Position numbers and translations under genes: made by a program. The notes under the pieces were generated by a model, which was given only the letters and a program-made list of their open reading frames with translations, was not told the DNA's origin and made no database searches. Below, one piece after another: positions 1-46,208 of a DNA stretch of 46,208 bases. This DNA comes from a virus. Positions within the stretch are counted from its first letter, which is position 1. Each line of letters begins with the position of its first letter. Location: positions 1-46,208 of the IMG/VR virus record IMGVR_UViG_3300017969_000022. One strand, 5' to 3'.

Positions 1-1
1 A

Positions 2-1204
2 ACAATAGATGATACGATTGTATCAGAAGCCTTGCTTGAGAGATATATACAGGGTCCAAGAAATGAGCTTAGATCAAATGGCTTTATAAGAGGTTTTGAA
101 ATATCTGGACTGACAGTTTCATCTGGTGTTGCAACTTTTAATATCAATGCTGGCATTGCTATAATAAATGGAATAAGAATTGAGTTTTTAGGAAAAGAAG
201 GTGTTACATTTGATTATTCTTCCGGATCTACCGATAGCTTTTATATAGCAATAGATAATAGCGGGTGCATAAAGATATCAAATGAAGTTGATAAAACAGG
301 TGGCACCAACTATGTGTCACCGCTTTCTGTTGAAACCAATCTTCATATTGCCTATTATAACTCTAACGATTCAGAATTATATGATCTAAGATTTTTTATA
401 GATAGAGTTGATTATACACTTTTAAATCAACTTATAGTTTCTCCGGAAAAACATTTTGGGCATTTTAGCGATTTATATAGTGCCGTTAAGTATTGCGAGA
501 TTTTCTCAAAAATATTTAAAAATCAAAAGAAGCCAAAGATTATTTTGGCGCCCGGCATTCATGAAGTAAACCAAAAAATCACTATTGATTTTGATTTGGA
601 AATAGAGGGAGCCGGCCCAGAAAGCATAGTTCAAAGAGGGCCTGACTATACAATTAGTGCAAACAGAACTCTTTTTCAAATCGGCAATGAATTTGGAAAA
701 AATAATTTTATATATGGCGTAAAGCTATCAAACTTTACTTACGAAGGATCTGACGGAGATAGCTCATCTTCTGGTGGTTCTCCGACAATAGTTATCAGCC
801 ATAATCTAGCCAACTTAAATAATTCTGAAATTGCAGCGTTCTTTATTGATAATGTAAGATTCTCGACGCCAAGTTATGGTCCAGGGCTTGGAAACAATTG
901 GGTTGAACTAATCTCAATTGGAACGCCCGGCAATACTGGCCTATTAAATCCTATATTTCAAAATGTATCCATAACAAATTGTTACTTTAAAAATTTCGGG
1001 TCGTATATTCCGGCCTCCGTCCTGCATGGTGCTGTTTGGTGCGTTAACACTGATCCTTCAGCTCAATATAAAAACATTATAGTTTCGAATTGCATTAGAG
1101 ATTTAACTACATTTGACACCTTCACATATATCCCAAACTTTCTATACGTCCCTTCCATTCTTGCGACTTCTGTAATGGAGGTAAATAATGTCTCAATCGA
1201 ATAA
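2..1204 (+). CDS. Tail fibre/tailspike-like protein, 5'-truncated by window
   Basis: The reading frame is open to the first bases, so the gene begins upstream; the TTG at 32 is most likely an internal leucine codon. About 400 residues are visible. An N-terminal beta-rich part reads like a fibre head or linker (a GFEI..LTV segment, then INAGIAIINGIRIEF). From about residue 150 there is a pattern typical of right-handed beta-helix (pectin-lyase-like) proteins: a DLYSAVKYC segment, then KIILAPGIHEV and LEIEGAGPESIV, followed by repeated short hydrophobic strands separated by N/S/G turns. Many phage tailspikes and fibres use this fold to bind or cut surface polysaccharide. No catalytic residues can be assigned, so binding rather than hydrolysis is equally possible. 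It lies directly upstream of two small proteins and the neck/sheath genes. Its last 17 bases overlap the next gene, indicating translational coupling. The fold is an inference from sequence pattern. Confidence 0.6.
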   Translation, partial: TIDDTIVSEALLERYIQGPRNELRSNGFIRGFEISGLTVSSGVATFNINAGIAIINGIRIEFLGKEGVTFDYSSGSTDSFYIAIDNSGCIKISNEVDKTGGTNYVSPLSVETNLHIAYYNSNDSELYDLRFFIDRVDYTLLNQLIVSPEKHFGHFSDLYSAVKYCEIFSKIFKNQKKPKIILAPGIHEVNQKITIDFDLEIEGAGPESIVQRGPDYTISANRTLFQIGNEFGKNNFIYGVKLSNFTYEGSDGDSSSSGGSPTIVISHNLANLNNSEIAAFFIDNVRFSTPSYGPGLGNNWVELISIGTPGNTGLLNPIFQNVSITNCYFKNFGSYIPASVLHGAVWCVNTDPSAQYKNIIVSNCIRDLTTFDTFTYIPNFLYVPSILATSVMEVNNVSIE

Positions 1205-1646
1205 TAGAGAAAAGTCTGCAATAGATGCCATTTATGATATGGAAAAAAAGCTAACAGATTTAGAAAAGAAAATTAAGGCAAGCGAGGGAAAACTTGATCT
1301 GCTTTTAGCCAAAGTAGATAAGCTTGGTAAGCAAGCCCCTGTTGTTAAGATAGATAGTACTCCAGCTCCGGTTAGTCAACAAAAAGTTGGAAAATTAGTT
1401 CTTGGGGCGGTAAAAGTATTTGGATATATTGTTAATAAGTCCAAAATGCCACTCGTTGCAGTTCAGGTAAAGATATATGATGAAAAAAATGAACTAATAA
1501 AAGACATAAAAACAAATGACGATGGCTACTGGGAGGTTAGATTACCTGCGGGCAGATACGGCGTAGAATATCTGCACAAAAACTTTAAGCCTCTTAATAA
1601 GGTAATAGAGTTTGGAAAAGAATCCAAAACTTATGAAGTAAGGTAA
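1188..1646 (+). CDS. Small coiled-coil protein with carboxypeptidase-regulatory-like beta-sandwich
   Basis: 152 residues. The ATG at 1188 follows a good GGAGG ribosome-binding site (about 1175-1179) inside the end of the preceding fibre gene, so the two are translationally coupled. Residues about 15-48 are a charged heptad-like helix (MEKKLTDLEKKIKASEGKL onward), probably a coiled coil that trimerises or dimerises. After a P/V/S linker, residues about 75-152 match the pattern of a transthyretin/carboxypeptidase-regulatory-like domain: VFGYIVNKSKMPLVAVQVKI, then DDGYWEVRLPAGRYGVEYLH. This is an Ig-like extracellular beta-sandwich seen in surface proteins and some phage fibres. With the upstream fibre gene it is most likely a fibre-associated or fibre-tip protein. 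The domain call rests on the characteristic GxW/LPAGxY strand-turn pattern; the role is inferred from position. Confidence 0.55.
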   Translation: MSQSNNREKSAIDAIYDMEKKLTDLEKKIKASEGKLDLLLAKVDKLGKQAPVVKIDSTPAPVSQQKVGKLVLGAVKVFGYIVNKSKMPLVAVQVKIYDEKNELIKDIKTNDDGYWEVRLPAGRYGVEYLHKNFKPLNKVIEFGKESKTYEVR

Positions 1647-1648
1647 TC

Positions 1649-2008
1649 ATGTTCGTTATAAGATTTTATGATAAGCATTTTAAAGAAAATGCGGTCTTAA
1701 ATAAAACTATAGGCAAGCTATCATCGCTTGTTAAAAGCAAAAGAAAATCTAAAACAAAAATAATAAAAGATTCAAATTGCGTAGAGATTATTTCTGGTAA
1801 TTTAAATGCGTCTAATATAGATAATGAAGTTGTAGTTGAGCTTACTGTAAAAAAGATATTAAGAATATCTGAGGAGCAACTAAAATCAAAAAGTGAGTTG
1901 GATCGTTTTATAAAAGAAATAGAAAACTTTTGTAATCAAGCATCTGAAATTGAAGATGTAAAATATTTGCCGCTAAACTTTAGAGATAAAGAAAACAGGC
2001 TAAAATAA
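1649..2008 (+). CDS. Hypothetical protein, 119 aa
   Basis: Not recognised. It starts three bases after the previous stop codon, with an AAGGT-type ribosome-binding site overlapping the end of that gene, so it belongs to the same transcription unit. The protein is lysine-rich with a basic stretch at about residues 26-40 (KLSSLVKSKRKSKTKIIK), then alternating beta strands (NCVEIISGN, VVVELTVKKI) and an acidic C-terminal helix (ELDRFIKEIENFC). There is no signal peptide or membrane segment. Its place between a fibre-like module and the tail-terminator candidate suggests a small tail or neck accessory protein, but nothing in the sequence proves that. Confidence 0.6.
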   Translation: MFVIRFYDKHFKENAVLNKTIGKLSSLVKSKRKSKTKIIKDSNCVEIISGNLNASNIDNEVVVELTVKKILRISEEQLKSKSELDRFIKEIENFCNQASEIEDVKYLPLNFRDKENRLK

Positions 2009-2020
2009 GCAGGATATAAA

Positions 2021-2827
2021 ATGATAGATCAGCAAAATCTAGCAGGAACAGGGCTAAATGGTGACCACATTGTTTACTCTAGCTTTTTCGCTGATAATTA
2101 TGTTGTTCAACAAACTGCTATCGTCCATCCAAAGGCCCTGCTTATAGATGGATTAAGAAAAATATTCCAAAATGATTCTGTATTTACATACAGAGATGAT
2201 GAATATGGTTATCCGCTTACACCAGATCTAACAGGTCTCGATGTTGATTCGGAATTAACTACAAAGATTCTCATATCAGATACCTTTAGATATGAGGTTA
2301 AGTTTTTCCCGGCTATTTTAATTAAGTCAAATGGCGGGTCCTATAAGCCTATCTCATTCAATCAGAATATGACATATAAATACAGAACTGATGTTATTGA
2401 GAATGAGTATGGTGCAAGAAAAGTTATTAGCACACCGACCCATCGAGTTTATACGGGGCGGTGGGAGCTTAGGTTTGATGTTCAGATATATTCGGAAAGC
2501 CAGGCTGAGCTGCAAGAGCTTACCGATATTGTATCGCTTGCTTTACAATATTCACTTTGGAATGAGCTTAGGGCAAATGGATTATTTATAAGCAATCTAT
2601 CAATTGGTGGAGAATCTGCTGAATCATATGCTAATGATTATGTATATAATACGGCAATATCACTTACAACTTTATCTGAGTGGAGAGTGGAAGTCCCTAT
2701 AGAAAATATCGTTGAAAAAATAGCTTTTACACTCGAACCAACATGGCACCCAATACCTGGAATTAAAACCAATGGCGACTCGTTATCGAGAAGGTTTAGT
2801 GAAATAGTTGATTTAACGGAAATTTAA
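2021..2827 (+). CDS. Candidate tail terminator / sheath-stabilising protein
   Basis: 268 residues, ATG at 2021 preceded by an AGGA motif. The order upstream of sheath and tube matches that of neck and tail-completion genes in contractile phages (T4 gp15 lies upstream of gp18 and gp19). Within the protein, residues about 89-110 (FRYEVKFFPAILIKSNGG) and about 142-175 (TGRWELRFDVQIYSES followed by a helix AELQELTDIVSLAL) give the mixed strand-helix-strand pattern seen in tail-terminator folds, where a ring caps the tube and the last sheath ring. The C-terminal part is again beta (WRVEVPIENIVEKIAFTLEP). There is no signal peptide. The identification rests on position and general pattern, not on a diagnostic motif; another neck protein is the main alternative. 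Confidence 0.45.
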   Translation: MIDQQNLAGTGLNGDHIVYSSFFADNYVVQQTAIVHPKALLIDGLRKIFQNDSVFTYRDDEYGYPLTPDLTGLDVDSELTTKILISDTFRYEVKFFPAILIKSNGGSYKPISFNQNMTYKYRTDVIENEYGARKVISTPTHRVYTGRWELRFDVQIYSESQAELQELTDIVSLALQYSLWNELRANGLFISNLSIGGESAESYANDYVYNTAISLTTLSEWRVEVPIENIVEKIAFTLEPTWHPIPGIKTNGDSLSRRFSEIVDLTEI

Positions 2828-2828
2828 A

Positions 2829-2885
2829 ATGAAACTACTAATAATAAACAATTTGATGTCATATACTATATGCGGAGGATTTTAA
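2829..2885 (+). CDS. Possible 18-codon leader peptide ORF before the sheath gene
   Basis: The 58-base gap between the terminator candidate and the sheath gene holds an exact small ORF: ATG at 2829, 18 codons (MKLLIINNLMSYTICGGF), and TAA at 2883-2885 directly abutting the sheath ATG at 2886. The sheath ribosome-binding site GGAGG (2874-2878) lies inside its last codons, so ribosomes translating it would end on the sheath start. Its own upstream ribosome-binding site is weak (GGAAA about 7 bases upstream). It could be a translational-coupling leader, a real micropeptide, or chance; short ORFs of this size are common in AT-rich DNA. Confidence 0.22.
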   Translation: MKLLIINNLMSYTICGGF

Positions 2886-5800
2886 ATGGCTAACATACCT
2901 GGAGTATCAGGATTCATACAGCCCGGAGCTTTTGCCAGAGATAGGGTTATCTCCAGGGGCGTATCTATTCCTGGTGGAATTAGAATAGTTTGCGTAATGG
3001 GCGAAGGCCTAAGGGAAGAGACTGTCATAGAGTCTGCCGCAGGCTCTGGTCAGGATGGAAGCGCTGATTGCAGTCCTACCGGAAGCGCTGATGGAAGATT
3101 TTTTAGACTCCAAAATTGGCCAGTCGTAAGCGGAAGAACCGAGCTTAGGCTAAATGGTACTCTTCTTTTCGGAAAGGAAGAAGACATAGATGCTAGCGGC
3201 GTTTCTACCCCCTTCGATTTCAGGCTTGACCCAACAACTGGCTGTATCGAGCTTAGGGGTGCATCAATTGGAGATCAAGACGGAAAAGGATATTCTGCCT
3301 CTTCATCAAATATAGGAAATGGAATTATTGTTGAAAACGATCTTTGTGATCCATTCATTACTCTTGATATCTTGGATGACTCCGCTCCAAGTGAGAGATG
3401 GACCATAAAGTGCGTCTCGGTTGTAAGAGACTCGAATGGTGATCCAATTCCTGGGCTATCTACATTCACCGCAACCGGATCAATCTCTGGCCAAATCTAC
3501 GATGACTCTGGCGCTCCAATAACATTTACTAGCGGTTACTTTACCAGTAGCGCTGGTGCTGTATCAGGAAACGTATCAGAGTGCGATGATGGATTCACCG
3601 TTGCATATGGTGATAATTCCGGAATGGCCTTCCCGAAGGGCGTGGTCAGAATGAGGGATGGAGATACCTCTCTGGATACCTCAAATACATTCGTTGTGCC
3701 TGGAGCGGACCTTGTATCGCAGGGCCAGGCTCTCCCTGGAGACTTCCTGTGTCTCGATGGTTATGCTGGTCACGAAATCGAGTCAATTGAGTATGATGGC
3801 ACGCTTAATGAGACAACGATTACGGTTATATCTGATAGCCTAGGTCCCGCAGACCCGGCGTGGGGAGAGGAGCCTGATGATGAGTTAGACTGGGCCATTA
3901 AGGCAACAAATATCCTTATTGACGACGATTCTGTTGTCCATGATGAGCTAACTGGTGAACCTCTTACGCAAGGAAACTTTACAGCAGGGGATATCGGAAA
4001 AACCGTTCTTATTTGCCCGGGCGCAAACTTCGGCGGCGGCAGATTTGTTATTACCGATGTAACATCCACTCGGCGTGTAAGACTTGTTTCTCTAGAGGAT
4101 GAAACAGCATCATTTGATGACATTGAGGGGGTCGGCGCTACTGGTCTTGCGGATACAGGCTTGACATTCCACCTGCTTCAGAACAACGGTCTACTTCTTC
4201 TCGGTATCGAGGAGGGCGGAACACCGTTTGAGGTGGGGGACAAGTTCTTTGTCGATGTAAGCTCTAGGGCGCTTGCTCAGGGCGATAACTTAGTGGCCAA
4301 GTATATTTATGAATTAGATCTTAATGATCCTCAGTTCTTCACTGAGGCAAATGATCTGTTTACCAAGCACGGCGCCGTAACCGAAACAAATACGTTGTCC
4401 CTTGGCGCTCAGTTAGCTCTTGAGAACGGCGCTCCTGGTGTGTTAGCCGTTCAGTGTAAGCCGCCTGTTCCACGCAGAACCTCAGCAACCCTTCTTGAGG
4501 AAAGAGATTCTCTTGGAAATGGAGGCTTCTCCTCCTGCTATGATTCAGGAACAAGCTCTGCTGATGCATGTGGCGTTGATGACCTTAGGTTTGTTATCCC
4601 AAGGCCGATTGAGGGGCTTAGGAATGGTAGGCCTGATGCCGATTCAAGAGTAAATATATTTGTTATAAGAGATGGCAAAGAGACTCAGGTTTTCCCAAAT
4701 AAAGTTGGATTCTATAACTCTCAGCTAGAGACAGATATTCAGCAGGGACAGTGGATTGGAAGCTCTGATAACGCCTTCTCATATACTATTGTTAACTCTG
4801 AGCTAGATATTGTTGCTAATGGTGTAGACGGAACACTAGACGCAACTGCTGGCCAGGAATTCTTCTCTACTCCTGAGATAGACTTTGATGGAGCAAATGC
4901 TGGAAACGTAATTGTTATAACTAGCATGGAGGACTCCTCCGGAACAGTATACACCTCTGTTGAAGAGATATCTGAGCAGCTTTTCGGTGTTGTTCTCGGA
5001 ACACCATCAGTCGAGCTTCTCATAGACTCAGTTCAAGATGATTCGCTTGTTTATGTATCTGCTGAAAATGGCGATCCACTAAACCTTCAGAGCACATACA
5101 CTGACGTGCAATTCTTCATAAAAGATCCTGCTAATTCTAATGCTGATGATGCCTCCCTGCTCCTTCACAAAGATCTTGTTTCAAGCGGAGTAATTAGGGA
5201 GGGCGATGGACTTAGAATTTCTTATGTTGATGAAAATGACGCAGACTTCTTTGATACAAACTGGTTTGAGGCACTAGAGGCTTTGGAGGCTGCCGAAGCG
5301 CAGATCGTTGTTCCGTTGCCAAGCCAGGCTATGTCCTCTATCTTTAGAGCAACTGTTAACCACTGCGAGAATATGAGTTCAATTATAAATAGGAAAGAAA
5401 GAGTAGCATTTATTGGCGCTCAAATGGGGGTTACGCCCGCTGCAATTATCGGTACCGAAGAAGTTGCCGTTGAAGATATTGGGGTGATTGAAGGCATCCA
5501 GGGAGATGATCCAGAGGAAGTTCTGGCCGGCAATACCGAGGACCTTGTCAACTTTAAATTGAGCGATAACTACACTAGCAACAGGTGCGTCTACTTCTAT
5601 CCAGATGAGATTGTTAGAAGTATTAATGGAACAAATGTTGCTTTGCACGGCTTCTTTGCAGCCGCTGCAGCCGCCGGATATCTATCGGCCAGACAAAACG
5701 TAGCAATACCTTTGACTAACAAGACTTTATCTGGGTTCTCCCTAACTAGAGACAAGGTTTACAGGCCAATAACCCAGAACCAGATCGGTGCGGTCGGAGC

Positions 5801-6167
5801 GACTCTCCTACAGCCAGTTTCTGGCGGAGCAAGGGTTCTTGCCGGAAGAACAACAAGTCAATCCGGTTTCGTTGAGGATGAGGAGATTTCAATAATCTTT
5901 ATTAGAGACTTCGTTAAGAAAACTTTAAGAAACTCTCTCGCAGGATTTATTGGAGGGGTTCAGAATCCCGATACAAACTTGCTTATCTCTAATAGAACAA
6001 AGTCTATTATGTCAGGATTAGTTGGTCAAGGATTAGTAACTTTCTTTGACAATATTAAGGTTGAGCAGGATAAGGTTGATCCAAGGCAAATTAATGTCTT
6101 CTTAAGATTTACTCCAGCTTATCCGATTAATTACATATTTATCGATATAGAAGTTGGAATTATATAA
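2886..6167 (+). CDS. Contractile tail sheath protein (oversized, with inserted domains)
   Basis: 1093 residues, far longer than T4 gp18 (659) or Mu-type sheaths (about 500). The start is fixed by GGAGG seven bases before the ATG. The N-terminus (PGVSGFIQPGAFARDRVISR) and the C-terminal 260 residues read as sheath: SIINRKERVAFIGAQMGVTP near residue 830, then CVYFYPDEIV, HGFFAAAAAAGYLSA, VAIPLTNKTLSGF, EEISIIFIRDFVKKTLRNS and the final beta arm VFLRFTPAYPINYIFIDIEV. This C-terminal domain makes the handshake contacts between sheath subunits around the tube. A core-like stretch (FTKHGAVTETNTLSLGAQLA) sits near residue 490. Residues about 60-480 and 540-800 look like surface insertions and include two GD/GK beta modules at about 271-340 and 358-432. 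It is richer in G+C than most of the window, consistent with very high expression. The tail tube gene follows after 14 bases. Confidence 0.92.
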   Translation: MANIPGVSGFIQPGAFARDRVISRGVSIPGGIRIVCVMGEGLREETVIESAAGSGQDGSADCSPTGSADGRFFRLQNWPVVSGRTELRLNGTLLFGKEEDIDASGVSTPFDFRLDPTTGCIELRGASIGDQDGKGYSASSSNIGNGIIVENDLCDPFITLDILDDSAPSERWTIKCVSVVRDSNGDPIPGLSTFTATGSISGQIYDDSGAPITFTSGYFTSSAGAVSGNVSECDDGFTVAYGDNSGMAFPKGVVRMRDGDTSLDTSNTFVVPGADLVSQGQALPGDFLCLDGYAGHEIESIEYDGTLNETTITVISDSLGPADPAWGEEPDDELDWAIKATNILIDDDSVVHDELTGEPLTQGNFTAGDIGKTVLICPGANFGGGRFVITDVTSTRRVRLVSLEDETASFDDIEGVGATGLADTGLTFHLLQNNGLLLLGIEEGGTPFEVGDKFFVDVSSRALAQGDNLVAKYIYELDLNDPQFFTEANDLFTKHGAVTETNTLSLGAQLALENGAPGVLAVQCKPPVPRRTSATLLEERDSLGNGGFSSCYDSGTSSADACGVDDLRFVIPRPIEGLRNGRPDADSRVNIFVIRDGKETQVFPNKVGFYNSQLETDIQQGQWIGSSDNAFSYTIVNSELDIVANGVDGTLDATAGQEFFSTPEIDFDGANAGNVIVITSMEDSSGTVYTSVEEISEQLFGVVLGTPSVELLIDSVQDDSLVYVSAENGDPLNLQSTYTDVQFFIKDPANSNADDASLLLHKDLVSSGVIREGDGLRISYVDENDADFFDTNWFEALEALEAAEAQIVVPLPSQAMSSIFRATVNHCENMSSIINRKERVAFIGAQMGVTPAAIIGTEEVAVEDIGVIEGIQGDDPEEVLAGNTEDLVNFKLSDNYTSNRCVYFYPDEIVRSINGTNVALHGFFAAAAAAGYLSARQNVAIPLTNKTLSGFSLTRDKVYRPITQNQIGAVGATLLQPVSGGARVLAGRTTSQSGFVEDEEISIIFIRDFVKKTLRNSLAGFIGGVQNPDTNLLISNRTKSIMSGLVGQGLVTFFDNIKVEQDKVDPRQINVFLRFTPAYPINYIFIDIEVGII

Positions 6168-6181
6168 TATAGGAGAATATA

Positions 6182-6811
6182 ATGGCTGAGTATCCAAATA
6201 CAGGAACTATTTTTGACAATCCAGATAATGGAAGTAAGACCAGAACGGCTCTTTCTACCCAGATTGTTGTCTATGTAGAGGGTGAGCCAGTAGGCGCCAT
6301 ACAAACATTCCAAGAGTCACAGTCACGCGCAATAAAACAGATTTCAGAAGTTGGCACGGATGGTATAATTGAGAATGTTCCACAGTCGCCAGCCAAGGTA
6401 ACCCTTACTATTAACAGAATTGTTTTTGATGGCTTATCGCTGCCAGAGGCCTTCTCTAGAGGATTTAGAAATATTCACGCACAAAGAATTCCTTTTGATA
6501 TAGTTGTTATAGATAAATTTACCGGAGATGGTGATAACGCAGTTGTAACAACTTACCATAATTGTTTCTTTTCTCAGCTAGGAAAAAACTATCAGGTTTC
6601 AGACTATACCATTCAGGAGAATGCAACAGTCATGCCGGAATTTATTTCAACCACTAGAGCTGGCGGACCTGTTGCTGATAGCCAGGGTGTTAACGGTGGC
6701 AGAGAGATTCCTGGCAGACAAGTTGACTCTGTTGAGCAATCTGCTGACACAGGAACTAGGCGCGGCCCGCTTGATTTTGCTGGACTAATTTCTGCTGCAT
6801 ATGGCAGCTAA
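6182..6811 (+). CDS. Tail tube protein
   Basis: 209 residues, ATG preceded by AGGAG. It directly follows the sheath, the standard order in contractile phages. The body carries the tube-family pattern: VVYVEGEPVGAIQTFQESQS, then RAIKQISEVGTDGIIENVPQ, VTLTINRIVFDGLSLPEAFS and PFDIVVIDKF. This is the beta-barrel with a long loop that stacks as hexameric rings to form the DNA conduit. The length is close to the usual 160-200 residues of gp19-like tubes; the extra C-terminal 40 residues (from about STTRAGGPVADSQ) are G/S/R-rich and probably flexible. The gene is closed by a strong intrinsic terminator about 20 bases downstream, so sheath and tube form the end of one transcription unit. Codon use is similar to the sheath gene. 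Confidence 0.88.
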   Translation: MAEYPNTGTIFDNPDNGSKTRTALSTQIVVYVEGEPVGAIQTFQESQSRAIKQISEVGTDGIIENVPQSPAKVTLTINRIVFDGLSLPEAFSRGFRNIHAQRIPFDIVVIDKFTGDGDNAVVTTYHNCFFSQLGKNYQVSDYTIQENATVMPEFISTTRAGGPVADSQGVNGGREIPGRQVDSVEQSADTGTRRGPLDFAGLISAAYGS

Positions 6812-6832
6812 ATTTAGTATAAATAATTAATT

Positions 6833-6866
6833 AAAGCATCATACATTTGTATGATGCTTTTTCTTT
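6833..6866 (+). terminator. Intrinsic terminator after the tail tube gene
   Basis: A perfect 12-bp stem (AAAGCATCATAC at 6833-6844 with GTATGATGCTTT at 6849-6860), a 4-base loop (ATTT) and a following T-rich run (TTCTTT, to 6866). It lies 21 bases after the tube stop codon. A Rho-independent terminator here separates the highly expressed sheath/tube pair from the chaperone and tape-measure genes, which are needed in smaller amounts. Confidence 0.87.
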
Positions 6867-6872
6867 ATGCGG

Positions 6873-6878
6873 TATAAT
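6873..6878 (+). promoter_or_regulatory. Candidate -10 box (TATAAT) before the chaperone gene
   Basis: A perfect TATAAT just after the terminator, 19 bases before the chaperone start codon. A start site about seven bases further would leave room for the GGAGAAG ribosome-binding site at 6889-6895. I see no good TTGACA-like -35 element at the usual spacing, so this may be a phage-type or extended promoter, or chance in AT-rich DNA. Its position right after a terminator is what makes it credible. Confidence 0.4.
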
Positions 6879-6897
6879 AACTTAAAATGGAGAAGAA

Positions 6898-7383
6898 ATG
6901 CCAAAAGTTAAAGCAAGTTTATCTGAAAATAATAGAATGGAAGAAATGAAAAGTTTATTAGAAGATACCGGTAGCACAAAAGAAGAATCTACTGAAAATA
7001 ATGAAAACTATATAGCTGATTTAAAAAATCTTATATTATTAGGCAGACTTGTTCATACTTTCAAAATAAATGGATTTGAGTTTGAAATAGCCACTTTATC
7101 TGTAAATGAGCAATCGGATGTAATGAGACATCTTATGAAGCAAGAGGATATGGAAAGAGTTCTTAACTCAAAATCTATAGCTCTTGCCTATTGCATCAAA
7201 AAGATAAACTCCGTTCCACTCTCTGATTTATCAGCAGAACATGAAGGGGATGACGTTTATGAGAAAAACGTATCATTCATACTAAATATGCAGGCTCTAT
7301 TAGTTGATAAAATATTCTCAGAATATGAAGAGTTAACGAAAAGAGCCTCAGAAAAGGTAGGCTTTGAAGCTGTAAAAAAATAG
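6898..7383 (+). CDS. Tail assembly chaperone, short form (G-like)
   Basis: 161 residues ending at TAG 7381-7383. Residues about 48-115 follow the tail-assembly-chaperone pattern: VHTFKINGFEFEIATLSVNE, a helix with SDVMRHLMKQEDMER, then KSIALAYCIKKINSVPLSDL. The first 45 residues are acidic, S/E/N-rich and probably disordered. The gene sits between the tail tube and the tape measure, the same place as lambda G/GT and equivalents in many phages. There the short product binds the tape measure and the frameshifted long product recruits tube subunits. Its last sense codons form the slippery run A AAA AAA, so a fraction of ribosomes should continue in the -1 frame. GGAGAAG precedes the ATG. Confidence 0.8.
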   Translation: MPKVKASLSENNRMEEMKSLLEDTGSTKEESTENNENYIADLKNLILLGRLVHTFKINGFEFEIATLSVNEQSDVMRHLMKQEDMERVLNSKSIALAYCIKKINSVPLSDLSAEHEGDDVYEKNVSFILNMQALLVDKIFSEYEELTKRASEKVGFEAVKK

Positions 7384-7814
7384 CAGCGGAGCCATACCAA
7401 AGGCTCCGCTGGAAATTGTGCAAAATTTGGGGATGCACAGTTGATGATCCTGTTTTTGAAACAATAACAGAATCTCAGTGGCTTTGGTATGCCAATATGG
7501 TAGCTAAAGATGAGCAGGATTCTAATGATCTAACGATAGATTTAATAGAATATCTTGCCTCATACTGGAATGCAGAAGCTGTCCAAAAGGTTAAGCAATC
7601 TAGAGAGAAGCCCGAAGATCATGGGTTTGCATCAGATGAAGAATTCGAAGAACAAGTAGTTTCTGGAGCCTTCAAGGAAGATAGTATAGTTCAGGCTATT
7701 AGAGACAAGTATAAAAATACTAATTTAGAAAGTAATAATATGAATTCTAATCCTAGAACGAGAAGGCTTCCAAAGGACCTTTCATCTATAAGAGATTTAT
7801 TTGGGGATGACTAA
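6898..7814 (+). CDS. Tail assembly chaperone, -1 frameshift fusion (GT-like), 305 aa
   Basis: Coding is join(6898..7380, 7380..7814): the base at 7380 is read twice. After the two lysine codons of A AAA AAA, the -1 frame reads ATA GCA GCG (IAAEPYQRLRWK) and runs without a stop into the downstream frame (CKIWGCTVDDPVFETITESQ and onward), adding 144 residues to the 161. That frame has only a TTG at 7416 as a possible own start, without a usable ribosome-binding site and just after a strong hairpin, so frameshifting explains its expression best. The added domain carries W/EY/N features of the T domain in GT-type chaperones: SQWLWYANMVAKDEQ, then DLIEYLASYWNAEAVQKV. The fusion's stop TAA overlaps the tape-measure ATG (TAATG at 7812-7816), indicating coupled translation. 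Product and mechanism are inferred from sequence; the frame arithmetic is directly visible. Confidence 0.85.
7374..7411 (+). promoter_or_regulatory. Programmed -1 ribosomal frameshift signal
   Basis: The heptamer A AAA AAA lies at 7374-7380 in the correct phase and is followed at once by the zero-frame stop TAG (7381-7383). A perfect 10-bp GC-rich hairpin follows: CAGCGGAGCC (7384-7393), loop ATACCAAA (7394-7401), GGCTCCGCTG (7402-7411). Both lysyl-tRNAs can re-pair fully after slipping back one base. Heptamer, adjacent stop and stimulatory stem together are the classic bacterial/phage -1 frameshift arrangement. The 3-base spacer is shorter than the usual 5-9, but the lowest C-G pair may be open on the ribosome. 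Confidence 0.87.
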
Positions 7815-9700
7815 TGGCGTCAGATGATATAACGACAAATGCCGAAAAAGCCGAGGATTCCCTTAGTAAGCTCAAAGGGACTGTTAGCGGAGTTGCCGAC
7901 GCCGTTAATAAGCTTAATTCACTAGGTTATAGCTCATCGGAATCAGTTGGAGGCATGGTGAATGCTTTCGATGATCTTACCAACTCAGTCAACGCTTTAA
8001 CGAGCCCTCTGACAGGTGCCGCCGGTCTTTTAAATAACTTTATATCTGGAGCCACCGATGTAGATCTTGGAGGTCTTCTTGATCCGTTAGGTGACGCAAT
8101 GGATATTATGAGTAAGCTTCCTGATGGCGCCAAAGCTGCATTCGAGGGGATGTCTGAAATATTTGATAAGCCTAGCGAAGAATTAAGAAAATTTGATAAA
8201 GAAATGTTTAATGTCGGTAAAAGATTTGGCGACTCAATAGAGGCATCAAAAGAATTTGCCGATTCGTTAAAACTTATACCTGCAAGCGGATTTGGAAGAG
8301 AATTACAAATACATCAAGCTGAGCTTTCCAAAGCTTATGCGGCAGCCGGACGCTATAACTTAAGTCAAGAAACATTAAATAAAACAATAACCACATCTAT
8401 TGGCTCAACAAACTTGCTAACTGCAGCTTATGCTTTTGGGGAATCGGCCGGCATGCAAGCCAGTGAATCAATGGGGCTTTTAAATACAATTGTTAATAGC
8501 CAGGGTGTGGCCGTAGAAGAGGTAACTGGTATATTTGGAACTTATGTTGGTGTTGCAAAAGAAGTTGGTATGCAAATAGATGATGTTGCAACCACATTGA
8601 ATCGGGCAGTTTCTGGATTCTCAAAGCTTGGAGTATCTGCAGACTTCGGCGCACCAATATTGGAAGGATTTGGTCGAGTTGTAAAAGATATGGGGCTAGG
8701 CTTAGATGAGGCGAAAGATCTTACACAAAGCTTATCTGGAGCACTAGGTGGTCTTACCGAAAATTATGGTAATGCGTATGTTATGTTTCAAAGGGGCGGA
8801 TTAGATTTTGGCGCCGGAGGTGGAGTTCTTGGGGCGTCTATTGGTCTTCAGGCAGAGTTTTTAAACGCTGAAAAATCTGGTGATCAAGCTGCAATTGGGT
8901 CACAGCTTGTTGGAGCCATGAGAGATACTCTTGAGTCATTTACTGGAGGGAGTATAGTTACTGTATCTGAGGCTGCAGAAAGCCCAGAGTTGCAGACTCA
9001 GTTTTATACTCAGCAGCAGTTGCTTATGAATCAATTCGGGATAAGAGATCAGTCTTCTGCGACAAGAACACTTGAGCTTTTATCAGAAATTGATGATGCA
9101 ACTAGGTCTGGAAATACAGAAAGAAAAGAGGAGCTGGAAAAGCAGCTACAAAATGAGGCAGAGGGAAGAGATAAAACACTAGATGTATATGAGCAAATGA
9201 ACAGGGAGCTTCAATCTCAAAGTTTGCTTTTAGCGGTTATTGCAAGGCCAAGTCTAGAAAAGATGCACAGCGCTGGTAAACAGCTGGGGGATGCTCTGGT
9301 TGTGCCCCAAATTAGAGGAATAGGAGAGGAGGGAAGAAGGCAGTTTAAAGAGCAACAAGATAATCTAAATGATATGATAGACAGCGTAATAAAAACAGCT
9401 GGAGGGGGCGCTGGAGCACAGAAAATTATTAATGCTGTAGACCCGGCTTCTGCAATTCAGAGTGCTACAGCAGATAAGCTAGAGAAGGGGACCATGGATG
9501 CATTTAGAAGAGAAGTGGGCGAAATATCAGGTGGTTTAAATCCAGAAGATTATAAAGAAGCAATAGTGGAGGCTCTCACTCAGGCTCTCGCAGAAAGTGG
9601 CCAGCAAAATGTAAATGTTACCATTGATTTCAGTGACCCAGAGCTGGCAAAAATGATTATGGCATATGCAGATGTTGCGAAACAGGTAGCAGGTTCTTAA
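7814..9700 (+). CDS. Tail tape measure protein
   Basis: 628 residues, predominantly helical, Ala/Gly/Ser/Leu-rich, located directly after the chaperone pair, with its ATG overlapping the chaperone stop. Low-complexity helical stretches (AEKAEDSLSKLKGTVSGVAD; GLLDPLGDAMDIMSKL) are followed by a tape-measure-type central region of repeated G-containing helices (LTAAYAFGESAGMQASESM; VSGFSKLGVSADFGAPILEG; LTQSLSGALGGLTENYGN). A charged helix (TRSGNTERKEELEKQLQNEA) and a Gly-rich linker (KTAGGGAGAQKIINA) come near the C-terminus. The protein sets tail length and lies inside the tube. At the usual 0.15 nm per residue for helix, 628 residues would span roughly 94 nm if all of it were ruler; this is an estimate. 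There is no clear transmembrane segment and no lytic domain, unlike many siphophage tape measures. Confidence 0.8.
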   Translation: MASDDITTNAEKAEDSLSKLKGTVSGVADAVNKLNSLGYSSSESVGGMVNAFDDLTNSVNALTSPLTGAAGLLNNFISGATDVDLGGLLDPLGDAMDIMSKLPDGAKAAFEGMSEIFDKPSEELRKFDKEMFNVGKRFGDSIEASKEFADSLKLIPASGFGRELQIHQAELSKAYAAAGRYNLSQETLNKTITTSIGSTNLLTAAYAFGESAGMQASESMGLLNTIVNSQGVAVEEVTGIFGTYVGVAKEVGMQIDDVATTLNRAVSGFSKLGVSADFGAPILEGFGRVVKDMGLGLDEAKDLTQSLSGALGGLTENYGNAYVMFQRGGLDFGAGGGVLGASIGLQAEFLNAEKSGDQAAIGSQLVGAMRDTLESFTGGSIVTVSEAAESPELQTQFYTQQQLLMNQFGIRDQSSATRTLELLSEIDDATRSGNTERKEELEKQLQNEAEGRDKTLDVYEQMNRELQSQSLLLAVIARPSLEKMHSAGKQLGDALVVPQIRGIGEEGRRQFKEQQDNLNDMIDSVIKTAGGGAGAQKIINAVDPASAIQSATADKLEKGTMDAFRREVGEISGGLNPEDYKEAIVEALTQALAESGQQNVNVTIDFSDPELAKMIMAYADVAKQVAGS

Positions 9701-9709
9701 GGAGGATAA

Positions 9710-10651
9710 ATGGAAGGAATAGGAAGAGAAACTATAATTTTCTTTTTGCCAAATGATATGGAGGCATTTGTCAGCGATCAAAGCCCCAGCACACTTAGCG
9801 ATGAGGGTGTTGGCTGGTATAAGACAAGACTTTATATAAATCCTCAGACATTTGTAATAAATGAAAATAAGCTTATAAAATCTGACCAGACTAAGGGCGG
9901 GTTCGTAACCCAGTACTGGGGAGAGGATCTTACTAAAATAGACATTTCAGGTACCACTGGATCATCTGGAATACAAGGTATAAATGTTTTAAGATCAATT
10001 TATAGACATGAACAAGTTCAGTATAGAAAGCTGCTAGATGACCGTAGAAATAAGCTTGCAGAACAAGCTGCAGAGTTTCAAAGCTTGGGGATAGCAAATG
10101 CTGAGGAAAGAAGCTTTGGAACTACAACATTGGACATTTTAACTCTTGGCGCCTATAGCCAAACTGTTGATGGCCTAACCAACGCTATAGATATAATAAA
10201 AAATGCTTATGAGGGAGATTCTGAGCTAGAGAGGACTGCCTTTAGATCTTCTCCAACCCTTGCGGCATTAGCAACAAATATTGATATGTATTTTCAAGGA
10301 GAGTTTTTCAGGGGGTACTTTACAAGATTTAGTGTTACAGAAAACGCATCGGAGCCTGGTCACTTTACTTATAGCACGAACTTTGTTGTAACAAGAAGAA
10401 CTGGGCAGCGTAGAAACTTTATGCCATGGCATAGAGAGGCAGTGGATTTAGGCGGGATAGCTCAAATGAGCAAAAGCACAACCGAGGCAAAGGGTGACCC
10501 ATTAACTGGAGGGGATAATCTTACCTTCCCGATAGGTGGGTATGATGAATCGAGTGTTACTCCCGAAGTTGCAAGGGAACAAGACTTTACCGTAGAAATA
10601 AATGATGAGGTATCATTTTTGCAAAATAGGCCAGGTCAGGGTAAAATTTAA
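9710..10651 (+). CDS. Baseplate/tail-tube connector protein candidate
   Basis: 313 residues with the best ribosome-binding site of the window (AAGGAGG at 9699-9705, four bases before the ATG). It lies between tape measure and hub, where phages keep tube-initiator, LysM-like or baseplate connector proteins (gp48/gp54 or XkdP-like). The N-terminal half has a tube-like beta pattern: YKTRLYINPQTFVINENKLI, GGFVTQYWGEDLTKIDISGT, then TGSSGIQGINVLRSI. A charged helix covers about residues 100-125 (HEQVQYRKLLDDRRNKLAEQ). A second beta part at about 196-235 reads MYFQGEFFRGYFTRFSVTEN and then FTYSTNFVVTRR. Such 'F-G-F-x-x-F-S-V-T-E-x-A-x-x-P' strands are typical of proteins that seat the first tube ring. 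No enzymatic motif is seen. The family assignment is by pattern and position only. Confidence 0.5.
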   Translation: MEGIGRETIIFFLPNDMEAFVSDQSPSTLSDEGVGWYKTRLYINPQTFVINENKLIKSDQTKGGFVTQYWGEDLTKIDISGTTGSSGIQGINVLRSIYRHEQVQYRKLLDDRRNKLAEQAAEFQSLGIANAEERSFGTTTLDILTLGAYSQTVDGLTNAIDIIKNAYEGDSELERTAFRSSPTLAALATNIDMYFQGEFFRGYFTRFSVTENASEPGHFTYSTNFVVTRRTGQRRNFMPWHREAVDLGGIAQMSKSTTEAKGDPLTGGDNLTFPIGGYDESSVTPEVAREQDFTVEINDEVSFLQNRPGQGKI

Positions 10652-10665
10652 GTTTAGTATAAGAG

Positions 10666-10671
10666 TATAAT
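10666..10671 (+). promoter_or_regulatory. Candidate -10 box (TATAAT) directly before the hub gene
   Basis: TATAAT lies in the 25-base gap, with only five bases between it and the ATG at 10677. Transcription starting at the usual distance would begin at or next to the A of the ATG, giving a leaderless message. The gap has no ribosome-binding site stronger than AAGAG at 10661-10665, 11 bases from the start. No convincing -35 element is visible, and the region before it is coding sequence. This is tentative. Confidence 0.3.
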
Positions 10672-10676
10672 AATTA

Positions 10677-13600
10677 ATGTCTTATGAATTATCAAATAGA
10701 ATATATCAAACATGGCAGCAAGCCAAGTCTAATATAATAAATGGTGTTAGTCCTGCTTATTTTGATTTAAATTCACATCCAATAGTGGGGACTGGCGCTT
10801 CAGTTTTATTCAATCAGGATTATTCTGTATCTGTAACTCCGGATACAAGAAATCATATTTCTATGTCTCCTGAGGCAACCATACTTATTAAAAAGAAAGC
10901 CTTCTCAACACTAAGGGGTTCAAGCGAAATCAAGCTTATGGATAAAACGGAGAAGATGCTTCTCAGGGCAACCAAAGCCCTTTTCGCTTATAAAGTTCAG
11001 CAGATTAGAGCCTATGAGAGTTTGACTAAATTTGATAATTTTTTCCAGAAAAACAACTCATATAGTATGTCATTACTTTCTTCTTTTATAAATGAATCTG
11101 CAGCAGTTATAAATTCTAATGAGCAACTAAAAACTGATTTGCAAAAAGAGGCTGGAGATCTGTGGGATGACCTCAAAAATATACTTTCTGCATCTAGTTC
11201 TGTGGAAAATACTGCTGCTGTTAATGATGATATTTTAGCTATATTAAAAAGAAATGCCTTCTCTGAAGACTCAGGGCTAACAACGTGGATTGTTGATCCA
11301 GAAAGCCCAGAGAACTATACACTCGGACCTGGAACAGGAGTTATAGAGCTTACTACATTTACAGGCTTTAGAACATCTGTATCGAAAGATTCGTCTCCTT
11401 CATCTGCCAATATAGATATCGCCTATCCATATAGAATAGGAACGGTCCTAGAAGAAGATATTGAAATTGCTATAGAGGAGGCTCTTAAGGGTTCTCTGGG
11501 GCTTTTTTCGGAGCTAATGAATGGCGGCATATCCTCGGAGTCTCTAGCAGGCCAAACGGCCTATGTGGATGGCGCATCGATATTATCAGCTGCATTTGAG
11601 CTTTCTAATGAAAGTTTCTTCGATACTGCAATAGACACAAATTATGTAAGAGACAGGCTAAGAACATTTTATTTGGGTAAGCCATTTATAAATGCATCTG
11701 ATATAGTTCATTTTTACATAAGAGGTAATAGAACTTTTACAGATTTTTCTTCTGCTGATTCCACATATTCTGAAGAAACTTCAGAGTCACCATTTGATGA
11801 AGAATACATGGAAATAGATGAGGTTATATTAAAGGCAGAGCACCAACTTTATACTAGTGGCGCAATAAGTTATCCAAAATACAAGGAATTAAGAAAACTG
11901 CAAGATAATTCATTTGGTATGATTCATGTTTTTGCCGGCCTAGTGACTGATACAATGGAGTCATATGGCGGTGGTTTTTGGAAATTAGGAGTAAACGTTT
12001 CTGATAATATGTCTTGGCTGAACTGGAGTAGGTATCAGAGCGAGCCATCCCTGAGTAATCCAAAAAATGTATTGGAAGACCCACTTACGCCATTCGAGTT
12101 TGAAAAAGATGAGCAGGGCAAAATAATTAGTTCGAGCAGAGATCTTTTGTATGAAAATAAGGCTTTGCTACAATCTGGTTTATTAAATTATGACTCGGGA
12201 CTGTTAGCTGGGCAAAATGCAAGCGAAGGAAATCTGATACAAGGACAATATAACGGCCTAGGATCCTTAGATGGCAAAAAGGTTATGCAGCATCCTAGCG
12301 GATTTGTTTATAGATGGAAAACCGGAATAGTTACCGCTACAGCAGGGTTTGCCTCAGCAAATGAAACAGATAGCGGCAACCCCGCTAGCCAGTGGGGCCA
12401 GCTTTATCAGCCAACCGTAACAAACGGCGTTCTAAACAACCTGGATATACCAAATGTGCTTAGCGTACTTATTGTTGGCCAGCCATATAATATAGAAACG
12501 TTTATCGAGCAGGCTTACACTGCCCATAATATAAAAGATAAGTCTGGCGGCCTAGATCAGCGCGATCCCATAACTGGTGTACTTGATTCTATCAGAAAGC
12601 AAAATGTATATTATGGAAACTTTCATCCATACAGAATGCTTACAATGAGTTCTGCTTCAACACAGCAGATGCTGAATAATGTTGGAAATAGGGAAATATT
12701 AAATAATAATGTAAAAAGTCTGCAAAAAAGAAAGCAGCAAATTAAAAAAAGAATAAATGACTTAAATGATACAAATAACACCTCAACTCCAATAATAAAA
12801 AGCCTAGAAGATGAAATTCAAACAATTGATAGGGCGATAGCTGACCAGATAAATAAGGCTGTTGGTTTTGATAATGCACTTACATCTCAAGACAGGGTTG
12901 GAATAGAGATAAGCCTTGGCGGATCAGTAAATCTGCCTATTGCTGATACTGAGGAAGAAAATAACGATATTACTCGCGCAATGATGCTGACCGGCGCCCA
13001 AAGAAGAATAGAGGATGTTAGACTTAATAGGGATAGAAATTTATTTATAGTCTCTGACCAGTATGATACGGCAGATATAAGGCCCTTTATATTAGGTTTA
13101 AATAAGAGCGGATGGCGACTATTTGAAGGAAAGTATTCAACTGTTTATCAGATGTGTAGCGAGGTTACCAAATATCTAAATCTAGAATTTTTCGCCAATT
13201 CTCAGGGCCATCTTGAGTTTAGGCCGCCTCTTTGGAATCGAGTTCCGCTAACAATATTAAAAGAAACAATAAAGAAACAAAATTCTGAAAATACAGAAAT
13301 TATACCAAGCTTTATTACGAATTTATTTAGCACAAGGATAGAAACGCTTTACCTCAATATACATAATGAAAATATAAAAATTGCATTAGCATGCTTGATG
13401 CTGGGCAGATATCCTGATAGCACCCTTTTGCCGAACGTTAAGGCCTTTGGAACAGACTCTCTAGCATTTTTTGGAATATCACACAAGAAAGATAAGGGAG
13501 AGAGTGATAATGAGCCAGTTGAGTCCGGCGGAAGAGGAGGAGACATTGTCTCGCTTGGCCTAAGGCAAACAAATTTTGAGTTTAAAACAAATAGAGATTT

Positions 13601-15554
13601 AACAGAAGAAAGAGACAATTTTCTGTCACTGGGCGCCTCTTTTCAGGATAAGGGAGATGTTCTATTTGGCAATACCGAAACGCTTCTCGGAACATTTGAT
13701 ATAATTACACAGGAAAGAGGCTCTTTATTAAATGATCTAGAAAATGTTATATCTTCAAATACAAATAGAAAAAGGAAAAGAAAAGAAAGTGCCGCAAAGT
13801 ATACTGCTGCTGATTTAAATGCTATAAGAAATTCTTTTAGAAAGCAGTTTGGGAGAGATCCGGCGAATGGCCTGCTTCCATCTAGTAAAAAAGAGTTTAC
13901 AAATGATGATCTAATTTACCTTGTTAGTGAAAAAAAGAAAGTCGATGCCGCCCTCAATAACGCTGTTGATGTAACAAAAACTTTAGAAAAAGCTATATCA
14001 AATAGAGATAGCTATGTTTCTATGCTTCAGGCAAACTTGCTAAAACAAAGAGAGCTTGAAGAAATAAACGAATTTCTATTGACCGGAGAGAATGCAGATT
14101 TTGAAGGAACATACAATGGTTCTTCTGCCGCTTTAAATGAAACATTTGATTTTCTAGAAAAAAGTGCAAATGGACTTAGCGCAGCATCTGATATAATAAC
14201 TGGCAAAATTGCAGAAGGAACAGTTTATGATCATTTGATTGAAGATGATACAAGAAATCTTTTAGGCTATGGTTCTGGCAAAAGATTTATACTAAAGGAT
14301 GAATATATAAAGACTGCGAGCTTTTCTGAAAAACCTCCAGAGTTTACAAGGGTTGACGTATTAGGTAATGCGCCGCTCATAGGCGAGGGTCTGAGAAGCC
14401 AATTTGATGGCCTTTACTTTTGGGCAGGAGCAACAGATTTTGATTTATGGAAGCAATATGGATATAAGGATGCCCAGATTGATTTACCATTTGTATCGGA
14501 TCCGGAGGGCCAGGGAAGACCATATGCATATTTAGAGCTTGCAATGCAAAAGTTAAAAGTTAATTCTGCTAGTGTAAACATTATTGGCAATGAGTTTTAT
14601 CAGCCTGGAGACACCGTATATATACCGTCCAAGGGGCTTCTATATTATGTTACCTCAGTAAATCACACATTTGATTACGGCAGTAGCTTTAACACGACAT
14701 TAAATTTGGAATATGGCCACCCTGCCGGCAACTATATTCCAAGCCCACTAGATGTAATTGGGCAACAGTTGGTATCTAACGTTATTGAGGACCCGGCTAT
14801 TGTTTATAGAACTGATAGGACTGACGATAACTACACTCCGTTAAGGCCGGATTGCTCATTGGTTTTCCCAACCGGAGAGGCTGGGCCTGCAGAATTGCTT
14901 GCTTATTCGGATAATAATGTAAGATTTACAAATATGATGATAGACGTAACCTCCAGGGTTGCTGGCAGCAGCTACCTGCTCATAAGAGGCTTTGTTAAGG
15001 ATAGCAATGAAGATATAACCGATACTCTTGAGAAAATGGCAATTGTAAGATATCTTTTTGAAAATCCAAGCCAGCTTGCTCAATCGAACCAGCTAAGCCT
15101 TGGGGATGATCTGGTCAATGCTTTTGGATCACTAACAACAACCTTTTCATCGGCTGCCGGGGGCGGGTCTGTTGGAACAACAAAAACGCTAACTCAAATG
15201 AGGCTGCCTAATAACCTGCCCGTTGTTCCAATTTCTCCATCAAAGATTATAGAACAAGTATCTTACTTTAAGAAAGAATTTGGTGATGACGGCAAGAAAA
15301 ACTTTGAGCAAGGCCAGATAAGGTGTTTGAATCGAGATCTTGCATTGGCAATGCAAATTGATGCGGGGCAGTTTGAATCTCTGTCATCAGGCGTAGTAAA
15401 TGGAATATTCCCAAGGGGCGGCCCGAGTCAGGCAAGTTGGGGCGATCTTCGTGATGAAGTCGCTGGAATTAATAAAAACTCTTCTTTCAAATCAAATGTT
15501 ATTGAGATTGGTATTATACGGATACCAAGCAGCTTGCTTTCAAAGACTCTTTAG
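10677..15554 (+). CDS. Large baseplate hub protein (gp27 / late-control-D-like), 1625 aa
   Basis: The protein directly precedes the spike, as hub proteins do. Two segments carry the hub signal: residues about 803-865 (DIRPFILGLNKSGWRLF, then YQMCSEVTKYLNLEFFANSQ and GHLEFRPPLW) and about 1300-1355 (NIIGNEFYQPGDTVYIPSKG, LLYYVTSVNHTFDYGSSF, NTTLNLEYGHPAG). Such 'GD.vyip..g..YyV.sv.H.f..G..f.T.l.l.yG' strands are shared by gp27 and late-control-D hub rings that receive the tube and hold the spike. It is about four times the length of T4 gp27 (391). The extra parts are a long N-terminal domain, a coiled coil near 678-735 (LQKRKQQIKKRINDLNDTNN) and another helical region near 1060-1145 (VTKTLEKAISNRDSYVSML). 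The C-terminal 220 residues are unassigned. No lysozyme or peptidase motif was found. The start codon lacks a good ribosome-binding site. Confidence 0.7.
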   Translation: MSYELSNRIYQTWQQAKSNIINGVSPAYFDLNSHPIVGTGASVLFNQDYSVSVTPDTRNHISMSPEATILIKKKAFSTLRGSSEIKLMDKTEKMLLRATKALFAYKVQQIRAYESLTKFDNFFQKNNSYSMSLLSSFINESAAVINSNEQLKTDLQKEAGDLWDDLKNILSASSSVENTAAVNDDILAILKRNAFSEDSGLTTWIVDPESPENYTLGPGTGVIELTTFTGFRTSVSKDSSPSSANIDIAYPYRIGTVLEEDIEIAIEEALKGSLGLFSELMNGGISSESLAGQTAYVDGASILSAAFELSNESFFDTAIDTNYVRDRLRTFYLGKPFINASDIVHFYIRGNRTFTDFSSADSTYSEETSESPFDEEYMEIDEVILKAEHQLYTSGAISYPKYKELRKLQDNSFGMIHVFAGLVTDTMESYGGGFWKLGVNVSDNMSWLNWSRYQSEPSLSNPKNVLEDPLTPFEFEKDEQGKIISSSRDLLYENKALLQSGLLNYDSGLLAGQNASEGNLIQGQYNGLGSLDGKKVMQHPSGFVYRWKTGIVTATAGFASANETDSGNPASQWGQLYQPTVTNGVLNNLDIPNVLSVLIVGQPYNIETFIEQAYTAHNIKDKSGGLDQRDPITGVLDSIRKQNVYYGNFHPYRMLTMSSASTQQMLNNVGNREILNNNVKSLQKRKQQIKKRINDLNDTNNTSTPIIKSLEDEIQTIDRAIADQINKAVGFDNALTSQDRVGIEISLGGSVNLPIADTEEENNDITRAMMLTGAQRRIEDVRLNRDRNLFIVSDQYDTADIRPFILGLNKSGWRLFEGKYSTVYQMCSEVTKYLNLEFFANSQGHLEFRPPLWNRVPLTILKETIKKQNSENTEIIPSFITNLFSTRIETLYLNIHNENIKIALACLMLGRYPDSTLLPNVKAFGTDSLAFFGISHKKDKGESDNEPVESGGRGGDIVSLGLRQTNFEFKTNRDLTEERDNFLSLGASFQDKGDVLFGNTETLLGTFDIITQERGSLLNDLENVISSNTNRKRKRKESAAKYTAADLNAIRNSFRKQFGRDPANGLLPSSKKEFTNDDLIYLVSEKKKVDAALNNAVDVTKTLEKAISNRDSYVSMLQANLLKQRELEEINEFLLTGENADFEGTYNGSSAALNETFDFLEKSANGLSAASDIITGKIAEGTVYDHLIEDDTRNLLGYGSGKRFILKDEYIKTASFSEKPPEFTRVDVLGNAPLIGEGLRSQFDGLYFWAGATDFDLWKQYGYKDAQIDLPFVSDPEGQGRPYAYLELAMQKLKVNSASVNIIGNEFYQPGDTVYIPSKGLLYYVTSVNHTFDYGSSFNTTLNLEYGHPAGNYIPSPLDVIGQQLVSNVIEDPAIVYRTDRTDDNYTPLRPDCSLVFPTGEAGPAELLAYSDNNVRFTNMMIDVTSRVAGSSYLLIRGFVKDSNEDITDTLEKMAIVRYLFENPSQLAQSNQLSLGDDLVNAFGSLTTTFSSAAGGGSVGTTKTLTQMRLPNNLPVVPISPSKIIEQVSYFKKEFGDDGKKNFEQGQIRCLNRDLALAMQIDAGQFESLSSGVVNGIFPRGGPSQASWGDLRDEVAGINKNSSFKSNVIEIGIIRIPSSLLSKTL

Positions 15555-15571
15555 TTATAAGGTAAATATTT

Positions 15572-17947
15572 ATGTCATCTGAGGCCGTACAAGGAAAACT
15601 AAGAAACTTTCAGGTATTTGAAGCCACCGTTGTTGACGTGGACAGAAGAACTGGTGACATTTATATCACTACACCGGATATGGCTGAGCTAACAGATCCT
15701 GATGTTATTCCCCCGATATATTACGGAGGCATCTCTGGCACTGGCATTTTTCAGCATCCCGAAATAGGTGACACCGTAATTTGCACAAGGGTTTATCCGG
15801 GAGGAAAGGGAATAACCCAAGGTATAAGGGTAATTCCAAAAACAACCAGAGTATCAGATAGTGAAAATATAGTTAGAAGCGAAAGCCCCTATCTAAAAGC
15901 CGGCACACCAGAATACCCAATAAGAGGGATGGAGCCTGGAGAGGTAAGGTTAAGGGGGCTTGGTGGCAAGCTTGATCTGGTTGGCAGAGGCGAGCGTGGC
16001 AGCGGAATATCCATAGGTACGATATCAGGCTTTGGACTGAATGTAAGGAATAACTCTATAACTAATTCGGCAGCGACCCTTGTTAGTAATTCTTTAAAGA
16101 TAGCAAATGATGCAGCCAGAATAAGCTCAAGAAGCATATACAGATATGTAGATGGAGATCCAGAGCAAATAAATGCTATTTCTTCAAATAGCTATATTAA
16201 AATAGAAGATATAGATGGAGGCAAAAGGAGGGGCCTATTTCCTGGCAAGGAGGCACTTCCATCAGCAATACTTGGTGGCTTTAGAAATCCTGGTTTATCA
16301 GAATATAGGATGGTTATAAATGAGTTTACTGAAACAGACTACTTTAATGGCTGGGATAATGAAGCTGCAGCGAGAGATGACTCAAATCTGAACGGCTTTA
16401 GTTCAGACAAGTCTTTAAAGTCTCTATCTTTTGAAGCGCCTCTACATATGGGTGCTCACCAAATTGTAGAGATAATAATTGGAAATGTAGTTAACTCAAG
16501 GGGCGAAATACTGGACCCCAATTATGGCTCAATAGTTATTGGCGGTGCTACAGGCCTTCCGATTACTGATGAATCACCTGCAAAAATATATGAAAAAGCA
16601 AGGCTTAGATCAAAGCGTGGCATTGGATATCATTTTCAATTATCTACAAATAGCTTATCGACAGGAGTGGCAAACAATAGGGATAACTTTATAGTATCTA
16701 TAGATAAAGAGGGGGTATTAAAAGCCAACATCCCAACCTCATCGAATACCGGAAATGTATTCTATCCAGCATATGCAGAGTTTTACAATGAAACATCTGG
16801 GAAAATTAACACAGAATACTCTTTTTCTAGAAAAACCGAAAAAATTCCCATAACCCTAAGGAGTTCTGGCGATATTTATCTTCCATCTGCACTTGACATA
16901 GAAGACTATGAAAATGATCAAGATTTCCAGGGCGAGGAAGTTCCGGAGAGATACACTGGCATTAGATTTTCAAATGAAAATAAATATTTTAAGGGATTTG
17001 CAAATACATCCGGAGAATCTGATAGTATAAGGGTGAATCCAACAAAGCATCACAACATGTATGCGGCGGCAGAGATGCTTATAGCCAATAAGGTTAGAAG
17101 AATAAATATCCCACTGACAAGCTCTGAGTGTACTGGACTCATAGCTGGGACTGCTATTGGCAAATCATTTGAGATACTACCAGAGAGCGAAACTGGCAAG
17201 TTTGTATATCCAAAGTATATGTCAACAGTAACTGTATTCCCAGGGCAGCCTGCCATCGAAACTGGGGGCAGTACAGTCGTTGCAGGTCGTGGGCTGTCAT
17301 CTGAGGCGCCAAAGTTTGCTAATAGCTTTAGGCTTATAGAGGGTGACTCAGGAATATCTGCCGTTAATACAGACGAATCAGGTAACAAAAGAAGAAATCC
17401 TGGTGGGAAAAGTGCAAATATCAATCTGGAAGGATCGCTTGAGCTTTCAGTCGGAAAAGATAACTTTGATCAAAAATCAATACTGCTAGATACTGCTGGC
17501 GGAATGGTGGCATGGTTTGGCAAAGATAAAAATGATAGGTCAATTGTCATGCAAACGGACGGCTCCGTGTTGGTGAATATCGGCGGAAATAACGGCAATG
17601 AGTTTAACCAAGGAAGCTTTGATCTTAGAGTCAATGTGGCGAATAAAGGATTTGTTGGCGAGCCAGGTGATGATGACGACTCAGATTATTTAATCTCTAT
17701 TAGTGAGGCTGGAATCGTTATAGCCGGGATGAGGAGAGCTACCCCCATGGTTATAAGAAATGATGGAAATTTAATGATAGAAAGTGGGTCAAAGGTAATC
17801 TTGAGTGGGACGAGCGTAGTTGTCAGAGAGGGCGCAAGGCCCGAGCGAAAGCTAAACAAGGATCCTGTTTCTGCTGACACTCCAGACGCAAATCTAGAGG
17901 GTGTGGCGGATCAGGTAGGCTGTATTGTCGATAGTGCAAACGAATAA
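15572..17947 (+). CDS. Baseplate central spike protein with N-terminal OB fold (gp5/VgrG-type)
   Basis: 791 residues, preceded by an AAGGT motif. Residues about 10-95 form the OB-fold pattern of gp5-like spikes: FQVFEATVVDVDRRTGDIYI, then PPIYYGGISGTGIFQHPEIG, DTVICTRVYPGG and KGITQGIRVIP. This domain joins the hub trimer. The middle (about 100-560) is beta-rich with no lysozyme-type catalytic region of the T4 gp5 kind. Residues about 600-760 show the repeating strands of a beta-helical needle: SLELSVGKDNFDQKSILLDT, then AGGMVAWFGKDKNDRSIVMQ, TDGSVLVNIGG and DGNLMIESGSKVILSGTSVV. So the spike seems to be a non-enzymatic puncturing needle. No PAAR-like tip protein was recognised elsewhere in the window. 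Hub, spike and the next giant gene are consecutive, consistent with a central baseplate module. Confidence 0.8.
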   Translation: MSSEAVQGKLRNFQVFEATVVDVDRRTGDIYITTPDMAELTDPDVIPPIYYGGISGTGIFQHPEIGDTVICTRVYPGGKGITQGIRVIPKTTRVSDSENIVRSESPYLKAGTPEYPIRGMEPGEVRLRGLGGKLDLVGRGERGSGISIGTISGFGLNVRNNSITNSAATLVSNSLKIANDAARISSRSIYRYVDGDPEQINAISSNSYIKIEDIDGGKRRGLFPGKEALPSAILGGFRNPGLSEYRMVINEFTETDYFNGWDNEAAARDDSNLNGFSSDKSLKSLSFEAPLHMGAHQIVEIIIGNVVNSRGEILDPNYGSIVIGGATGLPITDESPAKIYEKARLRSKRGIGYHFQLSTNSLSTGVANNRDNFIVSIDKEGVLKANIPTSSNTGNVFYPAYAEFYNETSGKINTEYSFSRKTEKIPITLRSSGDIYLPSALDIEDYENDQDFQGEEVPERYTGIRFSNENKYFKGFANTSGESDSIRVNPTKHHNMYAAAEMLIANKVRRINIPLTSSECTGLIAGTAIGKSFEILPESETGKFVYPKYMSTVTVFPGQPAIETGGSTVVAGRGLSSEAPKFANSFRLIEGDSGISAVNTDESGNKRRNPGGKSANINLEGSLELSVGKDNFDQKSILLDTAGGMVAWFGKDKNDRSIVMQTDGSVLVNIGGNNGNEFNQGSFDLRVNVANKGFVGEPGDDDDSDYLISISEAGIVIAGMRRATPMVIRNDGNLMIESGSKVILSGTSVVVREGARPERKLNKDPVSADTPDANLEGVADQVGCIVDSANE

Positions 17948-17951
17948 GCTT

Positions 17952-17975
17952 AATATATATTATTTATATATTTTT
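17952..17975 (+). terminator. AT-only hairpin after the spike gene (weak terminator candidate)
   Basis: AATATATA (17952-17959), loop TTATT and TATATATT (17965-17972) form a perfect 8-bp stem made only of A-T pairs, followed by TTT. It sits directly after the spike stop codon in a 64-base gap. The stem is too weak for a confident terminator call; it may be partial termination, an mRNA-end structure or chance. Confidence 0.3.
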
Positions 17976-17978
17976 AAG

Positions 17979-17984
17979 TATAAT
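17979..17984 (+). promoter_or_regulatory. Candidate -10 box (TATAAT) before the 2619-residue gene
   Basis: TATAAT in the context AAGTATAATTA, 27 bases before the ATG at 18012 and directly after an A-T hairpin. It shares the GTATAAT core with two other intergenic sites (10665 and 46140). No TTGACA-like box is visible at 17 bases upstream because that stretch is the A-T hairpin. The gene's own ribosome-binding site is weak (GTGGA about 8 bases before the start). Confidence 0.35.
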
Positions 17985-18011
17985 TATCATTAGTTAAAGT
18001 GGACATCCTTT

Positions 18012-21000
18012 ATGAGTAGCATACTAAAAGCTGTTATTGGAGAAATTAATACCAGAGAAGAATATACCTCCGTAAAAGTCAATTGCGATGACGAAGAAAG
18101 CGGCAAGTCTATTTTCCCAAATTCTGGTATAAAAGTTTTATTTCCAAAGAAAGATTATGATGGAAAAGATAACGAAAAAACAGAAACCGTGCCATTAATA
18201 GGCGGCTCTGTAGTTAAAATTTCTTTAAATGATAGCATTTCCTTAAAGGTCCAAGAAGATAAGTATAAAAAAATTGTTAATAGGATTAATAATAAGCTAA
18301 CTGGCTTAAACAGCTTAGCAGCTTTTATGGAAAATAAAATATACAAACAAGGGCCAGAAATAAAAAGTTATTCTGATCTTGCAGAGATATATATTAAGAT
18401 AAATAATTTTTTGGAGAAAACAAATCATTTTCCAAAAAATCTTCAAGCGCTTCAGATTCCAACAATAAATTTGTCCTCCCTTACTTCGTCTGAAATAAAG
18501 ACCACTTTACAGGTTAATGCGGAAATAGAAAGAGCAGCAGCCAATGGCTCCAGGCTATCAGGTACTTCTCTCGTCGGCTCGTTTAAATTTATTCCGTTTG
18601 AAACAATTGATGAGATATACAAGATATTAACAAATAAATTTGATGTTGGCGGAATTGCTGATAATATAACAATATCTGGAGATACTTTTTTTAATGCTGC
18701 TGTTTCTGTAAATAATCTTCAGGATTCAGCAGAAAATAAGAATGCGACAAGTGATGGTGATGATGAGGCTATAGCCAAAGCAATATTAAATATATTTCCA
18801 ATCCTTAGAATAGATGAAGATAAAATATTTGGAGAAGATAACCAAATTACAGCTGGCTATTATACAATTTACAAAGATGCCCTGTATTTAAAGACGCCAG
18901 ATTTGAGCGGCAGAAACGCTGCTGGATCTTCAGATAATCCATATAACCTAGGAGAGGAAGACCCCGAGGAAGCAATAAATTTTATATTTGAAATGAATAT
19001 AAGATCAGGGTATGATGCAATTTGCTTTGATTACTTAGCGCCTGCAGATATAAGTGTTGTTGAAAATGAATATGAATTTCCGCCCCAGAAGAATGGCGGA
19101 AGCATAGAGGTCGAGGTCGAGGCGCTTGGGCTTTCTGAAAATGCAAGCTACTTTTTGTCCCCAATAAATAATTCGGTAGAAGCGAAAATTATTGGCGTAA
19201 AAAATGTGAAGACCGTATCTGATGGAGTAGAGTTTTTTACGGCGCCAAATCTTACTGTGCCTTATTTTTCTAATGAATCTGCTCTAAAACCATTCTTTAA
19301 TTTATCTACAGAAGAGTTTGTAGGAGTAGCAAAAGTAGCTCAAGACAGATTAAGTTATTCTGAAATATTTGGAGATGGAAACGTAAGCCTTGGAAGTACC
19401 TTATTTTACTGGAACACCGGAGTGCCCGGAGAGCCTGCTATATCTGTAGACATAAAAAATGCCGGAATACCACTATTGGGTCTTGATGCAGTCCTTGGAA
19501 TTTCAAGCTCACAGTATTGCGGATACGCAAATAGAACAGATATTTATCTTGGAAGAAGAGACGAGGAAGAATCATATAAAAGAAATGATAATAAGTATCT
19601 TAGCGAGACAGTATATGCTTCAAAAGACTTCTTTATGTCTCTTGTTCCAAATATATCCCGAGAAGATCAAATCCCAAAATTCTGGATTAAAGGTGGCGCT
19701 GTATCAAACCCCGAAGGGCCAGAGGGGAGCGAAACTGTAAAAATAACTTTTGGGTCTTCAAAAGATGACTTTCTTAGCTTATCTAATTTTAATAATAATG
19801 AAGATGTTGAATTTGCATTATATTCAGTAGATGAGTTAGGCCAAGTAACCAGGGCTTCTGGGCCAAATATTAAGCTACAAAAGCATGAGCCCTCATCTTT
19901 ATCAGCAACACCTAGTGGCTTTTTTGAAGATGCAGTAATAATAAAGCCCGGCGTGTTAGCCCCAGATCTTACCTTTGAATTGGAAAAAACCGTTGATGTA
20001 AAATCTATTAAGCTTTATACTGACGAGGTAGATGAAAATTTAGCTGTAGATTTAACTGGTTATGAAATAACAGAAACTGGGTCCGGATTCGTCTTATCTT
20101 TTGGGGGACTAAATGTAGAGGGTGTATTTGGAACAAATTCAGGAACCTACTGGATTCAGATTAATGATTCTGGGGAAAGACTGCCATTCTATATAGCTGG
20201 CGTAAATGTTGATAGCGTTGAGCTGCTGCCTGGTGCCCCCGAGAAAAAGGTAAAATTCGAAGACCCAGATGGACTTTCTGCCCGGGGATTTGGAAAGACA
20301 ATAGATTCTATTCCAATTCTACTTGATGGATCTAATGCCGAGATAACTTTAAGATATAATAAAAAGATATTTAAAAGTGGAGCAGAAATATATGGTTATT
20401 TTGCATTTATTAAAGATGGAAATGATGGAGTCAATAAGAAAATTTTATCTGAAGATATTGGATTTTTAAAAGAAGAAGACGATGAGCAGGGCAGAATATA
20501 TGAGGCTAGTCTAAAAAAAGACGGCGCCGTGGATGTGCCGTGCTATATTCCTACCAACATAGAGTTCGAGTTTGGAAGTACATATTTTTCAAGGCTGTCA
20601 AATAAAAAAGCTCTGCTAAAATTCCCCGGCCCTGCAGGAGGGCTAAACATAAGCAGGCTCAACAAAATGGTCGGCGGTGGCATTTGGTCCCCAGCATATA
20701 TAGTTCTTACAAATGAAAAGCTTTCAAATAAGCCGGCAGGAGTAATTACTCTGAGTGACTCCGATAACTCATATGCCGCCATACGGATAGGAAGCCCGCC
20801 ATCTGAAACAGAAAATATAAAGCCGGCATTCATAACGCCGCCGCATGTGCTTGGAATGGTGGCGCAGATTCCTGGCGAACAAAGAGCGTTCGCATCATCA
20901 TCCAAAAAAATAAAGGATTATCTGGATTCTCTAAGGGGTATTGCGGATAGCGATGATATAGCAAGCGATGATGTAGTTGGCCCAATAGTTGCAGAAGATA

Positions 21001-24000
21001 GTTTAGATAGATTATCTATAATATTTGCGGGACCCAATAATGAAAAAAGAAAAGGCAAAAAATACACAACATATATAGGCTCTACAAAAATAAGCAAAAG
21101 CAAAAGAGCCGGGAAAATAGTCTCGCTGTCTGCCGCCGACAACCTTCTTCTTGTAAATCTTAAGGGAATAAAAAAGATAAACAGTGTAGGCTGGACAAAC
21201 ATTGTTATCAAAAAAAGAGATAAAAGATTCAATGTTAGCTATGATTCAACAGTATATAATGTATCAACTGTATCATTTTTATGCCCCGAAGATTCCAAAG
21301 ATAAAAATTGCGAAGTATTTAAGGAGGCTGAAGGTCAATCGTTTGTTAATACTGCTGACGCTAAGTATATTCTTACAAAGAATGCTTCTGGCGATAGAAT
21401 GTGTTATGAGTCGGCCAACATATTCCCGGATGTTAATAATACTGGGCTTCATCCAATACCCTACTACCCGAGCCTCAATAAAGACAAAGCGCTAGAAGAG
21501 GGCAGTTGTAATGACAATTACTCTCTTGAGGGGGACTCTACTTATGCATTCTTTAGAAATCCAATAAAAATAACTCCAGATGTAAACCTAACTTTAAAAC
21601 TACTTTTAACTGACACTGATACAAGTGATAAAGATGATAAAAACGGAGAAATTGTATATATAAATACGTTCGGAACCGTTAGCGTGCCAGAGGGGCTCGA
21701 TGCTTTAACCGAAGCTTATGATAGGGCAAAGGAGAAGACTAGTGATGCGCTCGAAGAAGCCAAGGGTCAGGTAGAGTCATATAAAGAAGAGCTTGAGCCT
21801 TCTGACGAAGCAGGGAGGAGCGAAGAGGAGATAAATCAGGATATCGCGGAAACTCAAGAAAGGATAGATAAGTATAGTGAGGCCGATGAAGCAGCCGAAA
21901 GCGCCCTCAGCGAGGCAGAGACGGCTCAGGCTGAAGCCGATGCTAAGCAGCAGGCTCTAGACGCGGCGAAGGCTTCTGGCGATGACGCTGCTATTCAAGC
22001 CGCCCAGGATGCTGCCGATAAGGCTAACGCCGCTTTAGAAGGAGCCTTAGATGCTGCAAATAGCGCGGTGAATGCATTTAACGATGCTATAAATTTCTTA
22101 AATAATAATTTACCGCCCGACTTTCTTTCAAGTTCAATAATGGCTGTCAATGATCTTCTTAATGATGTTGAGGATGCCCTATCTCCATCAGAAAGAGCAA
22201 GCGATTTTTATGGCATAAAGATACCTGACACGCTTATAGATGCTAATACTACTATATTTAGTTCTAAGCTTGATCTGTCTAACCCAGAAGAAGTAAGGCT
22301 AAATATCAAAACTAAATTTGATCAAGTTGCAGCGATTAAATTTAATTCTCCAGAAATTTTAAGAATAAATTTTAATGATGAAGATTATTTACCAAATAAT
22401 TTTGGAGATATAAAGCTTAACGATCAGCAAAGTGTACTGCTATTAACTACAGTTGGTACCAGCAAAAGAACAAAATTAGAGATAAATAATATAAGAACTG
22501 ATTTTATTATAAAAGAAGAAATAGGCATCATAAAGGTGCTTGAGGTTATAATAGAATCAAAAAATCAATATATTCTTTCTGGTGGCGATCCATGTCTTGA
22601 GATAGCTCTTACAAATTCAAATGAGGATCATATAGGTCTATCAGATTTTGATAATGCACTTGCTATTGATACAGCTGATGTATATGAAAGATATATATCT
22701 GGAGGAGATAGAGTTAAATCTGGAGATATTGCTGCAATAAAAGAAAGATTGGTAGATAATCCATTGAGATTTCTGTCGGTAAAGTTAGATGAAGCAAATG
22801 TTCCAAAAGAATTTATAAATAGTTTTTGTGATTTATCTTTTCACTTAACTGCAGAGCTTTCATTACAGTTAAGAAACTTTAAAGTTCTTTTAATTCCCAT
22901 TAAAGTTATACTGTGCATAATAGATGTAATATGTGCCCTGCTTCATCCCATTAGACTTGCCTTTGCTATAATAAGATTATTCTTGTGCTTATACGATTTA
23001 ATCTTACTGCTGCCTCAGCTTGCTGTTCCGGCGATGTTTATTGATCTGGTATTGCACTTGCTAGAGCTACTGCTCTGTGTTATAGTTAAGATACTCAGCA
23101 TTTGTAATGCTATAAATGAAATCATAACAGCACTTGCCGTAGCAATAGAGGAAAAGAATTATCCAGCAATTGTTGCATTAGAAGAAACTCTTAATGAGCA
23201 TCTAATAAGTCTTGAGGCTGACCTTGAGGTGCTTAGGCCGATAATAACTATTTTGGGCCTCTTTTTAGAGCTTTTAGAACTTGTTTTTGCATTCCCCTGC
23301 CAGATTGGAGCAGATGAGGACGACCCGACCTGTATAGACCCATCAATGATTGCCGGCATAATTCTGGGCAAGGTTGCTCCATTCGGAAAGGTAGAGCCCG
23401 ACGCCCTCCTTCCTCTTGCACAGACTTATTCAACTCTTGACCCAGCAGATTCTAATTTTGGCAACACTCCAAGCTCAGGGGACGATGATGACTCTGAAAG
23501 ATTTGGCAGCTCAGATATTCTAAAGGAGACTAGGGAAAATGCAGGAAGCATTGTTGTTCTGGACAACACGGGTTATGCGGGCAAGGATCTTACTGGATTA
23601 ACTGATTCAAAAACTGGGGAACCAATACAAATCGAAGCAGGCGGCTTCTTCTCTGGAGATGATGATGACGATGGTAATCTTGATAATATCGACTATACTA
23701 AATTAAGATTTATAGCAGAACGGGCCAGTCACTTTGAGGCTGCATTTGGCATATCTTTCACAAAATCAACTAAGAAATTTAACTTATTTACCGGCCCTGA
23801 TCCAAGGCTTGTTGAGTTCCAGTTTAATGAAAAAGGGTTGACTAATCCGCTTGCGTTTAACTGGTTCTTAGCAGCATTCTTTAGAAAAAAGAACATAGAT
23901 CTGCTGCAGACAATGGATGCTCCTCCCGGCTTTGTAATACCAGACGGAAACTCTCTTGTGGTTAATAGCGGACAAGTAGGTTTTACCTCTCCAGTCGATG

Positions 24001-25871
24001 GCTCTTCAGATTATGTTGATGGAAGCTTCTCTGGATTCTACCTGGAAGAGGCTGGCACGGATGGGTCAGCGACATATTACCAGCCAAAGGAGCTTGTTGC
24101 AACGGTTGCTGTTTCGGAGGCCGGAACGGATGAGGATGGCCAGGCAGTCTTTAATGAAGTCGAAGTAACAAAGCCGTTCCCTAACTTCCCGATGCTTGCA
24201 ATGGTTGATGATGATTTTAACGTTTACTTTGTCGAGCAAGGCGAGGGAGGACAGGGCGGAATTAGGGTCGAGAATATAGATGGAGTTGATTGTATAACTT
24301 CTATTAGCGCAAAAATGATAAATTTCCCAAGCGCTCCTAAAAAGAAATTTTCAAGAGAAGATTTAGAGGTTTATCGTAATGCTGAAAGCCTGAAGCCTAA
24401 AAGCGATAGAGGCAAAGATATAGAGGACGGCGGAATATCCCTAACTGGTTCTTCGGGGCCAGAGACTGTATCAGAGACGGCAGATGTTAAGCTTGGACAA
24501 ATATTAGTTTATGAGCAAGCAAATGCAAACTGGTTATCTGGAGAGTTTGCGCCAGATGGTGAAGGTAGCGGCTACTTTAATGGAGACGAAGAATTTAAGT
24601 CTAAAAACTTCAATGATGAATTTGGCGTTTACACCGCTCAATATGTAAAAGATGAATTTGATGACGGCAATGATGTCAATGGGGTTTTGATTGATCCTAT
24701 TTCTGATCCTCCCTTCCCAGATTACGGAATATTTGACTGGGCAAATGGCAGCAAAAAAGAAAGAAATGATTTTGGGGATTCTATAGACTCAATCAAGGTT
24801 TTCGACTTCCCAAATCTTTATTTTATAGATATGAGGCATGTAGCCCAGGATATAGAGGCTGCATGCGGCTCTAAGCCTCAGGAACTTCTTTTGGATCAGG
24901 ATGTTTTCACAGACGACGGACAAAATGATTTAGCCGACATTGTTGATGAGACAAAAGATTGCGTTGAGACTTTTGTAAACTTCTTCCTGTCGTCCAGCGA
25001 GAGCAGCACAACCGGGCTACCAGAAGGTGTTGTTCCAAGAATAAGAGCGCAAATTAACCTTGGAATTCTTCCAGAAAGAATCGTTGTTAATGATGTTGTA
25101 TCACTATACAATAGTACAAGAGAGTGCCTCGATGATAAGGTTGATAGGGTGTGCAAGTACGTGGTAAACCCATTAAACACGTCATTTAAACTTCTAAATG
25201 ATATAGATGAGACTCCTTTAACCGATTATGTTGATCCAGAGCAGCAGGATTTGGCGAGGCTTATAAATTACGATGTTGTAGATGAATTAGAGTTTGATAC
25301 AGATCTTCAGGGATTCCCCAAAATTACTGGGGCAATGGAATATGCATCAGGCGTTGGCGATCTTGCAGTGGTAACAGTTGGGGAAAAGGCAATAATTAGG
25401 ATTATACCAAGAGATTGTTATGATGATATAATTTCTGCATCCTTGGACCTAACGGATAAAATTCAAATACAAATTTTAGAGGATCAAACAGGTGGAGCCG
25501 AGCTTGTTGAGCCAGAAGAGGGGTCTGGACTTTATGTAAAAGATGGAGGCGAGTATACTGCCGCAATTACCGCAACAGAGCCGGGGGCAGTAAAGATAAA
25601 GGCAACAATATGTTCTGTGTCAGTTCAGGCGGTAACCGAGAGAGCGCTTGTACCGTCTCTTGAAAATACTGTACTCGTTGACTGTGTTGATGATTCTGGA
25701 GAAGAAGCTGGTAGCGTTGAAGAAAACTTTGCACCTGGAGCACTTACAAAAGTTGATAGAGTGCTGACCATAGTCTTTACTGCTGCACCTATTTCCTCCA
25801 ATAAGAAAGATGATTCTAGTCGTCTTGCGATTCCAAGAGCACAGGTATTTGGTACAAATTTGGAGAATTAA
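18012..25871 (+). CDS. Giant baseplate-region protein with central hydrophobic helices, 2619 aa
   Basis: Not recognised as a known family. From N to C: residues 1-600, mixed; about 600-900, Ig-like beta repeats (SGPNIKLQKHEPSSLSATPS; DVKSIKLYTDEVDENLAVDL); 900-1230, mixed; about 1232-1365, a long Ala/Glu-rich coiled coil (AEADAKQQALDAAKAS and similar). Residues about 1620-1764 are strikingly hydrophobic, with several membrane-like helices (KVLLIPIKVILCIIDVICAL; LAFAIIRLFLCLYDLILLLP; IDLVLHLLELLLCVIVKILS; ILGLFLELLELVFAF). Asp-rich loops follow (GDDDDDGNLDNID near 1882). The C-terminus is Ig-like (about 2440-2530, ending GEYTAAITATEPGAVKIKAT). The gene lies between the central spike and gp25/J wedge genes, so the protein is probably a structural tail-tip component. 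The hydrophobic block suggests a part stored inside the baseplate and inserted into the host membrane on infection, but that is inference. There is no signal peptide and no enzyme motif. Confidence 0.75.
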   Translation: MSSILKAVIGEINTREEYTSVKVNCDDEESGKSIFPNSGIKVLFPKKDYDGKDNEKTETVPLIGGSVVKISLNDSISLKVQEDKYKKIVNRINNKLTGLNSLAAFMENKIYKQGPEIKSYSDLAEIYIKINNFLEKTNHFPKNLQALQIPTINLSSLTSSEIKTTLQVNAEIERAAANGSRLSGTSLVGSFKFIPFETIDEIYKILTNKFDVGGIADNITISGDTFFNAAVSVNNLQDSAENKNATSDGDDEAIAKAILNIFPILRIDEDKIFGEDNQITAGYYTIYKDALYLKTPDLSGRNAAGSSDNPYNLGEEDPEEAINFIFEMNIRSGYDAICFDYLAPADISVVENEYEFPPQKNGGSIEVEVEALGLSENASYFLSPINNSVEAKIIGVKNVKTVSDGVEFFTAPNLTVPYFSNESALKPFFNLSTEEFVGVAKVAQDRLSYSEIFGDGNVSLGSTLFYWNTGVPGEPAISVDIKNAGIPLLGLDAVLGISSSQYCGYANRTDIYLGRRDEEESYKRNDNKYLSETVYASKDFFMSLVPNISREDQIPKFWIKGGAVSNPEGPEGSETVKITFGSSKDDFLSLSNFNNNEDVEFALYSVDELGQVTRASGPNIKLQKHEPSSLSATPSGFFEDAVIIKPGVLAPDLTFELEKTVDVKSIKLYTDEVDENLAVDLTGYEITETGSGFVLSFGGLNVEGVFGTNSGTYWIQINDSGERLPFYIAGVNVDSVELLPGAPEKKVKFEDPDGLSARGFGKTIDSIPILLDGSNAEITLRYNKKIFKSGAEIYGYFAFIKDGNDGVNKKILSEDIGFLKEEDDEQGRIYEASLKKDGAVDVPCYIPTNIEFEFGSTYFSRLSNKKALLKFPGPAGGLNISRLNKMVGGGIWSPAYIVLTNEKLSNKPAGVITLSDSDNSYAAIRIGSPPSETENIKPAFITPPHVLGMVAQIPGEQRAFASSSKKIKDYLDSLRGIADSDDIASDDVVGPIVAEDSLDRLSIIFAGPNNEKRKGKKYTTYIGSTKISKSKRAGKIVSLSAADNLLLVNLKGIKKINSVGWTNIVIKKRDKRFNVSYDSTVYNVSTVSFLCPEDSKDKNCEVFKEAEGQSFVNTADAKYILTKNASGDRMCYESANIFPDVNNTGLHPIPYYPSLNKDKALEEGSCNDNYSLEGDSTYAFFRNPIKITPDVNLTLKLLLTDTDTSDKDDKNGEIVYINTFGTVSVPEGLDALTEAYDRAKEKTSDALEEAKGQVESYKEELEPSDEAGRSEEEINQDIAETQERIDKYSEADEAAESALSEAETAQAEADAKQQALDAAKASGDDAAIQAAQDAADKANAALEGALDAANSAVNAFNDAINFLNNNLPPDFLSSSIMAVNDLLNDVEDALSPSERASDFYGIKIPDTLIDANTTIFSSKLDLSNPEEVRLNIKTKFDQVAAIKFNSPEILRINFNDEDYLPNNFGDIKLNDQQSVLLLTTVGTSKRTKLEINNIRTDFIIKEEIGIIKVLEVIIESKNQYILSGGDPCLEIALTNSNEDHIGLSDFDNALAIDTADVYERYISGGDRVKSGDIAAIKERLVDNPLRFLSVKLDEANVPKEFINSFCDLSFHLTAELSLQLRNFKVLLIPIKVILCIIDVICALLHPIRLAFAIIRLFLCLYDLILLLPQLAVPAMFIDLVLHLLELLLCVIVKILSICNAINEIITALAVAIEEKNYPAIVALEETLNEHLISLEADLEVLRPIITILGLFLELLELVFAFPCQIGADEDDPTCIDPSMIAGIILGKVAPFGKVEPDALLPLAQTYSTLDPADSNFGNTPSSGDDDDSERFGSSDILKETRENAGSIVVLDNTGYAGKDLTGLTDSKTGEPIQIEAGGFFSGDDDDDGNLDNIDYTKLRFIAERASHFEAAFGISFTKSTKKFNLFTGPDPRLVEFQFNEKGLTNPLAFNWFLAAFFRKKNIDLLQTMDAPPGFVIPDGNSLVVNSGQVGFTSPVDGSSDYVDGSFSGFYLEEAGTDGSATYYQPKELVATVAVSEAGTDEDGQAVFNEVEVTKPFPNFPMLAMVDDDFNVYFVEQGEGGQGGIRVENIDGVDCITSISAKMINFPSAPKKKFSREDLEVYRNAESLKPKSDRGKDIEDGGISLTGSSGPETVSETADVKLGQILVYEQANANWLSGEFAPDGEGSGYFNGDEEFKSKNFNDEFGVYTAQYVKDEFDDGNDVNGVLIDPISDPPFPDYGIFDWANGSKKERNDFGDSIDSIKVFDFPNLYFIDMRHVAQDIEAACGSKPQELLLDQDVFTDDGQNDLADIVDETKDCVETFVNFFLSSSESSTTGLPEGVVPRIRAQINLGILPERIVVNDVVSLYNSTRECLDDKVDRVCKYVVNPLNTSFKLLNDIDETPLTDYVDPEQQDLARLINYDVVDELEFDTDLQGFPKITGAMEYASGVGDLAVVTVGEKAIIRIIPRDCYDDIISASLDLTDKIQIQILEDQTGGAELVEPEEGSGLYVKDGGEYTAAITATEPGAVKIKATICSVSVQAVTERALVPSLENTVLVDCVDDSGEEAGSVEENFAPGALTKVDRVLTIVFTAAPISSNKKDDSSRLAIPRAQVFGTNLEN

Positions 25872-25874
25872 AAA

Positions 25875-27902
25875 ATGGCAAATGAAGAGCTTATAGAGCG
25901 TTTAGCCTTTACAAATAGTACTGGCACAAATTATCTTAGTCAAGCACTGGAAAATGCTTTAAATATTTTAAAGCCAGAAAATGGAGAGGTGGATTTAATC
26001 CAGGGGCCAAAAGGTGATGGAACAGAAGAAAGTATAGAACAATATAAAAAAATATTTTCGGAAATATCAGAGAATTTTTCAGATGAAAATGGATTTTCTA
26101 AATCAATTGATGAAATGAGATCATCATATCTTCCATATAGTTTTGTTGCAGAAACCACAGATTTAACTGGAGAAACAAAGTCAGTAATTGAGCTATCAGA
26201 ACAAGGCTCTGTTATGGAGTCCTATGAAAACACCTTTTTTAGGATGCTGGGATTGCCATCAGCTGAAGAGCTTGGTGATAACGAAGAACTATTTTCTGTT
26301 GATATATATGGAGAGTTTTCAAGAGTAAATAAAGATATCTACACCAGTAATTCTTTAGACGCAAGACAAGTGCCTGTAAAATATCGCGAAACATCTGTAG
26401 ATATTGAAATTTATAACCTTGCAAAAAACCCAGATCCAATTGGAACTCTTGTCGAAAATGGCTATGATGAGCAAAGCGATAAAGAAGACCAAAAGCCAAG
26501 CGAAATATTAGCCGAGGCGCTTAGAAGGCTAAAGTTATTGTACGACTTAGGGGGCTTTTACGGAGAAGAACAGGTTAGGCTTAAGAATGAATTTAAGGAT
26601 TATTTTGATCCATTTACAAACAAACAAGTTGATCCAAGTTCTGAACCAGTATATGAGGGTTTAAAAGAACAATATAATGATTTTCTAGCAAAGTTTACAG
26701 AAGAGGTCCCGGAAGGACAGGACGCAGAATTTGCAGGAACCTTTATAACATTTATCTATACAATAACAAGGCTTCTTCAGCCGTCCTTTACCGTTGAGGA
26801 GCAGGCTGCAAAAGATTTATTTTCTAATAAAATATTAGGACTTAGCGCAGATAATATTACAAATCTTCATGAAAAAACAAACTTTTGGAGATTCTGTAAC
26901 TTGTTATTTCCACCTATTCAAGATGAACGGATTGGTTATTGTATAAATGAGCCAAGGAAAATGGTGGCCGAACCATTTTTGCCAGAGACTATGCGCACAG
27001 TTAATCAATACAAAATGAAATCTAGCTTGCTTGAAGCTATAATAAGAATAAGGCTTGACGTAGTTACTGGTGACTCAGAGCTTAATCCTTCTGACTTTTC
27101 AAGGCCTGGTATTTCACTTGGAGACAATCCGAATGGAATGAGATATAATGATGTAAAAGAAAATTTTGGAGTCCTTGAGGCTTATTTAATAACAAGGCTG
27201 TTTAATTCATTTTCGGGAATAGCATCATTTACAAAAGATCAAATAAAAGAATTACTTATACAACAAACAAATACTTCAGTTATTCCAAGGAAAAATACTG
27301 AAGAGAGTGATGATAGCCCTATCGATCCAGAAAAGACTACAGATAAAGAGACTGATGAACAAAAAAGATTAAAAGCGATACAGATAATAGACGATTCGAT
27401 GTTGCTTTTGCTTGGGGGAAATGATTTAAATGAAGCTTTAGATTTTCAGGAAAATGTGGCAAGAAGTTCTGGCGTTATAAACGCTCACTTCATGGGATCA
27501 ATTACATCTGCTGCATCGTATCCATCTAAATGGGCATCAAAGAAGTTAGAGGAAATTAAAAATAAGGATTTAGATGATCAGCAGGGACCGGGCGGCCTTG
27601 GCACTGCAAGGGTTGATAAAACCATGGGAAGAGCTAGGGGGGTTGGCATTATTGATATAATGTCTTACATACTAGCCATGTTTACTGTTGAGGAAGATGT
27701 TTTAATAGGCTTGTTAAATGAGAAACAATTTCAATATTTGAAAGATGAATTTCCCAAGAATTATTTTAAGGGATATACCAAGAAGCCCCTGGCTGCATCC
27801 ATAAATAAGCTGGCCGAAACTGCATATGAATCTTATGAGCTATTTAGGTCAATTCTATCTGAGGACGAGAAGAGGCCAGGATTATTTGTTTATAACGATT
27901 AA
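25875..27902 (+). CDS. Hypothetical baseplate-region protein, 675 aa
   Basis: Not recognised. It starts three bases after the giant gene, with GGAG (25862-25865) lying in that gene's last codons, so it is co-translated with it. The protein is mostly alpha-helical and acidic. It has a compact aromatic-rich stretch at about residues 330-385 (NLHEKTNFWRFCNLLFPPIQ, then CINEPRKMVAEPFLPETMRT). An acidic low-complexity linker at about 475-500 (EESDDSPIDPEKTTDKETDE) precedes a C-terminal helical domain (IQIIDDSMLLLLGGNDLNEA; GIIDIMSYILAMFTVEEDVL). There is no signal peptide or clear membrane helix. Its fixed place between the giant protein and gp25 suggests a partner or assembly factor of the giant protein, or a wedge/hub adaptor. 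No biochemical role can be assigned. Confidence 0.7.
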   Translation: MANEELIERLAFTNSTGTNYLSQALENALNILKPENGEVDLIQGPKGDGTEESIEQYKKIFSEISENFSDENGFSKSIDEMRSSYLPYSFVAETTDLTGETKSVIELSEQGSVMESYENTFFRMLGLPSAEELGDNEELFSVDIYGEFSRVNKDIYTSNSLDARQVPVKYRETSVDIEIYNLAKNPDPIGTLVENGYDEQSDKEDQKPSEILAEALRRLKLLYDLGGFYGEEQVRLKNEFKDYFDPFTNKQVDPSSEPVYEGLKEQYNDFLAKFTEEVPEGQDAEFAGTFITFIYTITRLLQPSFTVEEQAAKDLFSNKILGLSADNITNLHEKTNFWRFCNLLFPPIQDERIGYCINEPRKMVAEPFLPETMRTVNQYKMKSSLLEAIIRIRLDVVTGDSELNPSDFSRPGISLGDNPNGMRYNDVKENFGVLEAYLITRLFNSFSGIASFTKDQIKELLIQQTNTSVIPRKNTEESDDSPIDPEKTTDKETDEQKRLKAIQIIDDSMLLLLGGNDLNEALDFQENVARSSGVINAHFMGSITSAASYPSKWASKKLEEIKNKDLDDQQGPGGLGTARVDKTMGRARGVGIIDIMSYILAMFTVEEDVLIGLLNEKQFQYLKDEFPKNYFKGYTKKPLAASINKLAETAYESYELFRSILSEDEKRPGLFVYND

Positions 27903-27961
27903 AAAAATCAAATAGTCTTTCTATTATTTTTATAGTAAAAAAGAGAACTTAGGAGTAATAG

Positions 27962-28393
27962 ATGTCTTTTGATTTAAAAATAAAAAATGGAGACATATCT
28001 CTTAATAATGATGGCTCTATGACAACTGTTGTAGGGAATGGGAAGCTGCGCCAAGATATTTTAAAAATATTGCTAACTGACCTTGGAAGCAATAAGTATC
28101 ATAAAAGATATGGCAGCTATATTGGAAAATTAAACATAGGAGATGTTGCTGATGCTAGAATAATCAGTCTTGATCTTGAAAAGTCTGCTAGAAATGCAAT
28201 TAAAAACTTAATGGCACTTCAGAGGGCTCAGTCAAGACGACAGGACCTCAGCCCTGGCGAAATAATCATAGATATAAATGACGTAACGGTAGAAAGAGAT
28301 GAATTAGATCCAAGATTGTATAATATAAGCGTATCAGTAATGACAAGAGAAATAACAGACTTAGCAACGTCTTTGTCCATAAGGATTGCTTAG
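27962..28393 (+). CDS. Baseplate wedge protein, gp25-like
   Basis: 143 residues; AGGAG (27951-27955) six bases before the ATG. It matches the small gp25/XkdS/lysozyme-like wedge family in length and pattern: FDLKIKNGDISLNNDGSMTT, then VVGNGKLRQDILKILLTDLG, the RYGSYIGKLNIGD turn and the C-terminal strand pair IIIDINDVTVERDELDPRLY with NISVSVMTREI. In T4 and in T6SS (TssE) this protein bolts wedge components around the hub and starts sheath assembly. It is immediately followed by the J/gp6-like gene, the classic gp25-gp6 order; the next gene's AGGAG overlaps this gene's stop codon. Despite the family name it is not expected to be an enzyme. Confidence 0.85.
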   Translation: MSFDLKIKNGDISLNNDGSMTTVVGNGKLRQDILKILLTDLGSNKYHKRYGSYIGKLNIGDVADARIISLDLEKSARNAIKNLMALQRAQSRRQDLSPGEIIIDINDVTVERDELDPRLYNISVSVMTREITDLATSLSIRIA

Positions 28394-28401
28394 GAGTAGT
28401 A

Positions 28402-31400
28402 ATGGCAACTTTTAGATCTTTCAGCGAAATAGTATCATCAATGATCCAGAGGCTTAGTTTATCTCAACCAAACCTAGATACAAAGCCCGGGACTGTTTCG
28501 AGGGATCTTTTTGTAGACCCAGTTGCAGATCAAATATCTAAGTTATATTCTACAATTTCTTTAGTATCTGAAAGACAGTCTCTAGCAACAACTGCTGGGG
28601 CGGATCTGGACAGACTAGCTTCTAATTTCGGCGTGTCTAGAAATACTGGATCTTCGGCCAGTGGGATTGTAATTTTTGCCTCTAATAATTTGGCTGCCGA
28701 TATTTCAATACCAAACGGAACAATTGTTACTGCCAGAAATGGCGCATCTTTTAGAACTGTCGGCAATTTTGTGATGGCTTCTGCTGACAAAAACAGGTTT
28801 GCTGCAAACGCCAGCAGGCTAAGGAGGGCGCTAAATGTCGCTGGTTTAAATAGCGCATACGCAATTGAAGTTCCAATACAGGCCGAGAGACCAGGGTCTA
28901 CAGGCAACGTATCTTCGCTACAAATTGTAACATCTAATTTGCAGGCCACTGTATCTGTTATAAATCTTGTTGCAACAACTGGCGGTACGAATCGCGAAAC
29001 AGACGCATCATTTAGGGCTAGAATTTTATCTGTATTTAGTGGGGCAAATATAGGCACCTCTCTTGGTTATAGAAATGCCTTACTTGGCGTTGAGGGAGTT
29101 GTGGATGCGCTTGTCGTTGAGCCTGGCAACTCACTGATGCTTAGAGATGGGACTGAAACTATTTCCTTAGACGACGGTACAAGCAGGATATTAAGCTCTG
29201 GAACCGGCGGAAAGGTTGATATATACATATTGGGCCGCAAAGTTGAGCCCATTTCCGAATCTTATATTTTTTCAGATTTTTCAGGATCTGGAGATATAAG
29301 CGATGAAAGAAATGACTTTATTCTAGGCCAAGGCAATCAAGATAGAACTAGAACATCTGAAGAAAGAAGGGTTTTAGCCTTTCAAAATGGAGTCCTTCCC
29401 GCTCAGCCGATTGACTCGGTAATATCTGTTGTAGGAAGCCTGTCTGGCCCATTAACTCAGGCGTTCATAGATAATTCCGGTATAAAGCGCGGAAACTTTG
29501 AGCTTGAGAAGGACTTTAACCCAGATACTGGAGGAAGCCCATTTGGTTTTGATAAACTTCATTATATATCAAATATTAAAACAGTTATTGCTGAGCCAAT
29601 AACCAAAGGAGATTCCTTCTCCCTTGATATACCATCTTTTACTGATATAGAAAATTTAAATGGAGTTTACTCTAACAGGTCAGAGATTGCCGAAAATTCC
29701 AGCGTAAGCACTGCAGGCTCTAATTTCATAAGGCTAAAGCACACTCCCATTGTAAGGGTTACGAGTGTCCAAAACAAAACAACTGGCGAGACCTATTCCG
29801 TTATAGATCAAAATCTAGGAGATGATAATCTAAATCATACTGGTTTAATTGAAATTAGCGGACGCTCTCTACCGAGTGCATCAAATATTCTTAGTGTAAA
29901 CTATACGTGGAGACAGTACTACGATAAGAATATTGATTTTTCAGGCGGAGATGAGTATCAGTTCAAGGATCCAAGTGCTAGCGATGTTATAGACTGGAGT
30001 CAAACAGGTGGGATATTCGTTGAGGAGTCTTTGATTACAAGGTCAGAAGACGATATAAACTATGAAGTAGAAGTTGCTTATGATATAAATAAAGTTATCT
30101 CTGTATATTCACAATCAATAGTTGAAACATCTCTTGAGTCAATAACTAGACCTGACGGCACCACTTCTGTCGGAATAAGCTTATCATTAGATGAGGAAAT
30201 AATATCAAATATTATTTCAGTAAGAAGAAAAAGTGATTACCTAGAGCTTTACAATACGGAAGAGGCAGATGGGGAATTCTTATCTAGAGAGGTATATCTG
30301 CCGACCGATTCTAATGGGCAAATCGCAGACGACGTTATTCTTTACTACAATAAAGTAGAGTTATTTGATTTGGAGTCTACAGATGGATCTCATTATGGTA
30401 ATAAGATAGTTTTACCCTCAGATGGCATACTTGAAGCAGAAAACCTAACTGAGTTCGTAGACTCAGCGCTACTAGCTGAGGATCCAGTTTATGTTACATA
30501 TGTTTATGATAATACAACAATCCATCCATCAGCGCCACTATCTGATCTGCCGATTCTTGGCGATGAGACAAACTTTTTATCAAGCCTTTCTGGCAACGGA
30601 TCTACAAGTTCTGCTCAACCTATATTCTTTGATAAAGCTAGCTCATTTTCCTCCAATCCAGTAACAAGGTTCGGACCAACGCACCTATCTGTTTCTGTCT
30701 CAGGCATTTCATCACCTGGAAAGATAAAGATATTAGGAACTTCTTTAAATACATATTCGTTAGAAATAGAGGCTGGCGTAAGTATAACTGGAAATATAGT
30801 TAATTTAGAGTCAGAAATAAAAACAGCTCTAGATTTAGACGCTCTAAATGACGATATAGGGATAGCCAAAATATTCTCAGTATCAAAACTTGATAGCAAT
30901 GGTGATGAGAGCGATACCTTTAGCAAGGTCGGACATGGGCTGTCAAATATAGAGTTTACGACTGGAACTGCCACGCTAGACACGGCCCTAAGTAACTATG
31001 AATTTACGATTCCCTCTAATGATACCAATAATAGTATTGAGCTTTCCTCCTCCGATAAGATTAGGATCGAACTATGTATTTATAATAGAAGTGAATCAGA
31101 AGAGTTATTCTTCAGTGCCCCGGCGGTTAGGACTTCTTCGAATAGATATGGATTAATCTCAAGCATATCTGTTTCATCTGGATTTAGAGATAGTGTAGGC
31201 GGTCTATCGGGCAGCTTGATTCTATCAGCTTTAAACCAGCCAAACTTATCTGATCAATACTTTATAGATTATGATTTTATTTCTCCAAAAGAAGGCGAAA
31301 GAATAACGATATCGTATAATATAAACAAGCTTATATTAGATTCAACAACTGAAATAGAAAGAGTAAGGCCTATTACTGCGGATGTTCTCGTAAAAGAAGC

Positions 31401-31722
31401 AGAAAAGATTTTAGTAGATGTCTCTGGAACAATTTTGATAAATGATGATGCCATAGGAAACACGGATAGCATTGTAGAAGGGGTAGCAAATGCTGTAACA
31501 AATCTGCTATCGACTACATCACTTGGCGGTACTATAGATTATTCTGATGTAATTTCAGTTGCTGCAGCACAAAGCGGAGTAGATTCAGTTAATATATCAA
31601 TATTTAATGAAACAGAGTTAGCTGGAAGAAGACCCTTTGTAAGGGCTCTTGATAATCAATATATTTCTCCTGGAGTAATATCTTTTGAGGCAGTGTCAAG
31701 AAACAAGTTTAGAATTAACTAG
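28402..31722 (+). CDS. Baseplate wedge protein, J/gp6-like, with a ~700-residue insertion
   Basis: 1106 residues. The first about 255 are a clear baseplate-J pattern: KPGTVSRDLFVDPVADQISK, then ATTAGADLDRLASNFGVSRN, VPIQAERPGSTGNVSSLQIV and the diagnostic GGTNRETDASFRARI followed by GTSLGYRNALLGVEGVVDAL. The matching C-terminal part of J proteins only returns at about residue 985 (RVRPITADVLVKEAEKILVD) and continues to the end (LGGTIDYSDVISVAAAQSGV). In usual J proteins of 300-400 residues, or T4 gp6 (660), these parts are close together. Here about 700 residues of beta-rich, Ser/Asp-rich modules are inserted. The conserved parts build the hexameric wedge ring that triggers sheath contraction; the insertion probably projects outward. 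ATG is preceded by AGGAG. The next gene starts eight bases after the stop. Confidence 0.85.
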   Translation: MATFRSFSEIVSSMIQRLSLSQPNLDTKPGTVSRDLFVDPVADQISKLYSTISLVSERQSLATTAGADLDRLASNFGVSRNTGSSASGIVIFASNNLAADISIPNGTIVTARNGASFRTVGNFVMASADKNRFAANASRLRRALNVAGLNSAYAIEVPIQAERPGSTGNVSSLQIVTSNLQATVSVINLVATTGGTNRETDASFRARILSVFSGANIGTSLGYRNALLGVEGVVDALVVEPGNSLMLRDGTETISLDDGTSRILSSGTGGKVDIYILGRKVEPISESYIFSDFSGSGDISDERNDFILGQGNQDRTRTSEERRVLAFQNGVLPAQPIDSVISVVGSLSGPLTQAFIDNSGIKRGNFELEKDFNPDTGGSPFGFDKLHYISNIKTVIAEPITKGDSFSLDIPSFTDIENLNGVYSNRSEIAENSSVSTAGSNFIRLKHTPIVRVTSVQNKTTGETYSVIDQNLGDDNLNHTGLIEISGRSLPSASNILSVNYTWRQYYDKNIDFSGGDEYQFKDPSASDVIDWSQTGGIFVEESLITRSEDDINYEVEVAYDINKVISVYSQSIVETSLESITRPDGTTSVGISLSLDEEIISNIISVRRKSDYLELYNTEEADGEFLSREVYLPTDSNGQIADDVILYYNKVELFDLESTDGSHYGNKIVLPSDGILEAENLTEFVDSALLAEDPVYVTYVYDNTTIHPSAPLSDLPILGDETNFLSSLSGNGSTSSAQPIFFDKASSFSSNPVTRFGPTHLSVSVSGISSPGKIKILGTSLNTYSLEIEAGVSITGNIVNLESEIKTALDLDALNDDIGIAKIFSVSKLDSNGDESDTFSKVGHGLSNIEFTTGTATLDTALSNYEFTIPSNDTNNSIELSSSDKIRIELCIYNRSESEELFFSAPAVRTSSNRYGLISSISVSSGFRDSVGGLSGSLILSALNQPNLSDQYFIDYDFISPKEGERITISYNINKLILDSTTEIERVRPITADVLVKEAEKILVDVSGTILINDDAIGNTDSIVEGVANAVTNLLSTTSLGGTIDYSDVISVAAAQSGVDSVNISIFNETELAGRRPFVRALDNQYISPGVISFEAVSRNKFRIN

Positions 31723-31730
31723 GATAAATA

Positions 31731-34700
31731 ATGCTTAGACCGATATCGTTTTCTGCAATTTCAAGCACAGAATTAAAAGTAACTTTCAATAAAAATCTTA
31801 GCGATCTACTTACTAAAGATAATTTTTCAATAGACTCTATAGATGGAAGTTCGGAAGGGCTTGAAATAATTAGCGTTATAGTAGATGCCAATGTCGCTAA
31901 GCTAAAAACTCGACCGCAAACCTCTGGCAACTACTATCTGTTAAATTTGCTCGACTCGGACGAGATTAAATTTAAATCAAAAGATGGAATAGGCCTTGTA
32001 AATGACGATGTTTCTAGACAGCTTTACTTTGTTGGAATAAGCAACAGAAATCCAGTAAAAGACAGAATATATCAGGTTGTTCCCAGTATTTATTCTTTGC
32101 AGAATACAAATATTGCCAAAATTATTGAATCGCAGGCTGATGAGATTTACAAGGCACAGAAAAATATTGGCGAAGTCTTATCTGATAATTATATAAAGCA
32201 AACAGTGGTGGATGAGTTAAGGACTAGGGCATCCGGAGCAACCGACAGGCTGGCAAATGAAAATGCTTACTCTGTAGATAGGGTGTCTAGAAACCCAGAG
32301 GGAGACCTTCTGAGGTTTAAGTCCCTGCAATACAACCAAAACTCTGAGATTCCTGGTAATGATTTCTTTCCGAATTACCCAGTTTCCCTGCAAGAGGAAT
32401 ATGTTGTTTCTGAGGAAGTATCTATATTTTCTGAAGAAAATTCGTTCAAAAATTTTGTATTAACGCTAGCTAACGATAATATAATCGCAGTAAAAGAAAT
32501 TATACACATTAGGCCTGATGATCAGCCGGATTGTGATGGAAATATTGGAACAAAATATAGATTAGATATATACAAATATTCTATTTCTGAAAATAAATAT
32601 GATCCATATTTTGCTTTTAAAAATATAAATCTTGATTCAAATCAGGTTGAGCTTTCTCAGTTTGGAAATATAAAAAAACCAAAATTTAATGATAAATTTT
32701 TAGTTTCTTATGTTTATAAAGAAAGATCACTAAATGTTTCTGAAGATACTATTTCTATATTTAATATAGTTGATATTAAAAATGAAAATATACCAACTAA
32801 TTCAACTAGATTTTTCTTAAAAAATGCCCCAATAGTTGACAGTGATGGTGAAATAGCAGAGCTTAATGAGGTTGTTTTCTCAACGAATGAAAATGCAGTT
32901 GAAGAAAGTAGCCCATTTAAAAAGGAGATAGCCTTTAGCTCTTCAAAGTTACCTTCTGAAGTTGGCGAATATACCATAAACTACTCAACTGGCGAGGTAA
33001 TTGTTGCCGGCGCAACGTTCGTTGGCGAGGGAACCGGAAGAGTTGCATATACTGCTTCCTATTCTTATAAAAATATATTTACAAATAATTTAGATTACTA
33101 TGTTGAAAATAATGATGTCGTTGCAACGCCAAAAAGAGCGCTTTTAGAAAGCGAAGTAGAAGTAGAATTCGGTTATGAAACCATTCTAGTCAAAGATGTG
33201 GACTATAAGGCGGACTGTCACGTAGAGGTAGTAAATGAGCAGGTTAAAAATGACTTAGTGTCGTCATTTGTTGTTAAGGCCAAAAAGTATCCGGTTACTA
33301 AGGTCTTTAAAATATTCAATCAGACTACTGGCGAAATTTACCAGCCATTATTTTTTAATAAGACAGATATACAGTTTTCTGGGAAAAGATCTCCGGAAAT
33401 AAAAGATGATTATGAATTTGCAAATTTTGCAGCAAAAGATAACGAAGAGCTGGTTCCAACAGGCTCATTTGTTGCTCCATCTTTCTCGGTATCAATAGAA
33501 GAAATCCCATCTAATTCTAATATAAAGTTTTCTCCAGGTATTCCAAGTGAACTTATAAATGCGGGAACAACGACCTACTATGTAAGAAGCTTTGGTTTAA
33601 GCGGAACTGATGGCGTTGAAGATATAGAGATAAAGTTTTTTGGTGAACCTGACTCAAATGGCTTAATAACTAGCTTTGGCATATTGAGCACTGCGCAGCC
33701 GCCATCTTTGTTTGAAGACGTAACGATTGGCCCGGCCTGTTACGCTTTTGATTTGGCAAATACCATGATTATGTCAGCCGCAGAAAGCTATATTGGGTCG
33801 TTTTTAAATACATCAGCTAACTTTTCAGATAACAATCTTTTTATGGCTGAAAAATTTTATGAGCCACTTTCTTTGGCCCCAGAACTTACGCGCGTTGGCA
33901 CTGATAGTTTCCTGTCAACAATCAAATATGATGACTATGATGGTTTCGAGCAGAATGTTTCAAGGCTGAGGAGATCTGGAGAATATTGTATAGATTATGA
34001 AAATGGAAAAATTTATTTAGCAACAGATAGCTTTAACGTAGATGACTTTGGCCTTGTTTCTTATAGACATAATTCTGCAATTACAAGAAATAAAAACATT
34101 ATATCTGTAACAGAAGCTTCTAGAAAAATAAATGAATCAAATTCAGTTTATAACTCTGCAAAAATTTATGATAATATAAAAAATGATTTTGAGTCAGTAA
34201 CTGTATTGGACCTGGAAAGTTCCCTAAATCTTTGGAGTAACACTTTTGCCTTAGATTTAGATAATGAAATACAAGAAACAAATGTAATTCTTGATAATTA
34301 TACTGTAGTTTTAAACAACAACATTAGATCAATAAAGTCTGTTACAGATTACAAGTATATCTACGGTAAAAATTTAAATTATACTGGGGAATCAGATAGG
34401 ATATCTGATCTTTCATCTGAAGAAATTCTATCTAGTAGTAATTACAACATATACATACCTGGTGTTACGAAATTTACCAAGAATGTCCTAGATTTGAAAA
34501 GATACTATACTACAAAAGTTATTTCTGACGGCAATAACTATGTTATTAGAGTTTCAGATCCAAGCGCAAGCGGTATATATAGGATAATTTTTGACGCTAC
34601 TGGCGAAGAAATTTTTGATGAAAAACTAAACGTAACAAAAATTGCAAATATGGTCATAGTTAGCAATGGTACTGACGGCCTTGGCTCTTATGCCGAAATA

Positions 34701-37700
34701 AAATCTGGTCCAAATTTATCATTGATAGATTCAGATAATGACTTTTTATTAGATTCTAATGGATCTAGATTTAAAATCATAAGCGCTGACGACTTTTTAT
34801 CAAGAATTTATTATGAATCTCCAGCAGTTAATGCTGTTGATAAGCTAGCGCCAGAGCTTGGCTCAGCAGAAGTAATAAATAAGGTTTCGCTTGAATATAA
34901 TAGCTCGGGAATTATAATTACAATACCTGATGATTCATTTTTATCTAATGGTGATTTAGTAACTGTAGAGTATACCACAAGCAATACTCCGGCTATTGGA
35001 ACAAAAGTTGCTGTTGATTATAGCTATGGCTCATTATATTTGGCATACAAATATTTATATGATGATATCTATATATCTTATGAATATGGTGATAATGAAA
35101 TAGACTGGTCGATCAATAACTCTATGGAAGAGGGTGAAGATTATTATGTATCATATAAATATGGCGCCCTCAGAGATGCTTTAAAAGATAACTTTGGCAT
35201 TCTTACAAAAATACCTTTCTTTCAGAATTTTTCTCTGACCACCGATAGAGAGGTTTACCGAAACGCTTTAAGTGGAACAATTGAATCTTTCACAACAGGT
35301 CCGACTAAAGCATCATTTGAAAATCTAATAGAATCATTTACTGATATGACTCCAGAGATAACGGAAACAGCATTCAATACGTGGATTCTTGGGAGAAACT
35401 ATCTTGATCCAGAAAAGGTAGTAGCCGATGGTGTCTTAAAATTTGCTTCATCAAAGCACAATGATGGAGTGCTGATAGAAGATGACTTGGTTATAACTAC
35501 TCCATCTTTATCTAATATAAATTTAAGTGAAGGTACTATATCAGCTTGGCTTACACCTGGCTGGAATGGGATTGATAATGACGCAGAGATAGAGGTCGAG
35601 CTAGACAATATTGGTGAAAAGATTTACGAGTATCTAGACGGCCAAAGTCCATTCGATTTCAATTCAAACTTTAGATTATTTGCAGAAAAGGATAATTTTA
35701 ATTTAATTGATAGCTCAAGGGGCGGGATTACAGCAAATAATAAAAGAATATATGTTTTAAATGATGAAGAAAAAACCGAGCTAACATCTTATTTGCTATG
35801 CAAAGAAGATAGCATGCTTGATAGAGTGACTGATACAAGCTTGGAGTTAAACTTCAATTTTAATTCATTTTATAAAAATGATTCTTTTGATTTTATTAAG
35901 TCATTTGATAATTCACTAGAAAGTTTTGGAAAATATGGAAGCAATGTAAATGCTTCAGCTCTTTCTGAATTTTCAATTGGGGCTATATTATTTGATGATA
36001 AAAATAAGCTTTTAACAACAATCCTTTCTCTAAAGCCTCTCCTTGTAAACAACTATGAGTTAGCAACTTTTATTGTTGATGATATTGACATTTCTAAAAA
36101 TGAGTTTAGCAAATATAATAGATTGCATAAAACTGCCCTATGTTCTTGCGCTATAAAAGATTCTATTGATTCATTATCATTGTTTAGAGATAAGGAATAT
36201 AACTCTGTTACTGTTTCCTTTGATAATATAATAAGTATGTCTCTTGTCATTGATAACAATATAGTTGCAGATTCTAATGCTGAATCGTTTGTTTTTATCG
36301 ATGAGTCTAACCGGGTGTTTAAGCTTGTCGCCTTTTTGAATGCAGATGGTGAGCCTGTTTATGATGGTATTCCAGACGAGATAAGCGGCATTGTTGTAGA
36401 GAGAATTCCGGTAAATCATCCAGAGATTTCATCAATGGGTTCTGAGGCTATAAATCAAATTAATCCTAGCGGAGTTTGTGTTCTGGCATATGGAACTGCC
36501 ACCATTCTTACTAAATCGGACAGTGCTTCAAAAGCTATATTTGATTATAAAGAAAAAAGCTTTATTGTAAATCTTTTTGACAACATATCTATGTCTGTAA
36601 TCAGAAGGCCATGCGATAATATTGTAAATATCAATTTAAATAATGAAAAGATAAATATATTTTATACAGATCTAATTGATTCATCTAATGGGTCTTTTTA
36701 TTCGGATTTTAATTTAAATATAATAGAAAAAGATTTAAGTACAGATAATTTTGGGTCATTCTCTATAGGTTGTATACAAGATAATATAAATTCCGAAATA
36801 AATATAACAAAAATTGTTTATAAATTACAAAATAGATTTAGTTTATCCGATATATACATTGGCAAAAATGCTTTATCTCCAAGAAAAAATCCTTTTAAAA
36901 TAAATAGGGATAGTTTTTACCCGATAAACTCTTCTCCATACAATATTGCGGGTGATGAAGGCATCTTTATATGGTATGACGAACTTTGCGAATCAGAGCT
37001 TTCAAGCGATGCTGGACAGTGGATTTTCCGAAGTAAAATAGCCGAAACAAAAAACGTACCAATAGACGTAGCTGTCAATGGCGAAGAATATGAGTTTATA
37101 TATGACTTAGTTCCGCTAGATTACAACCTAACCGGAAGGCTTATAACAGATGGTGAATTTTCATCAGTTAATAGATCTCACAGAAAAGAAGATTCAAGCT
37201 GTGATAACGGGCTTATATGCTCGTCATCCTTCAGATATTGTGGAAATGGCAAGCTTGATGAAGCTGGTTGGCTAAAGATAAACGAAACAAGCTCTGACCT
37301 TATAAACACATTACTTGGCGGATCTGAAAACGACAGGGGAGGGTGGGCAAAAACAACAGACTTTAGTACATCCAATTTGTCTGGCATCTATAGCATGGGA
37401 CCTTCCATATTCTCAGAGGAATTTAGTGGAGAAAACTCTGTTTACACAAGAATGCCATGTCCAGGCGGCAACTACTCTGTATCAATAGACTTTAGGGTTG
37501 ATTATTTTTCAGAAACAAATCTCGGAGAGTTTAACGGTGAAATATCTGGAAAAATAGTCGGCATAACCCCTCTTCACATCTTTGATGGCGACTTAAACAT
37601 CAAGTTAATGCTTGGCGTAACAAACGCTAATCAAAACGTTATTCTGGTCAGAGATATGCAGACACTAGAAATTATAGACATAGCTTATTTTGACTGGCAA

Positions 37701-40700
37701 AACAGCAATTTCAATAAACTTATATTTAGAAAAATTGATGAGCAAATATCTCTTGAGACAGAAACAGAAATTATATCTAGACTTTCGATCTATGACTTTG
37801 AGAACTTCAGTGCTCAAAGCTGCTCATTAATATCTGAGCCTTTTATAGCCATAAATATATTTGATTCTGATGCAATAAATTCAGAAGTATTTCACAGCAC
37901 CTTTAGCGGAAATATGATATCTGTATCGCTGATAGAGTTTAGCGGAAGGCATGTATCGGGAGAAGGCCTATTAGAAGATAAGGACACCTACATATCAACA
38001 GATAAGAAAATAGAATTTTCTTTCTTCTCCGAAGGCGTTATTGACGGGTATGGAGGCGGGCATGTTGACGGCTATATTGATGGTTATATCGAGGAGCCGG
38101 CGTTTGATATTGATGAGTTAAGGTTTACATCAGATAAACTTAGGTATTTGTTTGATTCCGGCGAAAGTGATAGCAAAAATAGAATATCTATATTTAAAGA
38201 TGGAAAAGGATTTTTGAATTTTAGAATTTATGATAATGGCTTTACTACGGCCGGGTCTCCCGGCATGTATAATATAGCTAAAAATATTAAAGATTTTAAA
38301 GCCGGAACGCTACATCATATAGCCGCAAGTTGGAGGCTAAATACCTTATATGAAAAAGATGAAATGCACTTATTTGTTGATGGAGTCGAGGTCCCAAATA
38401 TTTTCAGATTCGGTGGGGCTATAAGCACAAAAATAAATGATAAATTTTCAGATGTAGGCAAAGAAGTTATTCAAGATTTTACAACAGATAAAATAACTTA
38501 CTATCCAACATTTATTGATGGAACAATACTGGCTGGCTCATCAACTTTTTATTCCTCTTCATTTAGCTTTTCAAATGACTTATATGGTAGAGCCATCATA
38601 TTCCATTCATCTGATGATGCAGAAATATATGTTGGAGGAAAGTATATAATAGGGCAGGTAATTGGCACTGGAGCAACTATTCTAGATGCGGATACCCTGC
38701 TGCCGGTTATATTTAATGCGTCAGCAAGTGATATTAACTTTTCATTAGCTCCAACTGTGGGTATAAAAGAGTCTATAAAAACCGATCTTGCAAATTCAAC
38801 TTTTTCAGTTTATGTAACTAGATGTGACCAAAGCGAAAAAGAGATTGGCGGCATACATTATAGCATCAGAAGCGGTGATATAATTGTAAATAATCAAGAA
38901 ACGGTTATAAATCCTGAATACAGAGTTAACACCGAAAGTGGAATTATAGAGTTTGTAGGATTAGACTCTGAGTGTAATTGGGCCCCAACAGTAAGGTTGT
39001 CCGATTTAGATGTTCACATAAAAACATTTGGGCTACTCTTCAGAGGCATCAACGAAGTTGTCCACCTGGCAAGTTCGTCTTACCTACCAAGCGCTCTCTA
39101 CGAGGAGTTTGAAAAGCACGTTGGACAAAGCTACATAAAGACTCTTGGTGGTAAAAGCATATTTATGACTCATGCTATTGAGCCTATATCGCTCTCTTCT
39201 GTTGAAATAACGAAAATTATAAAAGAGAAATACATACCAGAGTGTACCGTTGAAGCCTTGTTTGAAAAATATTCAGCAAGTTTCTCAACGGATATTAGTG
39301 AAGCAAGGCTTTCTTCAGAATATGAACAAATTTCGAAGACTAACTCTGGCAGATACCTATCAGTTATTGTGGACTCTGATAACTTAGTATACTGTAGCAA
39401 TTTAGATGGATATTCTAGCGAAAATAATACGGTTATTATTAGGGGAGAAACGGTTGATGGATCAGGATTTGAAGAGTTCACCATATCTGGTAATGGTAGT
39501 ATTAGCGGAGAAAAACTATTCTTAAGCGTTTCATCCGTAGAGGGCTCCTTAACATTAGCAGACCCTTATTACGAGCCTTTGGTGTTAGAGATCAGGGAGA
39601 AGGACCCAGTTACCGTACAAAATAACAATGGCGAGTATGCTGAAGTATTCAGATATACAAATGGCAGCTTTATAATAACTTCATATGGAACGGATGGATC
39701 TTTCCCATTTGAACTTCTGCCTGGAGCATATTTGGTGAAATATCCGGCATTCTTAAATATTAAAATCCCCAACGTAGGTCACGATATATATTTTGGGACA
39801 GATTTTGGGGGAAATAATCCTATAAACGGCATATTGGATGACTTTAGAATAATAACTGAAATGTCAAGCGACACAAGGCCTTATGAAAAATTTACAAAGG
39901 GCACCAGAAGCGTAACGAGAGATTATATATCACCAAATCCATCATGTTATGACGATCAAACCCTACTTCTTGTTAGTTTTGATAACCCAATAGAGCTGCA
40001 ATCTAGAAGATTAAGGCAAAAAGAATTTTTAAATACAAAATATAATTATAAATTCAAGCTAGATGTAGAAGATAGGGAAAAGCTATTAAAAGTAATTAAT
40101 AACAGAGAAGAGTTTGAATCTAAAATGATAAGAATGGGGTTTGATCAAGAAGTTGCCAAGCAGACCTTTATAGAGTGTCACCACGCTGAGGGAGGCCCGC
40201 TATTTAATGACGCCAGGTATATTAGGAGTGATAAAATGCTGGTAAGCTCTATGAGTGTCAATGACAACTTTGGCCTCTCTGGAGTATTTGCATCGAGGCA
40301 CCCTGTACTTCTAAATAATGATATGTCTATTTTTAGAAAAGATGGTGGAACAATTGAGTTTTGGATAAGCCCTATTTTAGATACATTAAATGATGCAACA
40401 AAGCGCTACTATGTTGACATATCTTCAGTAAATACAAAAAGGCTTAAGTCAACTACACCCATTGAAATTCAGCTACCTAGTTCTGCTGGAAAAATATTGG
40501 GAATAAAATTATTGGACAAAACCAAGCGTCTAACAAAATTCTACAATAAGGATGAAGAGGACGAGATTTTATTCGATGAAATCGAAAGAGGTAGCATCAG
40601 TGGGGTTCTGGAAGGCGGAACGGGTGTTTCAAAAGACTTTACGAATGGCGCTAGTTTATCTCCGGACGGTAGGACAATACACCTCAAGGAGGCTCTGCCC

Positions 40701-41453
40701 GGATTTAACGTAGATGTAATTGTATCTTATATTCCACTTGGGCTGAACGGCGAAAGAATATCCATATATAAGAGCGAAGAAAGTGAAGTTATTTTCTCAA
40801 TAAATAATGGTGAAAGAGAGATTTCTACTGGAATCGATATAGATTGGAAGAGAAATACTTGGCATAGGGTAAAGTGTGTTTGGAAGGCAAATTCTTCAAA
40901 TGATTTTATGAAAATCTTTATTGATGGAGCAGCCTCTACCTCAATAGCATATGGAGATCCGGGAGTCAAGTATGGCGGAGGCAGCGTATATGGTGAGAGC
41001 CCGAATTCAGAAAACAACCTTAAGAAAAAAAGAAAAATAAGCTTAAGTGATGATTTTAGAGTAATATCAATTGGCGGAAGTGTTCTTGAAAATGAAACAG
41101 CTTTATGCAGAATGGATAATTTGAGATTCAGCAGTAAGCCAAGAGATAACACCAGATCCCCAAGTGGCGAAAGTATTGATCTTGATTATTCTGAAAATAA
41201 AAATACCGTTCTACCGATCTCAGAGGATGATGCAACAACCTTCTTGTTGGATTTGAAATCAGATGATAATCCGGAGTATGCATTGGTCGTTGATCCAAAA
41301 AGAGGAATATTTAATTTTGATATAGAAGTATTTGATGAATTTGATAAAATCAATACGGAAGAAATAGAAGATCTGATCGTAGAATTAGTCAATAGGTTAA
41401 AGCCATCACACACAAATGCGCTGGTTAAATTTCCGAGAAATTTATGCAAATAA
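31731..41453 (+). CDS. Giant baseplate/fibre protein with ConA (LamG)-like domains and tail-protein-I-like end, 3240 aa
   Basis: It follows the J-like gene, the position of tail-protein-I or gp7-type proteins. N-terminus: an Ig-like strand set (ISSTELKVTFNKNLSDLLTK), then helices (NTNIAKIIESQADEIYKAQK). About residues 300-1110 hold beta modules with a recurring strand-turn motif (GEYTINYSTGEVIV at 412, GEYCIDYENGKIYLA at 750, KVAVDYSYGSLYLA at 1092). ConA/LamG-like pieces appear near 1269 (GTISAWLTPGWNG), 2190-2220 (TLHHIAASWRLN; MHLFVDGVEVPN) and 2870-3090 (GTIEFWISPILD; NTWHRVKCVWKANSS; MKIFIDG). A DGY-rich linker lies at 2105-2119. The last residues (IEDLIVELVNRLKPSHTNAL) resemble the C-terminus of baseplate tail-protein-I. 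ConA-like sandwiches often bind glycans or fix surface proteins, so the protein may link wedge to receptor recognition. It is very AT-rich in places. No enzyme motif is visible. Confidence 0.75.
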   Translation: MLRPISFSAISSTELKVTFNKNLSDLLTKDNFSIDSIDGSSEGLEIISVIVDANVAKLKTRPQTSGNYYLLNLLDSDEIKFKSKDGIGLVNDDVSRQLYFVGISNRNPVKDRIYQVVPSIYSLQNTNIAKIIESQADEIYKAQKNIGEVLSDNYIKQTVVDELRTRASGATDRLANENAYSVDRVSRNPEGDLLRFKSLQYNQNSEIPGNDFFPNYPVSLQEEYVVSEEVSIFSEENSFKNFVLTLANDNIIAVKEIIHIRPDDQPDCDGNIGTKYRLDIYKYSISENKYDPYFAFKNINLDSNQVELSQFGNIKKPKFNDKFLVSYVYKERSLNVSEDTISIFNIVDIKNENIPTNSTRFFLKNAPIVDSDGEIAELNEVVFSTNENAVEESSPFKKEIAFSSSKLPSEVGEYTINYSTGEVIVAGATFVGEGTGRVAYTASYSYKNIFTNNLDYYVENNDVVATPKRALLESEVEVEFGYETILVKDVDYKADCHVEVVNEQVKNDLVSSFVVKAKKYPVTKVFKIFNQTTGEIYQPLFFNKTDIQFSGKRSPEIKDDYEFANFAAKDNEELVPTGSFVAPSFSVSIEEIPSNSNIKFSPGIPSELINAGTTTYYVRSFGLSGTDGVEDIEIKFFGEPDSNGLITSFGILSTAQPPSLFEDVTIGPACYAFDLANTMIMSAAESYIGSFLNTSANFSDNNLFMAEKFYEPLSLAPELTRVGTDSFLSTIKYDDYDGFEQNVSRLRRSGEYCIDYENGKIYLATDSFNVDDFGLVSYRHNSAITRNKNIISVTEASRKINESNSVYNSAKIYDNIKNDFESVTVLDLESSLNLWSNTFALDLDNEIQETNVILDNYTVVLNNNIRSIKSVTDYKYIYGKNLNYTGESDRISDLSSEEILSSSNYNIYIPGVTKFTKNVLDLKRYYTTKVISDGNNYVIRVSDPSASGIYRIIFDATGEEIFDEKLNVTKIANMVIVSNGTDGLGSYAEIKSGPNLSLIDSDNDFLLDSNGSRFKIISADDFLSRIYYESPAVNAVDKLAPELGSAEVINKVSLEYNSSGIIITIPDDSFLSNGDLVTVEYTTSNTPAIGTKVAVDYSYGSLYLAYKYLYDDIYISYEYGDNEIDWSINNSMEEGEDYYVSYKYGALRDALKDNFGILTKIPFFQNFSLTTDREVYRNALSGTIESFTTGPTKASFENLIESFTDMTPEITETAFNTWILGRNYLDPEKVVADGVLKFASSKHNDGVLIEDDLVITTPSLSNINLSEGTISAWLTPGWNGIDNDAEIEVELDNIGEKIYEYLDGQSPFDFNSNFRLFAEKDNFNLIDSSRGGITANNKRIYVLNDEEKTELTSYLLCKEDSMLDRVTDTSLELNFNFNSFYKNDSFDFIKSFDNSLESFGKYGSNVNASALSEFSIGAILFDDKNKLLTTILSLKPLLVNNYELATFIVDDIDISKNEFSKYNRLHKTALCSCAIKDSIDSLSLFRDKEYNSVTVSFDNIISMSLVIDNNIVADSNAESFVFIDESNRVFKLVAFLNADGEPVYDGIPDEISGIVVERIPVNHPEISSMGSEAINQINPSGVCVLAYGTATILTKSDSASKAIFDYKEKSFIVNLFDNISMSVIRRPCDNIVNINLNNEKINIFYTDLIDSSNGSFYSDFNLNIIEKDLSTDNFGSFSIGCIQDNINSEINITKIVYKLQNRFSLSDIYIGKNALSPRKNPFKINRDSFYPINSSPYNIAGDEGIFIWYDELCESELSSDAGQWIFRSKIAETKNVPIDVAVNGEEYEFIYDLVPLDYNLTGRLITDGEFSSVNRSHRKEDSSCDNGLICSSSFRYCGNGKLDEAGWLKINETSSDLINTLLGGSENDRGGWAKTTDFSTSNLSGIYSMGPSIFSEEFSGENSVYTRMPCPGGNYSVSIDFRVDYFSETNLGEFNGEISGKIVGITPLHIFDGDLNIKLMLGVTNANQNVILVRDMQTLEIIDIAYFDWQNSNFNKLIFRKIDEQISLETETEIISRLSIYDFENFSAQSCSLISEPFIAINIFDSDAINSEVFHSTFSGNMISVSLIEFSGRHVSGEGLLEDKDTYISTDKKIEFSFFSEGVIDGYGGGHVDGYIDGYIEEPAFDIDELRFTSDKLRYLFDSGESDSKNRISIFKDGKGFLNFRIYDNGFTTAGSPGMYNIAKNIKDFKAGTLHHIAASWRLNTLYEKDEMHLFVDGVEVPNIFRFGGAISTKINDKFSDVGKEVIQDFTTDKITYYPTFIDGTILAGSSTFYSSSFSFSNDLYGRAIIFHSSDDAEIYVGGKYIIGQVIGTGATILDADTLLPVIFNASASDINFSLAPTVGIKESIKTDLANSTFSVYVTRCDQSEKEIGGIHYSIRSGDIIVNNQETVINPEYRVNTESGIIEFVGLDSECNWAPTVRLSDLDVHIKTFGLLFRGINEVVHLASSSYLPSALYEEFEKHVGQSYIKTLGGKSIFMTHAIEPISLSSVEITKIIKEKYIPECTVEALFEKYSASFSTDISEARLSSEYEQISKTNSGRYLSVIVDSDNLVYCSNLDGYSSENNTVIIRGETVDGSGFEEFTISGNGSISGEKLFLSVSSVEGSLTLADPYYEPLVLEIREKDPVTVQNNNGEYAEVFRYTNGSFIITSYGTDGSFPFELLPGAYLVKYPAFLNIKIPNVGHDIYFGTDFGGNNPINGILDDFRIITEMSSDTRPYEKFTKGTRSVTRDYISPNPSCYDDQTLLLVSFDNPIELQSRRLRQKEFLNTKYNYKFKLDVEDREKLLKVINNREEFESKMIRMGFDQEVAKQTFIECHHAEGGPLFNDARYIRSDKMLVSSMSVNDNFGLSGVFASRHPVLLNNDMSIFRKDGGTIEFWISPILDTLNDATKRYYVDISSVNTKRLKSTTPIEIQLPSSAGKILGIKLLDKTKRLTKFYNKDEEDEILFDEIERGSISGVLEGGTGVSKDFTNGASLSPDGRTIHLKEALPGFNVDVIVSYIPLGLNGERISIYKSEESEVIFSINNGEREISTGIDIDWKRNTWHRVKCVWKANSSNDFMKIFIDGAASTSIAYGDPGVKYGGGSVYGESPNSENNLKKKRKISLSDDFRVISIGGSVLENETALCRMDNLRFSSKPRDNTRSPSGESIDLDYSENKNTVLPISEDDATTFLLDLKSDDNPEYALVVDPKRGIFNFDIEVFDEFDKINTEEIEDLIVELVNRLKPSHTNALVKFPRNLCK

Positions 41454-41504
41454 TCTCTATTAATAATAAAAGCTTTATCGAGACCAAATCATTAGGAGCA
41501 ATTG

Positions 41505-44500
41505 ATGTCAAAGGGTAATAGAGAAAATCTGCCTAGAGTTAACTTTTTTGATGGCCAAAGAGTTACTGAGTCAGATCTTGACACAGAGCAAATACATCAT
41601 AGAAATTTAGCTTCAAATATTATATTAGACTTTCATCAAAATGGTGTAGTTAGAGACAGCATTTTTGAAAGCAAAGTTCTTTTTGATACATCATTGCCTG
41701 GCGAATATTCTGCCAATCCAAATAAGTCAGAGTCCAAAATAAGCGCCGGAAAATATGACGGAACTGCTATATATTTTGATCGACAGCCAAGCGATACAAT
41801 TTATGGCAATAGACTTGAGATAACTGCAAGCAATCTTTCGATAGGCGGGCGTCTAAACGCAAAAGTTTTAATTCTTGGCCTTGTGTACAGCTCACTCAAA
41901 ACTCAGGGAGAGCTTGTAACTGAAGTTATCGAGTTTGACGCGAATACCACAAAGCTTACAGGAAATTATTACACTAGAGTTATCGCCGTATTTTTCAACA
42001 ACTTTTCTGGTGGTAAAGGAAAAACCGAATACTCTCTATCAGAAGAAAGCTTTGCAACAAACTTAAATGATGGGAAAATTGTCTTTAGAGAGTCTGAGCC
42101 ACTAAAGGTATTTCCGAAGACAGCTTCTTTTTCACAGGTTGAGTCTCCAAACTACGGCTTGGCTTCTTTTATTACCTCTTCGACAAGCAGGAGTATCGAA
42201 GATGAAATAAAGTTAGCGCTTGGAACAACTTATAGCTTTAACGAGCTTTACTTTGAGCTTGCCCCATCAAAAGAGTTCTTGTTTGAATCAGGTGCAGATC
42301 AAACAATTGAATACGGGCAGAAGTTTCTTGCGGAGACTAACAATATTCAAAGAATTGACTTACTTTTATATGTTCAAAAAGATAATGAGGCAGCAGTTGG
42401 AAGTGAGTATGATTTTTCCGGTGAAATTGTAGTATCTATCCACAGGCTTTTAGATGATATCTCATGTATAACGGATCCTAATCCCGAAAATTTATTAGAT
42501 TTTGACCCCAATCCATCTCCAATAATGGAGGTCTCTTATTCTCAGGATGATCTTGAGGAGTTGGGCGTAAAACTAAATGAAAACCCACAGGTTGTTAGCA
42601 TAGACCTTTCAACTACCCTGATAGCTGATCCAAACATAGAGCCGTCGCTAAAAGAAGATAGCTTTTATGCAGTTCTAGTTTCCAGGAGAGGCAATAATAG
42701 CACCGGAACAGTTGGAATACCAGCCGGATATTATAAGCCTGCAAGAAAAAGTGATAATGGACAAGATCTAAACCCTCTTGAAAGGTTTAAGAGACAAGAT
42801 TTTAGGCTTATCGAGTATGACCCTGTTAATTCGTCATACGTTGATTACCCAGATCTTTCAATGTGGATTATTATACATTCTGATACAGTTGAAATAACAG
42901 ATGGTCAAGCTTATACCACAGATGGATTCCCTATCTCTGTGCCAAAAACAGTGGATTTTGTTGGTTCAACTAAAATACCATTTTTCCTAGACAATATACC
43001 TCTGTCATCTGTTGCGGAGGGAGATAAGAACTATGTTGTTTTGTATAGGGAAGACGAATTTGTTGATCCTGCAACCCATCCTAGAACTGGAAATTTTGTT
43101 TATACAAGTATTAAAGATGCGCCATCTATAGGCGTTTTAACTCAGGAAGAGCTTGACTCGCAGCTTGATGAGTATCCACTTATATTGAGCCGCATTACTG
43201 ACACCAATGTTAGAGACGCTCAGGATATAACTGGGGCCGCCGATAAGCCGGGCCTTGTAGAAAGAGATTATGCTTTATTTGTTAACCCAAGCTCTACTTT
43301 GCTTTCTTCAAATTTAATAGGAAGAATTTTTACTCCAGATTTAGACTGCGAATGCAACTCTCGATACAGAATTACAAACGTAGAGTGTGATGTTCTAAAG
43401 CTCGGTGATTTAGATGGGGATGGCAAATATACTTCTGATGATATACAACTTCTGCTCAACGTGGTTGGTAATACGCTAGGAACCCAAACTACCGAAAGAA
43501 AAATTTTAGGTGGAGAAGTAGATCTCTTAAGCTTTTTGCAATCAGATCTAAATGCAGATGGTACAGTTGATGGCGAAGACATAGAGCTTTTAGAGGACGC
43601 AATAGATGGCTATGTTAATTTTGAGGCAGAAGAAACATTTAAGGTTCTAAAGGTTTATCTTGAAAATATGCTTGATGAAGATAACTTTCCAAAGTTATTT
43701 GATTCATCAGAAGCAACTTCAACAGCACTCTCTGGAGTAACCAATTCTGCAACAGATATAATCACATTTACTGTTGATAAAGAGCAGACAGGCCTGGCCA
43801 TAAGACCTGGTGATAAGATTACAATTCCTGCAGTCTCAGCAGATGCCGGAGAATACTTTGTAGTATCAAAGGAATTTAACATAGACCTGCTAGAGGTAAC
43901 GCTAACTCTGGAGGATCCCAGTGGTGGTACGCCATCATTTAATGGATCGTCTGGATTTGACTTGGTTATAAATAGCGGTTCCGCTGTGAATATGTTTGCG
44001 GACAATCTAAATCTCTTAAAGACTCCTTACGCAGAGAAAAACTGGTCTATAAGTTTTTCCGGCGTTCTACATGAAGAGTCTCAGATAGAAGCATGTGACT
44101 TAAGAAGATTTGTTGAAACAAATATAATAGAAGAAGCTTCTTCTTCGTGTATTTGTGAAACTGAAGTCTGCATACAGCCTGATGTTTGTAGTCCAAAATT
44201 AAAAAATCAAAAGATTCTACCAAATGATCTTTTTATCCCCAGTGGAGAAATATATAGTGAGCCAGGAGTCCCTTATCATGGCGACATTGAATACTCTACA
44301 ATATCTATAGCGATGCCTCCTGGCACTATCGAGGACTGCCAGATTGATTTATATAATAACTTTATAAAATCTTATGCTGGAACCTGTAATACGGCATCTG
44401 GATATCCGGCAATGCTTTTCTCAGACGGGACTTATGTTGGTTGCGAAGACTCTGGTGGAGAGACTGACATAACCAAGGGTAGAGTAAAGATTACTCAGTG

Positions 44501-46067
44501 CATTGCCAGTCTTCATGTTGATGCATTAGTTGATGGATATGCGGTTGATGGGTATGCTGATGAAGCGTCTACTGGACTGGTTGATGAAATAATTGAAGAG
44601 ACATTTGTTGACTACAGCTATCCAAATTCACTTGGATTCTCAGAGTGGACAGTCACAGATCCATCCGGTGGAACTTACTTTGTGATCACAAATGATGCCT
44701 CAATAAACACCCCTGCAACTTTCCTTCTTGAGACTACAGCGGCACCCGAGAGGACTGCTATAATTGATTATCCCAGCGCCCTTGATCCAATATCTGGTGA
44801 CTTTGTAATAGATTTTGTTGCCTCAAGATCTACTTGGTCAGCATCAGGCCTAACCACTGGAAAGGTAAGCTTTTTTGGTGAAGTAGAAGTTGTAAATAGT
44901 GATGGCACAACGTGCAATTTAAAGCTTGGCTGGAGAGTTTCCGCCGGTGATTCAACTGAAATTTTCTACTCTGGAACTCTTTCCGATACTTCAACCGGAA
45001 CAATACTTAATGACTTTGAGAGATCTATAGCCGCAAGAGATGATTTAGCAGATGAAATTACATTTAGATTTAGAAGAACCAACGAAGCTATATTCGGAAT
45101 GTATTATGATGAAACTCTTCTAGATGAAGATAGCATCGATGGCAAATTCAGCAAGATTGGATCACTGCCAAGCTTTTCGCCCGGAGGAGGCGATGCATCT
45201 TTAGCATTTAAAATGTCTCAAGAACTTACTCCAAATGCTGGTCAGATATTCTTTGGAAAAATACACAGCGCCACAGTTAGATATAACTTGTCAAGTTTAG
45301 ACAATACCGGCGGTACGTCTATAGAGATATCCAGAGAGTCAGCAACGAATTTAATAAACAGAGCAACAGTTGGTTTCCCAATATCATTAAATAGAAGAAC
45401 CAATATAGTATCTGCTACAATGAAATTTACTTTGGCCGATGATTATGCCGGCGGTGATTCATTCAACCTTATACCTCTAGAGGTAATTAACGCCGATAAT
45501 TTGGGTACAATTATTGATTATCCGCAGACAATCAATGAGTCTATAATCTCATCGTTTACTCCAGGCGCCCTAACGGCGGGCTCAGAGGTGTCGGTAGATG
45601 TTACTGGTATGGCAATTTACTTCCTTTCCAGGACTGGGCACCTTCCCGGATTTTCAAAGGCCGTTATTATTGAGCCTGCTTCGGATGCAAATTCGGCGCT
45701 TTATATCGATGGAAATATTAGCTTTATTATAACTTATGAAGATATAACGTCTGGAGTAATTTTCAAGGTAGGCGCCAGCATAGACCCCGTTACCGGTATA
45801 GTATCATTTAGCACAAGAAATATACTATACGATACACTAAATAAGGCAAATCGTACAGTTCTATCTTTTGGCGTTCACCTTAAGAAGTCTGGGTTTAGAA
45901 ATGACGATATTTATGTCGGCATCAAGGATCTTGAGAGACTTGGCATTGGCACATGTAAGGACGAGGTTGTTATTACAGATGAGGATCTTTGCTTCTTCAT
46001 CGCTGGGGATACTGCTACAGGAACGTTTGTCGAAGGTCCTTTCCCCTGTAACTTCCATTTGCCTTAA
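41505..46067 (+). CDS. Adhesin-like tail protein with dockerin-type calcium-binding pair, 1520 aa
   Basis: ATG 41505 is chosen over the TTG one codon upstream because AGGAG (41494-41498) is then six bases away. The N-terminus (LPRVNFFDGQRVTESDLDTE) resembles the 'FDGQ..T..DL..EQ..H' head found in many large tail/fibre proteins and probably anchors it to the baseplate. Two EF-hand-like dockerin loops lie at residues 635-646 (DLDGDGKYTSDD) and 681-692 (DLNADGTVDGED). Cysteines flank them: C615/C617/C628 before and CICETEVCIQPDVC at 882-895 after. A GD-type beta module (RPGDKITIPAVSADAGEYFV) covers about 767-824. A DGY linker at about 1010 leads into a ConA-like region (about 1030-1265: FVIDFVASRSTWSASGL; VSFFGEVEVVNSDG). 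The C-terminal part is beta-rich. No catalytic motif is seen. It is probably a calcium-stabilised receptor-binding or baseplate-rim protein; the dockerin loops are clear, the role is inferred. Confidence 0.75.
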   Translation: MSKGNRENLPRVNFFDGQRVTESDLDTEQIHHRNLASNIILDFHQNGVVRDSIFESKVLFDTSLPGEYSANPNKSESKISAGKYDGTAIYFDRQPSDTIYGNRLEITASNLSIGGRLNAKVLILGLVYSSLKTQGELVTEVIEFDANTTKLTGNYYTRVIAVFFNNFSGGKGKTEYSLSEESFATNLNDGKIVFRESEPLKVFPKTASFSQVESPNYGLASFITSSTSRSIEDEIKLALGTTYSFNELYFELAPSKEFLFESGADQTIEYGQKFLAETNNIQRIDLLLYVQKDNEAAVGSEYDFSGEIVVSIHRLLDDISCITDPNPENLLDFDPNPSPIMEVSYSQDDLEELGVKLNENPQVVSIDLSTTLIADPNIEPSLKEDSFYAVLVSRRGNNSTGTVGIPAGYYKPARKSDNGQDLNPLERFKRQDFRLIEYDPVNSSYVDYPDLSMWIIIHSDTVEITDGQAYTTDGFPISVPKTVDFVGSTKIPFFLDNIPLSSVAEGDKNYVVLYREDEFVDPATHPRTGNFVYTSIKDAPSIGVLTQEELDSQLDEYPLILSRITDTNVRDAQDITGAADKPGLVERDYALFVNPSSTLLSSNLIGRIFTPDLDCECNSRYRITNVECDVLKLGDLDGDGKYTSDDIQLLLNVVGNTLGTQTTERKILGGEVDLLSFLQSDLNADGTVDGEDIELLEDAIDGYVNFEAEETFKVLKVYLENMLDEDNFPKLFDSSEATSTALSGVTNSATDIITFTVDKEQTGLAIRPGDKITIPAVSADAGEYFVVSKEFNIDLLEVTLTLEDPSGGTPSFNGSSGFDLVINSGSAVNMFADNLNLLKTPYAEKNWSISFSGVLHEESQIEACDLRRFVETNIIEEASSSCICETEVCIQPDVCSPKLKNQKILPNDLFIPSGEIYSEPGVPYHGDIEYSTISIAMPPGTIEDCQIDLYNNFIKSYAGTCNTASGYPAMLFSDGTYVGCEDSGGETDITKGRVKITQCIASLHVDALVDGYAVDGYADEASTGLVDEIIEETFVDYSYPNSLGFSEWTVTDPSGGTYFVITNDASINTPATFLLETTAAPERTAIIDYPSALDPISGDFVIDFVASRSTWSASGLTTGKVSFFGEVEVVNSDGTTCNLKLGWRVSAGDSTEIFYSGTLSDTSTGTILNDFERSIAARDDLADEITFRFRRTNEAIFGMYYDETLLDEDSIDGKFSKIGSLPSFSPGGGDASLAFKMSQELTPNAGQIFFGKIHSATVRYNLSSLDNTGGTSIEISRESATNLINRATVGFPISLNRRTNIVSATMKFTLADDYAGGDSFNLIPLEVINADNLGTIIDYPQTINESIISSFTPGALTAGSEVSVDVTGMAIYFLSRTGHLPGFSKAVIIEPASDANSALYIDGNISFIITYEDITSGVIFKVGASIDPVTGIVSFSTRNILYDTLNKANRTVLSFGVHLKKSGFRNDDIYVGIKDLERLGIGTCKDEVVITDEDLCFFIAGDTATGTFVEGPFPCNFHLP

Positions 46068-46068
46068 G

Positions 46069-46098
46069 CTGAATTAATTCCGACTGAATTAATTCCGA
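46069..46098 (+). repeat. Perfect 15-bp tandem duplication
   Basis: CTGAATTAATTCCGA occurs twice head to tail directly after the adhesin stop codon. Each unit contains the palindrome GAATTAATTC, so the block is also self-complementary and could fold or bind a dimeric protein twice. It is the only perfect tandem repeat I noticed in a gap of this window. Confidence 0.85.
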
Positions 46099-46101
46099 GC
46101 G

Positions 46102-46138
46102 ATATCCTGCGCTAATACCAAAAATAAACGCAGGATAT
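46102..46138. repeat. Inverted repeat, 10-bp arms
   Basis: ATATCCTGCG (46102-46111) and CGCAGGATAT (46129-46138) are perfect reverse complements separated by 17 bases. There is no T run after the second arm on the + strand, and none past the first arm on the - strand, so it is not a standard intrinsic terminator. It ends two bases before a TATAAT box, so it could be an operator or a structure that limits read-through. Confidence 0.7.
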
Positions 46139-46140
46139 AG

Positions 46141-46146
46141 TATAAT
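46141..46146 (+). promoter_or_regulatory. Candidate -10 box (TATAAT) before the partial 3' gene
   Basis: TATAAT in the context TAGTATAATCT, six bases before the ATG at 46153. It follows the 15-bp tandem repeat and the inverted repeat in the longest gap seen. As at 10666, initiation at the usual distance would fall on the start codon. No TTGACA-like -35 element is visible in the spacer, which contains the loop and right arm of the inverted repeat. Confidence 0.38.
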
Positions 46147-46152
46147 CTGGAT

Positions 46153-46208
46153 ATGAAGGGTTTAAATATTCGGTGCGAATCTATGCTTGGGACAAGCCAT
46201 AGTTGGGC
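46153..46208 (+). CDS. Partial 5' end of an unrecognised gene
   Basis: An ATG at 46153 opens a frame that runs to the window edge without a stop (MKGLNIRCESMLGTSHSW). No ribosome-binding site precedes it. A second in-frame ATG lies at codon 11. A TATAAT box six bases upstream would give a leaderless transcript. The 18 residues are too few to assign a family. An imperfect hairpin (46181-46202, CTATG CTTG / CAAG C CATAG) lies within it, so a structured RNA is an alternative. Confidence 0.4.
   Translation, partial: MKGLNIRCESMLGTSHSW

Follow-up and report, generated by a model that had tools for sequence, protein, structure and literature searches.

A conserved slippery heptamer and hairpin at a predicted -1 frameshift site in the tail assembly chaperone gene of uncultured phages related to Bacillus phage G

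Does the reading frame in front of a phage tape measure gene end at its first stop codon, or is it continued by the overlapping -1 frame as a single gene? The question arises at a junction in a 46-kb virus record (46,208 nucleotides, the whole stretch analysed, referred to as the window), where the zero-frame ORF 6898-7383 ends with GTA AAA AAA TAG. The comparison with related junctions makes it very probable that a programmed -1 ribosomal frameshift yields a G protein and a G-T fusion, with the hairpin behind the stop under selection. Automatic annotation would split such a chaperone gene and give its second half a false start.

The junction and its place among the tail genes

The preliminary description had reported an in-phase heptamer, an adjoining TAG, a 10-bp stem 3 nt later and a 305-aa fusion, and all of these were correct to the base (Table 1). 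The -1 frame contains no stop from 7368 to 7811. As it is open only from 7368, the shift must fall in the short overlap holding the A7 run, and the fusion then comprises 161 + 144 = 305 aa. The perfect 10-bp stem with its 8-nt loop has a folding energy of -21.9 kcal/mol; none of 200 dinucleotide shuffles folded as well (z = -5.3), and the window has no second perfect 10-bp hairpin rich in GC. The A7 run alone is unremarkable (13 such runs in the window against about 17.5 expected). A search against Rfam gave no match. Given its conservation across relatives, the cassette as a whole lies far beyond what chance would produce.

Table 1. Features of the junction, of its neighbouring genes and of the deviating relative L106 (L106 positions refer to its own contig).
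Feature	Position	Strand	Basis
Probable tail tube protein	6182..6811	+	E = 3e-11 to PHROG 985 (virion structural protein); next gene after sheath
Zero-frame ORF, G-like tail assembly chaperone, 161 aa	6898..7383	+	PHROG and fold matches
Slippery heptamer A AAA AAA, in phase	7374..7380	+	kept in 69/70 distinct relative junctions
Zero-frame stop TAG, touching heptamer	7381..7383	+	sequence
Stem-loop, 7384-7393 paired with 7402-7411, loop 7394-7401	7384..7411	+	folding, comparison
-1 frame T domain, 144 aa post-shift, stop 7812-7814	7380..7814	+	open frame; phage G gp182 match
Tape measure protein	7814..9700	+	PHROG 167, E = 2e-4; Pfam TMP_3 below its cut-off
L106 G (chaperone ORF)	1504-1878		sequence comparison
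L106 intrinsic terminator	between G and T		stem followed by T8, -20.4 kcal/mol
L106 T, own ATG	1941-2366		tape measure directly after

The genes are ordered tail sheath, probable tube (so named from its position), chaperone pair, tape measure and baseplate genes. The pair thus sits between tube and tape measure, as in the lambda gpG/gpGT class, and the tape measure gene overlaps the T stop by 1 base. The first ORF matched two PHROGs annotated as tail assembly chaperone, 2992 (E = 8e-5) and 2792 (E = 4e-4); PHROG 2992 was also matched by 7 of 27 relatives of this ORF, so that the chaperone matches are weak but consistent. In BFVD, a fold model of G (pLDDT 82) matched annotated chaperones, among them phage G gp181/gp182 at E about 4e-7 and one from a Rhodococcus phage at E = 6e-5; the model had no significant match in a PDB fold search. 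For the T domain, phage G gp182 was the only significant match of sequence or fold outside metagenomic contigs (E = 7e-5 with the T-domain model); no PHROG was matched by any of its 26 members, and Pfam gave nothing useful for either half. By gene order and homology the pair is a predicted tail assembly chaperone of the lambda gpG/gpGT type.

Relatives of the window lie on contigs of up to 340 kb, and the window is therefore probably a fragment of a jumbo phage; among the bacterial and archaeal genome contigs searched we found no relatives. Three further observations concern the same region and record. The sheath gene (2886-6167) encodes an unusually long protein of 1093 aa, of which only the C-terminal third matches known sheath families. 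In the gap between tube and chaperone (6812-6897), a 12-bp hairpin and its T-rich tail at 6833-6860 resemble an intrinsic terminator; TATAAT comes next, at about 6873, and this arrangement may lower chaperone expression relative to the tube. The T4-late-promoter-like motif TATAAATA occurs 13 times in the window on both strands against 6.6 expected, a number reached by 2 of 100 shuffles, and this excess probably reflects only base composition.

Conservation of the slip site

The comparison set consisted of 70 distinct relative junctions, namely 55, a further 14 from broader queries, and L106. The alignment of relatives, which the preliminary description had named as a check, bore out the heptamer in phase in 69 of the 70. 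Within the 55 junctions, 47 have A AAA AAN (29 AAA, 15 AAC and 3 AAG) and 8 have T TTA AAA, located one codon earlier and followed by one sense codon and then the stop; the 14 further junctions all show the same two heptamer types. In nearly all junctions the stop holds the same position with respect to the T domain, and in L092, L129, L185 and L190 the stop comes one codon later after A AAA AAN. Codon bias was analyzed with 45 diverged representatives (<75% identity). The Lys codon of the heptamer was AAA in 45/45 compared with a baseline of 59%, and the base before the Lys codons was A in 45/45 instead of the 18 expected, with the residue varying between Val, Leu, Ile and Ser. A conserved in-phase slippery site close to where the first ORF ends is a trait of the gpG/gpGT class, and the window and its relatives share it.

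An identical fusion would result if RNA polymerase added a base on A7 and the altered mRNA was translated normally; A7 is a plausible run for such slippage, and one extra A gives the identical protein. However, relatives keep the arrangement with four A only (T TTA AAA followed by GAA, GTA or GCA) or with A6 C, and a polymerase would need neither the conserved phase nor the hairpin. Since a change from A AAA AAN to T TTA AAA preserves the slip potential and not the A-run, ribosomal slippage is preferred, and slippage of the polymerase, which we consider very improbable, was rejected on this evidence.

The T part might also be a separate gene, translated by reinitiation at TTG 7416 or at a later ATG. 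The TTG is present, the frame is open, and in L106 T is indeed a gene by itself that starts with ATG. On the other hand, the codon corresponding to 7416 is TTG in only 9 of the 55 junctions, no start codon occurs within T codons 1-20 in 32 of them, and conservation of the -1 frame reaches back as far as the heptamer; it covers the RLRW motif, which is encoded within the stem, ahead of the TTG. Position 7416 is the mechanical start of the ORF, as described before, and the rarity of the TTG supports its earlier designation as a false start. With conserved coding upstream of a rarely conserved TTG, we rejected reinitiation as extremely improbable.

Constraint on the hairpin and its geometry

Both arms of the stem also code for protein, namely for E-P and R-L-R-W. 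In a covariation count on these coding arms, the score and the number of paired cells exceeded all shuffles and two of five measures did not; compensatory pairs were found at columns 16-39 (G-C/A-U/U-A) and 22-33 (C-G/U-A). Because protein coding constrains both arms, base-pair counts are not decisive, and for this reason we used a randomisation that keeps the protein constant and redraws the synonymous codons, with a site some 40 codons further downstream as the control. With this procedure 35 of 45 junctions were among the most stable 5%, compared with 3 of 45 at the control site, and the median z was -3.05 at the junction and -0.38 at the control; the second part of the alignment check, the stem, was thus confirmed as well. 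In the diverged representatives two stem codons were GAG in 18/18 and 23/27 cases (baseline 34%), the Leu codon of the stem was CTC in 25/34 (baseline 6%; nominal p 2e-24, which ignores relatedness) and its Arg codon CGC in 17/36 (baseline 9%). Codons 12-18, just downstream of the stem, matched the baseline and showed no synonymous bias. Six relatives (L023, L025, L027, L028, L083 and L088) have rebuilt the stem with a 3' arm further downstream, an arrangement that protein constraint can hardly account for. Judged by these comparisons, selection acts on the hairpin, which the majority of about 70 related uncultured phages have retained, and likewise on the heptamer, on where the stop lies and on the protein of the -1 frame.

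The hairpin together with A7 could alternatively serve as an intrinsic terminator for transcription of the minus strand (stem then CTATTTTTTT), and a pattern scan does list a minus-strand terminator with 10 pairs, 8 of them GC. But the large genes nearby are all located on the plus strand, the core stem is at least 7 nt away from the run in most relatives, a long U-run is missing in the T TTA AAA group, and frame phase and synonymous choices follow translation. This reading is next to impossible and was rejected in view of the gene orientation, the distance of the core stem from the run and the translation-linked constraint.

As part of a -1 frameshift signal, the stem has a conserved 6-bp core (7388-7393/7402-7407), which is separated from the heptamer by 7 nt; only in close relatives, the clade of the window, is it extended by 4 outer bp on the side of the stop. 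A spacer of 5-9 nt is usual for -1 sites (review PMC5009743), and the core spacing lies inside this range. The spacer had been described as shorter than that of dnaX, which is valid for the drawn 10-bp stem and did not stand as a separate design: with the core 7 nt away and the outer pairs clade-specific, the short spacer is probably a lengthening of the core stem and not a different mechanism.

What we infer for this site as regards slippage and how efficient it is, stimulation by the hairpin, and the functions of the chaperone products is as follows. Most ribosomes would end at TAG 7381 and release the 161-aa G protein. Some would hold two tRNAs on AAA AAA in the P and A sites with the hairpin, which is probably stimulatory, placed against the mRNA entry channel, slip back by one base, re-pair, and continue with ATA (Ile) to the 305-aa G-T fusion. 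By analogy to lambda, G would coat the tape measure and the fusion would recruit tube subunits.

Relation to known frameshift sites and exceptions among relatives

Tail-chaperone -1 frameshifting is an established class that also includes myoviruses such as P2 (PMC5009743; Xu et al. via PMC3091744). In lambda gpG/gpGT and the class of Xu, Hendrix and Duda the -1 shift lies near the end of the first ORF, between the tube and tape measure genes (PMC5009743, PMC3091744). The window resembles this class in its predicted short and fused products, a likeness that implies no sequence similarity to lambda; a low proportion of fusion, with G binding the tape measure and T the tube, would be expected by analogy with the class. 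At certain tailed-phage sites frameshifting proceeds with no recognised stimulator (PMC5009743), and a structure downstream of phage chaperone sites is described as rare (PMC3091744), whereas in the group of the window the hairpin is widely conserved. The mechanism is already known in phages; the window is a further case with a conserved hairpin uncommon for a chaperone gene, and it offers an unusually clear example of a 3' hairpin selected at such a site.

With E. coli dnaX the site shares an A-rich heptamer, a hairpin of 10 bp positioned at the mRNA entry channel (PMC7282821), and the combination of heptamer and 3' stem-loop under selection. It differs in having A AAA AAA instead of A AAA AAG and a stop touching the heptamer, and the 24 nt before the heptamer contain no AGGA, GGAG or GAGG as an internal Shine-Dalgarno. 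The apparent spacer is 3 nt compared with 5 nt in dnaX, and melting of two end pairs gives the dnaX spacing of 5 nt. In E. coli tests A AAA AAA shifts less readily than A AAA AAG (review PMC5009743), which counts against the frameshift reading, as do several distant relatives without a good stem and the separate genes of L106.

Bacillus phage G was the only cultured relative found. Its gp181/gp182 pair, just before the tape measure, is homologous in both parts (27-28% identity, tblastn) with matching folds, has an in-phase A AAA AAC followed by TAG, and is already annotated as one chaperone gene in which gp182 is a join with gp181. In contrast to the window, the phage G heptamer is A AAA AAC and not followed by a strong hairpin, and the T part has 252 aa instead of 144 aa. 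Among the papers searched, none joined phage G, jumbo phage and chaperone frameshifting, and a paper that names phage G and tail assembly chaperone makes no mention of frameshifting. The present comparison extends tail-chaperone recoding to a broad set of uncultured, partly jumbo, phages related to phage G.

Heptamer and frames are kept without a convincing stem in phage G, L057, L071, L101, L107 and L108. In the weak-hairpin relatives L101, L107, L108 and L110, AGGAGGT or GGAGGT is located about 13 nt upstream of the heptamer; possibly this GGAGGT acts as a dnaX-like Shine-Dalgarno stimulator instead of the stem. The sole junction of the 70 without a slip site is that of L106. Its G and T share 27% and 40% identity with those of the window, and both halves are true relatives. 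This single metagenomic contig suggests that read-through of the terminator replaces frameshifting and that the G:T ratio would be set by transcription. Frames kept without heptamer or stem, the case named beforehand as speaking against the signal, were seen at the edge of the group only, in a few distant relatives without a convincing stem and in L106, where both proteins persist but the frameshift signal is absent. These natural switches of heptamer, stem and mechanism lend themselves to comparing the ways in which a phage sets a protein ratio. We tentatively consider, as a rather doubtful possibility, that the selected trait is the ratio of G to G-T and not one device; inside a single phage lineage this ratio would be set by a moving heptamer (A AAA AAN to T TTA AAA), a rebuilt 3' arm of the hairpin, possibly an upstream Shine-Dalgarno where the hairpin is poor, and in L106 a split fusion with the terminator between its parts.
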